A DNA stretch of 64,000 bases, from positions 62,001 through 126,000 of the forward strand of contig NZ_JARXWI010000009.1 of NCBI RefSeq assembly GCF_029893085.1, given 5' to 3'. The notes under the pieces are model-generated. The model ran no database searches, was not told the DNA's origin, and saw only the letters and a program-made list of their open reading frames with translations. This stretch comes from Parabacteroides sp. PFB2-10 (GTDB lineage: Bacteria > Bacteroidota > Bacteroidia > Bacteroidales > Tannerellaceae). Of the stretch, positions 1 through 64,000 are shown piece by piece. The translations under genes were made by a program, and so were the position numbers. The stretch's first letter is position 1. Each line of letters opens with the position of its first letter.

Positions 1-776
1 ATGCGCAGGTTGTCGCGGCTGCCTTTCAGCATCTCATTGTGCAGGATATACACATTCTTTACCCGTTCATATTCAACCAGGTCGGTAAAGCGTTCCCGCT
101 GCACCCTTGTCATATAGAGGATATCGGTCTGGTTGATAATGTCGGTCGTAAAGTCGCAATGTTCGGTGTATTTGATGTTATGCTTTTCGCAGAAATGCTT
201 TTGTTCTTCCGGCATACGCAGCTCTTCGGGCGCGATGAAATGGAAGGTCGGATTAAAGTGCGACATGCCGACGATCAAGGAGTGTACCGTCCGGCCATAC
301 TTGAGGTCGCCCACCATCGTAATGGTGAGATTCTCCAACGTGCCCTGGGTTTTGCGGATGGAATACATATCCAACAGGGTTTGCGAAGGATGCTGGTTGG
401 CCCCGTCTCCGGCATTGATAATTGGGATATCCGTCACCTCCGAAGCATAACGGGCGGCCCCTTCCAGGTAGTGGCGCATGATGATCACATCAGCATAATT
501 GCTCACCATCAGGATGGTGTCTTTCAATGTCTCCCCTTTCGAGGAGCTGCTGGTCGAGGCATCGGAGAAGCCGACCACCTTCCCCCCCAAGCGGTTGAAC
601 GCCGTCTCAAAACTCAGGCGCGTGCGGGTAGAGGGTTCGAAAAACAAGGTGGCGGCCACTTTGCCATCCATTATTTTCCGGTTGGGGTTCTCTTCAAATT
701 TCTGGGCATTATCGAGGATGCGGAGAATGTCCTCTTGGGAGCATTGATCAATGGAAACTAAACTTTTACTCTTCAT
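1..776 (-). CDS. pyrB: Aspartate carbamoyltransferase catalytic subunit, C-terminus outside window
   Basis: Catalyses carbamoyl phosphate + L-aspartate to N-carbamoyl-L-aspartate, the first committed step of pyrimidine synthesis. Read on the minus strand from the ATG at 774-776, 258 residues are visible with no stop before the window edge; the family is usually about 305 residues, so roughly the last 45 are missing. The carbamoyl-phosphate site FEPSTRTR lies at residues 46-53 and the HPSQTLLD segment (HPTQ-type in the family) follows in the middle. A regulatory subunit gene (pyrI) usually follows pyrB in this phylum and would lie outside. It diverges from ahcY across a 392-bp spacer holding a dispersed repeat. 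A TAnnTTTG box at 801-808 is a plausible promoter. Confidence 0.96.
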
Positions 777-800
777 AAGGTGTCGTATTCGTCGTTTATG

Positions 801-808
801 CAAATGTA
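801..808 (-). promoter_or_regulatory. Bacteroidetes -7 box for pyrB
   Basis: TACATTTG on the minus strand matches the TAnnTTTG -7 consensus of the Bacteroidetes primary sigma factor, 25 bp upstream of the pyrB ATG. The -33 element is not clear. Confidence 0.6.
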
Positions 809-892
809 GGAAAACTTTAACAATTAATGGTAGATGAAGGCTATTCTCCTGATTTTTTTAGGCCTGAGAAAAAAATCTCAGGTGGATTAAAA

Positions 893-1061
893 TGTGTCAA
901 TTTGATCGTTTTCAGCGACCCCTCCAATTTACGATTTGTAATTTCCGCCCGACTTTGCGGGCAAAAAAGCGGGGTTTTGGAGACAAACTCCCGGGAGAAA
1001 CACTTTTTAACGTATTGATTTGTTACAAAAAAGGCCGTTTTGCTTACAATCACGATTTTGG
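893..1061 (+). repeat. Dispersed intergenic element, copy A
   Basis: Shares the core TTACGATTTGTAATTTC, the central palindrome CTCCCGGGAG (988-997), AACACTTTTTAACGTAT and a 3' hairpin (1022-1047) with four other copies in the window. This is the most diverged copy: the usual TTTGCGCGCAAA palindrome reads TTTGCGGGCAAA and the left arm of the hairpin is degraded. It lies in a divergent spacer, between pyrB and ahcY. No coding function is supported. Confidence 0.9.
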
Positions 1062-1121
1062 GAATTCATCCTCACGTACCCGAAAAAAACCGTTTTCTTC
1101 GCATCCTACGGGAGAAATCCC

Positions 1122-1129
1122 TACCTTTG
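1122..1129 (+). promoter_or_regulatory. Bacteroidetes -7 box for the ahcY operon
   Basis: TACCTTTG matches TAnnTTTG and lies 39 bp upstream of the ahcY ATG, immediately right of repeat copy A. It is the only convincing promoter before the heptose genes, which follow with tiny gaps. Confidence 0.65.
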
Positions 1130-1168
1130 CACATTAATAAAAACAGAAATTCAAAAAACATAAGAAAT

Positions 1169-2587
1169 ATGTCAGCATTATTTTCAACTACACTCCCCTA
1201 TAAGGTGGCAGATATGAGCCTGGCCGAGTTTGGCCGGAAAGAAATTGAAATAGCCGAACACGAGATGCCCGGCCTAATGGCGTTGCGCCAGAAATACGCC
1301 GGTCAGAAGCCATTATCGGGTGCCCGCATCATGGGGTCATTGCACATGACCATCCAGACTGCTGTGTTGATTGAGACATTGGTGGATCTGGGAGCCGATG
1401 TGCGCTGGGCCAGTTGCAATATATTCTCCACCCAGGATCATGCCGCTGCTGCTATTGCCGCAACGGGTGTGCCTGTGTATGCCTGGAAAGGGGAGACATT
1501 GGAGGAATACTGGTGGTGTACGGACATGGCGCTTCGCTTTCCCGACGGGAAAGGGCCGCATATGATCGTCGACGACGGTGGCGACGCTTCCCTGTTGGTG
1601 CATTGGGGGTATAAAGCGGAAAACGACGCGGCCTCGATCGATCGCAAGGGAGGCAACCTGGAAGAGCAGGTGATTCTGGACACGCTTCAACGGATCCTCG
1701 CGGAAGACAACCAACGCTGGCACCGCACGGTAGCCGAGATGAAGGGTGTTTCCGAAGAGACAACCACCGGCGTGCATCGCCTGTATCAGATGATGGAAAA
1801 GGGCGAACTGCTTGTTCCTGCCATCAATGTGAACGACTCGGTGACCAAATCGAAATTCGACAACCTCTATGGTTGCCGCGAATCGCTGGCCGACGGTATC
1901 AAGCGAGCCACCGACGTGATGATCGCCGGTAAGGTGGTGGTCGTTGCCGGTTACGGCGATGTGGGTAAAGGCTGCTCGCACTCGATGCGTTCATACGGCG
2001 CCCGCGTGATCGTGACGGAGATCGACCCGATCTGTGCTTTGCAGGCGGCGATGGAAGGCTTTGAAGTGACCACGATGGAAGAGGCTGTGAAAGAGGGAAA
2101 TGTATTCGTCACCACGACAGGTAACCGCGATATCATCACGATCGAACACATGGCACAGATGAAAGACCAGGCGATCGTTTGCAACATCGGCCATTTCGAC
2201 AACGAGATACAGGTAGACAAATTGGTGAATTACCCGAATATCAAACATATCAACATCAAACCGCAGGTCGACAAATATACCTTCCCCACCGGGAACGCCA
2301 TTTTCTTGTTGGCCGAAGGACGTTTGGTGAACCTGGGATGTGCCACCGGACACCCCTCGTTCGTGATGAGTAACTCGTTTACCAACCAGGTATTGGCGCA
2401 GATTGATCTGTGGACCATGCCTTACGAAGTGGGGGTTTACCGCCTGCCGAAACGGTTGGACGAAGAGGTGGCTCGCCTGCACCTGGAACGCATCGGCGTG
2501 AAACTGACCCGGCTCACACAGGAACAGGCCGACTACCTGGGCGTATCGCCGGAAGGACCTTACAAAGCGGAACATTATCGTTACTAA
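1169..2587 (+). CDS. ahcY: S-adenosylhomocysteinase
   Basis: Hydrolyses S-adenosyl-L-homocysteine to adenosine and homocysteine, regenerating the methyl cycle and relieving product inhibition of methyltransferases; cytosolic, NAD-dependent. 472 residues. The NAD-binding glycine motif GYGDVGKG is in the middle, the substrate region [13 protein letters not shown] near residue 55, and the C-terminus ends KAEHYRY as in the family. The frame is open further upstream, but the ATG at 1169 fits homologue length and follows an A-rich leader behind the -7 box at 1122. A SAM-dependent methyltransferase starts 3 bp after the stop, so the enzyme that makes SAH and the one that clears it are probably co-transcribed. 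Confidence 0.97.
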
Positions 2588-2590
2588 AAA

Positions 2591-3364
2591 ATGCAACAAC
2601 GACATCTCGATCGCCAACAATATTTCAACGAACAGGCATATACGACCCAAAAGTATGTGATCCCTTTCATCGAACAACAACATCCGGTGACGCCCGATGT
2701 TGTTGTTCTTGAGATTGGTTGTGGCGAGGGAGGAAATATGAAACCGTTCTTAGATCTGGGTTGCCGGGTGACGGGCATCGACCTCAGCGTCCTGCAGATC
2801 GAACGGGCTAAGGAGTTTTATGCTGCCCATCCGCAGAAAGACAACCTGACATTGATTGCCGAAGACATCTACCGGATTGAATCGTTGCCTCAACCATTCG
2901 ATATCATTATCATGCGGGATGTGATCGAACATATTCCCGACCAGGAACGGTTTATGTCGTTTGTCAAAAAATTCATGAAACCGACCGGTGTGCTTTTCAT
3001 CGGATTCCCACCCTGGCAGAATCCGTTTGGAGGTCATCAGCAGGTTGTCCATCATCGATTTATCTCACGTCTTCCCTGGATTCACCTGTTGCCCCGACGG
3101 GCGTATGCCGCCCTGTTGCGCAGTGGAGGAATAGATCCGGGAGAGATGCTCGATATCAAAAGTACAGGTATCTCGTTGGAACGGTTGGAAAGAATCATAC
3201 GAAAGGAGGACTACAGGATACGCACGAAAAGCCTCTATGTGATCAATCCGAATTATGAGGCAAAGTTCAAACTATCGCCCCGCAAATTATGGAAATTATT
3301 CCATATCCCTTATATTCGTAATTTCTATACGACCTGTGGATATTATCTAATAAGCATGAAGTAA
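2591..3364 (+). CDS. Class I SAM-dependent methyltransferase
   Basis: A 257-residue Rossmann-fold methyltransferase. Motif I is LEIGCGEGG at residues 40-48, followed by an acidic GIDLS turn and a later MRDVIEHI segment typical of the Methyltransf_11/25 group; the C-terminal 80 residues are basic and aromatic. The substrate cannot be read from the sequence. It sits between ahcY (3-bp gap) and the heptose-nucleotide genes (8-bp gap), so it may methylate a heptose-containing glycan or its lipid-linked precursor, but that is inference from position only. A role in small-molecule or quinone methylation is not excluded. Confidence 0.85.
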   Translation: MQQRHLDRQQYFNEQAYTTQKYVIPFIEQQHPVTPDVVVLEIGCGEGGNMKPFLDLGCRVTGIDLSVLQIERAKEFYAAHPQKDNLTLIAEDIYRIESLPQPFDIIIMRDVIEHIPDQERFMSFVKKFMKPTGVLFIGFPPWQNPFGGHQQVVHHRFISRLPWIHLLPRRAYAALLRSGGIDPGEMLDIKSTGISLERLERIIRKEDYRIRTKSLYVINPNYEAKFKLSPRKLWKLFHIPYIRNFYTTCGYYLISMK

Positions 3365-3372
3365 AAAACAAT

Positions 3373-4407
3373 ATGTTATACCGTAGTAAAGCACCTTTTC
3401 GTTTAGGAATCGCAGGAGGAGGAACCGATGTTTCGCCCTATTCCGACCTGTATGGAGGAGCTATCCTGAATGTTACGATCAATTTGTTTGCCTACGCGAC
3501 TATCCGTCCGCTCGAAAACGGAAAGATTCGCCTGGTACATACCCATAAAAATATCATCGAAGAGTTTGAAACAACCTCCCAGCTTCCCCTGGAAGGGCCG
3601 CTTGTGTTGCAACACGGGATTTACAACTCCATCGTGAAGCGTTACAATAATGGGCAACCGCTCTCCTTCGAACTGACGACACATATGGATGTTCCTTCCG
3701 GCTCGGGTTTGGGCACCTCGTCCACCCTGGTCGTCGCTATTTTAGGAGCCTTCACCGAATGGCTGAAACTTCCGTTGGGAAGATACGATATTGCCCATTA
3801 CGCCTACGAAATCGAACGGGTCGACCTGCAAATGGCAGGGGGTAAACAGGATCAATATGCGGCTACTTTCGGGGGGGTCAACTTCATGGAGTTTCTGCCC
3901 GAAGACAAGGTTATTGTGAATCCGCTGCGTATCAGTAATGATATTTTGCAGGAATGGTCCATGAATACGGTTCTCTTCTACAGCAACCTGTCGCGTAGCT
4001 CGTCGCAGATTATTGAAGAGCAGGTGGCGAATGTGAAAAACAAAAAAACAGAATCGCTGGAGGCTATGCACCGGGTACGGGAGGAGGCTTTCCGCATGAA
4101 GAATTGCCTATTGCGCGACGAGTTGTGGGAACTGGGCAAGGCGCTCAATACCAGTTGGACCAATAAAAAATTGATGGCCAAACATATCTCAAACGAACGG
4201 ATCGATAACATATATAATACGGCTATGGCGAACGGATCGTTGGGAGGCAAGATCTCCGGAGCCGGAGGGGGCGGTTTTATGTTTTTCTATTGTCCGGGAA
4301 ATACTTCGTATGCCGTGGCCGATGCATTAACTCAATTAAATGTAGGGGTCATTCACCCCTTCGAATTCAGTAAAAAAGGATTGACAACATGGACAGTGAA
4401 AGAATAA
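3373..4407 (+). CDS. hddA: D-glycero-alpha-D-manno-heptose 7-phosphate kinase (GHMP family)
   Basis: GHMP-superfamily sugar kinase of 344 residues, expected to phosphorylate heptose 7-phosphate at C1 to give the alpha-1,7-bisphosphate. Seen: the N-terminal start RSKAPFRLGIAGGGTD, the ATP-loop motif PSGSGLGTSS near residue 115, and the C-terminal GHMP motif KISGAGGGGF near residue 297. The assignment as heptose kinase rather than another GHMP kinase is supported by the directly following gmhA, a nucleotidyltransferase and gmhB. Its 3' end overlaps gmhA by 19 bp, which suggests translational coupling. Confidence 0.9.
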   Translation: MLYRSKAPFRLGIAGGGTDVSPYSDLYGGAILNVTINLFAYATIRPLENGKIRLVHTHKNIIEEFETTSQLPLEGPLVLQHGIYNSIVKRYNNGQPLSFELTTHMDVPSGSGLGTSSTLVVAILGAFTEWLKLPLGRYDIAHYAYEIERVDLQMAGGKQDQYAATFGGVNFMEFLPEDKVIVNPLRISNDILQEWSMNTVLFYSNLSRSSSQIIEEQVANVKNKKTESLEAMHRVREEAFRMKNCLLRDELWELGKALNTSWTNKKLMAKHISNERIDNIYNTAMANGSLGGKISGAGGGGFMFFYCPGNTSYAVADALTQLNVGVIHPFEFSKKGLTTWTVKE

Positions 4408-4979
4408 TCATACAGCAACGTCTCGACGAACACCGTCAGGTGATCGACCGCATACTGGCAGACGAAAGCCTGCAGGCAACTATCGGGGCAACCATACAGA
4501 TGTTGGTGGATTGTTTCCGCCAGGGTAGAAAAGTCTATTTCTGCGGAAACGGAGGAAGTGCGGCCGACGCGCAACATCTGGCGGCTGAGTTCTCCGGGAA
4601 ATTCTATATCGACCGGGAGGCATTGCCGGCGGAGGCATTGCATTGCAACACTTCTTATACGACAGCCATAGCCAATGACTATTCGTTTGAACTCGTTTAC
4701 TACCGCCTGATCAAAGGTATCGGGCAGAAAGGCGACGTATTGGTAGGCCTTTCCACGTCGGGTAATTCCAAAAACATTGTCAAAGCCTTCGAGGTTTGCC
4801 GTGAAAAAGGCATCAAGACTATCGGATTTACAGGCGAAAAGGGAGGGGAAATGAAGGCTTTGTCCGACCTGATTATCAACATTCCTTCCAACAATACCCC
4901 CCGCATCCAGGAGGCACATATCACTATCGGGCATATCATCTGCGAATGTGTGGAAAAAGAAATCTTTAAATCGCTCTAA
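4389..4979 (+). CDS. gmhA: Sedoheptulose 7-phosphate isomerase
   Basis: Converts sedoheptulose 7-phosphate to D-glycero-D-manno-heptose 7-phosphate, the entry step of heptose-nucleotide synthesis. 196 residues, a single SIS domain: phosphate-loop motif CGNGGSAADAQH near residue 53, ADYS/ANDYS-type region, and GLSTSGNSKN near residue 121. Length is normal. Starts at an ATG inside the last codons of the upstream kinase gene; the next gene starts 1 bp after its stop. Confidence 0.95.
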   Translation: MDSERIIIQQRLDEHRQVIDRILADESLQATIGATIQMLVDCFRQGRKVYFCGNGGSAADAQHLAAEFSGKFYIDREALPAEALHCNTSYTTAIANDYSFELVYYRLIKGIGQKGDVLVGLSTSGNSKNIVKAFEVCREKGIKTIGFTGEKGGEMKALSDLIINIPSNNTPRIQEAHITIGHIICECVEKEIFKSL

Positions 4980-4980
4980 C

Positions 4981-5682
4981 ATGGAAGCAATCATACTGGC
5001 CGGAGGCATGGGCACGCGGTTGCAATCGGTCGTTTCCGACCTACCCAAAGCCATGGCGCCCGTTGCCGGACAGCCGTTTTTGTACTATATCCTGCAATCA
5101 CTGGAAGCATCCGGGTTCGATCATATCATACTGGCGGTAGGCTACAAACATGAGGTGATCGAAGCATGGCTGGCCGGTTACGCAACCACCATGCGCATAT
5201 CCATCGTCGTGGAAGAAGAACCGCTCGGAACGGGTGGCGCCACCCGCCTTTCGCTCTGCCAGGCAGAGAGGGAAGATGTCTTTATCCTAAACGGGGACAC
5301 CTGGTTTCCGGTCGATTACAGGGAGATGCTTACCTGCCACAAAAAGCTCGGAGTAGAAACGACCCTGGCATTGAAAGAGATGAAAGACTTCGACCGGTAT
5401 GGCATTGTCGAACTAAACGAAGAGGCGCATATCAAAGCTTTCCGCGAAAAACAATATTGTGTTTCCGGATTGATCAACGCGGGTGTCTACCTGATCAACC
5501 GCCGTGTACTCCGCGATTACCCCGAACGCTTCTCGTTGGAAAGAGACTATTTCGAGCAGGTAGTGGCCGACGGGAAGCTGGGTGGATTTCCTTCCAACCG
5601 TTACTTCATCGATATTGGCATCCCGGAAGATTATGCACAGGCACAAAAGGATTTTGCCGATGGGAAATACAAAACGTTATAG
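4981..5682 (+). CDS. hddC: D-glycero-alpha-D-manno-heptose 1-phosphate guanylyltransferase
   Basis: Nucleotidyltransferase of 233 residues with the signature AIILAGGMGTRL at the N-terminus, LPKAMAPV for the phosphate-binding lysine, EPLGTGGA and LNGDTWF for the metal aspartate. Expected to activate heptose 1-phosphate as an NDP-sugar. In this gene order with a GHMP kinase the product is most likely GDP-D-glycero-alpha-D-manno-heptose rather than the ADP-beta form of classical LPS. Start chosen at 4981 because a methionine directly before the AIILAGG motif fits the family; an in-frame codon upstream would overlap gmhA. GDP specificity is inferred, not visible. Confidence 0.87.
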   Translation: MEAIILAGGMGTRLQSVVSDLPKAMAPVAGQPFLYYILQSLEASGFDHIILAVGYKHEVIEAWLAGYATTMRISIVVEEEPLGTGGATRLSLCQAEREDVFILNGDTWFPVDYREMLTCHKKLGVETTLALKEMKDFDRYGIVELNEEAHIKAFREKQYCVSGLINAGVYLINRRVLRDYPERFSLERDYFEQVVADGKLGGFPSNRYFIDIGIPEDYAQAQKDFADGKYKTL

Positions 5683-6202
5683 CGCGCTTTTCCTCGATCG
5701 CGACGGGGTGATCAACCGGCATCGCCCGGGCGATTATGTGAAAACAGTAGAGGAATTCATCTTTACAGAAGGAGCCTTGAAGGCTTTGCGACTGGTCGCG
5801 CCTCTGTTTGATTATATCCTTATCGTCACCAACCAGCGCGGCGTGGGGAAAGGAGTGATGACACCCGATGCCCTGCAAGAGATCCATTCTTATATGCTTG
5901 AAGAGATAGCGAGACACGGAGGGCGTATCGATAAGATATACATCGCAACTGCCGTTGCGTCGGAGGATGCCGACCGGAAGCCCAATCCGGGCATGGCTTG
6001 GCAGGCAAAAGCGGACTTCCCGGCGATCGACTTTGCCAATAGCTTTATGGCTGGCGACTCACTATCCGATATGCAGTTTGCCAACCGGGCAGGTATCCCG
6101 GCGGTACTTATCGGCCATAAAGTCAGCGAAAAAGAGCTTTCTTCCCTCCTTCTTACTGCGCAATACCCGGATTTATTTACTTTTGCCGAAGCAATTCAAT
6201 AG
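5660..6202 (+). CDS. gmhB: D-glycero-D-manno-heptose 1,7-bisphosphate 7-phosphatase
   Basis: HAD-superfamily phosphatase of 180 residues that removes the C7 phosphate of heptose 1,7-bisphosphate. Seen: the nucleophile motif ALFLDRDGVIN near residue 9, VTNQRGVGKG carrying motif II, KPNPGM for the motif III lysine and MAGDSLSDMQFA for motif IV. The histidinol-phosphatase/GmhB branch usually has a Cys-rich zinc loop; here that region lacks an obvious cysteine cluster, as in some GmhB variants. The start overlaps the end of hddC by 23 bp; the ATG at 5660 gives the family length. Confidence 0.92.
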   Translation: MGNTKRYSALFLDRDGVINRHRPGDYVKTVEEFIFTEGALKALRLVAPLFDYILIVTNQRGVGKGVMTPDALQEIHSYMLEEIARHGGRIDKIYIATAVASEDADRKPNPGMAWQAKADFPAIDFANSFMAGDSLSDMQFANRAGIPAVLIGHKVSEKELSSLLLTAQYPDLFTFAEAIQ

Positions 6203-6212
6203 ACGGAACGAT

Positions 6213-7346
6213 ATGAAAATAGCTATGTTATCGACTTTCTACCCTTTCCGGGGCGGAATAGCTCAGTTCAATGCCAACCTATATGAGGCGTTGCGCCGGG
6301 AACACGAAGTGATTCCTTATACCTTCACCCGCCAATATCCTCAATTTTTGTTTCCCGGAAAGACACAATATGTCACACCCGATGACCAGGCTATCGAAAT
6401 AAAAAGTATTCCGATACTCGATACGGCCAACCCTTTCAGTTACATCCGGGCGGCCAAACAAATCGAAAAAGAGAAACCGGATCTATTGATTATGAAGTAT
6501 TGGATGTCCTACCTTTCGCCCTCTTTGGGAACAGTTGCCCGCCGGTTAAAGAAGAGAGGTTGCCGGGTGATCACCGTATTGGACAATGTAATCCCGCACG
6601 AACAAAAGTTCTTCGACAAACCTTTCACCACCTGGTTTCTCAAACAAAACAGTGGATTTGTAGCCATGAGCGAGTCGGTTCGCCATGATCTATTGACTCT
6701 TCGTCCGGATGCCCCGAATATCATGCTACCTCACCCGCTTTATGATCATTTTGGCGAGAAGGTGGAGAGGCGCCTTGCCTGCGAACAATTAGGGCTTGAT
6801 CCCGACAAGAAAACACTTCTTTTCTTTGGATTGATTCGCGACTATAAAGGATTAGACCTCCTGATAGAGGCTTTTGAACTATTGGATAGCGAAGAGTATC
6901 AATTGGTGATTGCCGGAGAGAGCTACGGATCGTTCCAGAAATACAGCGATCAGATCAGTCAAAGTAAACACCCGGAACAGATCAAAGTATTCAATCGCTA
7001 CATCGGAGATAATGAAGTACCGCTATTCTTCTCGGCAGCCGATGTCTGCATCCTCCCCTACCGCAGCGCCACGCAAAGCGGAATCACCTCTATTGCCTAT
7101 CACTTTGAAACACCTTTGCTCGCCACACGTACCGGGGGGTTAGATGAAAGCATCGAACAACAAGGCATCGGCCTGATGATTCCCGACGTAAATGCGGCGT
7201 CCATGGCTCAAACCATCCGGGAATTCTACCAACAAGATCCAACCTTTTTCGCTAAAAATTTCGAACGGGAAAAGAAGCTACTCACCTGGGAGGTGTTTGC
7301 AAAGCATTTAATAGACTTTTCTAAAGGATTACCTCCTGCACCTTAA
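6213..7346 (+). CDS. GT4-type glycosyltransferase
   Basis: Glycosyltransferase of 377 residues with the GT-B/GT4 look: N-terminal MLSTFYPFRGGIAQFN, a mid-protein LLFFGLIRDYKGLDLLIEAF sugar-nucleotide domain start, and the C-terminal acidic switch region around residues 285-310 (YRSATQSGI...ETPLLATRTGG). It ends the heptose operon, 10 bp after gmhB, so a heptosyltransferase that uses the GDP-heptose made by this operon is the natural guess; donor and acceptor are not shown. Its last 26 bp overlap the convergent yqaA gene. Confidence 0.88.
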   Translation: MKIAMLSTFYPFRGGIAQFNANLYEALRREHEVIPYTFTRQYPQFLFPGKTQYVTPDDQAIEIKSIPILDTANPFSYIRAAKQIEKEKPDLLIMKYWMSYLSPSLGTVARRLKKRGCRVITVLDNVIPHEQKFFDKPFTTWFLKQNSGFVAMSESVRHDLLTLRPDAPNIMLPHPLYDHFGEKVERRLACEQLGLDPDKKTLLFFGLIRDYKGLDLLIEAFELLDSEEYQLVIAGESYGSFQKYSDQISQSKHPEQIKVFNRYIGDNEVPLFFSAADVCILPYRSATQSGITSIAYHFETPLLATRTGGLDESIEQQGIGLMIPDVNAASMAQTIREFYQQDPTFFAKNFEREKKLLTWEVFAKHLIDFSKGLPPAP

Positions 7347-7773
7347 ACACCAGTTCCATCCAGACCCAGTAGCGAATGGCCTTTCCGGCGAACATGGAGA
7401 GTGCCACAATCCACACATTGGCACGCAGGAAACCCAGGGCAACCGCGATGAAATCGCCCACACCGGGCAGGAAAACAAAGAAGCCCGTCCAGGATCCCTG
7501 CTTTTGTACCCATTGCTGCACGCGGTCGATCTTCGCACGATCCATCTTCAAATACTTCTCGATCCATTCGATTTTGCCAAGCATGCCCAGCCAGTAGCAG
7601 GTCATTCCACCCAGGAAGTTGCCCAAGGTAGCCGCAATCATACAAGGCCAATAGGAGGCTCCCGCCAACATCACCCCGGTAAGCACCACTTCACTGCTGA
7701 ACGGCAGAATAGTAGCGGCTAAAAAAGCGGCAATAAAAACCCCTATATACCCATAAGTGATTAGAAACTCCAT
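7321..7773 (-). CDS. YqaA/DedA-family membrane protein
   Basis: 150-residue inner-membrane protein of the SNARE-associated/VTT (DedA-like, YqaA) family, with an N-terminal hydrophobic segment FLITYGYIGVFIAAFLAATILP, the FSSEVVLTG turn, GNFLGG and a C-terminal FVFLPGVGDFIAVALGFLR helix pair. Family members are linked to lipid or phosphate-carrier transport, but this short subfamily has no firm role. The ATG at 7771-7773 is chosen; it overlaps the end of the upstream membrane-protein gene by 13 bp, so the two are likely coupled. Its 3' end overlaps the convergent glycosyltransferase gene. Confidence 0.88.
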   Translation of the reverse strand: MEFLITYGYIGVFIAAFLAATILPFSSEVVLTGVMLAGASYWPCMIAATLGNFLGGMTCYWLGMLGKIEWIEKYLKMDRAKIDRVQQWVQKQGSWTGFFVFLPGVGDFIAVALGFLRANVWIVALSMFAGKAIRYWVWMELVFKVQEVIL

Positions 7774-8771
7774 GAGAGCTGAAGTATTAAGAGGGCAGGA
7801 AGAGCGATGATCGTTGCAATCATCAGCCAAAAAGTGTAGCGATTCTGCCGCGTGGCAAAGAAATGCGCAATCAATGTAGAGGATGGAACAGCCATCATAT
7901 GCATAAATTCCACCGAAGCCTGCTCATAGAGAAAGAAAAGAATGGTCGACCACGCGATCAATAACATCAGAAAAGAAAGAAACTCCCGGGTACGCAGGCT
8001 ATCAGCCAACTCATGAGCCATCACATTAACAAAGGCGGTAACCACCAGCGATACCACAATCAATATCGGAACCCATTCGATCCAATCCGAGAAATGCCAG
8101 AAGAAAGGACGGAAATCAGCCAATGATTGTGCCGGAATAGTAAAACAGGTATAGTCGCCTGTCCATACCGCCCAGGCCAATAACAGCCAGTAGACGACTG
8201 TAACTCCGATCAGCGAAGCCATAAAACTCTTCGGACTCAACGAACGAAACATATGCATCCCTATCCAAAACAGGGGAACAAACCAAAGAATATGCACCCA
8301 TAATAGGCTACCTACTCCCAATAGAAAAGCGGCGCCAAATGATCTCCCGACCGAAGTAGGGTCATGATAGGTCGTAAAAAGCAGATAAAGCGCAAACACC
8401 AAACAGAACAACGCAAACGAAGTCGATTGCAAAGGGAAAATACAGGCGTTGGTGCTAAGCAATAAAAAGAAGAATAAAAAGGGCAGAAAAGAGCGATCCC
8501 TGATCAATACCAGCGCATAACTAACCCTTTGTACCAGAAAAGCGCCACCCAACGCCAGGAGAAATCCGATCAGATACGAGGGAAGCTTCCCGGAAAGGAA
8601 ACGACTGAGCGATGCCCATACAGGCGTATCTGATGGATCCGCTTCGATGGGAAAGCCGAGCGACACCACATATCCGCCCACCCAACACAACAGGCAGATG
8701 CCGATTATATAGACAACGACACCCGGACGATCAAAGCGAATCCTTCTATGTATGTTGGCAGAAACAGGCAC
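7761..8771 (-). CDS. Multipass membrane protein of unknown function
   Basis: 336 residues with about ten hydrophobic segments (for example VVVYIIGICLLCWVGGYVV, LPSYLIGFLLALGGAFLV, SFALFCLVFALYLLF) and few charged loops; no catalytic motif recognised. Proteins of this kind are widespread in Bacteroidales and are often given unreliable names. The start is GTG at 8769-8771, sharing one base with the purD stop (TAGTG), a classic termination-reinitiation arrangement; the gene overlaps yqaA at its 3' end. Position between purD and yqaA says little about its job. Confidence 0.8.
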   Translation of the reverse strand: MPVSANIHRRIRFDRPGVVVYIIGICLLCWVGGYVVSLGFPIEADPSDTPVWASLSRFLSGKLPSYLIGFLLALGGAFLVQRVSYALVLIRDRSFLPFLFFFLLLSTNACIFPLQSTSFALFCLVFALYLLFTTYHDPTSVGRSFGAAFLLGVGSLLWVHILWFVPLFWIGMHMFRSLSPKSFMASLIGVTVVYWLLLAWAVWTGDYTCFTIPAQSLADFRPFFWHFSDWIEWVPILIVVSLVVTAFVNVMAHELADSLRTREFLSFLMLLIAWSTILFFLYEQASVEFMHMMAVPSSTLIAHFFATRQNRYTFWLMIATIIALPALLILQLSWSF

Positions 8772-10042
8772 TACAAGTCGAATCCTATATCACGACGGAA
8801 ATATTTTTTTTCGAAATCGATTGCCTTCGCCCCTTCAAACGAACGAGCCAACGCCTCTTCTTTGTCCTTACCGTATGAACTAACAGCGATCACACGTCCA
8901 CCACTGGTCAGTATCCGTCCGTCCGCTCTGCGAGTCCCGGCATGGAAGACAATGTTTTCAGCCGATACCTTATCCAGGCCTGTGATCTCTTTATCTTTTT
9001 CATAGGCCTCGGGGTAGCCTCCGCTAACCAACATCACGGTAACGGCGGCACGCGGATCCTCCCGCATCTCCCGCTTATCAAGGTCGCCGGCAGCGACTCC
9101 TTCCAGAAGTTCAACCAGATCGCTCGCGATACGCAGCATCACCACCTCGGTTTCCGGATCGCCCATGCGGCAATTGTATTCGATCACCATCGGTTCGCCT
9201 TTCACTTCAATCAGTCCCAGGAAGATAAAGCCTTTATAATCGATTCCTTCCGCTTTCAATCCGGCGACGGTCGGACGGATAATCCGTTCCTCCACCTTCG
9301 CCATAAACACCTCGTCTGCAAAAGGAACAGGCGAAACAGCACCCATACCGCCGGTATTCAGGCCGGTATTGCCTTCGCCAATGCGTTTATAATCCTTGGC
9401 AACCGGCAGAATCTTATAATGTTCGCCATCGGTCATCACAAAGACAGAACACTCGATCCCGTCCAGAAACTCTTCGATCACCACCGTTTTGCTGGCATCA
9501 CCAAACATACCATCCAGCATACCGGCCAACTCCTGCTTGGCAACCGCCAGGTCGTCGATGATCAATACCCCTTTGCCGGCAGCCAATCCATCGGCTTTCA
9601 ACACATAAGGAGCCTCCAACGAGTCTAAGAAGGCATATCCTTCCGCCAGGTTCTCCGTCGTAATGCTCTGATAGCGTGCGGTTGGAATATGATGACGTTG
9701 CATAAACGCTTTGGCAAAATCCTTGCTTCCTTCGAGCTGTGCTCCCAGCTTGCTCGGGCCGATCACTGGGATATGTGCCAGCGTCGGATCGGCGCGGAAG
9801 AAGTCATAAATGCCTTTTACCAACGGATCTTCCGGACCCACAATCACCATATGCACACGGTTATTCAACACAAACGTCTTGATAGACTCGAAATCATCGG
9901 CCTTCATCGGCACGTTCGTGCCCGTTAAAGACGTTCCGGCGTTACCCGGCGCGATGAAAAGTTTATCAACCAGAGGACTTTGAGCTATTTTCCATGCCAA
10001 GGCATGTTCACGCCCGCCTGAACCTAACAATAGTATATTCAT
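8771..10042 (-). CDS. purD: Phosphoribosylamine-glycine ligase
   Basis: Second step of purine synthesis: 5-phosphoribosylamine + glycine + ATP to GAR. 423 residues, normal for the family. ATP-grasp protein with N-terminal [18 protein letters not shown], the [14 protein letters not shown] loop near residue 147, [10 protein letters not shown], and the family signature [11 protein letters not shown] near residue 292. Begins at the ATG 10040-10042, 30 bp after the THUMP methyltransferase stop, and shares a base with the next gene's GTG. Confidence 0.97.
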
Positions 10043-10072
10043 TTTTTTCGTATCAATTAAAACATGTTCGTA

Positions 10073-11539
10073 TTAAAACTCCTCCCGCCCTCTGTTCTTG
10101 AAAGGCTTTTTGGAAGAGTGTTTCTTGAAGTCGCTATCCCCGTCGCGGAAGTGTTTCTTATCGGGTTTCTTCGCCTGGAAAGGCTTACGATCCGGACGAC
10201 CATCCTTTCTGTCGTCGCCCAGGTAGCGTTTCCCGGGTATATAGGGTGCCTTCTCATCCTCATTTTCCGTGTGAGCCGCTGCAAAACGGCGTTCCGGACG
10301 ATCCATCTTATCCCGTTTGAAGTCGGGTTTGCGCTGAATAACTCTCCGGGATGAGCCACTGCCGCTGTCTTGCGTCTCATTCAATGCCTTTTTATAGTCT
10401 TTGTTTTTCCCGTCGAAGAGTTCATAACAACGGTATTCACACTCCAGCGAACCATTCAATAGTTTCACCTTCTGGCTCGGACGCAATCCGATCTTATCGA
10501 AACATTCGTCCTTATAGCTGAGGATCCAGGCGTTATATCCGGTAAACTTATGTTTCAACCGCTCCCCTATCATACTATAAAGCCCCATCAGGTCGCGCGA
10601 AGAGATGCGCTCTCCGTAAGGAGGATTGGTCACCAGGATGCCCGGTTGGGGTGCCTCTTCATACTTCTGGAAAGGCAACACCTGCAATTCAATGTATTTG
10701 GAAAGTCCGGCATTGCGGATATTCTCCTGCGCACTCTCGATCGCCACCGGCGAGATATCCGAACCATAACATTTGAATTTGAACTCTTTTTCGTTGCTCT
10801 CGTCGTTGTAGATACGATCGAACAATTCCTGATCGAAATCGAGCCATTTCTCAAAAGCGAACTCCTTGCGGTGAACACCCGGTGCAATATTGAGTGCGAT
10901 CATCGCCGCCTCGATCAATAGGGTGCCCGATCCGCACATCGGATCGACTAAGTTCGACTCGCCCCGCCATCCGGTCATCAGGATCATACCCGCTGCCAAC
11001 ACCTCGTTCAACGGCGCCTCCGTCTGATTCGTCCGGTAACCCCGCTTATGCAGGCTCTCTCCCGAGCTGTCGATCGAAAGGGTGCAGTCGTTATGCGAAA
11101 TATGTATATTGATCCGCAGATCCGGGTTGTTCACCCGCACCGACGGACGCTTCCCTTCCTTCTCCATAAAATAATCCACAATCGCATCTTTGGTGCGATA
11201 AGCGACAAATTTGGAGTGATTGAAGTCCTCGGAGAAGATAACCGAGTCGATGGCAAACGTAGTCTCCAGCGACATAAAATCTTCCCACTTCACCTTTTTC
11301 ACTTCATTATAAACCGTTTCGGCATCTTTGGCCTTGAAATGATAAATGGGTTTCAGAATGCGAAGGGCCGTGCGGCAATAGAAGTTTGCCTTGTAAAGCA
11401 TCTCTTTGTCTCCTGTAAAAGAGACCATGCGGCGACCTTTTTGTATATCCTGCGCGCCTAAGGCAATCAATTCTTCTGCAAGAATATCTTCCAGCCCTTG
11501 CTGGGTCTTTGCCACCATTTCAAAATTCGCGTTATTCAT
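10073..11539 (-). CDS. THUMP-domain rRNA (guanine-N2)-methyltransferase, RlmL-like
   Basis: 488 residues: an N-terminal ferredoxin-like/THUMP region (about 1-150) for RNA binding, then a class I methyltransferase (about 160-380) with VDPMCGSGTLLIEAAMIA as motif I and VTNPPYGERI as the catalytic NPPY motif for an exocyclic amino group. This matches the N-terminal half of RlmL/YcbY, which makes m2G2445 in 23S rRNA. After residue 385 comes a roughly 100-residue Arg/Lys/Asp-rich tail without predicted fold (KKALNETQDSGSGSSRR...), ending KNRGREEF, likely a disordered RNA-binding extension. Upstream lies cysE, 96 bp away. Confidence 0.9.
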   Translation of the reverse strand: MNNANFEMVAKTQQGLEDILAEELIALGAQDIQKGRRMVSFTGDKEMLYKANFYCRTALRILKPIYHFKAKDAETVYNEVKKVKWEDFMSLETTFAIDSVIFSEDFNHSKFVAYRTKDAIVDYFMEKEGKRPSVRVNNPDLRINIHISHNDCTLSIDSSGESLHKRGYRTNQTEAPLNEVLAAGMILMTGWRGESNLVDPMCGSGTLLIEAAMIALNIAPGVHRKEFAFEKWLDFDQELFDRIYNDESNEKEFKFKCYGSDISPVAIESAQENIRNAGLSKYIELQVLPFQKYEEAPQPGILVTNPPYGERISSRDLMGLYSMIGERLKHKFTGYNAWILSYKDECFDKIGLRPSQKVKLLNGSLECEYRCYELFDGKNKDYKKALNETQDSGSGSSRRVIQRKPDFKRDKMDRPERRFAAAHTENEDEKAPYIPGKRYLGDDRKDGRPDRKPFQAKKPDKKHFRDGDSDFKKHSSKKPFKNRGREEF

Positions 11540-11635
11540 TTTAGTAATTGAAAATTGACTGTTGATAATGGGTATCGATTATTACTTATGTTATATTGTT
11601 TCTCTTTCATGTCTTCTGGTGGTAATTACCAATTG
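11540..11635. repeat. Short inverted repeat between THUMP methyltransferase and cysE
   Basis: TTGATAATGG near 11561 and CCATTATCAA near 11642 form a 10-bp inverted repeat in an AATTGACA-rich spacer. The right arm falls in the last codons of cysE. Similar AT-rich tails also occur just after the HlyD gene near 63035-63060. No gene. Confidence 0.5.
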
Positions 11636-12535
11636 TCAATTATCCATTATCAATTGATAAACCGTTTCTCCTGCCTCTACATCGCGTGCGATCCATACGT
11701 TTCCACAGATCGTAGCCCCTTTGCCTATGCGTATCTTTCCGATAAGCGTCGCATTGGAATAGATGGTGACATGATCTTCCAGGATAGGATGACGGGCCAC
11801 CCCACGCACGGGGTTGCCATCCGTGTCGGGAGCCAATTTCTCACCGGCCAGGCTGACCCCCTGGAATATCCGAACATGATGACCGATCACACTGGTCTCG
11901 CCGATCACAGTGCCCGTGCCATGGTCGATCGAAAAATGATGACCGATCGATGCCGCCGGATGGATATCGATTCCGGTTTCGGAATGCGCCATTTCGGTGA
12001 TCATCCGGGGAATAAAAGGAACGCCTAACAGATGCAGTTGATGAGCGATCCGGTAGTTCACGATAGCCCGAAACCCCGGATAGCAAAAGATAACCTCGCC
12101 GATATGCTGCGCCGCCGGATCACTCTGGTAGGTAGCCTCTATATCGGTCGCCAGTATGGCACGCAGGTCAGGCAAGGTGGAGATGAAACGTTCCGACAGC
12201 GCCTCTGCGTTTTGCCTGATCTCATCCGTCGGGATGGTTCGGCAGGAGGTCTCGTCGAAGCAAAGCCCGGCATGGATTTGGCGGGACAACAGGTGATGCA
12301 GGGTCTGCACATTCACCCCGGTATGCAAACGAATGGTTTGCACGTTCACCCGGCTCTTTCCATAATAGCCCGGGAAAAGAATGGCGCGGCACAAATCGAT
12401 GATCTCTTTCAGCGCGTCGCCCGACGGCAGGGTCTCCTCATCACGGCAGGTATGGTATAATTGTTTATACGAGACCTCGTCCGACAATTGTTCGATCGTC
12501 TCGCTCAACACAGCATTATGCGGGAACACGTCCAT
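11636..12535 (-). CDS. cysE: Serine O-acetyltransferase
   Basis: Acetylates serine with acetyl-CoA to O-acetylserine, the precursor of cysteine. 299 residues: an alpha-helical N-terminal domain (1-150) and a left-handed beta-helix of hexapeptide repeats (about 165-295) with the catalytic stretch DIHPAASIGHHFSIDHGTGT, VIGETSVIG and GKGATICGNVWI. It is of the longer EpsC/CysE plant-like type seen in Bacteroidetes. The last codons overlap an inverted repeat. A TATTTTTG box at 12562-12569 on the minus strand fits its promoter. Confidence 0.93.
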   Translation of the reverse strand: MDVFPHNAVLSETIEQLSDEVSYKQLYHTCRDEETLPSGDALKEIIDLCRAILFPGYYGKSRVNVQTIRLHTGVNVQTLHHLLSRQIHAGLCFDETSCRTIPTDEIRQNAEALSERFISTLPDLRAILATDIEATYQSDPAAQHIGEVIFCYPGFRAIVNYRIAHQLHLLGVPFIPRMITEMAHSETGIDIHPAASIGHHFSIDHGTGTVIGETSVIGHHVRIFQGVSLAGEKLAPDTDGNPVRGVARHPILEDHVTIYSNATLIGKIRIGKGATICGNVWIARDVEAGETVYQLIMDN

Positions 12536-12561
12536 TCATTTGATTTAATAACATTTCCCTG

Positions 12562-12569
12562 CAAAAATA
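12562..12569 (-). promoter_or_regulatory. Bacteroidetes -7 box for cysE
   Basis: TATTTTTG on the minus strand, 27 bp before the cysE ATG, matches TAnnTTTG. Confidence 0.55.
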
Positions 12570-12582
12570 GGATTATTTTCGG

Positions 12583-13029
12583 TTACCAATTCAACACTAA
12601 ACGGAAATATTTGGTTCCAGGCCTAAAATCTTCACTAATAGCGAAATCGCTGTACTGCACATAGAAGGTCACATAACCCGGACGATACTCCCAGGAGATG
12701 GTTTCCGTCCACGCGTGTTCGCCGCCGCCAGGATATACTTCCAGAAACTCCAACGGATAAGGCAGCGGCGTCAAGCCTTCGCTCTGTTGTCCGGGACGCA
12801 CATAGACATAAGCCATCACGCTCCCCCATTTAAAGATGGTATTGTCGATTTCCGGGGCGCTTTTGTCGCACACAAAATAAGGCGTGTCGCCATCATATTC
12901 AATGCGCCAGTCGCGTGAGTCAACTGTGATCTCCACGATCTCCATTTGCGTGCCGTTTTCCGTCACCTCACATCCGGAGAACCCTAAACCCAATACCGCC
13001 ATAACAAATACCAACAGATACTTTTTCAT
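12583..13029 (-). CDS. Small lipoprotein of unknown function
   Basis: 148 residues. N-terminal signal MKKYLLVFVMAVLGLGFSGC gives a type II signal peptide with lipidation expected at Cys20. The mature part is aromatic and beta-rich (DWRIEYDGDTPYFVCDKSAPEIDN, GYVTFYVQYSD, FRLVLNW at the very end) and looks like one compact beta domain. No family recognised. It is transcribed alone from a TATCTTTG box (13055-13062), away from aroK. Confidence 0.8.
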   Translation of the reverse strand: MKKYLLVFVMAVLGLGFSGCEVTENGTQMEIVEITVDSRDWRIEYDGDTPYFVCDKSAPEIDNTIFKWGSVMAYVYVRPGQQSEGLTPLPYPLEFLEVYPGGGEHAWTETISWEYRPGYVTFYVQYSDFAISEDFRPGTKYFRLVLNW

Positions 13030-13054
13030 AACTTTTCATTTTATATTTCTTCCA

Positions 13055-13062
13055 CAAAGATA
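13055..13062 (-). promoter_or_regulatory. Bacteroidetes -7 box for the lipoprotein gene
   Basis: TATCTTTG on the minus strand, 26 bp before the ATG, a full match to TAnnTTTG. Confidence 0.6.
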
Positions 13063-13185
13063 CACTTTCCTCCGCTTATTTCATGCCATGATGTCATTTT
13101 GCCCTGTACTTCGCTTCGCTCGTTTAGCGATTATTAATTGCTTCTGATCCTTCGGAGAAGCGAAGGCCGCTTACTAAGATGCTAA

Positions 13186-13362
13186 CAAATGTTAATTTCT
13201 CTATTTCCAACAAAATCCCCAATTTACGATTTGTAATTTCAGAGGGACTTTGCGCGCAAAAAAGGGGGACTTCGGAGACAAACTCCCGGGAGAAACACTT
13301 TTTAACGTATGGATTTGTAAGTAAAACAGACGTTTTACTTACAGTTCGTATTTTAACATTTG
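13186..13362 (+). repeat. Dispersed intergenic element, copy B
   Basis: The best-bounded copy. It starts with CAAATGTTAA (13186-13195) and ends with TTAACATTTG (13353-13362), which are exact inverted terminal repeats of 10 bp, giving a 177-bp unit. Inside are TTACGATTTGTAATTTC, the palindrome TTTGCGCGCAAA, the palindrome CTCCCGGGAG and a hairpin at 13317-13342 with an 11-bp perfect stem, GTAAGTAAAAC with GTTTTACTTAC. Compared with copy D, one stem pair has changed on both sides (C-G to T-A). Lies in a divergent spacer. Confidence 0.92.
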
Positions 13363-13457
13363 AGAGGTTGGGGTGTACAAATACACGGTGAGAAATCAAA
13401 TCCTTTCCCTACCTGAACTTCTAAATACTCATTGAGCGAATGAACCGTAAAAAAAAC

Positions 13458-13465
13458 TACATTTG
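13458..13465 (+). promoter_or_regulatory. Bacteroidetes -7 box for aroK-ald
   Basis: TACATTTG, 23 bp before the aroK ATG, with a TTG at 13432-13434 that could be part of a -33 element. Confidence 0.6.
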
Positions 13466-13487
13466 CATAAACTACTGGACAGACTAA

Positions 13488-14012
13488 ATGAAACGTATCT
13501 TTTTGATCGGGTATATGGGAGCCGGGAAGACGACTGTCGGGAAAGAGCTGGCGAGGGCGACCGGCCTCTCTTTTATTGACTTAGATAGCCATATCGAGGC
13601 GCGCTACCACCGCACGGTCGGGCAGATATTCCGGGAGAAAGGAGAAGCCTGTTTCCGGGACATTGAGCGAAGGATGCTGCACGAAGTGGCTATGTTCGAA
13701 GATGTGATCATCTCCACCGGAGGAGGGGCGCCTTGTTTTTCGGATAATATCACCTTTATGAACGAGATGGGGACAACGGTCTACCTGAAGGTTTCGGTCG
13801 AAGAACTGGCCAGCCGCCTGACGGTTGCCAAACAGACACGCCCCGTTTTGCAAGGACGCACTGGCGAAGAACTGATCGCCTTTATCCGGGAAAGCCTGGC
13901 GACGCGGGAGCCCTATTACACGCAGGCAACGCTTCTGTTCGATGCCGAGGTGATGCTGACCGAGCAGGACGTAAAGTCTATTGCCAGCCAATTGAAGAAA
14001 CTACTGATATAA
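13488..14012 (+). CDS. aroK: Shikimate kinase
   Basis: Phosphorylates shikimate at O3 in chorismate synthesis. 174 residues, normal length. P-loop GYMGAGKTTVGKELA at residues 8-22, substrate motif DLDSHIE near 34, the GGGAPC loop near 82 and a lid arginine region near 120 (TRPVLQGR). An alanine dehydrogenase gene starts 8 bp downstream on the same strand. Confidence 0.96.
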   Translation: MKRIFLIGYMGAGKTTVGKELARATGLSFIDLDSHIEARYHRTVGQIFREKGEACFRDIERRMLHEVAMFEDVIISTGGGAPCFSDNITFMNEMGTTVYLKVSVEELASRLTVAKQTRPVLQGRTGEELIAFIRESLATREPYYTQATLLFDAEVMLTEQDVKSIASQLKKLLI

Positions 14013-14020
14013 CGATTGAT

Positions 14021-15229
14021 ATGGGAGCAACACATGACAAAACACAAGGAGCGTACAGCCCACAGGAACTATTGAAAGAGCTGACAAAAAGCGGAAACAA
14101 ACTCCTGATAGGTATTCCCCGCGAGCGGGAGAAGGAAGAACGCCGGGTCGTTCTCACGCCCGAAGCAGTCGATATGTTGACCGATTGCGGCCACCGGGTG
14201 ATGGTGGAGACCGGCGCCGGCCTGGGCATCAACTACGGCGACAACCACTATGCAGAAGCCGGAGCGGAGATTGTAGCTACGTCTATGGAGGTGTTTCAGG
14301 CAGATATCCTGTTGAAGATACTGCCACCCACGGTCGAAGAGGTCATGATGATGCGGCCGCGCACCACCCTTTTTTCCATGACTTCCAAATATATGTTCGC
14401 CCCGGAGGCTTTTATCCTGATGATGACCAAACGCATTACCGCTATCGGGTTGGAACTGATCAGTGACAACGATGGGCGTCTGCCGGTATTGAATGTCATT
14501 TCAGAGATCGAAGGAACCGCCTCGATCACCATTGCAGCCGAACTATTGAGCAACACACAAGGCGGGAAAGGCATCCTGTTGGGAGGTATCCCGGGGGTAT
14601 CGCCTACCGAGATCGTGATCGTTGGAGCCGGCAATGCCGGAACCGTTGCCGCGCGGGCGGCCCTGGCGCTGGGTGCCAGCGTGAAGGTGTTCGACGATGA
14701 TATCAACAAACTGCGGGCGATCCAGAAGACGCTGGGACAGGGACTCTTCACCTCCACCTTCCATCCAAATGTATTACAGAATGCTTTCAGTACGGCGGAT
14801 GTGGTGATCGGCGCCATGCGTTACATCAATGCCGCCCACCGGTATGTCATAGCCGAAGAGCTGATCCAGACCATGAAACGGGGCGCCCTCGTGATCGACC
14901 TGCGTGTCAATCAGGGCGGATGCTTCGAGACCACCTGCAACCTCTCGCCACAGACGCCGCAGATATACGAACAATACGGCGTGCTCCATTATTGCAAACC
15001 CAACATCAGCAACAATGTCGCCCGTACCACCTCGATGGCATTGAGCAATATATTCGTACCGCTCCTGCGCGATATGGGCGATATCGGTAGCGTGCAAAAC
15101 ATGATCAAAGCCAATCAGGGGTTCAAACAGGGCGTCTATATGTACACAGGCAAGCCGGTCAACGACTACATATCCTCTTTCTTCGGCCTGCCCTCCAACA
15201 ATATCGATATCTATCTGGCGGCGTTTTAA
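14021..15229 (+). CDS. ald: Alanine dehydrogenase
   Basis: NAD-dependent interconversion of alanine with pyruvate and ammonia. 402 residues, about 30 longer at the N-terminus than the Bacillus enzyme; the core begins at GIPREREKEERRVVLTPEAV near residue 34. The NAD-binding motif VIVGAGNAGTVAA lies near residue 204 and the substrate region around 90-130 (TLFSMTSKYMF) deviates somewhat from the HLA-type motif of classical Ald. Could also act in the alanine dehydrogenase/PNT-like branch with another amino acid. Ends 6 bp before the convergent DUF4249 gene with no visible terminator. Confidence 0.87.
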   Translation: MGATHDKTQGAYSPQELLKELTKSGNKLLIGIPREREKEERRVVLTPEAVDMLTDCGHRVMVETGAGLGINYGDNHYAEAGAEIVATSMEVFQADILLKILPPTVEEVMMMRPRTTLFSMTSKYMFAPEAFILMMTKRITAIGLELISDNDGRLPVLNVISEIEGTASITIAAELLSNTQGGKGILLGGIPGVSPTEIVIVGAGNAGTVAARAALALGASVKVFDDDINKLRAIQKTLGQGLFTSTFHPNVLQNAFSTADVVIGAMRYINAAHRYVIAEELIQTMKRGALVIDLRVNQGGCFETTCNLSPQTPQIYEQYGVLHYCKPNISNNVARTTSMALSNIFVPLLRDMGDIGSVQNMIKANQGFKQGVYMYTGKPVNDYISSFFGLPSNNIDIYLAAF

Positions 15230-15235
15230 TACCAA

Positions 15236-16276
15236 CTACTCCTCCAACAATACCCTGGCACTATCCGGATGGCAGGCACCAAGGATACCCAGCCCGTTCT
15301 CGACATTGCAGAACAGGGGGATAGGTTCGGATATGCCTGCGTTGATCAATTCGTTTTGAAACGAGCCGTCCGATAGGGCCACCAATCCTTTCATATAATG
15401 ATAATACTCGCGAGAGAAGGTGTACAGGAAAGCGTAGAAATAGACCTTCGGAGGTGTCTCGGGGAAGATGTCGTTAAACCAGGGACCATCCCCGCCATAA
15501 TCACTGTACGCGCTATAAACGCGATCGGTTTTCACATGCATCGTATAACTTTTCCCGTTGAAAAGTTCGTCGCTGAACACCCGACCCTGCCTTGAACTAA
15601 GGTAGCCGTAGTCGAACAGTTTATCGAGCACGCTCAGGTCGTTCGCAAAAAGAGGTTCGTCGTCATAGTTGATCGACAACGCCTTCCAGCGGTATTCATC
15701 GGTGTATTCCTTTCTATGGGGATCCCACACCGGATGGTAGGCCATAAACCGGATGTAATAAAAATCATCTTCTCCCCCGGGATCGGTAAAGGTAACCGAC
15801 AAACGGTAGGGCACTCCTACTCGCCAGGTATCTTCTTCGTCGACAGCCAGGGGCGTCATGCGGAAGGCATCGACCGGAATAGCCCGTGGCACAACCGACT
15901 CGGCCGAGATCCCTTCAAATCCTTCTGCCCGGGCAGTGATCTTTATCCGGTCGCCTGACGCGGGTTTGTAACCGGCGCCAAAGTAACCCCGCCGGATGCT
16001 CTCTCCGTCACTCGGCTGCCACGGCATCTTCTCTTTCAGTTGTCCGTTCACATGGAGCTCGACCTCCGCCTGCCAGAGGGAATCGCGAGGCTGATCCTCA
16101 TCGGTATGAAACCAGCTCTGCGACACGAATGCCTTGACCGGTTCGCCTGCCACAACGATACTGTTCAATACCAGTTGAGGTGGTGTACGCAGGTCTTCCA
16201 GATCGATATCCGAATAACAGCCCGATAAACACAGGCATAAATAGGCAATCAAAGGGAGGATATAATAATGTTTCAT
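15236..16276 (-). CDS. DUF4249 lipoprotein, TonB-receptor partner
   Basis: 346 residues. Signal MKHYYILPLIAYLCLCLSGC with lipidation expected at Cys20, followed by YSDIDLEDLRTPPQLVLNSIVVAGEPVKAFVSQSW, the typical opening of DUF4249 proteins. These are surface or outer-membrane lipoproteins encoded next to TonB-dependent receptors in Bacteroidetes; their ligand is generally unknown. It is the last gene of a FecR / receptor / DUF4249 operon, 3 bp after the receptor stop. Expected role: accessory to uptake by that receptor. Confidence 0.88.
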   Translation of the reverse strand: MKHYYILPLIAYLCLCLSGCYSDIDLEDLRTPPQLVLNSIVVAGEPVKAFVSQSWFHTDEDQPRDSLWQAEVELHVNGQLKEKMPWQPSDGESIRRGYFGAGYKPASGDRIKITARAEGFEGISAESVVPRAIPVDAFRMTPLAVDEEDTWRVGVPYRLSVTFTDPGGEDDFYYIRFMAYHPVWDPHRKEYTDEYRWKALSINYDDEPLFANDLSVLDKLFDYGYLSSRQGRVFSDELFNGKSYTMHVKTDRVYSAYSDYGGDGPWFNDIFPETPPKVYFYAFLYTFSREYYHYMKGLVALSDGSFQNELINAGISEPIPLFCNVENGLGILGACHPDSARVLLEE

Positions 16277-16279
16277 TTG

Positions 16280-19009
16280 TCAGAATTTATAGGTGTAAGA
16301 AATACTTGGGATAATAGGAATAATACCTACCTTTTTGAATACAGGCACCGATTTATTATGAGGCCCCAGTCCATTGGGATCCTGGCCGGGCGGAAGCCAT
16401 TCCCTGACAGTCTTATGCGCCTTATAGACCATAAAGGGGTTCAGGCGGTTATACACATTGTAGATGCTGATGTTCCATATCCCCAGGTTACCGCTCTTCT
16501 TGGGGCGGTAGACGTTGATCCCCAGATCGAGCCGGTGATAGGCAGGCAACTGGAAATTGTTTCTTCCGGTATAGGCGTCGAGCACCTGCGTGCCGGAACC
16601 CGACTCACCGGGCATCCATCCTTCCGCCACCTCGTAGGAGTTCAATGACAACGTCTGCCGATTACCCGAAGAATAGGTCCAGGCAGCCGATAGATCCACC
16701 TTCTTAGACAATTTATGCATCACGACAATATTGATCTTATGGCGGTTGTCGTATTTGCTGGGGAAGCGTTTGCCTCCGTCTATCTCCTCAAACTTCCGGT
16801 CGGCCCAGGAAAGGGTATATCCAACCCAACCGGTTGTTTTTCCCGTTTGCTTGCGTGCCATAAACTCCACCCCATAGGCACGTCCTTTGCCCGCAGTCAC
16901 CTTCTCTTCCCAGGTTGAGAAGGTAGGCAGGAAGGAGTAGCCGTCGCGGTAGTCCAACAGATTGTTCAGGTTTTTATAATAGCCTTCGATCGAAAAGTCA
17001 TAATTGCTCTTCAGATTATAGTAGAGCCCCAGTGACACCTGATCGCTCACTAACGGCTTGAAATGGCTGGTGACCGGCATCCACGAGTCGGTCGGCAGGT
17101 TGATATAGCTACCACTCAACAGATGCACAAACTGGTTCATGCGGGCGTATGAGGCTTTCATACTTAGATCCCGACGCATCAGCCAGCGTGCCGAGAGGCG
17201 GGGTTCGAGCGAGAAATAGGTTTTGTTTTGCACGGCAAAAGCGCTGGCACGCAAGCCGCCGTTCAGCTTGATGCGGGAGGACAATGTCCAGTCGTCTTCC
17301 ACAAAGGCCGAAGCCTCGTGCGACAGCAACAGGTCGTCGGTAAAGGTGGTATTGATCTGCTCCGACTCCTGCCCAAGGTTGTTCTCCGCCCGGTAACGAT
17401 TGTATTCGGGACGAAAGCGATGCGCCAGATAATCGAGTCCGAAACGAATATGATGCTCCGCCGCCGGCAGGTAGTCGAAAGAGGAACGCAATCCGAAATC
17501 GGTAATCCCGTTCCGGCTCGAGGTCTCGTTATAGGTGTATTCATAATCGTCGGCATCGGGCGTACTGTAGGTATATTCATTGCTACTGCGCAGGGTCGAC
17601 TTATATTGGGTAAACACCCCGGAGACGCGTCCGAACAGTTTGTTGTTGAACACGTAGGTCCACCCCAGTGTCGCCATCAGGTTGCCCCAGGTCAATGAGG
17701 TCTTGTTCTCCAACAGATAGGGAGGATCGTCCTGTTCTCGCTCGCTATTGAACTCCTTCGGGCTCGCCTTCATCACGTCTTTACCGTGATACAAGCTGAA
17801 AAACATACGGCTACGGTCGTTGAAGATATGGTTCAGTTTCATATTGATATCATAGAACGCATAGCGTCCACCCACCTTGGTGCCGTTCTTTTTCTCCATC
17901 TTATTCACAATCGCCACGGCAGGGGCGGTGATCGCATCCAGCCAGGTATGCCGCATAGCCACCATAAACGATGTTTTGTCTTTGATAATCGGTCCTTCCA
18001 GCGATAGATTCGCCGAGATTAACCCCAGCGACGCGCTTCCTTTATACTCCCGCATATTCCCCTCTTTGGTATGCACATCGACCACCGAGGAGAGCCTCCC
18101 GCCATAACGCGCCGGGAAGCCCGCTTTAAAAAAATCCATCCCCCGGATGGCCTCTGTATTAAAAGCGGAGAAGATCCCCCCGACGTGGCTGACCTGATAG
18201 ACCGGGTTGCCGTCGATCAGGAAAAGGTTTTCGTCCAGGTTCCCGCCGCGCACATACATACCGGCAAAGCCTTCCGTTCCGGCTGCTACGCCGGGGGTGA
18301 GCTGGATGGTCTTGATAATGTCCGATTCGCCGAACATCGTCGGCGTGGCCTGTATGGTTTGCTGATTGATCTCCAATTTCCCCATCTGGGTAGTCATCAC
18401 CGGTTGCCGGTCGAGGTCGGAGGCGACAACCACCACCTCTTCCAACACCGCGCTGCCCTCCAGTTCGATGGTCAACAGGGTATCGCGCTCCATAAAGGGG
18501 AATTCGATCACCCGGGGCTTGTAGCCGATGTAGGACACCTGCAAGCGGATATCCCCCGGCTCGAGCGAGAGACTAAAGAAACCGTAGCTATTGGTGGCTG
18601 CTCCTTTCCGGCTTGCTATCTGATAGACGGAGGCGCCGATCAGCGATTCGGAAGAGCCCTTGTCGCGCACAAAACCGCTGACCACCACCTGGCGGGGACG
18701 CTTCTTCAGAATAATACTCTTCCCACGCTGTTGCCACATCAGCGAAAGCGGGGTCAACAGGCGATTCAGGCAGGCATCGATCGGTTCGTTTTCCGCTTTT
18801 ATATTCACCTGCGGCAGGCCATTCAACAGGCTTGCCTCGTACGAGAAATAAAGACCTGTTTGCTTTTCCACCTCCGAGAGGATCTCCTCCAGCGGCTTTT
18901 GGTGCAGGTCGAGCGTAACGGTTGGCAGCGAAGCGGTCGGCTCCTGCGCAAAGAGAGAGGATACGGAACAAATAAATATTCCGCATATAAGTAGATAAAT
19001 TGACTTCAT
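16280..19009 (-). CDS. TonB-dependent receptor with STN and carboxypeptidase-like plug extension
   Basis: 909 residues. Signal peptide (1-21, ending LFAQ), then an STN (secretin/TonB short N-terminal) domain near 30-110 (KPLEEILSEVEKQTGLYFSYE), a CarboxypepD_reg-like beta domain near 115-200 (VSGFVRDKGSSESLIGASV), the TonB plug near 220-330 (GMYVRGGNLDENLFLIDGNPVY) and a 22-strand-type barrel ending in aromatic SISYTYKF. STN-containing receptors can signal to a FecR anti-sigma factor, and fecR lies just upstream (13-bp gap). Outer-membrane importer; substrate unknown. No SusD-like gene; a DUF4249 partner follows instead. Confidence 0.93.
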   Translation of the reverse strand: MKSIYLLICGIFICSVSSLFAQEPTASLPTVTLDLHQKPLEEILSEVEKQTGLYFSYEASLLNGLPQVNIKAENEPIDACLNRLLTPLSLMWQQRGKSIILKKRPRQVVVSGFVRDKGSSESLIGASVYQIASRKGAATNSYGFFSLSLEPGDIRLQVSYIGYKPRVIEFPFMERDTLLTIELEGSAVLEEVVVVASDLDRQPVMTTQMGKLEINQQTIQATPTMFGESDIIKTIQLTPGVAAGTEGFAGMYVRGGNLDENLFLIDGNPVYQVSHVGGIFSAFNTEAIRGMDFFKAGFPARYGGRLSSVVDVHTKEGNMREYKGSASLGLISANLSLEGPIIKDKTSFMVAMRHTWLDAITAPAVAIVNKMEKKNGTKVGGRYAFYDINMKLNHIFNDRSRMFFSLYHGKDVMKASPKEFNSEREQDDPPYLLENKTSLTWGNLMATLGWTYVFNNKLFGRVSGVFTQYKSTLRSSNEYTYSTPDADDYEYTYNETSSRNGITDFGLRSSFDYLPAAEHHIRFGLDYLAHRFRPEYNRYRAENNLGQESEQINTTFTDDLLLSHEASAFVEDDWTLSSRIKLNGGLRASAFAVQNKTYFSLEPRLSARWLMRRDLSMKASYARMNQFVHLLSGSYINLPTDSWMPVTSHFKPLVSDQVSLGLYYNLKSNYDFSIEGYYKNLNNLLDYRDGYSFLPTFSTWEEKVTAGKGRAYGVEFMARKQTGKTTGWVGYTLSWADRKFEEIDGGKRFPSKYDNRHKINIVVMHKLSKKVDLSAAWTYSSGNRQTLSLNSYEVAEGWMPGESGSGTQVLDAYTGRNNFQLPAYHRLDLGINVYRPKKSGNLGIWNISIYNVYNRLNPFMVYKAHKTVREWLPPGQDPNGLGPHNKSVPVFKKVGIIPIIPSISYTYKF

Positions 19010-19022
19010 CGTTATGTTTTAA

Positions 19023-19844
19023 TTATGGTAGAGGGTGTATAGTCAGATTGATTTCCAATGTTTCATTTATAATGGCTATGACTTCAGGCAAAGGCTGATG
19101 GTCGAAATAGGCAGTCAGCTTCAGTTGCGCCGCCTCGTCGGGCAATACAATTGCAGCCTGATAAGCCTCGTTGATATCCCGCACTACCTCCTCCATCGGC
19201 GTTTGACGGAAGCGCAGTTCGCGTGTCTTCCAGGCCAATTGGTTAGGCGAGGCCGGTTCTTCCTCCCGCCAGATGCCTTCGCCATCGTGATAGGTCGCTT
19301 TCATGCCTGCCGTCAGGATCTCTTTCTCCCGGTCAGCTTCGAAAGCAACCCGTCCGGTGTTGACATAGAGATCGGTGGCTGTCTCCTTCTCTTCCAACTG
19401 GAAGGAGGTACCCAGTACGGTGGTTGTTGTCCGGCTGGTATGGACAGAGAAAGGGCGCTCCCCATCGGGCTGCACTTCATAGAAGGCCTTGCCACTCATC
19501 ATCACCTGACGCCTCTCCTTTCCATATTGTTTGCGGTCGTAACGGATCTCACTGTTGGCCGCCAAAGTCACCATCGAACTATCGGGCAGCCACACCTGTT
19601 TCACCTCATCCACACCGGCGGCAATCGCCACCCATTCCTCTCCGGTTCGCTCCATCCAGTAACGCCCGCCAATGCCTATTAACAACAGTAACACCGCCGC
19701 GGCGCCCACCCAATACTTGCGCATCAGCGCCACACGGCGTATGCCCTGTTCACGGCTGAACCGCCCCCAGGCCGCCTCCGCGTCAAGCGATTTCTCCCGG
19801 TAACGCCGGGTGACAAAGCGTATTTTTTTATCTTGATCGTTCAT
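19023..19844 (-). CDS. FecR-family anti-sigma factor
   Basis: 273 residues: a cytoplasmic N-terminal segment (1-42), one membrane helix (YWVGAAAVLLLLIGIGGRYW, about 44-64), the FecR beta domain (WLPDSSMVTLAANSEIRYDRK..., about 85-190) and a C-terminal STN-like/DUF4974 domain (TPMEEVVRDINEAYQ...). Such proteins pass a signal from an STN-domain receptor to an ECF sigma factor. The receptor follows directly, but no sigma gene is adjacent, which is unusual; the two ECF genes in the window are at 53.0-53.5 and 61.1-61.6 kb. Confidence 0.92.
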   Translation of the reverse strand: MNDQDKKIRFVTRRYREKSLDAEAAWGRFSREQGIRRVALMRKYWVGAAAVLLLLIGIGGRYWMERTGEEWVAIAAGVDEVKQVWLPDSSMVTLAANSEIRYDRKQYGKERRQVMMSGKAFYEVQPDGERPFSVHTSRTTTTVLGTSFQLEEKETATDLYVNTGRVAFEADREKEILTAGMKATYHDGEGIWREEEPASPNQLAWKTRELRFRQTPMEEVVRDINEAYQAAIVLPDEAAQLKLTAYFDHQPLPEVIAIINETLEINLTIHPLP

Positions 19845-19886
19845 TTTTTTGTTAGTTGCTTTTAAATATAAGAAGTAAAGGTTTTA

Positions 19887-20732
19887 CTATTTCAAGCGAA
19901 ACTTATACCCAACAGAAAGGGCTAGTGTCTGATAGTGGAGTCCGAAACTGTCATAGGTAGATTCTTTCCCAAAGTCCAGATCGTATCCGGCGGTAATGAC
20001 CATCTTATGGTATTCAATCCCTACCTGCGCGGACAATCCCCAGGTTATTTTCCGGATATGACTATTGGAGTAAGGATTCACCGTATTGCCCATGCCATAA
20101 TAATTGCCATACACATCGTAGGGATAGAGCCAGGGGTCTGTGGTAGAACCGTCGCCATAGCTTCCATGACTCATATTATACGGCACCTCATCGTCGCTGA
20201 ATCCCAGACGTGTTCCTTTGAGAGAGCCGCTGCTGCCTACCTCGAAGCCGACAGAACCTCCCACAGCGGCAAACATATTCACCTCGTCGGCCACGCGCCA
20301 TGTAAAGCGTGCCATCAAAGGCACCTGCAACAGATGCCGGGTGGAGTTGCTATCGTCGACAATAAAGCTTTTTTCACCTACTATGGTCTTTTCACCCGCC
20401 CCTTCATAATCGTCAACAAAATAGCCATAATTGCAGAAGAACATACGTGAGGAGCGACTCTGTGAGGTATAATAGAGCCCCGACTGCAAAGCGAACTTCT
20501 CCGATTTCGGGTGAAACATCACGCCTACACCTACCTTAGGCGCCGCCCGCCAACTATCATCGCCGTAAGCGGTACGGTTTCGATAATCAGCACTATATCC
20601 CTTATACGGATTATACTCATGCTTTACCGCACTCATCCCTACCTCGGGCATCACATACAACTTCTGGGCTTCCACCGACATAAAACCGGCCATCAACCAC
20701 ACAAATAACAATACTTTTTTCATCTTTTTCAT
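19887..20732 (-). CDS. Outer-membrane beta-barrel protein
   Basis: 281 residues with signal peptide MKKMKKVLLFVWLMAGFMSVEAQ and an OmpA/PorT-like barrel: alternating aromatic strands (LYVMPEVGMSAV, FALQSGLYYTSQS, LLQVPLMARFTWRV, KMVITAGYDLDFG) and a terminal strand LALSVGYKFRLK ending in a basic residue. The strand MARFTWRVADEVNMFAAVGGSVGF resembles outer_membrane beta-barrel (PF13568-type) proteins. Start at 20730-20732; another ATG nine bases later is equally possible. It lies 42 bp upstream of fecR on the same strand with no obvious promoter between, so it may be the first gene of the receptor operon. Confidence 0.8.
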   Translation of the reverse strand: MKKMKKVLLFVWLMAGFMSVEAQKLYVMPEVGMSAVKHEYNPYKGYSADYRNRTAYGDDSWRAAPKVGVGVMFHPKSEKFALQSGLYYTSQSRSSRMFFCNYGYFVDDYEGAGEKTIVGEKSFIVDDSNSTRHLLQVPLMARFTWRVADEVNMFAAVGGSVGFEVGSSGSLKGTRLGFSDDEVPYNMSHGSYGDGSTTDPWLYPYDVYGNYYGMGNTVNPYSNSHIRKITWGLSAQVGIEYHKMVITAGYDLDFGKESTYDSFGLHYQTLALSVGYKFRLK

Positions 20733-20932
20733 CTTTATGCATTTCACATTTACCCCTAAGACAAGGGAAAGAGGAAAAACCCCTATTGGGGAAGCAAGAA
20801 AAAAATATATTTTTGATGGATTGGGGGCAAAAGCCGCCATAGCGGCAATCTGCGGCCACATATCTTCAATTTTACTCTATCTGAATTTCCTATCTCCTTC
20901 ACATCTTACATTACCCTAATGCTACCCACAAA

Positions 20933-20964
20933 AAAAAGGCATCCCCCTTAGGGAATGCCTTTTT
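20933..20964 (-). terminator. Rho-independent terminator behind the GH127 gene
   Basis: Hairpin with stem AAAAAGGCAT / ATGCCTTTTT reinforced by an inner CCC/GGG, flanked by A-runs on one side and T-runs on the other, so it can work in both directions. It lies 42 bp past the minus-strand stop at 21006. Confidence 0.8.
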
Positions 20965-21005
20965 ACATTGAACTATCTATCGCTTATCGGAAGCTTTTTA
21001 TTTAT

Positions 21006-24000
21006 TTACTTAAGCGCTTCTCGTAGCTTTTCAACGGCGTTTTGTATCATATCATGCGTACCGCTTCCGTCGTTCACATACGCTGTCACCATCTCTGCAT
21101 AAGCAATCGCATCGGCTATTTCCGGGGTCACCTCGGAAGGAATCACCCGACCGGCTTGCCGGAGCAGGGTAGACAACGGATAGAGATCTTCGGGTTCGGG
21201 CAGGTTGCCGGGACGCATGGTGTTGATCGCTGCATTCAGGGAGGAGGTAGCCAGATTGACCTCATTCTGATTGTAGTTTTTATCTTCGTTCTGATAGATA
21301 TTTTCTGCTCGTTGAAGCTGCTGCATCAAGCGACGGTAAGCCTGCGGCGCCCACGGGGAGTATTCCGGCACCTTAACAGTCAATGCGTTCCAGGCTTCCT
21401 GTGCTGCTTTTCTTTCTGCGGCCAGATCCAATACTGTTTTCAAAGCACTCTTATCTATGCTATTGGCCAACACCAGGTCGCCCATGGCTTTGCGCAAGGT
21501 TTGTATCTGCCTATCAACCAGCAGCTGCGATTCGCCTGTTGCATTCACCTCTTTCGCCGATGCTATGGCCATCTGAAGAGCAGCATACTTATCCCAGGTG
21601 TAATCGGCAGAAGATTTTGATTCTGCCTCTTTCAATACGGCGACAAGCGCTGTTTTATCTAATTTGGCAGATGCCAGTCCATTCATAGCCTGGTCGATAG
21701 CCGCAATCTGAGCGGTAATCTCTCCCTGAGACACCTCCTTGGCACGTTGCAGTTTTTCGCCCGATGCGATGGCAGTTTTCAGCGCCTTATAGGATTTTTT
21801 GGTGTAGTTCTTCGATTGGAAAACAGCGGCATCCTGCAATTTAGCAGCCAACAGGCTTCTAAACTCGCCAATCATATCGCCTACGAGATTTATACGGAAG
21901 TAGTGCGTCGAATTCTCGTCTTTGAAATAATCGGGTTCAAAGGTCTTTCCGCCCTGAGTCAGGGTATAGAGATTGCCTTTCGATCCGGCCGAACCGCCGC
22001 TGGGGCCGTTGGCAATGATACTCTCCAGATAGGAGTCGATCGTGAGGGTGGCATCATTCCATTCGTTCACACCGGTAGCCGTCATGGCCAACGGGCCATA
22101 CATCAGCGTACCAGCCCACATCGGATCGAACTGAATATCGGGTTGGTTGCGCCCTACGGTCGCCGTTTCCATCTTGTCTGGGCCGTAGTCGATATGTTTG
22201 CTGAACGGCATAATGATCTCTACCACATCGGCTGTTGTCCAGTCACGCGCGGGAATCGAAACGTAGGAGCTCGGTTGATAGCTGGTAGCAATGGAAACGC
22301 CATTGAGCTTCACATCAAAGCCTTCCGTTGCCCAATAAGGCACGCGCAGTTTCATTTCAAAGTTGGCTTTGCCTTCAGTCAGGCGGATTTTTGAATTCTC
22401 TGCCGGCCACAAGCAATCTTGTTGAAGAGTCACCCCTTTCTCATCCCAACGAAGCGAGGTAGGCATATACAACGCCACCCAAAGGGTATTCCCGCCGGTA
22501 AAATAGGTCGCTTCCTGATACTTCACATGATTCTCGGAACCTGTGCCACCACAACAAGAGGATTGCGGTGTACGGTTGCCCCATGGTTTCGAAGCGTTAA
22601 GCCCTATGGCATACTGATAGGTGGTCATATAATGCGAATGATGCAGGGAACCAACCAACTGATTGTACAATATACGCTCGTAATAGTCCATATATTTGGC
22701 ATCATCCGGGTTGAAACAGTTCAGGTCTTTCGTCAGTTTCGCCAGGTTATAGGCGCAACAGGTCTCATTCAGCGTAGGCGCACCGTTGGTAGCCATACTC
22801 AGAATCTGCGTATAAGGCTGACGAAACATCTCACCATTGCCCACACCACCGGCAGAATAACGGTAGCGTCCCTGTATCATTTCCCAGAAATTCTGTGACA
22901 GGTTGTAGTAATAGGCTTCATTATTACCCCGGAAACTGCGGAGCGCACTGATGATCTTCGGGATATGTTGGTTGGCATGGCGCGTGCGGACATCATCTAC
23001 ATTGCGAGCCAGTGGCTCATAGAAGGCCGGACTATCAAAGAAAGTCGATGCTTCAAGCAGGCGAGCTTTCTCCTGCGGATCGCTTACCATTTCGGAAAGA
23101 CGTGCCAGTGACTCACCGGTTCCGCCATCTTCTCCGGCGATATACATATTCCACATTTCATAGCGATTGCCCGGGTTAGCCCGACGCTCTTCCTGTGTTC
23201 CGTCGGTTTTTACGTAGGTGCGGTAATGCAAGCGGTTCCAGATCCACAAGCCCATGTCTTTTGCTATCAACAAGGCTTTGGCAGCCACCTGCTGATCATC
23301 CACGTAGGTAGCGATATCAATCAGGCCTGCCAGCTGTTTATGGATGGAGTAATAAGGCGCCCACACCCAGTTTTCATTGTTATAAGCACGATACATCTCG
23401 ATCAAGGCAGCATGGTGTGCCGGAATAGCATTGAGATAGCCATAACCATACTTCGCCCATTCCTTCTTATGCTCATCGAAGTCCTTCCAGGTACCCTTCA
23501 TTTCACGCAATTCGGCTTCCGGTGCGAAGTCACGGGCTTCCCAGTAACGGCCTAATTCCTCATTCCAGACAAATGTTTTCTCCTGACATGCACGCAATTC
23601 GTTGACCATACGGGTCATATTCTCACGCAGTATCTTCTTATGTTCCGGATTCGTTGCGCTGGCAAAAGCCAATGCCAGGGAAGACATATAGTGGCCTGAT
23701 CCATGTCCTTTCAACTTGGTGGTAGGCGAATCCCATCCGTTAGACTTGGGATATCCCTCAGTAGGCATACCATAGGTGTCGCGGTAATTATAGAGTTGTT
23801 GGGCAACATCCCAACTTATGATTTCATGGATAGCCAGTTCTCTGTTGGAGGTCAACCGATTGTCGCCCAGAATAGTCACCCTGTTCAATGGAACCGCCTC
23901 GGCTATAGGCCGGTTCGACGGAGTAATATACGCCTGGGATACCACCTTTACTTGGGCGGTGATCGGGAAACCGTTCACCGTCGTATTGTCACCGATGATA

Positions 24001-24323
24001 AAGCCTTCGATGGTATATTCACGTCCAACAGGGTGAGTCGCCGGATTGGCCTGATCTTCCTCCACAGTACGGGAGGCATTCGACCATTTTGTCTGGCGAT
24101 ATTCCGACTTACCGTCCGAATAGGTCACCCAGACCTGATAGGGCAAGCGGGGAGTCGTTCCTACCGGCGATTCAACCCGGATAGTCTCAACCTTAGCGAT
24201 CGATCGGACATCCGCCAAAGAGCGTTTTTCTGTAAGGGATGCATCTGTTGCTTCGGAGCATAGTGGTGCAAATAGCAACAAACAGGCCATGGCAGGCATA
24301 ACAAAATTCTGTTTTTTCATCAT
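21006..24323 (-). CDS. GH127/GH146-type beta-L-arabinofuranosidase with Ig-like and FIVAR modules
   Basis: 1,105 residues, secreted (signal about 1-27, ending SEATDA). Order: a bacterial Ig-like domain near 45-115 (YQVWVTYSDGKSEYRQTKW), the glyco_hydro_127 (DUF1680) catalytic domain near 135-790, and a C-terminal region with two or three FIVAR-like three-helix repeats (about 820-1040). The catalytic zinc-cysteine cluster known from HypBA1 is present: E520-T-C522 and the pair C590-C591 in SCCGGTG. The family removes beta-L-arabinofuranose, for example from plant hydroxyproline-rich glycoproteins or pectin. The frame is open to a GTG two codons earlier; the ATG at 24321-24323 starts a better signal peptide. 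It diverges from a large unknown secreted protein. Confidence 0.88.
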   Translation of the reverse strand: MMKKQNFVMPAMACLLLFAPLCSEATDASLTEKRSLADVRSIAKVETIRVESPVGTTPRLPYQVWVTYSDGKSEYRQTKWSNASRTVEEDQANPATHPVGREYTIEGFIIGDNTTVNGFPITAQVKVVSQAYITPSNRPIAEAVPLNRVTILGDNRLTSNRELAIHEIISWDVAQQLYNYRDTYGMPTEGYPKSNGWDSPTTKLKGHGSGHYMSSLALAFASATNPEHKKILRENMTRMVNELRACQEKTFVWNEELGRYWEARDFAPEAELREMKGTWKDFDEHKKEWAKYGYGYLNAIPAHHAALIEMYRAYNNENWVWAPYYSIHKQLAGLIDIATYVDDQQVAAKALLIAKDMGLWIWNRLHYRTYVKTDGTQEERRANPGNRYEMWNMYIAGEDGGTGESLARLSEMVSDPQEKARLLEASTFFDSPAFYEPLARNVDDVRTRHANQHIPKIISALRSFRGNNEAYYYNLSQNFWEMIQGRYRYSAGGVGNGEMFRQPYTQILSMATNGAPTLNETCCAYNLAKLTKDLNCFNPDDAKYMDYYERILYNQLVGSLHHSHYMTTYQYAIGLNASKPWGNRTPQSSCCGGTGSENHVKYQEATYFTGGNTLWVALYMPTSLRWDEKGVTLQQDCLWPAENSKIRLTEGKANFEMKLRVPYWATEGFDVKLNGVSIATSYQPSSYVSIPARDWTTADVVEIIMPFSKHIDYGPDKMETATVGRNQPDIQFDPMWAGTLMYGPLAMTATGVNEWNDATLTIDSYLESIIANGPSGGSAGSKGNLYTLTQGGKTFEPDYFKDENSTHYFRINLVGDMIGEFRSLLAAKLQDAAVFQSKNYTKKSYKALKTAIASGEKLQRAKEVSQGEITAQIAAIDQAMNGLASAKLDKTALVAVLKEAESKSSADYTWDKYAALQMAIASAKEVNATGESQLLVDRQIQTLRKAMGDLVLANSIDKSALKTVLDLAAERKAAQEAWNALTVKVPEYSPWAPQAYRRLMQQLQRAENIYQNEDKNYNQNEVNLATSSLNAAINTMRPGNLPEPEDLYPLSTLLRQAGRVIPSEVTPEIADAIAYAEMVTAYVNDGSGTHDMIQNAVEKLREALK

Positions 24324-24694
24324 TGTCACAATTTATGTTTTGTTTCATTTATCTTGAGAGTTCTCTGCTTACACTTTCGATATGAGGGATCATGAGTTAG
24401 TGGCACGTGGCTTCATAACCAATTAAATGCAAATTAAACCTACTTTACATTGTTTAAGTATAAGAATAATCTAATTTCATATCAAAAACATCCAAAGAAC
24501 TATCCTTCCAGCCAAAAGCGCTAACTATTTGAAATAAAATATTATACGATGGTTTTTATAAAAAATATAGATTGTTTTTTCATTGTTTTAGTCTATTTTC
24601 CCTGTATCTCCCCCCTTTTCGTCCGACACTTAATTTTGTACCTTGTCGTCCTAAAACGTGCGAAACACAATCACATCACCACAATATCGGATTA
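24324..24694. other. Divergent promoter region between GH127 and the HEGGH protein
   Basis: 371 bp, AT-rich, no gene. A TAnnTTTG box lies at 24631-24638 for the plus gene; none was clear for the minus gene. A 12-bp AT palindrome TTTTTATAAAAA is near 24553. The TGGCACG at 24401-24407 lacks the second half of a sigma-54 promoter. Confidence 0.6.
24631..24638 (+). promoter_or_regulatory. Bacteroidetes -7 box for the HEGGH protein gene
   Basis: TAATTTTG matches TAnnTTTG and lies 57 bp upstream of the ATG at 24695. Confidence 0.5.
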
Positions 24695-27600
24695 ATGAAA
24701 AAGCTTATTTTATTCAGCGTAGCCTTCCTGATCACTTTCGGAATGGCACATGGACGCGAAAACGCCCAACAACAAAAAACGAAAGGATTAACCATCCAGG
24801 CAGTAAACCTGATCACAGATCGGGAGATAGAGATTGTTTGCCCGACCAAACCTGCCGACAGCCGGCAGGTGTATAACACCTTCACGGTTACAGTAGACGG
24901 AAAGAAGGTGGAATACACCTACCTCTCCTATTTCGATTTTGGCTCTTATGCAGAGGCTCCGGTGATCAATATCCGCCTGACAGAACCCTTGGAGGTGGGA
25001 ACACTGAAAGGCAAAACAGGCAACGCCCGGACACCGGGCGAAAACACCCAGGCTACCTTGGGACCCGCCACAGCGGCTCGCATCCAGGTGACGGTGAAGA
25101 AGCAAACGGTAACCGCCCAGTGGAAACCTTTTTATGATTATATGAATATCGGTTCAAAGTCGAAACTAACCGCTACCGGTACCCGCTTATGCAACACCGC
25201 GGCAGCGAACGATAAACACCTCGGAGCCGCCTACACGCACGAACACGTGATCGATTATGCCGCCGGAGGTATTCACCGGATGACCGGCCGCGCGGAACTG
25301 ATCACCCAAAACGCAGTCGACTATGGGGTGGTCGTTATGCTGGTCGGCCCCGGCCAATCGGTTTACGAAGCCCCGCAATGGCGCGAGCTCTTTAATCCCA
25401 ACGATTACAAAACCCGCCGTATCATCGAAGGCACAACGGAGAAACCCATCATCGTGGCTACCGCCGACGATGTGATGCGCCAGCCAAGCAACGGAGAGAT
25501 GGATCGCCCCCAAAGCGATTTCTTCTACCTGGGCGAGGCCTTTGCCCGTCTGTTCTGGCAGGTGGCGGTCAACGGACTCGAAGACGGTGTCACCCTCGGT
25601 TGTCGGCGTACGCCCCGCAGCGTCTACAACGCTCCGGACGATTTCCGATACGACAAACATATAGCCGCGGCCTACGCGGAAGCGAAGAAGAACAACAGCT
25701 ATCCCAATAGCCAATGGCTGAAAAGCCTGGAGGATTATTTTGTCTACGGCACGATGATTTTCTATGAGTTCATTCCCGAATCGGCAGACGGCAGCTGGCA
25801 GGCCGAACGTGGGCCGGTCAATACCCGCGAAGAGCTCAAACACCATGACAACGAACTCTACAAAGCACTCTGCGGCATCTTTGGCGAATGGGAATATTTC
25901 TCCAGCGAAAACAGCGAGGGATTCGACCGGGGTCGCGACGGTGTGCGCTCGGCTATGCCTTGGTTCTGGCATACTCAGGTCGACAACTACGACATCAATG
26001 CCCGCCCCTACGCTGCCCTCGGCATCGAACATGTACAGGTTATTTCCGAAAACCAGATAGAGATCAAATTCAACCGGGAGGTAAAAGATATGAGCAACCT
26101 GTACGACGCGGAGAACTGGCAGATCGAACACAGCGCCGACGGCGGACAGAGCTGGCAGAACATTCCGCACATGATGGCAGGAGGCTACCTGTGGCGAGCC
26201 ATCACCCTGTCGCTTCCGCGCGAATCGGATTTCAGCTTTACCACTGGCTACTTTGGCCGGAGCTTCTTCGGATTCAACCAGCAAGACATCGACGAGCGGA
26301 AAGTTTCGGTAGGCGGATGGATCGACGACAACGAAGAGGCCAACCCGGCTGCGCTGGAATTTGGACAACTTGTAAACCTCAACGACGCAGTACATCTCTA
26401 TGGCGCCGGGCTGAATGGCCGGTTCCGGGTTCGATTCCTCGGGCATACGCCCGTACGCGATTGGGCAGGCAACCAGCTATCGTCGGCAAATACCTACGAG
26501 GCCAGCTTCAAGCCCTGGATAGGAAACGTTTACCGCAGCCCGCTAACTGGTGTATATATCTATGGCGACACAGAGGTCAGCAGGGAGGTAATGCTGCTTT
26601 CCGGTATGTATTACGACCTGGGCATCTCCAATAATCTCTCGAAGGAATACGACCAATGGCCGAGCGGAAAAGCCTATACGGAAGCCGAACTGGCTACCTC
26701 TTCGATCTTTGACCGACCTGGACAAAGGATCGCCGACTTTGCCGTCAAGCGACATGGCGGTATGCTGGTCGTAGCCGAAGGCCAACATGCCAACCAACAA
26801 CCCGAACGTCGAGGACAACAAGCCGGCAACTACCATAGCTCCCTTTACGTGGAGGGTTGGGGAGGCAATATCTTTCAGGATCAGGCAAACAATATTACCC
26901 GCGATTACAGCATGAGCCGCTACAAGAACGAATTCCTATTGTATCACGAAGGCGGGCACGGCATCGACAGCTACACAGGCGCCAATAGCTATGCTCCCTG
27001 GGTCTATACCAATATCACCTCGGCGCACGACACCGCCCGCAGCGAAGAAAACGGCCGCCGTTATTATAACGAAAACAATGTAGGCGCTTACCTTGCCAGC
27101 CGGGGCGAATATGTTTCCACCGGAACCACCTACTGGCATGGCACCATGCGCGAATCGAAAGACGGCACCAACGACGGCACCTGGACCCCGGTCAGTAACC
27201 GCTGGGAGTTCTACCGCTACGACCCATGGGGCTTCGAAGCCTTGAAACGCACCTTATGGACAGGCGATTTGGGGTTGTGGTACGAAAACAAAGTGGGCGA
27301 TCCGGCTTACCGCGTTTTGCCCGGCGACTGGAAATACCTGCAAAACGATGAAGAACTCAACCGCTACCTGACACTCCGCTCCGGCTTGTACGGCAACGGA
27401 GAAACGGTGAAGATCGACAGCGAGAACGCGTTGATAGCCTGGGGTTGCACCGTATTCGAGACCTTGCGCGACGACCCCTATAACAGCTACCACAACCCGC
27501 TCATCAAGTGGGTCTCCTGGTCTACGCCTATGATTTATGATATCACCGTGAAGAAGTCTGCCAATCCGCAGTTCCCGAACAACAACATGGGATTCAAAGG

Positions 27601-27982
27601 AGGCGTTCTTTATTATCCCGACGCAGCAGAACCTCAAAGTTTCCTCAATCCCTTCCTGCGTCCCGGAGGCGTGAAAAAGCCGGTACGGGCAGCTCAAGAG
27701 GAAGCGTTGATCGCTCCGGTAAGCGGCACAGCGGCTAACCTCACCCTCAAAACCCCGGTACTGCCTGTATTCGAATTCAGCCAGGCGGCCGAGATCACCG
27801 TCGACAACGTGCAGAGCAGCTTCGCCGTCAAGGTGAACGGCAAACGCCTGGGGTTCCGTTATTTCGACAGCGACGAGAAGAAGGTGATGTTATATCTGAA
27901 CTGGCCGGTTGAAAAGAACGACGAAATCGAAATCACCGTCTTGTCTACAAATCAGACTATTCGCCTGAAGGCGGTTCGTTAA
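24695..27982 (+). CDS. Large secreted protein with candidate HEGGH zinc site, family unknown
   Basis: 1,095 residues with a clean signal peptide (MKKLILFSVAFLITFGMAHG). I do not recognise the family. Visible parts: an N-terminal beta domain (30-150, ITDREIEIVCPTKP...FTVTVDGKKVEYTYLSYFD), a soluble mixed region (160-450) with AYTHEHVIDYAAGGIHRM, a bacterial Ig/fibronectin-like stretch near 455-620 (EHVQVISENQIEIKFNREVKD), and a domain at 720-960 with YHEGGHGID at residues 750-758, that is H751-E752-x-x-H755, the zincin pattern. Downstream acidic motifs (SEENGRR, SRGEYVS) could give a third ligand. The C-terminus repeats the SFAVKVNGKRLGFRYFD beta motif. A GH127 gene diverges from it. Metallopeptidase activity is a hypothesis. 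Confidence 0.75.
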   Translation: MKKLILFSVAFLITFGMAHGRENAQQQKTKGLTIQAVNLITDREIEIVCPTKPADSRQVYNTFTVTVDGKKVEYTYLSYFDFGSYAEAPVINIRLTEPLEVGTLKGKTGNARTPGENTQATLGPATAARIQVTVKKQTVTAQWKPFYDYMNIGSKSKLTATGTRLCNTAAANDKHLGAAYTHEHVIDYAAGGIHRMTGRAELITQNAVDYGVVVMLVGPGQSVYEAPQWRELFNPNDYKTRRIIEGTTEKPIIVATADDVMRQPSNGEMDRPQSDFFYLGEAFARLFWQVAVNGLEDGVTLGCRRTPRSVYNAPDDFRYDKHIAAAYAEAKKNNSYPNSQWLKSLEDYFVYGTMIFYEFIPESADGSWQAERGPVNTREELKHHDNELYKALCGIFGEWEYFSSENSEGFDRGRDGVRSAMPWFWHTQVDNYDINARPYAALGIEHVQVISENQIEIKFNREVKDMSNLYDAENWQIEHSADGGQSWQNIPHMMAGGYLWRAITLSLPRESDFSFTTGYFGRSFFGFNQQDIDERKVSVGGWIDDNEEANPAALEFGQLVNLNDAVHLYGAGLNGRFRVRFLGHTPVRDWAGNQLSSANTYEASFKPWIGNVYRSPLTGVYIYGDTEVSREVMLLSGMYYDLGISNNLSKEYDQWPSGKAYTEAELATSSIFDRPGQRIADFAVKRHGGMLVVAEGQHANQQPERRGQQAGNYHSSLYVEGWGGNIFQDQANNITRDYSMSRYKNEFLLYHEGGHGIDSYTGANSYAPWVYTNITSAHDTARSEENGRRYYNENNVGAYLASRGEYVSTGTTYWHGTMRESKDGTNDGTWTPVSNRWEFYRYDPWGFEALKRTLWTGDLGLWYENKVGDPAYRVLPGDWKYLQNDEELNRYLTLRSGLYGNGETVKIDSENALIAWGCTVFETLRDDPYNSYHNPLIKWVSWSTPMIYDITVKKSANPQFPNNNMGFKGGVLYYPDAAEPQSFLNPFLRPGGVKKPVRAAQEEALIAPVSGTAANLTLKTPVLPVFEFSQAAEITVDNVQSSFAVKVNGKRLGFRYFDSDEKKVMLYLNWPVEKNDEIEITVLSTNQTIRLKAVR

Positions 27983-28037
27983 CCCCTATCTCCTCTTTGC
28001 TTGATGGATGGCAGGAGGGTATTTTCAGTGCAAGGTT

Positions 28038-28113
28038 ATTTGTTGGCCGAGCATGGTGAGCCAAATGGTCGACCATGCTCGGCCATTTGGTTCACCATGC
28101 TCGGCCAACAAAT
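28038..28113. repeat. 31-bp inverted repeat with a third internal copy of its core
   Basis: Left arm 28038-28068 and right arm 28083-28113 are reverse complements except for one G:T position, with a 14-base loop. The 14-mer ACCATGCTCGGCCA occurs at 28072-28085 and 28094-28107 and inverted at 28044-28057, so the left arm can pair with either right copy (14-bp or 31-bp stem). No U-tract follows on either strand. It lies between the convergent HEGGH-protein and SPFH genes. Confidence 0.9.
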
Positions 28114-28208
28114 TCTCCCAACAAAATGACACCGACAGAAATAATAATATTGTCAGAACATTGCAAATCCCGTAAATAAATAAGGGAGAAAGAGGGTGAG
28201 TCGTTACA

Positions 28209-29102
28209 TTATCCTTGGGATTGCACCTCATTACTCTTCGCCAAAGAAACCAATCCACCCATAGCACCGAGATTCATGGAGTCGAGTGCCGAACTGGGAA
28301 CGATAACCATGGAACCTTTCTCTTTCAATCCTTCAAACAGCATATTCATTCCCCGGAGATGCAAGGCGACAGGATTATCGGTATACTTCCGGCTGGCTTG
28401 CTCAAATTTCTCGGCGATCTCGGTCTCGGCCGTTCCCAAAATCACACGGGCTCTTCGTTCACGCTCGGCCTGCGCCTCTTTACTCATAGCATCTGCCAGA
28501 TCCTTCGGTATGGCAATATCATTGATTCCGACCGTCTGACAGGTAATGCCCCAGGGGTTCGTATTTCTATCCAGCACATGTTGGAGGTCTTCGGCTATTT
28601 TATCGCGCTCCTGCAAAAGGGTCGACAGTTCATGTTTACCAATGGTATCACGCAGACCGGTTTGAGCAATATGCTCAATGGCCCTCTGATATTCCTGCAC
28701 TTCCAAGGCGGCTTTTTCCACATCCCAAACCGTCCAGTAAACGACGGCATCCACATTGACCGGCACAGTGTCTTTGGTCAGGGTCTGCTCTGCCTTGAAG
28801 GCGCTCACCCGGACACGCTGATCGATATAACTGGAGACGCTGTCAATAATGGGAATAATCACAAAAGGGCCGGGGCCTTTCAAACTCTTGAATTTCCCCA
28901 TACGCAATACGACTGCCCGTTCCCATTGATCGGCAATGCGGATGGAAGTGGCAAATAAGACCGAAAAAAGTAACAGGATCGCCAGAAGAGGAATATCTAC
29001 AATCCGCAGAACAAACAAAACGATTGATACGGTAACCAGTATCAGCAATACGGAAATCGAAATGGGATTAAACCACCCCTTGTTCATTACATTTGTTGTC
29101 AT
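28209..29102 (-). CDS. SPFH/Band 7 (stomatin-like) membrane protein
   Basis: 297 residues: two adjacent hydrophobic segments (about 15-52), then a Band 7 domain beginning RIADQWERAVVLRMGKFKSLKGPGPFVIIPIID and a coiled-coil with EAQAERERRARVILGTAETEIAEKF, ending in a flexible tail. Stomatin-like proteins form membrane scaffolds and often partner with NfeD-type peptidases; no nfeD gene is here. The ATG at 29100-29102 is chosen; an earlier ATG at 29126 would overlap the upstream regulator gene. It follows a GntR/YtrA-type regulator by 10 bp, so expression is probably controlled by that protein. Confidence 0.92.
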   Translation of the reverse strand: MTTNVMNKGWFNPISISVLLILVTVSIVLFVLRIVDIPLLAILLLFSVLFATSIRIADQWERAVVLRMGKFKSLKGPGPFVIIPIIDSVSSYIDQRVRVSAFKAEQTLTKDTVPVNVDAVVYWTVWDVEKAALEVQEYQRAIEHIAQTGLRDTIGKHELSTLLQERDKIAEDLQHVLDRNTNPWGITCQTVGINDIAIPKDLADAMSKEAQAERERRARVILGTAETEIAEKFEQASRKYTDNPVALHLRGMNMLFEGLKEKGSMVIVPSSALDSMNLGAMGGLVSLAKSNEVQSQG

Positions 29103-29112
29103 ATGATTATTT

Positions 29113-29487
29113 TTAAAAGGTTTCAATGTTTTTCAATTCTTGTATAACATCATCAAGGCTAAAACCGTAGCTGAACGCCACGGAAGAAAACTGTGTGCAA
29201 ATCTCTTTTAGTTTATCTTCCCGTTCTTTTTCCGGAACCACCGGTTCGATGGCATTGATAAATGTTCCGGTTCCCTGTTGAGTCTCCAGAATATTTTTGA
29301 TTTCCAATTCTTTATAGGCCTTGGAAACCGTGTTCAGGTTCACTTTCAGCTCAACGGCAAGCGCTCGAACCGTAGGAAGCTGTTCGCCCAGTTTCAGTTG
29401 CCCGGAGGCGATGCCGAAGCGGATCTGGTCGATAATCTGGCGGTATACGGGTACGCCGCTGGAATAGTCTAATAAAAATTTGATCAT
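29113..29487 (-). CDS. GntR-family (YtrA-type) transcriptional regulator
   Basis: 124 residues: an N-terminal winged-helix of the GntR family (VYRQIIDQIRFGIASGQLKLGEQLPTVRALAVELKVNLNTVSKAYKELE, residues 14-62) and a short helical C-terminal domain instead of a large effector domain, the hallmark of the YtrA subfamily. Family members repress the operon they head, usually membrane transporters. Here the only downstream gene is the SPFH protein. A palindrome ATTGT-N6-ACAAT sits over its own start region (29508-29523), next to the -7 box. Confidence 0.92.
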   Translation of the reverse strand: MIKFLLDYSSGVPVYRQIIDQIRFGIASGQLKLGEQLPTVRALAVELKVNLNTVSKAYKELEIKNILETQQGTGTFINAIEPVVPEKEREDKLKEICTQFSSVAFSYGFSLDDVIQELKNIETF

Positions 29488-29507
29488 ATTACTTATACTA
29501 TTTAAAC

Positions 29508-29523
29508 ATTGTACTATAACAAT
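29508..29523 (-). promoter_or_regulatory. Candidate GntR operator
   Basis: ATTGTACTATAACAAT: 5-bp inverted arms ATTGT/ACAAT with an AT-rich centre, placed directly downstream of the gntR -7 box, where the start point would be. Binding would block transcription. Inferred from position and symmetry. Confidence 0.5.
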
Positions 29524-29527
29524 ATGA

Positions 29528-29535
29528 CAAAGATA
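29528..29535 (-). promoter_or_regulatory. Bacteroidetes -7 box for gntR-SPFH
   Basis: TATCTTTG on the minus strand, 41 bp before the gntR ATG. Confidence 0.6.
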
Positions 29536-29584
29536 TAAAATATTTCATCCCACCAAACTTTTTGTAAGGAATTTTACCTTTTCG

Positions 29585-29592
29585 TATCTTTG
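29585..29592 (+). promoter_or_regulatory. Bacteroidetes -7 box for copA
   Basis: TATCTTTG on the plus strand, 31 bp before the chosen copA ATG at 29623. Its position argues against the earlier ATG at 29608, which would sit almost on the transcript start. Confidence 0.6.
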
Positions 29593-29622
29593 TCTATTAT
29601 ACACCCAATGTGTGATGAAAAA

Positions 29623-31818
29623 ATGAAAACGTTAAACACCAAAACACTACCTGTGTTAGATATGAGTTGTGCGGTTTGCGCGACTAATGTGGAGCAAACC
29701 GTCGGAAATATGCCTGGGGTCACGGAAGCGGCAGTTAATTTCGCAGCAGGCACCCTGACTGTTACTTACCAATCCGACCAATTATCACCGGAGGAGATAC
29801 GCGATGCCGTGCAAAAAGCAGGATACGACCTGATTATTGAAGAGGAGGATCCTGTCGGGAAACAGGAAGAGATGTCGCGCCTGCGCTACGAACAGGCGAA
29901 GCGACGTACGATCGGTGCCTGGATTCTGGCGATTCCCTTGGCTGTTCTCGGCATGTTTTTTATGCATGCACCCTACGCCAATTGGGTGATGATGGGGTTG
30001 GCTCTTGCCATTATGATCGCCTTCGGCCGTCATTTTTACACCAATGGCTTCCGGCATGCTATCCGGGGGAAAGCCAATATGGACACCTTAGTGGCATTGA
30101 GCACGACGATTGCATTCCTTTTCAGCCTGTTCAACACACTTTATCCCTCCTTCTGGACGTCGAGAGGCATCGAACCGCATGTCTACTACGAGGCATCCGG
30201 GGTGATTATTGCTTTCGTGTTGCTCGGGAAATTATTGGAAGAGCGGGCACGCCACAGTACCTCGTCGGCCATCCGCGGCCTGATGGGATTACAACCTAAA
30301 ACAGCCCGTCGCGTATGGGAGGGCGAAGAGACGGAGGTGCCGATCGCTGTATTGAAAGCCGGCGACCTGGTTGCCGTCAGGCCGGGCGAGCGCATTCCCG
30401 TCGATGGGATCGTTACACACGGCCATTCGTTTATCGACGAAAGTATGCTGAGCGGCGAATCCTTGCCGGTCGAAAAGCAAACCGGCGACAAAGCCATGGC
30501 GGGAACGATCAACCAACAGGGAGCCTTCACGATGGAAGCGACCGGTGTGGGTGGTGCGACCGTGTTGGCGCAGATCGTACAGATGGTGCAACAGGCACAG
30601 GGGAGCAAGGCGCCTGTGCAGCGCATTGTGGATAAGATAAGCGCTATCTTCGTGCCGGCTGTGATCGGCTTATCGATAGTCACCTTTGTTGTTTGGATTA
30701 TATGGGGAGGCGATAACGCCTTCTCTTACGGGTTGCTCTCGGCGGTATCCGTCCTGGTGATTGCCTGTCCCTGTGCTTTGGGACTGGCTACCCCTACCGC
30801 ACTCATGGTGGGCGTGGGCAAAGCGGCGGGAAAACATATCCTGATAAAGGATGCTTTCGCGTTGGAAAACCTATGCCAAATAGACACCATCGTATTGGAT
30901 AAAACAGGTACGCTGACAGAAGGCAAACCGGAGGTAATCAACACCTGTTGGATCGGGGAAGAGACCTCCGAACTTCGAAACATCTTATATACAGCGGAGA
31001 TGCATTCGGAGCATCCGTTGGCTTCGGCACTCCTGCGCTGGCTGGAGAAAGAGGGAGCCCAAACGGTCGCTTCAGACCGTTTCCAGAGCCTGACCGGGCA
31101 GGGGATCACCCTTGATCTGGGAACTGATACCTATTGGGTAGGCAGCTATCGCCTATTGCCGGAGAAGGCATCCGTACCGGAGGTTGTTTCGCAATGGGAG
31201 GCCGAGGGGAAAACGATTATCTACTTTGGAAAGGCCGGGCAGTTATTGGCTGTCTTTTCTATTGCCGATCCGATCAAACCGTCCTCGTTTCCGGCGATAC
31301 AGACCTTGCGCAACCACGGCATAGAGACACATCTATTAACGGGCGACAGCAACCGCACCGCGGTGTATGTGGCAAAGGCCACCGGCATACCGTACCACAA
31401 AGGGCAGGCACTGCCTGATGAGAAAGACCAATACATCCGCAGCCTGCAGGAAAAAGGCCGGAAGGTGGCGATGGTTGGCGACGGGATTAACGATTCGCAG
31501 GCATTGGCGCGCGCGGATGTGAGCATTGCCATGGGCAAAGGAACAGACATCGCTATGGATGTAGCCATGGTGACCCTATTGACCTCCGACCTGCTATTGT
31601 TGCCCGAAGCGATCCGCATCTCCCGGCAAACGGTCAAACTGATCCGTCAAAACCTGTTCTGGGCCTTTATCTATAACCTGATCGGTATTCCGATTGCTGC
31701 CGGGCTGCTCTATCCCTTCTTCGGGATTCTGTTGAACCCAATGCTGGCAAGCGCGGCGATGGCATTCAGCTCCGTTTCCGTAGTACTGAACAGTCTGCGA
31801 CTTAAATTCATGAAATAA
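29623..31818 (+). CDS. copA: Copper-translocating P1B-type ATPase
   Basis: Exports Cu(I) across the inner membrane at the cost of ATP. 731 residues: one N-terminal heavy-metal domain with CAVC (near residue 14), eight membrane helices, [10 protein letters not shown] in the actuator domain, the transmembrane metal site CPC at residues 382-384, the phosphorylation site DKTGT from D426, SEHP near 465 and [10 protein letters not shown] before the last helices. Start chosen at 29623 because the -7 box is at 29585-29592. A 65-residue chaperone gene follows by 16 bp. Confidence 0.96.
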
Positions 31819-31834
31819 TTAAAATAGATTCACT

Positions 31835-32032
31835 ATGCAATTCAAAACAAACGCGAAATGCGGTGGCTGTGTAGCTGCGATCCGCACGAAACTAAACGAA
31901 GTGGTACCTGAAACCGAGTGGTCGATCGACCTGAACTCACCGGATAAAACACTGACCGTCGAAAGCGACTATCCGGCGGAAGCGATCATTGCGGCAGTCA
32001 AAGCGGCGGGATTCAAAGCGGAACAGCTATAA
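31835..32032 (+). CDS. copZ: CopZ-like heavy-metal-associated chaperone
   Basis: 65 residues, one ferredoxin-like HMA domain with the metal site CGGC at residues 9-13 of MQFKTNAKCGGCVAAIRTKL. Expected to bind Cu(I) in the cytosol and hand it to CopA, whose gene is directly upstream. The usual M-x-C-x-x-C start is replaced by NAKCGGC. Ends 4 bp before the convergent AraC gene. Confidence 0.9.
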   Translation: MQFKTNAKCGGCVAAIRTKLNEVVPETEWSIDLNSPDKTLTVESDYPAEAIIAAVKAAGFKAEQL

Positions 32033-32036
32033 CATT

Positions 32037-32897
32037 TTATTGTCCGTACAAACGCTCGCAGTACTGCGTGGGCGTAAACCGGGTGATCTGCTTAAACACC
32101 CGGTTGAAATAGGAGATATTGTCGAAGGAGAGACGATAGGCGATGTCTTTGACCGGCACGTTTTCAACCAATAGCATCAACTGGGCACGCTCTATCTTCT
32201 TCTGGTTGATATAGGCAATAGGCGTACAATCCATCTCTTTTTTGAACAAACGGATAAAGTGATCGTCCGACAGATGGCAGATCGCCGCCAGCTGACTGAT
32301 GCGGAGAGGCTGGTCGATATGTTTGCGGATATGACGCAATACGTTGGCAATCCGTTTATCATTTACTTCGGCTTTCGGTGTGGCGTAGCGCAGAAAACGG
32401 GAAAGCAGTTGAGCCAGGATGCCCCTTGTCTCCAAGGCGGCGTATTCGGCTTGCTGAGCTTCAGTGGCTATATTCCGCAACAAGGTAGGCTGATTGTCGT
32501 AGAGTCCCGGGTCATATTGTAACAACTCCCTATCGGGATTAATCTCCAACAAACGATTTATCAGCGAAAAATCCAACGGATTGGCCGGTATCTCCACCGG
32601 AAAATGACACTCTTCCAACAGATGCCTGGGCGAAGAGGGTGTCTCATAGATATGTATATAGAAATGAGAAAACAGGCCGTCGCAGGCATAGCTATGCTGC
32701 GTGAAAGGCGGAATCAGATAGAGCGAGCCCGGTCGAAGCGTCTGCACCCCCTGCGGAAGGTCAACACGGGCGCATCCTTCTATCACATAATACAACCGGG
32801 CAAAGGGACTGTTTATCCCCTTCCAGTTCCAGTCGCCATCGTGAGACGAGCGCCCGATGTTCAATAGAATAAGCTGCAAATTATCTGTTTCGCGCAT
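32037..32897 (-). CDS. AraC-family transcriptional regulator
   Basis: 286 residues: an N-terminal cupin ligand domain (about 15-110, with YYVIEGCARVDLPQGVQTLRPGSLYLIPPFTQHSY) and a C-terminal double helix-turn-helix (about 185-283: QPLRISQLAAICHLSDDHFIRLFKKEMDCTPIAYI and NISYFNRVFKQITRFTPTQY). It diverges from fucI across 221 bp, so it is the likely sugar-responsive regulator of fucI-fucP. A TATTTTTG box at 32921-32928 fits its promoter. Bacteroides fucose operons usually use a GntR-type FucR, so this would be a different arrangement. Confidence 0.9.
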   Translation of the reverse strand: MRETDNLQLILLNIGRSSHDGDWNWKGINSPFARLYYVIEGCARVDLPQGVQTLRPGSLYLIPPFTQHSYACDGLFSHFYIHIYETPSSPRHLLEECHFPVEIPANPLDFSLINRLLEINPDRELLQYDPGLYDNQPTLLRNIATEAQQAEYAALETRGILAQLLSRFLRYATPKAEVNDKRIANVLRHIRKHIDQPLRISQLAAICHLSDDHFIRLFKKEMDCTPIAYINQKKIERAQLMLLVENVPVKDIAYRLSFDNISYFNRVFKQITRFTPTQYCERLYGQ

Positions 32898-32920
32898 ATC
32901 GAATAAAGAAAACGTACAGA

Positions 32921-32928
32921 CAAAAATA
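32921..32928 (-). promoter_or_regulatory. Bacteroidetes -7 box for the araC gene
   Basis: TATTTTTG on the minus strand, 24 bp before the ATG. Confidence 0.55.
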
Positions 32929-32994
32929 GAGGATTATATCGAAATAGTGTTATTGTTTGTCGGTATTCTGTAAATAAAAGGTACTGATTATCTT

Positions 32995-33067
32995 TATATT
33001 TGCAGAATACAGGATGCGCCTTGGCCATTCAAGCAAGCTTGATGGCACTCGGCTTTCACTGTATTTG
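32995..33067 (+). repeat. Promoter-hairpin repeat before fucI
   Basis: Runs from TATATTTG (32995-33002) to a second, imperfect box TGTATTTG (33060-33067). Between them: AGGATGCGCC, then a hairpin GCCAT-t-CAAGC / GCTTGATGGC around a CAAGCAAGCTTG core, then CGGCTTTCACT. The same arrangement recurs at 53.8 and 61.0 kb with compensating stem changes. One or both boxes probably drive fucI; the ATG is 52 bp downstream. Confidence 0.8.
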
Positions 33068-33118
33068 CATAATCCTTATATCAGACATATCATATTAACA
33101 CATAAAATAGATTATACC

Positions 33119-34906
33119 ATGAACACAAACAGATGGAAAGGCGATTGGCCTAAAATTGGTATTCGCCCGACAATTGACGGCCGCATGGGCGGCGTACGCG
33201 AATCATTGGAAGAGCAGACCATGAATATGGCAAAAAGCGTAGTGGATCTTATCTCCTCCACCCTCAAATACCCGGACGGAACGCCGGTGCAATGTATCAT
33301 TGCCGACACGACCATCGGACGCGTTGCCGAAAGTGCTGCCTGCGCCGAGCAATTCAAAAAAGAGAATGTAGCCGTTACCATCAGCGTCACTCCCTGCTGG
33401 TGTTATGGCAGTGAAACGATGGATATGGATCCGCACACCATCAAAGCCGTTTGGGGATTCAACGGAACAGAGCGCCCGGGAGCAGTCTATCTGGCGGCCG
33501 TGCTGGCGGCTCACGCACAGAAAGGGTTACCGGCATTCGGCATCTATGGCCACGATGTGCAGGATATGGGCACGACAGAGATACCGGCTGATGTCACCGA
33601 AAAGCTGTTGCGCTTCTCCCGCGCTGCTATGGCGGTCGCTATTATGCGCGGGAAATCATATCTTTCCATTGGTGCCGTTTGTATGGGTATTGCCGGTTCA
33701 ATCGTCAACCCCGACTTCTTCGAAGAGTATCTGGGTATGCGTTGCGAAGGCATCGACGAGGTGGAAATCATTCGCCGCATGACATTAGGCATCTATGACA
33801 AAGAAGAATTCGAAAAGGCGTTGGCCTGGGCGAAAGCAAACTGTAAGGAGGGCGCAGATACCTGCAACCGCTCTGACTTGCAAAAGAGCCGCGAGGAGAA
33901 AGACCAGGATTGGGAATTCATTGTGAAAATGACCCTGATCGTGCGCGACCTGATGATCGGTAACCCCAAACTCAAAGAGATGGGATTCGGCGAAGAGGCG
34001 TTGGGACACAATGCGCTGGCAGCAGGATTCCAGGGACAACGCCAATGGACCGACTTCTATCCGAACGGCGACTTTACCGAAGCCATCATGAACTCATCGT
34101 TCGACTGGACGGGCGTACGCCAACCGTTTGTATTGGCCACCGAAAACGACGCATTGAACGGAACAGCCATGTTGTTCAGTTACCTATTGACCAATACGGC
34201 GCAGATCTTTGCCGACGTGCGCACCTACTGGAGTCCCGACGCGGTCGAACGGGTTACGGGCAAGAAACTGGAAGGACGTGCGGCAAACGGTATTATCCAC
34301 CTGATCAACTCGGGCGCTGCTTCTCTCGACGGATCGGCTCGTCAGAGCGATGCTGATGGCAATCCGGCCATGAAACCTTTCTGGGAGATCAGTGACAAGG
34401 AGGCACAAGCCTGCTTAGACGCCACCACCTGGGTGCCTGCCAACCGCGAATATTTCCGGGGAGGAGGCTATTCGTCTAAATTTCTGACCCGCGAAGGCAT
34501 GCCCTGCACCATGGTTCGCCTCAATCTGGTGAAAGGACTGGGTCCGGTCTTGCAGATTGCCGAAGGATGGACGGTAGAACTCGATCCGGATGCACACAAA
34601 ATATTAGACGATCGCACCGACAAAGGCTGGCCGACAACCTGGTTTTCGCCGCGCCTGACAGAAAAAGATGCCTTCAAGGATGTTTACTCGGTGATGAACA
34701 ACTGGGGAGCCAACCATGGAGCGATCAGCTACGGACATGTGGGTGCTGACCTGATTACGCTGGCTTCTATGTTGCGTATTCCTGTTTGTATGCACAATGT
34801 AGACGAGAAAGAAATCTTCCGCCCGGCGGCATGGAACGCCTTCGGTATGGATAAAGAGGGAGCAGATTATCGCGCTTGTCAGACTTACGGACCGCTTTAT
34901 AAATAA
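33119..34906 (+). CDS. fucI: L-fucose isomerase
   Basis: Converts L-fucose to L-fuculose (also D-arabinose to D-ribulose), Mn-dependent, cytosolic. 595 residues, close to the 591 of the E. coli enzyme. The N-terminal [20 protein letters not shown] and the blocks [23 protein letters not shown]-like [10 protein letters not shown] and the C-terminal [21 protein letters not shown] match the family. Open frame continues upstream, but ATG 33119 starts the conserved N-terminus. fucP follows by 11 bp. Genes for fuculokinase and fuculose-phosphate aldolase are not in the window. Confidence 0.96.
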
Positions 34907-34917
34907 GCCTTCCCGAC

Positions 34918-36261
34918 ATGAAAACACAAAAAAAATCATCGTTGCTGACCGGTAGCGACGGGATAAACTACCTGATACCGTTTATCCTCATCACCTTCTG
35001 CTTTGCCCTATGGGGGTTTGCCAACGACATTACCAATCCCATGGTGAAAGCCTTCTCGAAGATTTTCCGCATGAGCGTGACGGATGGTGCTTTGGTGCAG
35101 GTAGCCTTCTACGGAGGCTACTTCGCCATGGCCTTTCCGGCGGCTATGTTTATCCGGAAATACTCCTATAAGGCGGGGATTCTGTTGGGCTTAGGGCTCT
35201 ATGCGATCGGCGCCTTCCTCTTCTTTCCGGCTAAAGCCATAGGCGAATACTATCCGTTTCTCTTTGCCTATTTCATTCTGACCTGCGGGCTCTCTTTCCT
35301 TGAGACAAGTGCCAACCCGTATATTCTGTCGATGGGCACCGAAGAGACGGCCACCCGAAGATTGAATCTGGCACAGTCGTTCAATCCGATGGGCTCGCTG
35401 TTGGGCATGTTTGTTGCCATGAATTTCATTCAGGCGCGACTGAATCCTATGGATACGGCAGAACGGGCATTATTGAATGAAGCTGAATTTGCAGCCGTAA
35501 AGGAGGCCGACCTGTCGGTATTGATCACACCCTATATTATTATTGGCCTGGTCATTCTGGCAATGTTCCTGTTGATCCGCTTCACCAAGATGCCGAAAAA
35601 CCAGGATCAATCGCACAACATCGACTTTCTCCCTACGCTGAAAAGGATATTCTCCCTGCCACGTTACCGGGAAGGGGTGATTGCCCAGTTCTTTTATGTG
35701 GGCGTGCAGATCATGTGTTGGACCTTTATCATTCAATACGGTACCCGCCTGTTTATGGAGCAGGGCATGACAGAAAAAGCGGCGGAGGTATTGTCGCAGA
35801 AATATAATATTGTAGCGATGATCATTTTCTGCGTCAGTCGTTTCATTTGCACCTTCCTGTTGCGCTACCTCAATCCGGGCAAATTGTTGATGATACTGGC
35901 CATGGCCGGAGGGGCTTTCACGTTGGGCGTTATCTTCTTCCAGGACATCAACGGACTCTATTGTCTGGTGGGCATATCCGCCTGTATGTCATTGATGTTC
36001 CCGACCATCTACGGTATTGCGTTGAAAGGCTTGGGCGATGATGCCAAGTTCGGTGCTGCCGGGCTTATCATGGCTATTCTGGGAGGATCAATCCTGCCAC
36101 CGCTTCAGGCTATGATCATCGATCAGGGCGTGTTGTTGGGTATGCCGGCGGTGAATCTGTCGTTCTTCCTGCCTTTTATCTGTTTTATCGTGGTAGCCAT
36201 CTACGGGCGCCGCGCATTTACAGGGTTCGGAAACCGTCTAAAATCCAAAATCGAGGTGTAA
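34918..36261 (+). CDS. fucP: L-fucose:H+ symporter
   Basis: Major-facilitator permease of 447 residues with twelve hydrophobic segments and the FucP hallmark FALWGFANDITNPMVKAFSKIF in the first helix; family motif GLSFLETSANPYI is near residue 125. Imports L-fucose, feeding FucI encoded 11 bp upstream. Its stop codon lies in the left arm of a 14-bp inverted repeat (36257-36308), and a strong terminator follows at 36334-36365. Confidence 0.95.
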   Translation: MKTQKKSSLLTGSDGINYLIPFILITFCFALWGFANDITNPMVKAFSKIFRMSVTDGALVQVAFYGGYFAMAFPAAMFIRKYSYKAGILLGLGLYAIGAFLFFPAKAIGEYYPFLFAYFILTCGLSFLETSANPYILSMGTEETATRRLNLAQSFNPMGSLLGMFVAMNFIQARLNPMDTAERALLNEAEFAAVKEADLSVLITPYIIIGLVILAMFLLIRFTKMPKNQDQSHNIDFLPTLKRIFSLPRYREGVIAQFFYVGVQIMCWTFIIQYGTRLFMEQGMTEKAAEVLSQKYNIVAMIIFCVSRFICTFLLRYLNPGKLLMILAMAGGAFTLGVIFFQDINGLYCLVGISACMSLMFPTIYGIALKGLGDDAKFGAAGLIMAILGGSILPPLQAMIIDQGVLLGMPAVNLSFFLPFICFIVVAIYGRRAFTGFGNRLKSKIEV

Positions 36262-36330
36262 GCAAGAGAGGCTGTTTTTTAGTTAAAATGGGGGTCTCTT
36301 GCTTACACCACGAATGTTAACAAATGTTTA
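36257..36330 (+). repeat. Possible degenerate 3' part of the dispersed element
   Basis: GTGTAAGCAAGAGA (36257-36270) and TCTCTTGCTTACAC (36295-36308) are a perfect 14-bp inverted repeat, then GAATGTTAACAAATG follows. This resembles the terminal hairpin (GTAAGCAAAAC) plus TTTTAACAAAT tail of the 180-bp element. The loop is longer and the core is absent, so kinship is tentative. It overlaps the fucP stop. Confidence 0.45.
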
Positions 36331-36333
36331 TCC

Positions 36334-36365
36334 GCAGGGGTTTTTCTACAAACCCCTGCCTTTTT
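36334..36365 (+). terminator. Rho-independent terminator of fucI-fucP
   Basis: GCAGGGGTTT / AAACCCCTGC stem of ten base pairs with a six-base loop, then five T residues at 36361-36365, 73 bp after the fucP stop. Confidence 0.9.
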
Positions 36366-36427
36366 CCCAATTTTCTCGCACCGAAATAGCAAAATGATAG
36401 TTTGGGATATATTTTTTTCCCCTGCAG

Positions 36428-36455
36428 AGCGACCCTTCTCAGTGTCGCTTTTTTT
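36428..36455 (+). terminator. Weak terminator-like hairpin before the DPP IV gene
   Basis: AGCGAC (36428-36433) and GTCGCT (36444-36449) with a ten-base loop and seven T residues. Just 12 bp before the DPP IV -7 box, so it would isolate that gene from upstream transcription. Confidence 0.6.
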
Positions 36456-36466
36456 AATTAAATCCT

Positions 36467-36474
36467 TACCTTTG
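36467..36474 (+). promoter_or_regulatory. Bacteroidetes -7 box for dpp4-lipA
   Basis: TACCTTTG, 30 bp before the ATG at 36504. Confidence 0.6.
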
Positions 36475-36503
36475 CCAACAGAAATCGAAAATAACAGAAA
36501 AAC

Positions 36504-38678
36504 ATGAAAAAGACAGCCATAAACATCCTACTAAGTCTATTGGTCATAACTGGTGCATGGGCGCAGCAAGGAACCCAACGCATCAATCTACATGAAATAA
36601 TAAACGGCGAGTTCCGCCAAACAACGGCTATCGGAGAAATGCGCTCCCTGCCCGACGGAGAGCACTATACCGCCATGAACCCGGAACGGACGATGATCGT
36701 TCGCTATGCCTACCGCACAGGGCAACCGGTCGACACCCTGTTTAATACCGCTACCGCCCGTGAATGCAGCTTCGATACCTTCCAGGGGTATCAGATAGCC
36801 TCCACAGGACACCGCGTCCTGGTATGGCGCGAACGGGAAGCGATCTACCGCCGCTCGTGGAAGGCGGAGTTCTATGATTACGACGTGCGCCGCAACTACG
36901 TCAAACCGTTAAGCGATACGGGCAAGAAACTGATGATCCCGACCTTCTCTCCTGACGGACGGATGTGTGCTTATGTGATCGACAATAATATCTGGTTAAA
37001 GAAATTCGATTTCGATACGGAGATACAGGTGACCAACGATGGAGAGGCTAATAAGATCCTGAATGGCATTACCGACTGGGTCTATGAAGAGGAGTTTGCC
37101 GTTACGAACCTGATGGCCTGGTCGCCCGACAACGAGCAACTGGCGTTCGTTCGTTTCGACGAATCGGCTGTTCCCGAATACAAAATGCAAATGTATGGCG
37201 ACGGACTCTATCCGGTCACCTACGACTTCAAATACCCAAAAGCCGGACAACGCAACTCACGGGTAACGCTTCACGCCTACAATGTCAATTCGAAAGACAC
37301 CAAAAAGCTCGACGTCCCCGTGGATGAAGAGAGCTATATTCCCCGCATTCTGTTCACGACCCATTCGGATCAGTTGGCTGTTTTGACCCTGAACCGCCAT
37401 CAGAACCTCTTCAATATGTATTACGCCAATCCGAAAAGCGGTGTGTTCCGCCTGATTCTGCGCGAAGAGAACAAAGCGTATATCGATTCGGAATGGTTGT
37501 ATTCCCTCACGTTCACAGCGAATGGATTCTATTATGTCAGCGAACAAGACGGCTATGCCCACCTCTACCAGTATTCCCCCACCGGCGTGATGCAACGCCA
37601 GATCACACAAGGAAACTGGGACGTGACAGCTTTCCTGGGCATCCATGAGGCAACGAATACGGTTTATTATCAGTCGGCCGAAGAGAGTCCGCTGCGCCGT
37701 TCGGTCTACAGTATCGATGCCAAAGGCAATAAAACAAAGCTATCCGTACAGGAAGGAACCAACAATGCGGCATTCAATAGCAACTTTACCTATTTTGTCA
37801 ATACCTATTCAAGCGTACAGACACCGGCACGCATCACCGTACATGAAACCAAATCGCGGAAAGAGCTGCGCGTATTGCAAAACAATGAAGCCCTGAAAAC
37901 GAAACTCGCTCAATACGCTTTCTCGCCGAAAGAGTTTATGACCATTGAGACTGCTTCGGGTATCGAATTGAATGCCTGGATGGTGAAACCGGCCAACTTC
38001 GATCCTTCCCGCCAGTATCCGGTGTTGATGACCCAATACAGCGGGCCTAATTCGCAAGAGGTGCTCGACCGGTACGGCATGGATTGGGAACACTACCTGG
38101 CAGCCAACGGCATCATCGTTGTCGCAGTAGACGGACGTGGCACAGGCGCCCGTGGCGAAGCTTTCCGCAAATGCACCTATCTCCGCATGGGCGAACTCGA
38201 ATCGCGCGATCAGGTAGAGGCGGCGCAGGCGTTAGGCAAACTGCCCTATATCGATGCCAAACGCATAGCTATCTACGGATGGAGCTTCGGCGGATACAAC
38301 ACCCTGATGGCAATGACTACCGGAGACGGCACCTTCAAAGCAGGTATTGCCGTTGCCCCACCGACCGATTGGAAGTTCTATGACACGATCTATACGGAAC
38401 GTTTCATGCGCACGCCGCAGGAAAACTTTGAAGGGTATGCCCTCACCTCTCCTTTAGAGAGAGCTGCCGACCTGCAGGGTAAATTATTGCTTATCCACGG
38501 AACGGCCGACGACAACGTGCATTTTGCCCAGTCGATGGTCTATGCCGAAGCCCTGGTGCAAGCCGGTAAGCAGTTCGATATGCATATCTACAAAGACCGC
38601 AACCATGGTATCTCCGGAGGAAATACCCGTTTGCATCTCTATACTAAAATCTGTAATTTCCTCTTCGATAATCTATAA
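36504..38678 (+). CDS. Secreted S9 dipeptidyl peptidase IV
   Basis: Cleaves X-Pro (and X-Ala) dipeptides from peptide N-termini in the periplasm or outside. 724 residues: signal peptide (about 1-20, ending AWAQ), a beta-propeller with the DPP4_N family features and the EEF substrate-clamp motif (WVYEEEFAVT near residue 192), and a C-terminal alpha/beta-hydrolase. The triad is readable: Ser594 in GWSFGG, Asp669/670 in GTADDNV and His701 in DRNHGI. Homologues in Porphyromonas (DPPIV) support growth on peptides. lipA starts 5 bp after the stop, a functionally unrelated but probably co-transcribed gene. Confidence 0.95.
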   Translation: MKKTAINILLSLLVITGAWAQQGTQRINLHEIINGEFRQTTAIGEMRSLPDGEHYTAMNPERTMIVRYAYRTGQPVDTLFNTATARECSFDTFQGYQIASTGHRVLVWREREAIYRRSWKAEFYDYDVRRNYVKPLSDTGKKLMIPTFSPDGRMCAYVIDNNIWLKKFDFDTEIQVTNDGEANKILNGITDWVYEEEFAVTNLMAWSPDNEQLAFVRFDESAVPEYKMQMYGDGLYPVTYDFKYPKAGQRNSRVTLHAYNVNSKDTKKLDVPVDEESYIPRILFTTHSDQLAVLTLNRHQNLFNMYYANPKSGVFRLILREENKAYIDSEWLYSLTFTANGFYYVSEQDGYAHLYQYSPTGVMQRQITQGNWDVTAFLGIHEATNTVYYQSAEESPLRRSVYSIDAKGNKTKLSVQEGTNNAAFNSNFTYFVNTYSSVQTPARITVHETKSRKELRVLQNNEALKTKLAQYAFSPKEFMTIETASGIELNAWMVKPANFDPSRQYPVLMTQYSGPNSQEVLDRYGMDWEHYLAANGIIVVAVDGRGTGARGEAFRKCTYLRMGELESRDQVEAAQALGKLPYIDAKRIAIYGWSFGGYNTLMAMTTGDGTFKAGIAVAPPTDWKFYDTIYTERFMRTPQENFEGYALTSPLERAADLQGKLLLIHGTADDNVHFAQSMVYAEALVQAGKQFDMHIYKDRNHGISGGNTRLHLYTKICNFLFDNL

Positions 38679-38683
38679 ACACC

Positions 38684-39532
38684 ATGAGCGTGCCACATGT
38701 TAAGAAGCCTGACTGGTTAAAGATCCGGTTAGGCGGGAATGATAATTTCACCCGTACGAAAAGCATTGTCGAATCCCATTGCCTGCATACAATATGTACC
38801 AGCGGGAAATGCCCGAATATGGGCGAATGTTGGAGCCGGGGCACGGCCACCTTTATGATCGGAGGGGATATATGCACCCGTTCCTGCCGTTTTTGTAACA
38901 CACAGACCGGACGACCTCTTCCGCTCAATCCGCAGGAACCGCAGCATGTAGCCGAGAGCATCCGCCTGATGGAGCTGAAACACGCAGTGATTACCTCCGT
39001 CGACCGCGACGATCTGCCCGACGGAGGCGCTGCCCACTGGGCGGCTACCATACGCGCCATCAAGCAGCTCAATCCGCAAACAACGGTAGAGGTATTGATT
39101 CCCGACTTTCAGGGCAAATTAGATCTGGTCGATATCGTGATCGAAGCCGCTCCGGAAATCATCTCCCATAATATGGAAACCATACGACGCCTTACGCCGG
39201 AGGTTAGGAGCGCCGCCAAATACGACGTCAGCCTCTCGGTGCTTCGCCATATAGCCGCCAACGACATCACCGCCAAAACGGGTATTATGGTCGGCCTGGG
39301 TGAAACAGAAAACGAAGTATATGAATTGATGGACGACGTTTTGGCAGCCGATGTTTCCGTGTTGACCATCGGACAGTACCTGCAGCCTTCCCGTAAAAAT
39401 CTTCCTGTCAGTGAATATGTTACACCTGAACAGTTTGAGGTGTACCGGGAAGTCGCCCTAAAGAAAGGATTTGCCAAAGTAGAAAGCGCCCCTTTAGTTC
39501 GCTCTTCCTATCATGCAGAAAATCATATTTGA
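38684..39532 (+). CDS. lipA: Lipoyl synthase
   Basis: Radical-SAM enzyme that inserts two sulfurs into octanoyl groups on lipoyl domains. 282 residues. The auxiliary cluster C38-x4-C43-x5-C49 and the radical-SAM cluster C64-x3-C68-x2-C71 are both present, as is the C-terminal RSSYHA motif. lipB is not in the window. It follows the DPP IV gene by 5 bp. Confidence 0.97.
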   Translation: MSVPHVKKPDWLKIRLGGNDNFTRTKSIVESHCLHTICTSGKCPNMGECWSRGTATFMIGGDICTRSCRFCNTQTGRPLPLNPQEPQHVAESIRLMELKHAVITSVDRDDLPDGGAAHWAATIRAIKQLNPQTTVEVLIPDFQGKLDLVDIVIEAAPEIISHNMETIRRLTPEVRSAAKYDVSLSVLRHIAANDITAKTGIMVGLGETENEVYELMDDVLAADVSVLTIGQYLQPSRKNLPVSEYVTPEQFEVYREVALKKGFAKVESAPLVRSSYHAENHI

Positions 39533-39569
39533 CATAAACATTTATCCTCTACAACTGTTATTTATAGGG

Positions 39570-39575
39570 AGGAGG
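39570..39575 (+). promoter_or_regulatory. Strong Shine-Dalgarno site
   Basis: AGGAGG inside a GGGAGGAGGG run, ten bases before the ATG at 39586. Most genes here have A-rich leaders without it, so the match is notable and supports this start. Confidence 0.6.
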
Positions 39576-39585
39576 GATTGTTGTA

Positions 39586-40737
39586 ATGAATAAAATCAAA
39601 AGAAGTGTACAAAATCAAGCAGTAGGGTTGATTCCAATCCTATTGTTTATGTTTTTGGATAATTTCTTTTCCTACCGGTTATCATTCATCATTGCCGTCG
39701 TTTTCTGCATCTTCTGTTTGGGACTTTACCGGATGTTAAGCAATGACAAAGTCTATCAGTTCCTGTTGTTGCCTGCCTCCGCCACGCTCATACTCTATGT
39801 CCTGTTCATTTTACTCAAATTAGATCCGGTTTTGTTCGGCTATTCGCCGGTACTTGTCGAGGTGTTGTTTGTGGTTGTATTGGCTATTATCGGCTTCTCC
39901 AAGCGCACCATGCTCCGGCGTATCCGCGAGTCGAAGGCTCCGACCTATAAACGCACCCTGATGCGCACCGCGTTGAATGAGTTCTATTTCCTGGTTCCCC
40001 TCGTACAAAACCTCTACACACTACATTTGTTTGTGATCCTTTTCTTCACCCTTTTGCCGGAGTCGATGCAAAATCCGCATTTCGAACACTTCCTTTACCG
40101 TTATCTGGGGATTGTCATCGGGGTGGCTATCATCGTTTACGAGCAGATACGCATCTCCTGGATGCATGGAAGCCTGAAAAAAGAGATGTGGTTGCCGGTA
40201 TTGGATGAGAAAGGAAAGGTCGTAGGATGTATTGCCCGTTCGGTCAGCCGCACCTCGCCCAAGAAATATTACCATCCGATCGTGCGCATTGCTGTGATTT
40301 ACAATGGCATGCTCTATCTGGTGAAACGCCCGAAGACCGATTATGTCTCACCTGAAACGCTCGATTATCCTCTTCACGCCTATGTTCTCTTCCGGCATAC
40401 TATTGAAAATACGGTCAAAGAGATCATCGGACGGCATATCGGGAAACCCATCGAATCGCGTTTCTTAGTTCGTTATACGCACGAAGATAAAAAGGTAAAA
40501 CACTTAGTCTCCCTGCATGTAATCACTATTCGGGATGAAGCGGTCATGAAATCGCTTATGCAGTCGCATGGAAAACTATGGACCATGAAGCAGATAGAAG
40601 AGAATATGGGCAAAGGCGTATTCAGCAGCTATTTCGAATCCGAATATCCTTACCTGAAGAATACCGTCTTATTTGCCGAGAACTACTCCCAACTTCGTAC
40701 CAACGAAGAAAAAGACCCCGACTTGCGGGGCGCCTAA
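39586..40737 (+). CDS. Membrane protein with degenerate Nudix-like C-terminal domain
   Basis: 383 residues. Residues 15-205 hold about six hydrophobic segments (GLIPILLFMFLDNFF, YQFLLLPASATLILYVLFILL, LVEVLFVVVLAIIGF, YLGIVIGVAIIVYEQI). From about 210 the sequence looks like a soluble Nudix fold: WLPVLDEKGKVVGCIARSVSR, IVRIAVIYNGMLYLVKRP, then LDYPLHAYVLFRHTIENTVKEIIGRHIG, which aligns with the Nudix box but lacks its REUXEE glutamates. So a sensor or binding role, not hydrolysis, is likely. The AGGAGG at 39570-39575, 10 bp before the ATG, is an unusually good Shine-Dalgarno for this phylum. Ends overlapping the convergent phosphoesterase by 4 bp. Confidence 0.78.
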   Translation: MNKIKRSVQNQAVGLIPILLFMFLDNFFSYRLSFIIAVVFCIFCLGLYRMLSNDKVYQFLLLPASATLILYVLFILLKLDPVLFGYSPVLVEVLFVVVLAIIGFSKRTMLRRIRESKAPTYKRTLMRTALNEFYFLVPLVQNLYTLHLFVILFFTLLPESMQNPHFEHFLYRYLGIVIGVAIIVYEQIRISWMHGSLKKEMWLPVLDEKGKVVGCIARSVSRTSPKKYYHPIVRIAVIYNGMLYLVKRPKTDYVSPETLDYPLHAYVLFRHTIENTVKEIIGRHIGKPIESRFLVRYTHEDKKVKHLVSLHVITIRDEAVMKSLMQSHGKLWTMKQIEENMGKGVFSSYFESEYPYLKNTVLFAENYSQLRTNEEKDPDLRGA

Positions 40738-41222
40738 ACGATCTCAATCACCTCCAGGTCTTTGATCTGATCTCCGTCGATCACAAAGCGCACCAGCGTG
40801 CGTATCTGATGCAGCCCGCTTTTTCCGGCTGCTCCCGGATTGATATGCAGACACTTCAAGGCGTTGTCATACATCACCTTCAGTATATGCGAATGTCCCG
40901 AGATAAACAGTGTCGGTTGATAAGCCAATAGTTCCTGCTTGATGCCCGGCGCATAGCGGTTGGGGTATCCACCAATATGGGTCATCATCACACGTACCTG
41001 TTCCACCTCGAACTTCGCGATCAGCGGAAATTGCTGCCGAAGCGACTGGCCGTCGATATTGCCAAACACTGCGCGTAACGGTTTGATTTGCGCCAGACGC
41101 CAGGCCACATTGTCGGAACCGATATCGCCTGCATGCCATATCTCATCACAGGCCTTAAAATACGCTTCGTACTTCTCATCCCACCACGCATGTGTGTCTG
41201 AAAGCAATCCTATCTTTTTCAT
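40734..41222 (-). CDS. YfcE/MJ0936-type metallophosphodiesterase
   Basis: 162 residues, calcineurin-like fold with all metal motifs: SDTHAW (D9, H11), HAGDIGSD, FGNIDGQ, MMTHIGGYP and GHSHILK. Family members hydrolyse artificial phosphodiesters and some 2',3'-cyclic nucleotides; the physiological substrate is unknown. Alone on its strand with its own -7 box (41251-41258). The 3' end overlaps the plus-strand gene by 4 bp. Confidence 0.92.
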   Translation of the reverse strand: MKKIGLLSDTHAWWDEKYEAYFKACDEIWHAGDIGSDNVAWRLAQIKPLRAVFGNIDGQSLRQQFPLIAKFEVEQVRVMMTHIGGYPNRYAPGIKQELLAYQPTLFISGHSHILKVMYDNALKCLHINPGAAGKSGLHQIRTLVRFVIDGDQIKDLEVIEIV

Positions 41223-41250
41223 CTGTCGATCTCTTCTTTTTCTGTCCGGG

Positions 41251-41258
41251 CAAATGTA
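41251..41258 (-). promoter_or_regulatory. Bacteroidetes -7 box for the phosphodiesterase gene
   Basis: TACATTTG on the minus strand, 29 bp before the ATG. Confidence 0.6.
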
Positions 41259-41330
41259 CGTTAAAACGGTTTTCCCGGCAAATCCATATTCGCTTCCTCG
41301 AGACAGCAGAGCAGGTTACACGAAAATTTG

Positions 41331-41338
41331 TATCTTTG
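41331..41338 (+). promoter_or_regulatory. Bacteroidetes -7 box for patB
   Basis: TATCTTTG, 36 bp before the ATG at 41374. Confidence 0.6.
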
Positions 41339-41373
41339 GCTCCCATCTTAAGGACATTACACAGGGATACAAT

Positions 41374-42552
41374 ATGAAACAATACCATTTTGATGAAGTG
41401 ATTGAGCGCCATGCCACCTCATCAGTTAAATACGATCAGTTGAAAGAGGTGTTTGGAAGCGATGATCTTCTTCCCCTATGGGTTGCCGATATGGATTTCC
41501 GCACGCCGGACTTTATAGTAGACGCCCTACGCAAACGTTGCGCACATGAGGTGTTCGGATACACCTTTGCCTCCGACGACTATTACAATAGCATTCTGGC
41601 CTGGCTGGATTATAAATATGGTTGGCGCGTCGAACGCGACTGGATCAGTTACATCCCCGGGATCGTCAAAGGCATCTCGTTTGTCGTCGATTGTTTTTCG
41701 AACGAAGGAGACAAAATAATCATACAACCGCCTGTCTATCATCCGTTCCGTTTGATCCCCGAAGGCATGGGACGCGAGGTGGTCTATAACCCACTCCGCC
41801 TGACGCAAGATGGGTATGAAATGGATTTCGAACAGTTGGAAACCCTGGTGGATGAAAAATGTAAGATTTTCATTCTTTGCAGCCCACACAACCCGGGAGG
41901 AATCGTTTGGCCGAAAGAAACCTTGATGCGATTAGCCGATTTCTGCCATAAACATCATATCCTTGTTATCTCCGATGAGATACATGCCGAGATGACCTTC
42001 CCGGGCAATAAACACATTCCCTTCTCGGCTCTGTCCGAAGCCGCTGCTGCCAACAGTATCAGCTTTATGGCTCCCAGCAAGACATTCAACATCGCAGGGA
42101 TCGTATCCTCCTATGCCGTCGTACCTGATCCCGCTGTGCGCGAAAAGTTCTTTGCCTACCTGCACGCCCGTGAACTGAACGCCGGAACGATCTTTGCCTA
42201 CGAAGCTACGATCGCCGCCTATACCTACGGAGCGGAATGGCTCCAGCAGATGCGCCAATATGTGATGCGCAATGTTGACTATGTCGATGAATATCTCCAA
42301 AAACATATCCCGCAAATCAAGGTCTACCGCCCGCAAGCCTCTTTCCTCTTATGGCTCGACTGCCACGGATTAGGTATGAAACAGGAGGCACTTGTCGCAT
42401 TTTTCATACAAAAAGCCAAATTAGCCTTGAACGACGGCAGTATGTTCGGCACCGAAGGCGAAGGATTTATGCGCATGAATATCGGCTGTCCGCGTTCTGT
42501 TATCGACAAAGCGTTGCAACAGCTTGAAAAAGCGGTAGCCGATCTGGGATAA
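41374..42552 (+). CDS. PatB/MalY-type PLP-dependent cystathionine beta-lyase
   Basis: 392 residues, fold type I aminotransferase family. The start MKQYHFDEVIERHATSSVKYD and LPLWVADMDFRTPDFI are typical of the PatB/MalY group, which cleaves cystathionine or cysteine and may also regulate transcription. CSPHNPGG and SDEIHAEM are the PLP-binding Asn and Asp blocks and the catalytic Lys lies in the MAPSKTFNIAG motif near residue 235. The frame extends far upstream, but the ATG at 41374 behind the -7 box at 41331 is the natural start. Function between lyase and aminotransferase cannot be settled by reading. Confidence 0.9.
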   Translation: MKQYHFDEVIERHATSSVKYDQLKEVFGSDDLLPLWVADMDFRTPDFIVDALRKRCAHEVFGYTFASDDYYNSILAWLDYKYGWRVERDWISYIPGIVKGISFVVDCFSNEGDKIIIQPPVYHPFRLIPEGMGREVVYNPLRLTQDGYEMDFEQLETLVDEKCKIFILCSPHNPGGIVWPKETLMRLADFCHKHHILVISDEIHAEMTFPGNKHIPFSALSEAAAANSISFMAPSKTFNIAGIVSSYAVVPDPAVREKFFAYLHARELNAGTIFAYEATIAAYTYGAEWLQQMRQYVMRNVDYVDEYLQKHIPQIKVYRPQASFLLWLDCHGLGMKQEALVAFFIQKAKLALNDGSMFGTEGEGFMRMNIGCPRSVIDKALQQLEKAVADLG

Positions 42553-42646
42553 ATTACCCCATTCCAAACCGACAAAACCGAAAGAATTTCTGCTCTTTAC
42601 GAATTTTGTAAGATGAGAAGATCTCTTCTCACACCCCCGTTATTCC

Positions 42647-42830
42647 CAAATGTTAAAATACGGATTGTAAGTAAAACACCCCCTTTTGCTTACAATCCGG
42701 TATGTTAAAAAGTGTTTCTCCCGGGAGTTTGTCTCCGAAGTCCCGCTTTTTTGCGCGCAAAGTCCTGCCGAAATTACAAATCGTAAATGGAGGGTTTCGT
42801 CAGAAATAGGCGATTTAACGTCTATTCACA
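42647..42830 (-). repeat. Dispersed intergenic element, copy C (reverse)
   Basis: The only copy on the minus strand. On the plus strand it starts with CAAATGTTAA (42647-42656), the end of the element, then the hairpin (42667-42693), CTCCCGGGAG, TTTGCGCGCAAA and GAAATTACAAATCGTAAA. One stem pair is a T-G wobble in plus-strand sense. It lies between two plus-strand genes, patB and blaI. Confidence 0.9.
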
Positions 42831-42943
42831 TTGCTATGAAGGCTGTATAGGATTGGCTGAATAGTTGCCTCTTTTCGATACAAATCTGTTAATTATTAAT
42901 AAATACAGTAGATCAACTAAAGGTAATAGTTGTTTTGTATACT

Positions 42944-42978
42944 CTTTTAGTTACATTTGTTGCATAGCATACTAAAAG
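42944..42978 (+). promoter_or_regulatory. Candidate BlaI operator around the -7 box
   Basis: CTTTTAGT (42944-42951) and ACTAAAAG (42971-42978) are an exact 8-bp inverted repeat with a 19-base spacer that contains the -7 box TACATTTG (42952-42959). A related AACTAAAGG lies at 42915-42923. The arrangement fits autorepression by the BlaI-type protein encoded 12 bp downstream; binding is inferred. Confidence 0.6.
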
Positions 42979-42990
42979 AAGGAATAGAAA

Positions 42991-43350
42991 ATGAAGAAAT
43001 TAACGGCTAAAGAGGAAGAGATACTGGGCTATTTTTGGGAGAAGGGGCCTTTGTTTATCCGTGAATTATTGGATATGCAAGCGGAGCCCAAGCCACATTA
43101 TAATACGCTCTCCACCATGGTGCGTATCCTGGAGGAGAAAGGATATATCGGATATAAGGCGTATGGAAACACCTACCAGTATTACGCCCTGGTGACACAG
43201 GAGGAATACCGCAACCGCTCCCTGAAGACATTGGTCAATAAGTATTTCGGCAATTCGTACACTTCGGTGGTCTCCACCCTGATCGAAGAGGAGAAATTGT
43301 CGGTGGAAGAATTGCAGGACATTATCCGACAGATAAAAGACCGACAATAA
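42991..43350 (+). CDS. BlaI/MecI/CopY-type repressor
   Basis: 119-residue penicillinase-repressor-family protein: winged helix at residues 5-70 (LTAKEEEILGYFWEKGPLFIRELLDM...HYNTLSTMVRILEEKGYIGYKAYG) and a helical dimerisation tail. Such repressors are inactivated by a cognate M56 membrane protease, whose gene starts 2 bp downstream. A symmetrical site surrounds its promoter. No beta-lactamase gene is nearby, so the regulated target is open. Confidence 0.93.
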   Translation: MKKLTAKEEEILGYFWEKGPLFIRELLDMQAEPKPHYNTLSTMVRILEEKGYIGYKAYGNTYQYYALVTQEEYRNRSLKTLVNKYFGNSYTSVVSTLIEEEKLSVEELQDIIRQIKDRQ

Positions 43351-43352
43351 AT

Positions 43353-45014
43353 ATGGCGGCGTTCCTGATCTATATTGTCAAATCGACCTTAGGGCTGGTG
43401 TTGTTTTACTTCAGCTATAAATTGCTGTTGAGCAACGAAACCTTCTTCCCTTTCAACCGGAAGATCCTGATCGGAGGCTTGATTGCCTGCCTGTTGTTGC
43501 CTTTGGTAAAGATGAAAACCGATTCGCCCGGATTCATCCAGCAAACCTTTATAGAACTGGAAAAGGTGATCAGCCAGGAAGAAACAATCACCACCAAACA
43601 GCTTATCCTTCCGGCAGAAATCCCACAGATTTCGGAAGCGAAAGAGACAACCGGGAAGATCCCTTACGGCATGATCTTTACCTGTATTTATATAATAGGG
43701 GGAGCTGTTGCTTTCACACTCTTTCTGCGCTCATTTATCCAGCTGTTACTCCTGATCCGGTCGGGTCGAAAGACAGGCGTCAACGACTATATTATCGTCG
43801 TGATCGACCAACCGCTTCCGCCTTTCAACTGGTGGAAGTATATCGTCCTGCCGCAACAGGACTACGAACAACATGCGGAAGAGATACTGACGCACGAGTT
43901 AGCGCACTATCATAAGCGGCATTCCTGGGATGTGGTGTTTGCGCAAATCATCATTTTATTTCACTGGTTCAACCCGGCCGCTTGGCTGTTGAAACGCGAA
44001 TTGCAAGATATCCATGAGTATCAGGCAGACCGGGAAGTGATCAAAAACGGCATCGATGCAACAAAATATCAATTATTATTAGTGAAAAAAGCTGTCGGCT
44101 CCAGCTCCTACACTCTTGCCAACAGCTTTAATCAAAGTAAACTCAAAAAAAGAATTACTATGATGTGTAAAAAACAATCCAATCATCGGGCCCGGTGGAA
44201 GTCATTACTTCTTATACCGGTGGCAGTCTGTACCTTGTATGCCTTTGCCCGTCCGGAAGTAAACCGGCAGTTAGAACAACTTATCCCTGGCGAAGGTACA
44301 ATTATTTCGCAGGATAACAAGAAGTACACGCCTGAATACTTTGAGGCGGAGTATATTAGGTTTGAAAAAGAAGTGCTCAAAGGGCAGGATCCAAGAGAAG
44401 CGACTCACCTGTCTTATTTGCTTGTGAATGCACGGGATATGATCTTGTATAAAAATCAATTAATCGACATCGTGCAATTGGAGAGTAAATTGAAAACAAC
44501 TTTATTGGAAGAACATGCCGATGGCAAACCGATCTTGATCTCTTTACAACACGATGTTGCTACTACGGGGAGTTTTATCCGGCTAATCTATCAAAATATA
44601 CAGACTGCTTTCGAAAAAACAGAAGCTCTCTTGGCAGAGAAAGGCCGAAAAGCATACGTAAAGAACGAATCTCCGAAAAACTATGGGCTCACCTTGAAAG
44701 AGAGCGATCTGTTTAACGAAGGGAAGGAATTTGAACCGGTCATAGTCTATGTAATCAATGAATTCGGTCGCGCACCGACACCCATCACCGTAAATGAAAA
44801 AACCACCTTTGGGAATTTCCGTAAAGAATTAGAAAAGAAAGAAATCAAAGAGGAGGAGGATTTGAGAATTATCTTACAGGTACCCAAAGATAGTCCGAAA
44901 GATGTTCTCAATGACATTCATCTGATCGTGGGCAAGACCTACAACACGCAGAGGCTAACCATTGAGCAAGCTGAGGTAATAACCTTTCAGGATTCCAAAA
45001 GCCCGGCAATCTGA
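43353..45014 (+). CDS. BlaR1/MecR1-like M56 membrane metallopeptidase
   Basis: 553 residues. The N-terminal part has four membrane helices (about 5-25, 36-50, 105-130 and 280-300) with the gluzincin site HELAH at residues 181-185 and the distal EYQAD glutamate near 229, so the anti-repressor protease looks active. The C-terminal 250 residues are not the penicillin-binding sensor of true BlaR1; they contain two similar stretches (KPILISLQHDVATTGSFIRLIYQNIQ and ILQVPKDSPKDVLNDIHLIVG) that resemble ExbD/TolR-like domains. Signal unknown. The 3' end overlaps the convergent gene by 28 bp. Confidence 0.88.
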   Translation: MAAFLIYIVKSTLGLVLFYFSYKLLLSNETFFPFNRKILIGGLIACLLLPLVKMKTDSPGFIQQTFIELEKVISQEETITTKQLILPAEIPQISEAKETTGKIPYGMIFTCIYIIGGAVAFTLFLRSFIQLLLLIRSGRKTGVNDYIIVVIDQPLPPFNWWKYIVLPQQDYEQHAEEILTHELAHYHKRHSWDVVFAQIIILFHWFNPAAWLLKRELQDIHEYQADREVIKNGIDATKYQLLLVKKAVGSSSYTLANSFNQSKLKKRITMMCKKQSNHRARWKSLLLIPVAVCTLYAFARPEVNRQLEQLIPGEGTIISQDNKKYTPEYFEAEYIRFEKEVLKGQDPREATHLSYLLVNARDMILYKNQLIDIVQLESKLKTTLLEEHADGKPILISLQHDVATTGSFIRLIYQNIQTAFEKTEALLAEKGRKAYVKNESPKNYGLTLKESDLFNEGKEFEPVIVYVINEFGRAPTPITVNEKTTFGNFRKELEKKEIKEEEDLRIILQVPKDSPKDVLNDIHLIVGKTYNTQRLTIEQAEVITFQDSKSPAI

Positions 45015-45379
45015 TCCAACAAATTAACCCTTTCAAAAGAAAAGGTCACATCTGTTTGTTGTAGATATTCCAACAATTCTTTGGCACGCAGAAGCATCTC
45101 CTGCTTTTTGTCGGGGTAAAGATAGCTCTCTTCGATCAAGGCTTTGATGGCAATCTCCATACGAAGGACTCCGCCGCTATCCTCTCTGTCGAGCAGGCGG
45201 CGAACCTCTTCGGGGGAGGCAGTCAGGAGTATGTGGCGGTCTAACGGCAAGGAGTCGTAAACCGTTTGTATCTGTTCGGGAATGCGCCGGGTTGCACCCA
45301 TTTCACGTTGAGTAATCAGCTGGGCAATCACCTTGCCTAACTCCTCAATTTGCACCATGATAAAATCCCTGCGTAGCAT
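44987..45379 (-). CDS. Small helical protein of unknown function
   Basis: 130 residues, all-helical and acidic (MVQIEELGKVIAQLITQREMG..., LRMEIAIKALIEESYLYPDKKQEMLLRAKELLEYLQQ), cytosolic, no signal. Resembles DUF6483-type proteins by its FIMVQIEEL start, but that is from memory only. Last gene of a minus-strand trio after DUF1080 and cyclophilin genes (12-bp gap to the latter). Its end overlaps the blaR1-like gene by 28 bp on the other strand. Confidence 0.72.
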   Translation of the reverse strand: MLRRDFIMVQIEELGKVIAQLITQREMGATRRIPEQIQTVYDSLPLDRHILLTASPEEVRRLLDREDSGGVLRMEIAIKALIEESYLYPDKKQEMLLRAKELLEYLQQTDVTFSFERVNLLDQIAGLLES

Positions 45380-45391
45380 ATCTTTTGTTTT

Positions 45392-46195
45392 TTATTGTAC
45401 CGTTACACGTATGATCCGTATATCCGTATTCGGCCGATCGTATTGATCGGTCGGCTGATTGGCAATGCGGTCGATGAGATCCAACCCTTCGGTGATCTCG
45501 CCGAAAATTGTGTAATGTCCATCCAAATGGTGGGCGCCGCCGACGGTGGTATAGGCTTCCCGCTGCTGATCCGTAAACAACAGATGACCGGGCGTGGCAC
45601 GAATCACGGAATCTACCTTATGGTTGATCTCCACCACATGTTGATTATACAACACCTTATCGTCTGTTTTCCATTTCTCCATATCCTCTTTGATCGGATC
45701 ATAAAACTCAGCCATCGCCTTCCGGCGGATCGAGCGATTCGCTATCTGTTGTAAGGATCTCAACTCTTCAGGCGTGTACACCTTGCCCTGCACAATAAAG
45801 AACTGCGACATATCCGATTTTTTCTGCGGATTGATATTGTCGGGCTGACGCGGAGCCGCGATCACTCCTTTCTTAAAGAAATGTCCTTCGCTCTTTTCCG
45901 GCATGATCTCGGCGCTGCGATCACCGCTACCCACCCGCACACCGGGCGAAGCATTCCGTGAATCGGCCGCTCCACCTTGAATCATAAACTCTTTAATCAC
46001 GCGGGTAAACAGGGTTCCATTGAAATCACCCCGATTGGCACGCTCCGTAAAGGCACGCACATGGTTCGGCACATCGGCATAGAGAATCCCCTTCATGGTG
46101 CCCACGTTTGTCTCTATCGTCACCGTCTTTTGCTGTGCCTGCAAAAATATACATGGCGCCAGGAGAATAAGAAGAAGAATATACTTTTTGTTCAT
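45392..46195 (-). CDS. Secreted cyclophilin-type peptidyl-prolyl isomerase
   Basis: 267 residues with signal peptide (about 1-20, ending LQAQ). Cyclophilin core in two pieces: TNVGTMKGILYADVPNHVRAF...FTRVIKEFMIQGG and MSQFFIVQG ... HLDGHYTIFGEITEGLDLIDRI. Between them is a roughly 85-residue insertion (residues 140-220) rich in charged helix, unusual in short bacterial cyclophilins but common in Bacteroidetes periplasmic ones. Likely folds periplasmic proteins. Middle gene of a trio, 12 bp after the DUF1080 gene. Confidence 0.93.
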   Translation of the reverse strand: MNKKYILLLILLAPCIFLQAQQKTVTIETNVGTMKGILYADVPNHVRAFTERANRGDFNGTLFTRVIKEFMIQGGAADSRNASPGVRVGSGDRSAEIMPEKSEGHFFKKGVIAAPRQPDNINPQKKSDMSQFFIVQGKVYTPEELRSLQQIANRSIRRKAMAEFYDPIKEDMEKWKTDDKVLYNQHVVEINHKVDSVIRATPGHLLFTDQQREAYTTVGGAHHLDGHYTIFGEITEGLDLIDRIANQPTDQYDRPNTDIRIIRVTVQ

Positions 46196-46207
46196 ACGCT
46201 ATGATAA

Positions 46208-46987
46208 TTAATACTGCCCGCTCAAATCCAATATCTCCACCGTCCGGAAATCGATCGGATGGCCTTCGGATTGGAGTGATATATACCCTTTGGACAGCGG
46301 TCCTTCCGGGATAGTTGGCTTCGGGCTTACATTGCCACCGCCCACACGGATATGCGAATAGCTCATAATGGTATCACCATCGATCACATGATGCGCAATG
46401 CTATCGCCGAGTACGATCAATTCCATCGTCACCCATTGGTCGCCATGATAGGTTTTAGAAGAGGAGTTGGCACAATGCCCCCGATAAGGTTCCCCTTCGA
46501 TATAAACCTCCGTGCCCGGCGTGCAGACGCTTCCTGTCGGGCGTTCGCCGGTATTGTCGCCACCCAGAAACTGAGCTTCGATCGACACCGGGAAGTCCTG
46601 GTCGAGATGCATGGTTTCGGGTGCCTGGCAATGAAGCATGGCGCCACTGTTGCGGTAGGCCCATCCCGGTGCATTGGGCGCCTGCTCGCCTACGAAGCGA
46701 TATTCCACGCGTAATTTATAATGCGAATAGGGTTTATGAAAAAAGATATGTCCGAAGCGGTCATTAAACGAATCATAGCCATCGTAGCGCACCTTCATCA
46801 GCCCCTCCTCCACGCGGAAGGTATTGGCAAAGTTCTCACCGGCCGGATATCCTTTGATTTTCACTGTCCATTCGTTCAGGTCTTTACCATTGAAGAGGGT
46901 TTCCCACGTTTCTGTCTGCTGTGTTTTCTTTGTACCACATGCTACCAAGCCAAGCAACATAATCAAAAGGGGCAATAGATGTTTCAT
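46208..46987 (-). CDS. DUF1080 (3-keto-disaccharide hydrolase) lipoprotein
   Basis: 259 residues. Lipobox at LLGLVAC with lipidation expected at Cys17, then a jelly-roll domain: WETLFNGKDLNEWTVKIKG, SHYKLRVEYRFVGEQAPN, NSGAMLHCQAPE and YISLQSEGHPIDFRTVEIL at the end. DUF1080 proteins bind or hydrolyse 3-keto glycosides. No oxidoreductase of that pathway is near. It has its own -7 box (47033-47040) and heads a trio with cyclophilin. Confidence 0.92.
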   Translation of the reverse strand: MKHLLPLLIMLLGLVACGTKKTQQTETWETLFNGKDLNEWTVKIKGYPAGENFANTFRVEEGLMKVRYDGYDSFNDRFGHIFFHKPYSHYKLRVEYRFVGEQAPNAPGWAYRNSGAMLHCQAPETMHLDQDFPVSIEAQFLGGDNTGERPTGSVCTPGTEVYIEGEPYRGHCANSSSKTYHGDQWVTMELIVLGDSIAHHVIDGDTIMSYSHIRVGGGNVSPKPTIPEGPLSKGYISLQSEGHPIDFRTVEILDLSGQY

Positions 46988-47032
46988 ATTTTTGTCATTT
47001 AGGTGTTATTCATGATAGTACACAAATATACA

Positions 47033-47040
47033 GTATTTAT
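47033..47040 (-). promoter_or_regulatory. Bacteroidetes -7 box for the DUF1080 operon
   Basis: TATATTTG on the minus strand, 46 bp before the ATG. Confidence 0.6.
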
Positions 47041-47120
47041 AATTATGCCATTTACAAATTGTCAAAATCGCGGGACTTTTCCCCGAAATGCAAGGGCTTT
47101 TTTCATAAAACCACGGAGAA

Positions 47121-47216
47121 TTCTATCGTCGATGCCCATGGACAGTACTGTCGAAGCGCATGGACAGTACTGTCGAAGGGCATGGACAGTACTGTCGAGG
47201 CGCATGGACGATAGAA
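47121..47216. repeat. Tandem 22-bp palindromic repeats inside an outer inverted repeat
   Basis: Three units beginning CATGGACAGTACTGTCGA at 47137, 47159 and 47181 (22-bp period) plus a partial fourth at 47203. Each has the palindrome GACAGTACTGTC. The array is bracketed by TTCTATCGTC (47121-47130) and GACGATAGAA (47207-47216), a 10-bp exact inverted repeat. It lies just after the MBL gene and upstream of the DUF1080 promoter. No spacers, so not a CRISPR array. Confidence 0.92.
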
Positions 47217-47238
47217 AACTCCCGGAATTTTGACGCAT

Positions 47239-47928
47239 TTACCGGATGGATCGTTCGATCTGCCGGCGTTTCTTACTGAAACCATGAGCCGGCAAAAAAA
47301 GTAATGCCGGCGTTTCTAACAATTTGTCCCAGCTTTCAATCAGTCGCGGAATGTTGTCGGCAAAGGGAGGAAAGATAGAATGGGGGAAAACACCGAAGAG
47401 AGCATCTCCGGCAATGACTATTTCGTCATCGACAAGGATACTGATTGAATCGACCGAATGTCCGGGGGTAGAAAGTATCTGAATATGAATCCCCTCTTGC
47501 TGGAAAGAATAGAGAGAGGGAAATACGATATCGGGTGTGCAGGCATCATAGGCAATAAAACGATCGACATATTTTTCGATAAAATGCGCTATCAGGCGGC
47601 TTATCCAGGTGGTTCCTTTGGGCACGATGGACTCACCGCGGGTCACTATCGCGGCACCCTCCTGATGCACCAAGACCTTTGCTCCGTATGTCTCCTGCAG
47701 GTAGCGGGCGTTAGAGACATGGTCGTGATGAGTATGGGTCAACAACAGGTAGTCGATACGAGAGATACCCAGCCGGTTCAGATTCCGGCAAAGCCGTTTT
47801 CGCCCGAAACGCCAGCTGGTATCGACCAGGATCGTCTTCTCCGGCGTCGTGATCAGAAAGACATTACTCATATGAAACAAGGCGCGATACACCCTGTATC
47901 CGTTCTTCTTTGTCACCCACTTCTTCAT
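47239..47928 (-). CDS. Metallo-beta-lactamase-fold hydrolase
   Basis: 229 residues with the MBL metal motif THTHHDH at 64-70, a GHSVDSISI block and the final AHG. Cytosolic, no signal. Class members are glyoxalase-II-like or lactonases; substrate unknown. The frame extends to a GTG two codons earlier, but ATG at 47926-47928 gives the normal MKKWVTKK start. A small lipoprotein gene lies upstream on the same strand, 23 bp away, so they may be coexpressed. Confidence 0.9.
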   Translation of the reverse strand: MKKWVTKKNGYRVYRALFHMSNVFLITTPEKTILVDTSWRFGRKRLCRNLNRLGISRIDYLLLTHTHHDHVSNARYLQETYGAKVLVHQEGAAIVTRGESIVPKGTTWISRLIAHFIEKYVDRFIAYDACTPDIVFPSLYSFQQEGIHIQILSTPGHSVDSISILVDDEIVIAGDALFGVFPHSIFPPFADNIPRLIESWDKLLETPALLFLPAHGFSKKRRQIERSIR

Positions 47929-47951
47929 CTTCACCTAGTATGCTGTCGTGT

Positions 47952-48227
47952 TTAATATTCCTTATTGATACGAACCTGATTGGTTACCCTTTGCGCGGTC
48001 GAGTCGTTTTGTATGGCCGTTACGCTTCCTTCGCAATTAGTGAAATAGACATAATTACCCATATCCATAAAACGATAGACCTTGCAACCGTCGTGCTCGA
48101 ACAGATACTGCACATTATAGGTAGAATTATTATCCGATGCTCCCTGGGAAAGTGGAATCGAAGAATAACAAGAAAAGAGTGTTGCCAGGAGACAACACAA
48201 GCCGGAACGTAAAAGAATCTTTTTCAT
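47952..48227 (-). CDS. Small lipoprotein, DUF4884-like
   Basis: 91 residues. Signal with lipobox at LFSC gives lipidation expected at Cys20 (MKKILLRSGLCCLLATLFSC). Mature part is 70 residues, with YNVQYLFEHDGCKVYRFMDMGNYVYFTNC as the conserved-looking core and two cysteines. Similar to DUF4884 proteins of Bacteroidales as I remember them. Function unknown. Confidence 0.75.
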   Translation of the reverse strand: MKKILLRSGLCCLLATLFSCYSSIPLSQGASDNNSTYNVQYLFEHDGCKVYRFMDMGNYVYFTNCEGSVTAIQNDSTAQRVTNQVRINKEY

Positions 48228-48404
48228 AATTCAAACTGTTTTTTAGCTTATCCTCTAACTTTCAAGAAACAAAAGCATTATCCCGTTCTGTTAATTGTTA
48301 ACTAAAACAGGGTTTTCTCTTTCAAAAATAAGGATAAAACCACTACTCTCTTTCTTTTTTCATTTTTTTAATGAATGGGGCAGCGGATAGTCACTCTATT
48401 TTTG

Positions 48405-48412
48405 TACTTTTG
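48405..48412 (+). promoter_or_regulatory. Bacteroidetes -7 box for the oad operon
   Basis: TACTTTTG, 96 bp before the oadG ATG; the leader between is AT-rich and has no recognised riboswitch. Confidence 0.55.
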
Positions 48413-48507
48413 CATCTGTTTTTAACTTGGCTAAAATTGTTCCAATTGGTTTTTAAGGCAATTTCTTAGATACGTTTTTAGCTCTCCTAAATTAAAAATC
48501 TGATTAT

Positions 48508-48780
48508 ATGGAAAACATGCAGACAGGACTTTTATTGATGGTGGTTGGTATAGCTACCGTATTCCTTATCCTCCTCATTGTCATATACCTTGGAAAGGGA
48601 CTTATCGTTCTGGTGAACAGATATGCCCCGGAAGAGGTCGTGCTTAAAAAGCAGGCGCCGGTGCGTGCAGCGACCACAGCGGCAGGCGGACTATCCAACC
48701 AGGATATGGCGGCTATTGTGTCGGCCGTAAGCGCTGCGACAGGAGGTCAGGGAAAAGTGACAAAAATCGAAAAAATATAG
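48508..48780 (+). CDS. oadG: Sodium-pumping decarboxylase gamma subunit
   Basis: 90 residues: a single N-terminal membrane helix (TGLLLMVVGIATVFLILLIVIYLGKGLIVLV) and an Ala-rich linker to a short C-terminal segment. This is the membrane anchor and zinc-binding-type gamma subunit of oxaloacetate or methylmalonyl-CoA decarboxylase. First gene of oadG-oadA-oadB, 21 bp before oadA. Confidence 0.9.
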   Translation: MENMQTGLLLMVVGIATVFLILLIVIYLGKGLIVLVNRYAPEEVVLKKQAPVRAATTAAGGLSNQDMAAIVSAVSAATGGQGKVTKIEKI

Positions 48781-48801
48781 AAATAATACGAGGGAAGAAA
48801 T

Positions 48802-50709
48802 ATGAAAAAAAGAGAGATTAAGTTTAGTCTGGTCTTCCGGGATATGTGGCAGAGTGCCGGAAAATATGTTCCGACAGTCGACCAGTTGACCCGGGTAGCA
48901 CCGGCAATCATAGAGATGGGCTGTTTTGCCCGAGTAGAAACCAATGGGGGAGGATTTGAACAGGTCAATTTACTTTTCGGAGAAAACCCGAACAAAGCGG
49001 TGCGTGAATGGACAAAACCTTTCCATGAAGCCGGTATTCAGACACATATGCTCGACCGTGCCTTGAATGGTCTTCGCATGAGCCCGGTGCCCGATGATGT
49101 GCGCCAGCTTTTCTATCAGGTGAAACAGGCACAGGGAACGGATATTGCCCGTACCTTCTGCGGATTGAATGATGTGCGTAATATCGCCCCTTCTATTAAG
49201 TATGCCAAAGAGGCAGGTATGATCTCGCAAGCGGCTCTTTCCATTACCCATTCTCCGATCCATACGGTTGAGTATTATACCAAGATGGCGTTGGAACTGA
49301 TCGACCTGGGAGCCGATGAGATCTGTATCAAGGATATGGCCGGTATCGGCCGCCCCTACTCTTTAGGGCAGATCGTAAAGAATATCAAAGACAAACATCC
49401 GAATATACCCATCCAATACCATAGCCATGCGGGTCCCGGCTTTAGTGTGGCCTCTATCCTGGAGGTTTGCAACGCCGGTTGCGACTATATCGACGTGGGT
49501 ATGGAGCCACTCTCGTGGGGAACGGGACATGCCGACCTGTTGACCGTACAGGCGATGTTGAAAGATGCCGGTTATATCGTGCCGGAGATCAATATGGAGG
49601 CCTATATGAAGGTACGCAGCATGGTGCAGGAGTTTATGGACGATTGGTTGGGATTGTATATCAGCCCGAAGAACCGCCTGATGAACTCCCTGTTGATCGG
49701 ACCGGGATTGCCGGGTGGTATGATGGGAAGCCTGATGGCCGACCTGGACAAAAACCTGGAATCGATCAATAAAGGTAAACAGAAAAACAACCAACCGCTT
49801 ATGACGCAGGATCAGTTGTTGATCAAACTGTTCGACGAGGTGGCGTATGTATGGCCGCGTGTGGGCTATCCTCCTTTGGTAACACCGTTCAGCCAGTATG
49901 TCAAGAATCTGGCAATGATGAATGTGATGCAGATGGAAAAAGGGAAAGCCCGCTGGAGCATGATTGCCGATGATATCTGGGATATGATATTAGGAAAGGC
50001 AGGTCGCCTGCCGGGTGAACTGGCACCCGAGATCATCGAGAAAGCGAAAGCCGAAGGACGCGAGTTCTTTACCGGTGATCCGCAGAAGAACTATCCCGAT
50101 GCCTTAGATAAATACCGTAAGCTGATGAACGAAAAGCAATGGGAAACAGGCGAAGACGACGAAGAACTCTTCGAATATGCCATGCACCCGGCGCAATACG
50201 AAGCATTCCGTTCAGGCAAAGCAAAAGTGGAATTCCTGGCCGATGTGGCTAAACGGAAGGCTGAACAGGCCAAAGAATCACAACCGGCTCCGGCTCCGGC
50301 TGCCGCTCCTACGGCTATGGCGTTGCCGACTACTCCACAGATTATGACAGTAGATGTGAACGGACAAGCCTATAAGGTAACGGTTGCCTTTGGGGATTCG
50401 AATAATGCGTCGGCTGCTTCAACGCCAACAGCTCCGGCTACTCCGGCCGCAGCGCCTGCTGCTGCCGCCCCTGGTGCGGGCGAAGAGGTATTATCTCCGC
50501 TGGAAGGTAAGTTCTTCTTAACAAAAGATACCTCCGAAACACCCTTGAAAGTGGGTGATACAGTGAAAGAGGGTGATATCCTTTGCTATGTAGAAGCCAT
50601 GAAGACCTACAACGCGGTGCGCTCCGAATGTAGCGGTACGGTGACGGCTATCCTATTGAATCCGGGCGATGCCGTGTCTGAGGATGACCTGATAATGACG
50701 ATACAATAA
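48802..50709 (+). CDS. oadA: Oxaloacetate decarboxylase alpha subunit with biotin domain
   Basis: 635 residues: the 5S carboxyltransferase TIM barrel (1-460, with FSLVFRDMWQSAGKYVPT and the YHSHAGPG zinc motif), then a Pro/Ala-rich linker (about 495-560) and a biotinyl domain at the end. The biotinylated lysine is K601 in the EAMKTYN motif; the usual EAMKM sequence is changed to T after the Lys. Transfers the carboxyl from oxaloacetate to biotin, which OadB decarboxylates while pumping Na+. Alternatively acts on methylmalonyl-CoA or other substrate; oad gene order (gamma-alpha-beta) favours oxaloacetate. Confidence 0.93.
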   Translation: MKKREIKFSLVFRDMWQSAGKYVPTVDQLTRVAPAIIEMGCFARVETNGGGFEQVNLLFGENPNKAVREWTKPFHEAGIQTHMLDRALNGLRMSPVPDDVRQLFYQVKQAQGTDIARTFCGLNDVRNIAPSIKYAKEAGMISQAALSITHSPIHTVEYYTKMALELIDLGADEICIKDMAGIGRPYSLGQIVKNIKDKHPNIPIQYHSHAGPGFSVASILEVCNAGCDYIDVGMEPLSWGTGHADLLTVQAMLKDAGYIVPEINMEAYMKVRSMVQEFMDDWLGLYISPKNRLMNSLLIGPGLPGGMMGSLMADLDKNLESINKGKQKNNQPLMTQDQLLIKLFDEVAYVWPRVGYPPLVTPFSQYVKNLAMMNVMQMEKGKARWSMIADDIWDMILGKAGRLPGELAPEIIEKAKAEGREFFTGDPQKNYPDALDKYRKLMNEKQWETGEDDEELFEYAMHPAQYEAFRSGKAKVEFLADVAKRKAEQAKESQPAPAPAAAPTAMALPTTPQIMTVDVNGQAYKVTVAFGDSNNASAASTPTAPATPAAAPAAAAPGAGEEVLSPLEGKFFLTKDTSETPLKVGDTVKEGDILCYVEAMKTYNAVRSECSGTVTAILLNPGDAVSEDDLIMTIQ

Positions 50710-51944
50710 TGGGCGAGATAGTTAAGAATCTATATGAAATGACTGCGTTCAGCAATATCATTGCCGAACCGCAGTTCCTTGTCATGTATGCCATCGCCAT
50801 CATACTGCTCTATTTGGGCATCAAAAAGGAATACGAGCCGTTGTTGCTTATTCCGATTGCCTTCGGAGTCTTGTTGGCTAACTTCCCGGGCGGCGAGATG
50901 GGCATTACCCAGGCCGACGAGAACGGGATGATTATGGTGCATGGCGTCATGAAGAATATATGGGAAATGCCTCTGCATGACATTGCGCATGAGTTGGGCA
51001 TTATGAATTTCCTCTATTATATGCTGATCAAGACAGGCTTCCTGCCACCGATTATCTTTATGGGTGTGGGAGCGTTGACCGACTTCGGTCCGATGCTTCG
51101 TAACCTGCGCCTGTCGATCTTTGGCGCGGCGGCACAGTTAGGTATCTTTACCGTATTATTGGTAGCCATCCTGATGGGCTTCACACCCAAAGAGGCTGCC
51201 TCCTTAGGTATTATCGGAGGCGCTGATGGCCCGACGGCGATCTTTACCACCATCAAACTGGCTCCTCATCTGTTGGGACCGATTGCTATTGCCGCCTACT
51301 CCTATATGGCGCTTGTCCCGGTCATCATTCCGTTGGTGGTAAACCTGTTCTGTACCAAGAAAGAATTGAAGATCAACATGAAGGAGCAGGAGAAGAAGTT
51401 TCCTTCCGGTACGGAATTTAAAAATATGCGGGTGTTGAAGATCATCTTCCCGATAGCGGTAACTATCGTTGTTGCGCTGTTTGTGCCGAGTGCGGTGCCG
51501 TTGATCGGAATGTTGATGTTCGGTAACTTGGTGAAAGAAGTCGGTTCGAATGTGTTCCGCCTGTTCGATACAATTTCAAACAGCATCATGAACACGGCAA
51601 CCATCTTCCTGGGTCTTTGCGTAGGCGCGACGATGACAGCCGAAGCCTTCCTGAACTGGACGACGATCGGTATCGTAGTGGGTGGATTCCTGGCGTTTGC
51701 TCTGTCTATCACAGGTGGCATCTTCTTTGTGAAATTTGTCAATCTCTTCACTCAAAAGAAGATCAATCCGCTGATCGGAGCTACCGGCTTGAGCGCTGTT
51801 CCGATGGCCTCCCGCGTGGCCAATGAGATAGCGCTGAAACACGATCCGAAGAATCATGTCCTGCAATATTGCATGGCCAGTAATATATCCGGTGTGATCG
51901 GCTCTGCGGTTGCCGCCGGGGTGTTGATTTCTTTCTTGGGATAA
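50709..51944 (+). CDS. oadB: Sodium-pumping decarboxylase beta subunit
   Basis: 411 residues with about ten membrane segments. Decarboxylates carboxybiotin and exports Na+. The family signature GIIGGADGPTAIFTT is near residue 164, and NIMG-type STAGSVGS equivalent CMASNISGVIGSAVAAG is near 395. Starts at an ATG overlapping the oadA stop by one base (TAATG). A strong terminator follows at 51964-52001. Confidence 0.94.
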   Translation: MGEIVKNLYEMTAFSNIIAEPQFLVMYAIAIILLYLGIKKEYEPLLLIPIAFGVLLANFPGGEMGITQADENGMIMVHGVMKNIWEMPLHDIAHELGIMNFLYYMLIKTGFLPPIIFMGVGALTDFGPMLRNLRLSIFGAAAQLGIFTVLLVAILMGFTPKEAASLGIIGGADGPTAIFTTIKLAPHLLGPIAIAAYSYMALVPVIIPLVVNLFCTKKELKINMKEQEKKFPSGTEFKNMRVLKIIFPIAVTIVVALFVPSAVPLIGMLMFGNLVKEVGSNVFRLFDTISNSIMNTATIFLGLCVGATMTAEAFLNWTTIGIVVGGFLAFALSITGGIFFVKFVNLFTQKKINPLIGATGLSAVPMASRVANEIALKHDPKNHVLQYCMASNISGVIGSAVAAGVLISFLG

Positions 51945-51963
51945 GTATTCATAAAATACCATG

Positions 51964-52001
51964 AGAAGGCAGATTTCAATCGGGATCTGCCTTCTTTTTT
52001 T
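51964..52001 (+). terminator. Rho-independent terminator of oadGAB
   Basis: AGAAGGCAGAT / ATCTGCCTTCT stem of 11 bp with a ten-base loop and seven Ts, 19 bp after the oadB stop. Confidence 0.92.
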
Positions 52002-52020
52002 GTATCTAACGATTTTCTTC

Positions 52021-52028
52021 TACTTTTG
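52021..52028 (+). promoter_or_regulatory. Bacteroidetes -7 box for the TPR gene
   Basis: TACTTTTG, 26 bp before the ATG at 52055. Confidence 0.6.
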
Positions 52029-52054
52029 TGAAGACAATAAAAACGCAGTGTGTT

Positions 52055-53017
52055 ATGGCAAATTTCTTTTCATCCTTGTTTTCTTCGGGCAAAAAAGAGG
52101 CGACCACCGAAGGGTTGCAGAAAGACGAATTAAAGAATTTCGATATTCTAAAGTACGACGGAATACGTGCTATGCGTATTCGTCAGATCCCTTACGCGAT
52201 CAAATGCTTTACCGAAGCCCTAAATATCCAGCAAGATTTCGAAACAATGAACCACCTGGTTTCGGCCTATACGATGATAAACGATGCCGAAAGCGCCCTG
52301 GAAGTCGTAGATGAGATGATCGAATTGGAGCCCGAACATGTGAATACCCTGTTGACCCGCGTCAATATCCTCTTCCTATTAGACCGCGACGGGGAGGCTA
52401 TTGCCGACTGCGACCGCGTGATCGCTCTGGAGGAGGAGAACCACTTAGCCTGGTTCCTACGTGCGAAAGCCAAACGGACGATCCAAGAGTGGGAAGGAGC
52501 GATTGCCGACCTGACACAAGCCATCGCCCTGAAAGAGGATATGGCCGATGCCTACTTAGTGCGTGCCCGGATCCTTTTGGAAAAGAAAGAGGGCGAAAAA
52601 GCCCTGGCGGATGTGGAGAAGGTGATCTCTCTGGTAGAAGAAGGCGACGAAACCGCCCATCTATTACGGGGGCAGATCTATGAATTATTAGGCGATCAGG
52701 CAGCTGCCGAGGCGGAATATGAAGAGGTCTTGGCATTGAATCCCTTCTGTGAAGAGGCGTATGTGTTGGCCGGAAGGCTGATGGAGGCGCAGGGAAAAAC
52801 CCAGGAGGCGTTGGAAATCCTTGATGAGGCGGTTGAACACAACGAGCAGTATATTCCGGCTTATGTCGAACGAGCCAGGATTCGTCAACTATTAGGCGAC
52901 ACCGAAGGGGCGGAAAGAGACCGACAGATCGTCCTTGAGTTGACGCCGGACGAAGAAAAGGCCTCTCCGGGGGGACAGGCCAACTTCGATGAACTCTATA
53001 AAGGTGGAATATTTTAA
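52055..53017 (+). CDS. Tetratricopeptide repeat protein
   Basis: 320 residues with a string of TPRs between about 35 and 300 (for example YAIKCFTEALNIQQDFETMNHLVSAYTMI, NHLAWFLRAKAKRTIQEWEGAIADLTQAI, AYVLAGRLMEAQGKTQEALEILDEAV). No signal peptide, so cytosolic. TPRs bind partner proteins; the partner is unknown. The ATG at 52055 is chosen over an upstream GTG because the -7 box overlaps that one. Ends 21 bp before the convergent sigma gene. Confidence 0.9.
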   Translation: MANFFSSLFSSGKKEATTEGLQKDELKNFDILKYDGIRAMRIRQIPYAIKCFTEALNIQQDFETMNHLVSAYTMINDAESALEVVDEMIELEPEHVNTLLTRVNILFLLDRDGEAIADCDRVIALEEENHLAWFLRAKAKRTIQEWEGAIADLTQAIALKEDMADAYLVRARILLEKKEGEKALADVEKVISLVEEGDETAHLLRGQIYELLGDQAAAEAEYEEVLALNPFCEEAYVLAGRLMEAQGKTQEALEILDEAVEHNEQYIPAYVERARIRQLLGDTEGAERDRQIVLELTPDEEKASPGGQANFDELYKGGIF

Positions 53018-53038
53018 ATCAAATAAAGCGGGCGGCTA

Positions 53039-53548
53039 TCAATTGAAATGGTAGTCGCTCAATTCTTTCTGCAAACGCTGACGGGCAGCAAAGATACGGC
53101 TCTTAACCGTTCCCATAGGAATATCCAACAGATCGGCAATTTCTTCATACTTATAACCACTTACATACAGGGCGAAAGGCGTTTTCATCTCTTCGTTCAG
53201 TCTTTCAATAGCTCTGTTGATTTCGTTGATATCGCAGCTGCCTTCGGGCGTATCGAATCCGGAATGTGTGATGGTATCCACATTATACAGATCGGCACTT
53301 GCGTCGATGATTGTATTGGTGCGAACCACCCGGTTGTAATTATTGATAAAGATATTGCGCATAACAGTCATTACCCAACCCTTGAAATTGGTATTGTCAA
53401 CAAACCTTTCCCGGTTGTCTAACACCTTCAGAGTCGTGTCCTGCACCAAATCTAATGCATCTTCTTTGTTGGCTGTTAATGAAAGAGCAAAGCTGAACAG
53501 GTTGTCCTGTAAACTAAGTAGTCTTGTTTGAAATTGTAAAGCAGTCAT
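53039..53548 (-). CDS. ECF RNA polymerase sigma factor
   Basis: 169 residues: sigma region 2 (about 10-75, with DALDLVQDTTLKVLDNRERF and NFKGWVMTVMRNIFINNYNR) and region 4 (about 110-160, KTPFALYVSGYKYEEIADLLDIPMGTVKSRIFAARQRLQKEL). It resembles the RpoE-like sigma conserved across Bacteroidetes rather than a FecI type. No anti-sigma gene is adjacent. A one-mismatch -7 box TACATTCG lies near 53619-53626 on the minus strand. Confidence 0.93.
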   Translation of the reverse strand: MTALQFQTRLLSLQDNLFSFALSLTANKEDALDLVQDTTLKVLDNRERFVDNTNFKGWVMTVMRNIFINNYNRVVRTNTIIDASADLYNVDTITHSGFDTPEGSCDINEINRAIERLNEEMKTPFALYVSGYKYEEIADLLDIPMGTVKSRIFAARQRLQKELSDYHFN

Positions 53549-53888
53549 TGTAATTAGATTTTTAAAAATATCGCTGTTATTGTTCCCTTATTTTATCCCT
53601 TGATCGTCGACTGATATGCGAATGTAGGAAGGCTTGGAAAGAGGATAAATTATTTAAAGAAGAAAGTTTTTGGAAAATGAAGAATAGTTGGAATTTTTGA
53701 AAAATGATCAACATCTGATCAGAATATACAACTTCTTCAAGTGGTGAAAAATGACATTTTCAACAAAATGATCACAATTTTCAATAAACAATTTTATATT
53801 TGTAGAATATAGGATGCGCCTTAACATAGCTCAAGCAAGCTTGGCTCTGTGTTCGGCTTTCACTATATTTGTAAAAAATGAAAAACAT
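53549..53888. other. Intergenic region between the ECF sigma gene and the nuclease-fold gene
   Basis: 340 bp, AT-rich (about 53630-53800 has many AAAATTTT-type runs), no gene. It contains a weak -7-like TACATTCG for the sigma gene and, at 53805-53871, the promoter-hairpin repeat ahead of the nuclease-fold gene. Confidence 0.75.
53805..53871 (+). repeat. Promoter-hairpin repeat before the nuclease-fold gene
   Basis: TATATTTG at 53805-53812 and again at 53864-53871, 59 bp apart. Between them AGGATGCGCC, a hairpin AACATAGC-t-CAAGC / GCTTGGCT-c-TGTGTT, then CGGCTTTCAC. Both boxes match the promoter consensus; the second is 18 bp before the chosen ATG (53889). The stem sequence differs from the copies at 33.0 and 61.0 kb while pairing is kept. 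Confidence 0.85.
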
Positions 53889-54932
53889 ATGCCATACTAC
53901 AGACCCCTCAAGAACATCAAAGAGAAAGAAGAACAGTTGCGTACGATCGACAAACTCTTATTGTTGCGCAAGCAGTTAGACCACGAAATCCCTGCCAAGA
54001 CAGCGTCGGAAACTCTATTGTTGGCTACGTGGAATATCCGTGAATTCGGCGACAACCGCCGGTTGGAAAGTTTCTTTTACATTGCCGAGATCCTGAGTCG
54101 CTTCGACCTGATCGCGATCCAGGAGGTGTCGTCGAACCTGAAAGGACTGGAAAAGGTGATGTCACTGATGGGACACAACTGGGACTATATCGTGACCGAC
54201 AGCACCGACGGCACCGCGGGAGGGGGCGAGCGAACCGCTTTCCTGTATGATAAAAACAAGATCTTCTTCCGGAAACTGGCGGGAGAGATTGTGCTTCCGA
54301 AAACGAAACTGATACAGGGCGAAGAGCAATTTGCCCGTACCCCGTTTTGTGTGGCTTTCCAGGCGGGATGGTTCAAGTTTCATCTTGTCACGGTGCATAT
54401 CTATTATGGCAAATCGAGTGGCGTCGATCCGCGCCGGGTAGCCGAGATCGCTTCGATTGCCGAATACCTGACCAAGCGCTCGCAGAAAGAAGACACCAGC
54501 TATATCCTGTTGGGCGACTTCAATATCCCCCATTGCAAAGACGCTACGATGGAGGCGTTGGAGAAGGGGGGCTTCAAGGTGCCCGAATGCATCAAGGAGC
54601 ATCCTTCCGACCTGGGCGGTACGAAGCATTACGACCAGATCGCCTTCAACCTCAAATTAGATAAGACGATGACCGTCTTTTCGGAAAAAGAACAGAAGGC
54701 AGGCGCTTTCAACTTCACCAAATCGGTTTACACGCCCCAGGATCTGGCAACCTACCGCCCTTATTTCGACAAAAAGAACACCGAAGGAAAGAGTGAGAAA
54801 CAAATCGAAAGCTACTACCTTTCCAAATGGCGTACCTTCCAGATATCCGACCACCTGCCCCTTTGGGTTGAATTGAAAGTAGACTTCAGCAACCAGTACC
54901 TCGAGCGGATGAAGAAAGATATACAAGCGTAA
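53889..54932 (+). CDS. Endonuclease/exonuclease/phosphatase-family protein
   Basis: 347 residues with the DNase I-like (EEP) motifs: ATWNIREFGDN near residue 47, DLIAIQEVSS near 77, a basic strand YIVTDSTDGTAGGGERTAFLYD, LLGDFNIPHCKD near 213, and SDHLPLWVEL near 321. All catalytic Asn, Glu, Asp and His positions are present. No signal peptide, so probably cytosolic; may be a nuclease or a phosphodiesterase. The frame is open upstream, but the ATG at 53889 begins a normal N-terminus behind the repeat promoter. Repeat copy D follows the stop. Confidence 0.9.
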   Translation: MPYYRPLKNIKEKEEQLRTIDKLLLLRKQLDHEIPAKTASETLLLATWNIREFGDNRRLESFFYIAEILSRFDLIAIQEVSSNLKGLEKVMSLMGHNWDYIVTDSTDGTAGGGERTAFLYDKNKIFFRKLAGEIVLPKTKLIQGEEQFARTPFCVAFQAGWFKFHLVTVHIYYGKSSGVDPRRVAEIASIAEYLTKRSQKEDTSYILLGDFNIPHCKDATMEALEKGGFKVPECIKEHPSDLGGTKHYDQIAFNLKLDKTMTVFSEKEQKAGAFNFTKSVYTPQDLATYRPYFDKKNTEGKSEKQIESYYLSKWRTFQISDHLPLWVELKVDFSNQYLERMKKDIQA

Positions 54933-54960
54933 AAAGAAACTATTCAGCCATTCTGCAAGG

Positions 54961-55146
54961 ATGTGAACAAACGTTAATTTGCCCGTTTCCACAAAAACCT
55001 CGAATTTACGATTTGTAATTTCGCCCCGACTTTGCGCGCAAAAAAGCGGGACTTCGGAGACAAACTCCCGGGAGAAACATTTTTTAACGTATGGATTTGT
55101 AAGCAAAACGGCCGTTTTGCTTACATTTTGTATTTTAACAAATCAA
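54961..55146 (+). repeat. Dispersed intergenic element, copy D
   Basis: Has the fully palindromic hairpin: 55099-55124 reads the same on both strands (GTAAGCAAAAC then G-T-TTTGCTTAC pairing). Other parts are TTACGATTTGTAATTTC, TTTGCGCGCAAA, CTCCCGGGAG and a left end AACAAACGTTAATTT. It lies between the convergent nuclease-fold and MATE genes, and its last 12 bases contain the MATE stop codon. Confidence 0.92.
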
Positions 55147-56469
55147 TATTTTCTTCCGCAAAAACCGGAACCAGACGAAGGAGGTGATTCCTTTCAGGAT
55201 GCTGCTGATGCTGACGGCCCACCAGACGCCTTCGATGCCGAATCCCAATGCCGCCAGTCCGATGGCCAGCGGAATGCGAATCGTGTTGAAGGTGATGCTG
55301 ATGATAGCAGGAGGAACCGTTCGGCCTGTTCCGTAGAAGAGTCCTTGCATGGTGATCTCCAACATCATGAACATCATGGAATAGCCATCGATACGGAGGA
55401 AGATGCCGCCGGCTTCGTAGGCCTCGCGCTCAGGCACGATCAATGAAAAGATCTCACTGCCCCAGAAGACAAACAGGAGGGTGCAAAGAAAACCAAAGAA
55501 GATGGTCATCTTCAGGGTGGTATGATAGGCGCTGATGACCCGTTCGTTTCGGCGGGCGGCATAATTCTGGGCAACAAAAGCGCTGAGCGCCGTACTGAAT
55601 CCCTGCGAGGTGTTCCAGGCAATGGCTTCGAGCTGTCCACCGGCTGTCAGGGTCATCAGTCCGATGTGTCCGCCGTAGGTCGATGCTGTTCGCCCCATCA
55701 GGAGGTTGATAACGGCAAAGAAGGAATTCAACAGGGCGACAGGCAATCCTAATTGGATAATGCGTTTGGTGTATAGGCCTTTCAGGCGCGTGAAAAAGGC
55801 AAAGCCGCCAAACAATCGGTTCTTTACCTTGAGCTGATACACAAAGCAAAGGCAGACTATTGCCTGCGCTGTCCAGGTGGCCCAGGCTGCTCCGGCCGTG
55901 CCCCAGTCGAATACGAAAATAAAAAGCGGATCGAGCACCATATTGAGAAGCAAGCCGGCACCGCTTATATAAAAAGGTATCTTACTCATGCCGGCGCCAT
56001 TATGTATGCCGGTAAAGGCAGCCGACAGGAAGACAAACGGAAAGGCTGTAGCCACGATACGCAGATACTCCACTGCTTTACCGGCTATCGGGGCTTCCAG
56101 TTTGTAGAGGGCGATCACAGGATGTGCCAGGCTAAAGAGTAATACAGCCCAAACAACCGATAAGATCAGGGCAATCGTCAGGTTGTGCGATGCATACCGC
56201 TGCGCGCTCTCATTGTCCTGCGCACCGACCGATTGTCCTACACTTACCTCGGAACCCACTTTATTCAGTAGGGAAATGGAGTTGGTCATCCAGGTCAGGA
56301 TGCCGACGGCTCCGATAGCGGCTACCGCTTCGCTACCCAGGCGTCCTACCCAGGCCATATCGGTCAGGCTGTATGCCATCTGGATAAAAGAGGTGCCCAT
56401 AATGGGCAAGGCCAGATTGAAGAGTTGGCGAGTGATTGGTCCTTGTGTCAGATTCTTTGCGCCTTGCAT
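55135..56469 (-). CDS. MATE-family efflux transporter
   Basis: 444 residues, twelve hydrophobic segments in two MatE domains (NLALPIMGTSFIQMAYSLTDMAWVGRLG and LGLPVALLNSFFAVINLLMGR). Exports cationic compounds coupled to Na+ or H+. The last residues KILIC and the stop lie in the tail of repeat copy D. The start is shared with a divergent promoter region: its -7 box is at 56490-56497. Confidence 0.94.
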   Translation of the reverse strand: MQGAKNLTQGPITRQLFNLALPIMGTSFIQMAYSLTDMAWVGRLGSEAVAAIGAVGILTWMTNSISLLNKVGSEVSVGQSVGAQDNESAQRYASHNLTIALILSVVWAVLLFSLAHPVIALYKLEAPIAGKAVEYLRIVATAFPFVFLSAAFTGIHNGAGMSKIPFYISGAGLLLNMVLDPLFIFVFDWGTAGAAWATWTAQAIVCLCFVYQLKVKNRLFGGFAFFTRLKGLYTKRIIQLGLPVALLNSFFAVINLLMGRTASTYGGHIGLMTLTAGGQLEAIAWNTSQGFSTALSAFVAQNYAARRNERVISAYHTTLKMTIFFGFLCTLLFVFWGSEIFSLIVPEREAYEAGGIFLRIDGYSMMFMMLEITMQGLFYGTGRTVPPAIISITFNTIRIPLAIGLAALGFGIEGVWWAVSISSILKGITSFVWFRFLRKKILIC

Positions 56470-56489
56470 TCCTTATAGATTTGGTGGGG

Positions 56490-56518
56490 CAAAAGTAGGA
56501 AATTAATTTCTACCTTTG
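56490..56518. promoter_or_regulatory. Overlapping divergent promoters around a 12-bp palindrome
   Basis: The minus box TACTTTTG (56490-56497) for the MATE gene and the plus box TACCTTTG (56511-56518) for the lipase-like gene are only 13 bp apart, separated by the exact palindrome GAAATTAATTTC (56499-56510). Each promoter's -33 region must lie across the other's start site. Confidence 0.7.
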
Positions 56519-56539
56519 TGGCCGTTAGAAAGAAATAAG

Positions 56540-57745
56540 ATGAGAAGCATAGAATTAAGCTGGATGTACAGGATCTTGATGATCCTTTTGGTAGGTGGAT
56601 TGATTGCCTGTTCGCCCGAAGAGAATGGGGGAGAGGTGACGCCACCAGATAAAATCGATGAGGGTTATTTTATCGAGGTAACCAAAACTAAAAATCTAAA
56701 CAAAGCTCTGCTGGTCAGTGATTTTGGGATAGACGGTACAAATCCTCTCTTATTGCTGCTCCCGGAAAAACAGTTAAAAACAGAAGCTATCCGTTATATG
56801 AGCAAAGATCCTGCCGGCAAACCGCTGGAGGTCTCCGGCATTATCACCTACCCCGCGGAAGGAGAATGTAAAGGGTTGGTAATAGGGCAGCATTATACGA
56901 TTGGCGCCGACCGCGAATCGCCTTCGGCTCTTATGGTAACGGCTGAGTCCCTTTTGGCTTTTTTCGGCTATGCCGTGGCCGTTCCCGATTATATCGGATT
57001 CGGGGCGACTGTCGATCTGCCGCAGACTTATATCCATGCCGAATCGGCGGGACAGGTGAGTTGTGATATGTTTTTTGCTGCGCGCGAATACCTCTCGCTT
57101 ATCAAACGTCCCGTAGAGAGGGAGGCGTATGTGGTTGGTTATTCGCAGGGAGGCTATGCCGCCCTGGCTTTTCAGCAGATGGCGGAGCGGCAATACGCGG
57201 ATAAGATAAAACTCCTTCGCGCTTTTGCCGGAGGAGGTCCCTATCTGCCGGAGTCGATCTTCGACCATTTTATGCAACAGGACGAGGTAGCCAATCCGGC
57301 AACTATCCTGCTTACGATTGTCGGAGCGGATTATGCCGATGGATTGAAGCTGGATTATACGAAGATATTCCTGGAGCCTGTGCTTTCAAGCTATCGGGAA
57401 TGGTGTGTCAGTAAGAAGTATACGTTGGGAGAGATCAACCACCTGTTACCCTCCAACCGGTTAAGCGATTGGCTTCATCCCGACTTCTTTACGGAGAATC
57501 ACAACGAGGAGATTCGCAAACTCAAAGGATCTCTGGTCAAAAACAACCTGATCGACTGGGTGCCCCGCGCCCCTATCCTTTTGGCACACAGCACGCTCGA
57601 CGAAACCGTCCCTTTTAGCAATACAGAGGCGGCATACAAAGCTTTTCAAAAAGCGGGGACTTCTGTGGAATTACACACCAGCAAGCTCGATCATTCCAGT
57701 GCGGCTATTCCATTTTATCTATTGGTTCTGCAGGCGTTGAAGTAA
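56540..57745 (+). CDS. Alpha/beta-hydrolase lipoprotein, secretory-lipase-like
   Basis: 401 residues. Signal MRSIELSWMYRILMILLVGGLIAC gives lipidation expected at the Cys. Hydrolase domain with GQHYTIGADRESPSAL, the serine motif GYSQGGYAAL near 205 and an Asp/His pair toward the end (HSTLDETVPFS and LDHSSAAIPF). Looks like LIP-family lipases or feruloyl-esterase-like enzymes; substrate unknown. ATG 56540 is chosen; a downstream ATG at 56564 is also possible. Ends 9 bp from the convergent lipoprotein gene. Confidence 0.85.
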   Translation: MRSIELSWMYRILMILLVGGLIACSPEENGGEVTPPDKIDEGYFIEVTKTKNLNKALLVSDFGIDGTNPLLLLLPEKQLKTEAIRYMSKDPAGKPLEVSGIITYPAEGECKGLVIGQHYTIGADRESPSALMVTAESLLAFFGYAVAVPDYIGFGATVDLPQTYIHAESAGQVSCDMFFAAREYLSLIKRPVEREAYVVGYSQGGYAALAFQQMAERQYADKIKLLRAFAGGGPYLPESIFDHFMQQDEVANPATILLTIVGADYADGLKLDYTKIFLEPVLSSYREWCVSKKYTLGEINHLLPSNRLSDWLHPDFFTENHNEEIRKLKGSLVKNNLIDWVPRAPILLAHSTLDETVPFSNTEAAYKAFQKAGTSVELHTSKLDHSSAAIPFYLLVLQALK

Positions 57746-57754
57746 GCGATCGCC

Positions 57755-58597
57755 TTACTCCTCTGCTTTTTCCCCTGCCTTTAGGCGCGACCGAAGGTAT
57801 TCGATACGCTTGGCAGACTTGTTGCACTCGTCGGTCATGCGGATAATATCCTTCAATACAAGCCCGAAACGATAGGAAGCGGCAATGGCTTTTTTGTCGT
57901 TATCGAGTAGATACATCACGTATGGGCTGCCACCGGTGTACTCGGCACGGATACGTTCCTTTTCGTGATCGGCGATGAATTGCAACGCATCCAACCCCAA
58001 TTCGTTGGTGTAGGTAACGACTTCCGTCGTAAAGCCCAGGTTCTCGAAACGATAATTCACGCCCCCGTCGTAAGCAATAGAGGCGGTTTTAATAAAGGTG
58101 CCGTCGTTGAGGCTTAGGGTGAGACCCGTATGATTGATCGGCTTGGCTCCATAATAGACGCTGGCGATGTAGATATCGCCCTTCTCGTTCACGCCGCTAC
58201 GGATGTAACAACGCTCCAGGTTGCGCTCGACCGTTTGCTGGCGGTAGATATAATTCCCCACCTCGTCGTAAGCGGAATCCTTTTCAAATACAAATTCTTT
58301 CTCCAGGGTGGCAAGCAACTCCTGCCGCAAAGGAAGCACACTGTCGCAAAAGGCGATGTTTCTTTCCGCCTCTTTGATCTCCACTAAGCGCATCAGGGTG
58401 AGTCCCTCTCGCTGCACTTTCAGCTCTTTCGGGTAGAGTACACGCAGGCTGTCGATCTCAATTTTGGCAGCGGCAAATTCATTTTGTTCGTAATAAGTAC
58501 GCGCCGCTTCAAGCCGTGCCTCGGCCTCTTTTGTTTTCTTGTTGCAACTGCTTAACGCAAGACAGAGGAGTAAGGCATAGAAAGTGAATTGTTTCAT
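57755..58597 (-). CDS. Lipoprotein with coiled-coil N-terminal region, function unknown
   Basis: 280 residues. Lipobox LSSC with lipidation expected at Cys18, then a charged helical segment (KEAEARLEAARTYYEQNEFAAAKIEIDSLRVLYPKELKVQREG) resembling a TPR-like hairpin, and a beta-rich middle (YIASVYYGAKPINHTGLTLSLNDGTFIKTASIAYDGG). No family recognised. A -7 box TACTTTTG lies at 58627-58634 on the minus strand. Confidence 0.78.
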   Translation of the reverse strand: MKQFTFYALLLCLALSSCNKKTKEAEARLEAARTYYEQNEFAAAKIEIDSLRVLYPKELKVQREGLTLMRLVEIKEAERNIAFCDSVLPLRQELLATLEKEFVFEKDSAYDEVGNYIYRQQTVERNLERCYIRSGVNEKGDIYIASVYYGAKPINHTGLTLSLNDGTFIKTASIAYDGGVNYRFENLGFTTEVVTYTNELGLDALQFIADHEKERIRAEYTGGSPYVMYLLDNDKKAIAASYRFGLVLKDIIRMTDECNKSAKRIEYLRSRLKAGEKAEE

Positions 58598-58626
58598 CGT
58601 TTTTCCTTTTTCAGATTATTCATAGG

Positions 58627-58634
58627 CAAAAGTA
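58627..58634 (-). promoter_or_regulatory. Bacteroidetes -7 box for the lipoprotein gene
   Basis: TACTTTTG on the minus strand, 30 bp before the ATG. Confidence 0.55.
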
Positions 58635-58713
58635 GTTAAACATTGTGAATCACCCCTATTGCACACAACAAAAAGCACTATTATTTGTTTTAGGTATACA
58701 AGGCATTTATAGG

Positions 58714-58756
58714 TTAGGTATTAGTGTTTAGGTATTAATTTTTAGTTAGTTATTAG
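58714..58756 (+). repeat. Degenerate TTAGGTATTA direct repeats
   Basis: TTAGGTATTA at 58714-58723 and 58728-58737 (14-bp period), then TTAGTTATTAG at 58746-58756. Upstream of the 120-residue protein gene. Function unclear. Confidence 0.55.
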
Positions 58757-58772
58757 TTTTTAAGGCAAAAAG

Positions 58773-59135
58773 ATGAAAAGGTTATCTGTTTATATTGTTG
58801 TATTGTTTTTCATGACTGTGAACAGGGCATGGGGCGACGGATCGGAAGCTAAAAATGAGTTAGTGAAAGAGATGGCACCGGTCGTGATCGAGTCGGCTTC
58901 TGTGGCTGGCGATAGCACCCGTGTTACTCCCGCGGAGGCGTTTCTGAAAGCATATAGCATGAATAGCCTTTTGATGATTGAGACCAATCAGATAGAAACC
59001 ATTTACATTTATGATTCTACCGGCGCGTTGCATCTGGAGCATACGCCGACCAGTACGTTCAGTGCCATTCCGATTTCCCGGGGTGAATATACCGTCAAAA
59101 CGGAACATCTCAGCCAGGAGGTGGTCGTGAAATAA
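58773..59135 (+). CDS. Small secreted protein with a T9SS-tail-like or DUF3244-like C-terminus
   Basis: 120 residues. Signal peptide (about 1-21, ending RAWG), a linker and a compact C-terminal beta domain: IETIYIYDSTGALHLEHTPTSTF, ISRGEYTVKTE and VVVK at the end. That order (YDxxG, G-EYxVK, final VVK) resembles type IX secretion tails or the DUF3244 fold. If a sorting tail, there is almost no cargo in front of it. A gene with no close neighbour on its strand; pdxB is 65 bp downstream. Confidence 0.72.
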   Translation: MKRLSVYIVVLFFMTVNRAWGDGSEAKNELVKEMAPVVIESASVAGDSTRVTPAEAFLKAYSMNSLLMIETNQIETIYIYDSTGALHLEHTPTSTFSAIPISRGEYTVKTEHLSQEVVVK

Positions 59136-59170
59136 ACAGATAAGCGTGTGGCTATTGCAGATTGCTTTAT

Positions 59171-59178
59171 TATTTTTG
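59171..59178 (+). promoter_or_regulatory. Bacteroidetes -7 box for pdxB
   Basis: TATTTTTG, 22 bp before the ATG. Confidence 0.6.
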
Positions 59179-59200
59179 CAGATAAATAGCGCGTCTGATC

Positions 59201-60316
59201 ATGAAAATAGTAGCCGATAATACAATTCCTTTCCTTCAAACGATCATCGACCCGTTGGGCGATGTCACCTTTCTCCCCGCCGGACAGTTTACCCGTGAAG
59301 CCATCCGGGAGGCTGATGCGCTGATAGTGCGCAGCATTGACCGTTGCACCCGCGAGATACTCGAAGGCAGCCGGGTGAAGCTGATCACCACGGCGACCAT
59401 TGGTTTCGATCATATCGATACGGCTTACTGCGAAGAAGCCGGCATTGTGTGGAAGAATGCGCCGGGTAGTAATGCGGAATCGGTAGCCGAATATGTGGTT
59501 GCCTCGTTGATGCTTCTCGCTCTTCAAACCGGCAAACAACTAAATAAGCAAACGATAGGTATCGTAGGTGTCGGGCATGTCGGCAGCCGTGTGCAGAAAC
59601 ATTGTGAGGCATTAGGTATGCGGGTAATCCTGTGTGACCCGCCCCGGGCGGAGAAAGAGGGCGATGCCCGATTTGTCTCGTTGGCGGAGATAGCCCGGGA
59701 GGCCGATATCATCACCTTTCATACGCCGCTGGAAAAGGGCGGTTCGCACCCTTCTTGGCACTTAGCCGATCGCACTTTCATCGAATCGTTACAACGCAAA
59801 CCGATATTGATCAATAGCAGTCGCGGAGCCGTATTTGATACTTCTGCGATTCTATGGGGTAAGGAAGAGGGAAAAATAGGCGCTCTTATCCTGGATTGCT
59901 GGGAAAACGAACCGCATATTTCGCTTGAACTGTTGCAACAAACAGCCATTGCCACGCCCCATATTGCCGGATTTTCTGCCGACGGAAAGGCGAACGCCAC
60001 CCGTATGTGTCTGGAAGAGATTGCCCGTTTCTTTCATCTGGAAATGCCTTTTCTCGACAAGGTAAAGCCGGAAGCGCCAGCCCAGCCGGTGATCGATCTG
60101 GATAACTTCGTCGAAAACCGGATTGAAAATGCTATTTTCACGGCTTTCAACCCTCAGATGGTGGATGCCCGTCTCCGGGAAATGCCCGAAAAGTTCGAAT
60201 GGTTCCGGAACAACTATGACCATCCCCGGGAGTTTTGTGCCTATTCCTTTCAACAGGCAAATAAAGAAGAAGCAGCCTTACTGGAATCCTTAGGTTTCCG
60301 TAGGTTTGTTGTTTAA
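59201..60316 (+). CDS. pdxB: 4-phosphoerythronate dehydrogenase
   Basis: Oxidises 4-phospho-D-erythronate in pyridoxal 5'-phosphate synthesis. 371 residues: N-terminal MKIVADNTIPFLQTIIDPLGDV, the NAD Rossmann motif GIVGVGHVGSRV near residue 117, catalytic region NSSRGAVFDT near 205 and TPHIAGFSADGKANA near 248, and the PdxB-specific C-terminal domain (about 285-371). dgkA follows by 18 bp. Confidence 0.95.
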   Translation: MKIVADNTIPFLQTIIDPLGDVTFLPAGQFTREAIREADALIVRSIDRCTREILEGSRVKLITTATIGFDHIDTAYCEEAGIVWKNAPGSNAESVAEYVVASLMLLALQTGKQLNKQTIGIVGVGHVGSRVQKHCEALGMRVILCDPPRAEKEGDARFVSLAEIAREADIITFHTPLEKGGSHPSWHLADRTFIESLQRKPILINSSRGAVFDTSAILWGKEEGKIGALILDCWENEPHISLELLQQTAIATPHIAGFSADGKANATRMCLEEIARFFHLEMPFLDKVKPEAPAQPVIDLDNFVENRIENAIFTAFNPQMVDARLREMPEKFEWFRNNYDHPREFCAYSFQQANKEEAALLESLGFRRFVV

Positions 60317-60334
60317 CCATAAGAAACAGCTCGA

Positions 60335-60715
60335 ATGAAGAATAACGGTTTTACCTTCCGCCGCCGCATCGCCGGTTTTAAGTATGCATTTCAAGGGCTT
60401 AAGCGTTTGTTTACCCATGAAGCCAACAGCTGGATACACGCTTTTGCGGCTGTTTGCGTGGTCGTCGCCGGTTTTCTTTTTCGTATAGCTGCCTGGGAGT
60501 GGGTGGCCGTTGTGGCCGCCATCGGGTTCGTCTTGGCTGCCGAAGCCTTCAACTCTGCCATCGAGCGCCTGGGAGATGCGATCACTGAGCAGCCAAACAA
60601 CTATATTAAACATGCTAAAGACCTGGCAGCCGCGGCCGTTCTGATCGCTGCTATCACCGCCGCGGTGATTGGACTCCTTGTTTTTCTTCCGAAACTAATC
60701 GACTGCATTTCCTAA
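60335..60715 (+). CDS. dgkA: Diacylglycerol kinase, DgkA family
   Basis: 126 residues with three predicted membrane helices (AFAAVCVVVAGFLFRIAAWEW, VAAIGFVLAAEAFNSAIE and AVLIAAITAAVIGLLVFLPKL) and the active-site motif AEAFNSAIERLGDAI. Phosphorylates diacylglycerol or undecaprenol-type lipids. Follows pdxB by 18 bp, likely the same transcript. Repeat copy E begins shortly after. Confidence 0.93.
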   Translation: MKNNGFTFRRRIAGFKYAFQGLKRLFTHEANSWIHAFAAVCVVVAGFLFRIAAWEWVAVVAAIGFVLAAEAFNSAIERLGDAITEQPNNYIKHAKDLAAAAVLIAAITAAVIGLLVFLPKLIDCIS

Positions 60716-60749
60716 GTATTGATCGCCTCCGTCGACCCATTTTCCACAT

Positions 60750-60895
60750 ACCCCCAACTTACGATTTGTAATTTCCGCGGGACTTTGCGCGCAAAAAAGC
60801 GGGACTTTAGAGACAAACTCCCGGGAGAAACACTTTTTAACGTATGGATTTGTAAGTAAAATGGGCTTTTTGCTTACAATCGACATTTTGACAAT
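60750..60895 (+). repeat. Dispersed intergenic element, copy E
   Basis: Core TTACGATTTGTAATTTC, TTTGCGCGCAAA, CTCCCGGGAG, AACACTTTTTAACGTATGG and the 3' hairpin at 60852-60877, where one pair is a T-G wobble. The outer ends are weaker than in copies B and D. Between dgkA and the ECF sigma gene, both on the plus strand. Confidence 0.88.
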
Positions 60896-60983
60896 CTTAA
60901 AAAAACGGCTTTCCCGCATAACAAAAACAAGTATCCTCCGGATAAAGTAAATGCCTTGAGATTCCTATTTGTAAACATCAGCA

Positions 60984-61090
60984 TGTTTAAGCAAGCTTGA
61001 TTGCGCTCAGCTTTCACTATCTTTGCATAAGATAGGATGCGCTTCGGCAATTCAAGCAAGCTTGATTGCACTCAGCTTTCACTATCTTTG
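60984..61090 (+). repeat. Two tandem promoter-hairpin repeats before the ECF sigma gene
   Basis: Unit 1 is partial at its left and ends in TATCTTTG (61018-61025); unit 2 follows directly and ends in TATCTTTG (61083-61090), a 65-bp period. Unit 2 has GCAAT-t-CAAGC / GCTTGATTGC around CAAGCAAGCTTG. The second box is 24 bp before the sigma ATG and probably drives it. Confidence 0.88.
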
Positions 61091-61113
61091 TCATCGAATA
61101 GTTTTAGTCCGGA

Positions 61114-61602
61114 ATGGGGAAAATAAGCGTAATAGAATTCGAACGGCAGTTTAAAGCCCTGTATCGTCCGTTATGTCTTTTTGCCATGCGCTATTTGGAG
61201 CGTATGGAAGACGCGGAAGATATGGTGCAACAGGCGTTTGCAGATGTCTGGGAGAAGAATGCCGAAGGAGCGGCTATCCTGAACCTGAAGGCTTATCTCT
61301 ATCAGGCGGTGCGCAACCGCAGCCTGACGCTCCTCCAGCAATCGCCCGAACTCGAATCGGCCGATGCCCTGCCCGATCGGGAAGACCCGACTGCCGACGA
61401 AGATATCCTGCGCGCCGAACGCGATGCCCGCCTCTGGCAAGCCATCGATAACCTGCCCACCGAACGCCGCCGCATCTTCCTCCTCTCCAAACGCGACGGC
61501 CTGAAATACCAGGAGATAGCCGACGAACTGCACATCTCCATCAAAACCGTTGAAAACCAAATGTCAAAAGCCCTCAAATCCCTCCGCGAATATCACCCAT
61601 AA
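61114..61602 (+). CDS. FecI-type ECF RNA polymerase sigma factor
   Basis: 162 residues: region 2 (DAEDMVQQAFADVWEKNAEGAAILNLKAYLYQAVRNRSL near 30-70) and region 4 (IDNLPTERRRIFLLSKRDGLKYQEIADELHISIKTVENQMSKAL). It fits the expanded Bacteroidetes FecI-like group, whose members usually precede a fecR gene. No fecR is next to it, while a fecR without a sigma lies at 19.0-19.8 kb. A match between the two is only a guess. Tandem repeat promoters precede it. Confidence 0.93.
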   Translation: MGKISVIEFERQFKALYRPLCLFAMRYLERMEDAEDMVQQAFADVWEKNAEGAAILNLKAYLYQAVRNRSLTLLQQSPELESADALPDREDPTADEDILRAERDARLWQAIDNLPTERRRIFLLSKRDGLKYQEIADELHISIKTVENQMSKALKSLREYHP

Positions 61603-61668
61603 CAAAACAAGCATTCTCCGGATAGAGCAATCATTTTTTTGCATTCATCTTCTTAAAACCGTACATAG

Positions 61669-61684
61669 TGTTCGTTTTTGAACA
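61669..61684 (+). promoter_or_regulatory. Candidate enhancer-binding site upstream of the sigma-54 promoter
   Basis: TGTTCGTTTTTGAACA, an exact 5-bp inverted repeat TGTTC/GAACA with a 6-base spacer, 45 bp upstream of the -24 element. Position and symmetry fit an activator site; the activator gene is not in the window. Confidence 0.5.
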
Positions 61685-61728
61685 TTGACATTTTATCTTT
61701 TCGTATTATTAATCAGACGTTTATATTT

Positions 61729-61745
61729 TTGGCACGTGCTTTGCT
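61729..61745 (+). promoter_or_regulatory. Sigma-54 promoter before the HlyD/MacB operon
   Basis: TTGGCACGTGCTTTGCT matches the consensus YTGGCACG-N4-TTGCW with GG (61731-61732) and GC (61743-61744) spaced by exactly ten bases. A start near 61756 would leave a 34-base leader before the HlyD ATG at 61790. Confidence 0.85.
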
Positions 61746-61789
61746 AATAAGGGGGCAAATGCGATAACAATTCAAAAACATATATCTGT

Positions 61790-63034
61790 ATGGACAGAGA
61801 AATACCAAAAGAAGTTCGCCGCAAAGAGCTGATAAAACAATTGACAAAAGCCGGGATATTCCTGGCGGTCGGTGTGGTAGCTATTTGGGCATTATTCGCT
61901 GTGATGCAAACGGGCGTAAAGAAAAAAGACTTGCAGATATCAAAGGTTGATATCGGCCTGATCGAGGTCACATCGAGCGCTTCGGGCAAAGTGGTTCCGG
62001 CATTTGAAGAGATCGTCACATCGCCCATCAACTCTCGTATCGTGGAGGTTTATAAACGCGGCGGTGATATTGTCGATGTGGGCGACCCTATCCTGAAACT
62101 CGATCTGCAGACAGTGGAAAACGATTACAACAAACTGTTGGATGAACAGGAGATGAAACGCCTGCAATTAGAGCAGCTTCGCCTCAACAACCACAGCAAA
62201 CTATCGGAAATGGAGATGGCGTTGAAGGTTTCCCGCATGAAACTCGACCGGAAAGAGGTGGAACTACGCAACGAGCGCTACCTGGATGAGTTGGGCGCCG
62301 GAACAGCCGATAAAGTGCTTCAGGTGGAGCTCGACTACAACGTCAGCAAATTACAACTGCAGGAAGACGAGCAGAAATATGAAAACGAAAAAGCCTTGGT
62401 CGAATCGGACTTCAAGATAAAGCAATTGGAATACAGCATCTTCCAGAAAAACCTGGCAGAGATGAAGCGTACGTTTGAAGATGCCCAGGTGCGCTCTCCC
62501 CGGAAGGCGATCCTGACCTATATCAACAACGAGATAGGGGCGCAGGTAGCTCAGGGAAGCCGCCTGGCTATTGTGTCCGACCTCTCGCATTTCAAGATCG
62601 AAGGGGAGATTGCCGACTCCTATGGCGACCGCATCTCTACCGGCAGCCGGGTGGTGGTACGCATCGGAAACGATCGTATGAATGGCATCGTGAGTGATGT
62701 AACCCCCCTCTCGCGCAATGGGGTGATCTCGTTCTCTGTGCAACTGGAAGAGGGCAATCATCCGCGTCTCCGCTCTGGCCTTCGTACGGACATTTATGTG
62801 ATGAACGCGATCAAAGAGGATGTGATGCGGATAACGAATTCCAGTTATTATTCGGGCAAAGGCGAGTATGAATTGTTTGTTATCAACGGCGAACAACTTA
62901 TCAAACGCAAAGTGATACTGGGCGACAGCAACTACGACTATGTCGAAGTGATCAGCGGCCTCGAGCCGGGCGACGAAGTGGTCGTGTCCGATATGTCGAG
63001 TTATAAGGATAAGAACAAACTGAAAATCAAATAA
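61790..63034 (+). CDS. HlyD/MacA-type periplasmic adaptor
   Basis: 414 residues: one N-terminal membrane helix (KAGIFLAVGVVAIWALFAVM), a beta-barrel/lipoyl hybrid with SSASGKVVPAFEEIVTSPINSRI, a long coiled-coil (about 105-220) and a C-terminal barrel (KIEGEIADSYGDRISTGSRVVVRIG, SGLEPGDEVVVSDMSS). It is a membrane fusion protein linking an inner-membrane exporter to an outer-membrane channel. A MacB-type permease gene follows after 29 bp. Expected to be switched on by sigma-54 with an activator protein. Confidence 0.92.
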   Translation: MDREIPKEVRRKELIKQLTKAGIFLAVGVVAIWALFAVMQTGVKKKDLQISKVDIGLIEVTSSASGKVVPAFEEIVTSPINSRIVEVYKRGGDIVDVGDPILKLDLQTVENDYNKLLDEQEMKRLQLEQLRLNNHSKLSEMEMALKVSRMKLDRKEVELRNERYLDELGAGTADKVLQVELDYNVSKLQLQEDEQKYENEKALVESDFKIKQLEYSIFQKNLAEMKRTFEDAQVRSPRKAILTYINNEIGAQVAQGSRLAIVSDLSHFKIEGEIADSYGDRISTGSRVVVRIGNDRMNGIVSDVTPLSRNGVISFSVQLEEGNHPRLRSGLRTDIYVMNAIKEDVMRITNSSYYSGKGEYELFVINGEQLIKRKVILGDSNYDYVEVISGLEPGDEVVVSDMSSYKDKNKLKIK

Positions 63035-63063
63035 TGATTCATCATTCATAATTCATAATTATC

Positions 63064-64000
63064 ATGCTAAAGATCTATATCAAACAAGCCTTTCAACTCT
63101 GCAAAGAGAATCCTTTGGTCAGCACCATATCCATCATCGGGAGCGCCATTTCCATCGCGATGATCATGGTCGTTGTATTGGTTTTTCAGATCCGCTATGC
63201 CAATTTCCCACCGGAAGATAAACGCGACCGGATGATGTATGTAAGCGGAACAGTGGCTGCTTCACAGGATGAAACCAATAGAGGATATATGTCGGTCGAG
63301 GTGGTCAAAGAGTGTTTCTACGCCTTGCAGACACCGGAAGCCGTTAGCGCATATAATAAAATGCTCCGCCCGGTCTCTCTTCCGGGCAAACGGCTCTACA
63401 AAGAATACAGCATTTCGTTGACCGACCCAGCCTTCTGGAAGATATTCTCTTTTCGCTTCGTCGAAGGAAAACCTTTTACAGAGGCTGATTTCCAGTCGGG
63501 CATACGCACCGCCGTCGTCAGCGAAGAGCTGGCACGGGATCTTTTCGGCACAACGGCTGTGGTCGGCGAAACGATCATATCAGACTTCCTGACATTCACC
63601 ATCTGTGGAGTCGTGCGCGATGTCAGCCTGGCTGCCTCCGACGCTTACGCGCATATGTGGATCCCCTACACCACCGATGAGAGCGGGCTTCAGACATCGA
63701 AACACGAAGGCATAAGCGGGGTGTTCCGTGTGAATATACTGGCGCATAAACAAAAAGATTTCAACGCCATCCGGGAAGAGCTTACCAAAAAAACAGCACA
63801 ATACAACGAAACAAAAAAGAATTACACGGTCAATTTCCTCCAGAATCCGATCACCCGCTTAGACGTAGCCATGGGTTCCCATGGTTTCAAGAAGGCAAAC
63901 GCCATGGATTTTATGCTTAGTACGGGTGGTATCCTGCTTTTCCTAATCCTGATACCGGCATTTAACCTGACCGGAGTAGCGCAATCGTCGGTGCAGCAAC
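63064..64000 (+). CDS. MacB-type ABC transporter permease, C-terminus outside window
   Basis: 312 residues are visible and the frame runs off the window. Begins MLKIYIKQAFQLCKENPLVSTISIIGSAISIAMIMVVVLVFQIRYA with one long N-terminal membrane helix, then a large periplasmic MacB_PCD domain (DPAFWKIFSFRFVEGKPFTEADF, AVVSEELARDLFG) and a second membrane helix at the edge (STGGILLFLILIPAFNLTGV). Exports a substrate with the HlyD protein upstream. The ATPase gene must lie further on. The full protein would have four membrane helices. Confidence 0.9.
   Translation, partial: MLKIYIKQAFQLCKENPLVSTISIIGSAISIAMIMVVVLVFQIRYANFPPEDKRDRMMYVSGTVAASQDETNRGYMSVEVVKECFYALQTPEAVSAYNKMLRPVSLPGKRLYKEYSISLTDPAFWKIFSFRFVEGKPFTEADFQSGIRTAVVSEELARDLFGTTAVVGETIISDFLTFTICGVVRDVSLAASDAYAHMWIPYTTDESGLQTSKHEGISGVFRVNILAHKQKDFNAIREELTKKTAQYNETKKNYTVNFLQNPITRLDVAMGSHGFKKANAMDFMLSTGGILLFLILIPAFNLTGVAQSSVQQ

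Follow-up and report, generated by a model that had tools for sequence, protein, structure and literature searches.

The window analysed here, a 64-kb stretch of DNA spanning positions 62001-126000 of contig 9 of Parabacteroides sp. PFB2-10 (labelled G000), carries six copies of an intergenic repeat (Table 1). Five of them, A to E, had been named in the initial annotation, and all five were recovered with the covariance model R1 at E values of 6e-38 to 3e-46, a match by construction given that they belong to the 101 PFB2-10 copies (alignment A1) from which R1 was built. A1 left out one of 102 copies, the right end of which is missing. The covariance-model search that the annotation had proposed was run with R1 and yielded the sixth window copy, which is outside the training set (E 1.5e-11), as well as at least 150 copies in the genome. 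Gene contexts were taken from mechanical open reading frames (longest) and comprise all three arrangements described before: tandem for copies A, C and E, divergent for B and convergent for D. The motifs said to be common to the five copies were present, with small corrections in three of them, as copy A carries the variant TTTGCGGGCAAA, copy D the variant AACATTTTTTAACGTAT, and AACGTAT is replaced by AACATAC in copy C. The core, reported as having no length change, is nearly fixed in length; a few copies differ by single-base indels within the fourth hairpin.

Table 1. Repeat copies in the window and structural parts of copy B (window positions; scores in bits, model R1)
Feature	Position	Strand	Score	Context and remarks
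Copy A	883..1066	+	171.7	Upstream of adenosylhomocysteinase gene; core, degenerate outer ends; at synteny breakpoint to PM6-13
Copy B	13178..13361	+	207.5	Between divergent genes, upstream of shikimate kinase; at synteny breakpoint
Left inverted end of B, CAAATGTTAA	13186..13195	+		
Dyad 1 of B, TTACGATTTGTAA	13224..13236	+		
Dyad 2 of B, TTTGCGCGCAAA	13249..13260	+		
Dyad 3 of B, GGGACTTCGGAGACAAACTCCC region	13265..13288	+		
Near-invariant 32 bases of B, with AACACTTTTTAACGTAT	13279..13310	+		
Dyad 4 of B, TTGTAAGTAAAAC..GTTTTACTTACAG	13313..13346	+		Long AT-rich hairpin
Right inverted end of B, TTAACATTTG	13353..13362	+		
Sixth copy	36240..36443	-	59.3	Diverged 203-bp subfamily; flanks contiguous in PM6-13, with 119 bp of other sequence there
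Copy C	42648..42832	-	197.2	Upstream of penicillinase-repressor-family gene; at synteny breakpoint
Copy D	54960..55143	+	203.7	Between convergent Exo_endo_phos-type and MATE transporter genes; at synteny breakpoint
Copy E	60713..60896	+	178.4	Core lacking conserved outer ends; flanked by genes for diacylglycerol kinase and an ECF sigma factor; at synteny breakpoint

Anatomy and hairpins of the element

Column profiles of 102 PFB2-10 copies defined a unit of 184 bp. Its right end, TTTTAACATTT, is sharply defined and its left end, AATGTnAACAAATGTTAA, less so. In Parabacteroides sp. PM6-13 (labelled G003), the closest relative by protein search (89% identity, one transporter), the conserved part is limited to ~135 bp, from about AACTATCATTTTG to TATTTT (54 copies), and the outer left end is not conserved. 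Four dyads make up the core, along with a run of 32 bases that includes AACACTTTTTAACGTAT. Non-consensus bases amount to 0.7% in these 32 columns versus 23% in the left arm (101 copies); since the 102 copies were found mainly via the motif TTACGATTTGTAATTTC, the conservation of TTACGATTTGTAATTTC results in part from row selection. The inverted ends AAATGTTAA/TTAACATTT are kept in most of the 102 copies. The exact 10-bp inverted ends annotated in copy B do exist there, but window copies A and E and some other genome copies do without them. Because some copies drop the outer ends yet keep the core, the core is considered the essential part. Singleton changes occurred at 1.86 per 1000 nt in the core and 4.74 in the left arm (2.5-fold, p = 0.046), and the strong contrast in constraint next to this small gap in singleton rate is what would be expected of selection that acts chiefly by deciding which copies multiply. 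One frame of the core is open, and protein coding was considered but rejected, as by eye the variation seems not to track codon positions. A GTAG or CGTC tag of the REP/REPIN type was not seen by eye in the PFB2-10 consensus; the same inspection showed that CGTAGGGG is common inside PM6-13 copies.

The dyads covary between subfamilies. An alignment spanning both species and the odd subfamilies contained 159 double-changed cells, compared to 92.8 ± 7.9 after shuffling (0 of 500 shuffles as high) and at most 53 with the partners slid, although the significance is overstated because this alignment was fitted to the structure and is dominated by two main subfamilies. For the PFB2-10 subfamily alone, the named four-helix structure showed no covariation beyond shuffles, and RNAalifold gave similar fold energies on either strand. 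The helix columns had no excess of G.T pairs, neither in A1 (81 G.T with 76 expected; 163 A.C with 161 expected) nor in A3 (129 G.T with 166 expected; 118 A.C with 120 expected). Since the paired changes come without a G.T (G.U) excess, dyads acting at the DNA level are preferred, and these alignments favour DNA hairpins over a structural RNA. Folded as single-stranded DNA, copy B was more stable than shuffled sequences on both strands (z -2.8 and -3.5), and so were the 203-bp type (z -3.1) and a relative from the congener G002 (z -3.7); the effect was weaker for a PM6-13 copy (z -1.8), and one distant match had no folding advantage over shuffles (z +0.95).

A structured RNA, either a multi-copy regulatory RNA or a small RNA, would account for covarying helices, a fixed core length, an invariant single-stranded stretch and the terminator-like hairpin at copy B. 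We nevertheless consider it very improbable in view of the pairing statistics above, of an Rfam gathering search of the window that returned 0 matches, and of copies lying in either orientation in divergent, tandem and convergent gaps. Around copy B one weak sigma-70-like promoter match was found, with 1.3 expected. Promoters of Bacteroides carry the box TAnnTTTG, which was not seen by eye in the element consensus. Of the structural DNA or RNA element proposed earlier, the DNA hairpins, kept by paired changes, are favoured and the RNA is not.

Copy number, relatives and insertion sites

With up to two mismatches, the motif TTACGATTTGTAATTTC occurs at 135 sites in the PFB2-10 genome (3.69 Mb, 36 contigs) and its backwards control at none, a count independent of R1. 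All of the 150 scored candidates matched R1, and the genome holds at least 150 copies, many more than the five to which the element could have been confined according to the initial annotation. On contig 1, the model was run over the initial 400 kb and returned 37 rows, which correspond to 24 separate copies and 13 reverse-strand echoes; extrapolated from these 24 copies, the genome contains about 220.

In PM6-13, R1 found 101 matches (E up to 2e-4) with lower scores, indicating a diverged subfamily. Among the other three congeners, G002 had 11 matches, all of them weak (E 0.007 to 0.96), G004 had two, likewise weak, and G001 had none. Matches to R1 occurred in 3 of 118 family genomes, and those to R2, a model of both species, in 10 of 123 (E up to 0.01), distributed over 3 of 16 genera and including six genomes from one other genus. 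Fourteen R2 loci were read by eye. Both G002 loci and nine loci from the other genus exhibit a related layout, namely a TATCAAAATGACA-like dyad and short hairpins followed by TTTTTTAAC(A/G)TAT; this layout is absent from the loci L374, L384 and L378. Judged by this arrangement, the G002 and other-genus loci, weak at 31-40 bits, are probable relatives of the element. Other Parabacteroides, Tannerellaceae and related loci were searched as well: R1 gave two matches in 54 loci (901 kb; E 0.29 and 0.78), a loose motif four matches in these loci, none with dyads by eye, and R2 a best E value of 0.0072 in 50 loci. Copy B had no match among plasmid and phage sequences. IMG/VR contained four exact 17-mer matches, the best model score of 19.6 bits (E 0.012) not being convincing, and an exact 27-mer scan of named genomes, a collection that may leave out PFB2-10 and near genomes, gave none. 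The element belongs to a hairpin-built, non-coding DNA family that expanded independently in two or more sister species of Tannerellaceae.

Flanks of up to 1.5 kb were compared between 56 PM6-13 copies and 143 of 151 PFB2-10 copies. Both flanks were common to three of the 56, a lower bound because neither copy set is complete; the tally left out an inconsistent right-flank match of L236 and matches to a separate repeat beside C5_194239. At one locus sharing both flanks, a PFB2-10-type and a PM6-13-type element stand in the same place. Single flanks were shared 29 more times, 14 times at the same element end and 15 times at the opposite end. Two diverged copies of contig 1 are common to PM6-13, namely C1 147787 and C1 32561, the latter on its left side. 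Another of the three loci sharing both flanks, PFB2-10 C5:34108, is 97-99% identical to L100 of PM6-13 (C6:233750), and may be a recent transfer since this identity exceeds that of most other compared flanks.

At three strong copies (C4_146876, C20_3644 and C14_40680) the PM6-13 flanks are contiguous without the element, the kind of site that the initial annotation had proposed to look for in related strains. Some 26-60 bp lie between the aligned flanks there, and because extra PFB2-10 sequence surrounds all three copies, none is a clean, precise empty site. The target-site duplications that were to be looked for are absent: no duplication was detected in 126 copies for lengths of 2, 3, 4, 5, 6 and 8 bp over 22 x 22 end offsets with mispaired controls, the largest excesses being small and at unrelated offsets. 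Further repeats were shared with other copies in 44 right and 29 left flanks of the 151 copies (flanks under 300 bp left out), so the intergenic regions around copies are partly mosaics. Modules following the right end in 44 of the 151 copies include a GATCTTCAA..TTGAAGAT palindrome and CCCCTTCTTAGAAAAGAAGGGG. The element motif also lies ~80-460 bases from an end of the PFB2-10 contigs C4, C13, C15, C20, C31, C6, C8 and C12, where another repeat may often stand beside the element.

The way the copies are distributed, their subfamily structure and the small number of shared sites are consistent with a mobile family of non-autonomous DNA. The annotated spread in the lineage is borne out by the high copy number, the species-specific subfamilies and the mostly different sites among the copies compared. 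The annotation as a whole is supported in part, since transposition is an inference and no movement was observed.

No autonomous relative or transposase partner of the element was found. Y1 transposase genes are present in all five genus genomes, and together with the hairpins and the absent target duplication they could point to a REP/REPIN-type repeat or an IS200/IS605-derived element mobilised by a Y1 (RAYT-like) transposase. Six Y1 loci of PFB2-10 and PM6-13 were inspected by eye (L363, L364, L368, L369, L371 and L372). An element copy lies within about 1 kb of the gene at three of them, a mild excess over the ~0.9 of 6 estimated from element density, and for this reason the Y1 genes are not dismissed entirely. 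In contrast, each of the six genes is framed by inverted palindromes of its own that differ from the element, no element copy occurs at the other three loci, at none does the element flank the gene on both sides, and G001 and G004 possess Y1 genes but no clear element copies. Given these private palindromes at the six loci read, the Y1 transposases do not stand out as partners, mobilisation by them is improbable, and the REP-like membership suggested earlier is not supported. Several REP-like systems seem to coexist in the genus.

Spacing, gene context and synteny breakpoints

The spacing of copies was an unplanned test on a pattern noticed late, with PM6-13 serving afterwards for a repetition. 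The 24 copies on contig 1 of PFB2-10 have a mean spacing of 16.5 kb, a coefficient of variation (CV) of 0.55 and a minimum of 5.3 kb. Placement in random intergenic gaps resulted in CVs of 0.91-0.98 (P 0.0004-0.0038, six variants), and none of the observed intervals was shorter than 5 kb, compared to 5.3-5.9 expected (P 0.0002-0.001, six variants). Weighting the gaps by gene orientation still left 5.5 expected (P 0.0006). In the incomplete list of 158 located PFB2-10 copies, two of 133 intervals were under 5 kb with 27.9 expected (each of 1000 simulations gave at least 16), and the CV was 0.73 versus 0.96 expected. For PM6-13, the 102 copies (101 R1 matches and one from direct search) formed 79 intervals with a mean of 38 kb and a CV of 0.535. 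None was under 5 kb (11.9 expected) and two were under 10 kb (22.5 expected), with 0 of 2000 simulations as extreme; the null was a random gap grid in which the lengths of C17, C20, C22 and C25 were assumed. The PM6-13 list derives from a PFB2-10-trained model and may be incomplete; copies missing at random would make a regular pattern appear more random rather than more regular. Direct model searches of the examined parts of PM6-13 contigs 1 and 2, which involved no candidate step, gave ten copies each at a minimum spacing of 9.5 kb.

Neighbours exclude each other in both relative orientations, with six same and eight opposite pairs under 8 kb, and none and two, respectively, under 5 kb. Weak copies tend to avoid strong ones, one lying within 8 kb where 4.1 were expected (P 0.027; 5 kb, P 0.13; 10 kb, P 0.11). 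The 13 listed copies of PFB2-10 contig 4 (251 to 289829) alternate perfectly in orientation (-+-+-+-+-+-+-). Contig 5 has long same-orientation runs, and overall 56 neighbour pairs were the same and 77 opposite (p 0.08).

Divergent gaps harbour 53 of 133 PFB2-10 copies, compared to 14 of 76 element-free PFB2-10 gaps of at least 150 bp (p 0.002). Against the same PFB2-10 baseline, the proportion was 12 of 30 in an unselected PFB2-10 sample (p 0.026) and 27 of 52 in PM6-13 (p 1e-4). An overlap with a mechanical open reading frame of at least 90 codons was seen for 28 of the 133 PFB2-10 copies and none of the 52 PM6-13 copies, all others being located in gaps.

Such regularity could also reflect a function in chromosome layout, in which every copy would serve as a marker or insulator of one chromosome segment and selection would keep one per domain, for instance as a boundary of supercoil domains or as a cruciform taking up negative supercoils where genes diverge. 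Supercoil domains of E. coli measure about 10 kb. This possible, if rather unlikely, explanation agrees with over-dispersed spacing in two species whose compared copies mostly sit at different sites, with CVs that are nearly equal between PFB2-10 contig 1 and PM6-13 despite a 2.3-fold difference in mean, with the enrichment between divergent genes and hairpins kept by paired changes, and with the tendency of weak copies to avoid strong ones. The absence of copies from G001 and the few weak matches in G002 and G004 imply, however, that the element is not required in the genus. Moreover, diverged copies are not always kept, as C1 147787 and C1 32561 are shared with PM6-13 but the window copy at 36240 is not, and a binding protein is not known.

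The window, mapped in four pieces against the PM6-13 genome, contains nine synteny breakpoints in a hand tally. Each of the five strong copies lies at a breakpoint and the weak sixth does not; among element-free gaps of at least 80 bp, 5 of 16 were broken. The hypergeometric chance of five out of five strong copies, calculated by hand without the sixth, is 0.012. At the breakpoint of copy C, the two block ends that are separated in PM6-13 each carry an element. In a larger sample that overlaps this one (PFB2-10 contig 1 and the window versus 795 kb, ~20%, of the PM6-13 genome), 13 of 15 testable element gaps were broken compared to 25 of 56 other gaps (Fisher p 0.004), where gaps with just one flank visible in the compared part count as broken. 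Gaps with both flanks visible, broken in 2 of 4 and 5 of 36 cases, respectively, were too few to decide. The high baseline of breakage itself indicates that these genomes are strongly shuffled. Other repeats were encountered as well: a palindromic one at window positions 28030-28120, in an element-free breakpoint, has many PM6-13 matches on both strands, and a ~75-bp dispersed repeat at about 33000, 53800 and 61000 has many matches in G001, G002 and PM6-13.

The association with breakpoints is what passive repeats would produce if homologous recombination between copies purged close pairs and thereby gave rise to both spacing and breakpoints. In addition, the flanks of the PM6-13 copies L103 and L134 match same-side flanks of two different PFB2-10 copies, as an exchange would give. 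Opposing observations make this explanation distinctly improbable. The orientation of the element at shared gene ends is random (14 same, 15 opposite), and among 53 mapped flanks, in a test covering 151 of some 220 PFB2-10 copies, three PM6-13 junctions reached another PFB2-10 element flank within 3 kb, one of them with the wrong ends. Because of this random orientation and the few partner junctions, homologous recombination is not regarded as the simple cause of the breakpoints. Exclusion also extends to opposite-orientation pairs, which would invert rather than delete the sequence between them: of 77 such pairs, 2 are closer than 5 kb.

Comparison with known systems and interpretation

Miniature inverted-repeat transposable elements (MITEs) are among the nearest comparisons. 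Known cases in Bacteroidota hosts are MITECca01 of Cardinium with 169 copies (PMC9769881) and BrickBuilt, a MITE of Porphyromonas gingivalis with a tandem 23-mer (PMC4596501), MITEs of P. gingivalis also being treated in PMC5771137, and the group has been reviewed (PMC10969869). Like MITECca01 and BrickBuilt, the element is under 300 bp, non-coding and mostly intergenic, amplified in a lineage-specific manner and, in most of the 102 PFB2-10 copies, provided with short inverted ends; at 184 bp and at least 150 copies it has the small size and high copy number of a MITE. Unlike these MITEs, it has no detected target duplication, treats the inverted ends as optional while conserving a multi-hairpin core, and displays strong mutual exclusion; it also lacks the tandem 23-mer of BrickBuilt.

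The REP, BIME and REPIN repeats with their RAYT transposases (PMC2817692, PMC3116915, PMC3733652) resemble the element in having more than 100 intergenic hairpin copies per genome, a species-specific sequence and mosaic neighbours. They differ from it as palindromes of 20-40 bp compared to ~135-184 bp with four dyads, and the Y1 genes of the genus are flanked by other palindromes. A literature search, with subscription journals mostly outside its range, returned no Parabacteroides element of this kind and no mutually excluding MITEs.

To our knowledge, mutual exclusion is not a recognised feature of MITEs. Non-autonomous derivatives of IS200/IS605 and of rolling-circle elements (IS91/Helitron) possess a subterminal hairpin near one end, no target duplication and a variable left end, features found here as well, although the conserved interior seems unlike such derivatives as they are generally described. 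Target immunity is a property of Tn3, Tn7 and Mu, which are large autonomous transposons. Copies of the element likewise avoid the neighbourhood of an existing copy; unlike in Tn3, Tn7 and Mu, no immunity protein or transposase is linked to it.

The best explanation, to which we assign an even chance, is a non-autonomous, MITE-like family of mobile DNA with immunity-like mutual exclusion. An enzyme acting in trans would recognise the dyads and the invariant strand and would insert further copies between genes without duplicating the target. Insertion would be inhibited near existing copies in a manner resembling target immunity, which would lead to the even spacing, and rearrangement at or near copies would follow from mobility or from fragile gaps used in common. 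The spacing was read first as an immunity-like insertion bias because immunity exists in the large transposons named above. The 2.3-fold difference in scale between the species, at nearly equal CV for PFB2-10 contig 1 and the PM6-13 list, is a poor fit to immunity of a fixed range and supports keeping a layout function under consideration. In its full form, such a function would comprise evenly spaced sites delimiting domains of ~17 kb in PFB2-10 or 38 kb in PM6-13, mainly between divergent genes, maintained at one per domain by selection and serving as seams of gene-block reshuffling, a combination that we judge unlikely.

Even spacing, breakpoint association and the enrichment between divergent genes go beyond what had been noted for these repeats. 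High-copy intergenic repeats are usually seen as scattered or clustered parasites; here they exclude one another strongly in two sister species, and this exclusion ties the repeats to an unusually fast shuffling of gene order. The family thereby offers a testable case, either of target immunity in a tiny non-autonomous element or of repeats that help to lay out the bacterial chromosome.
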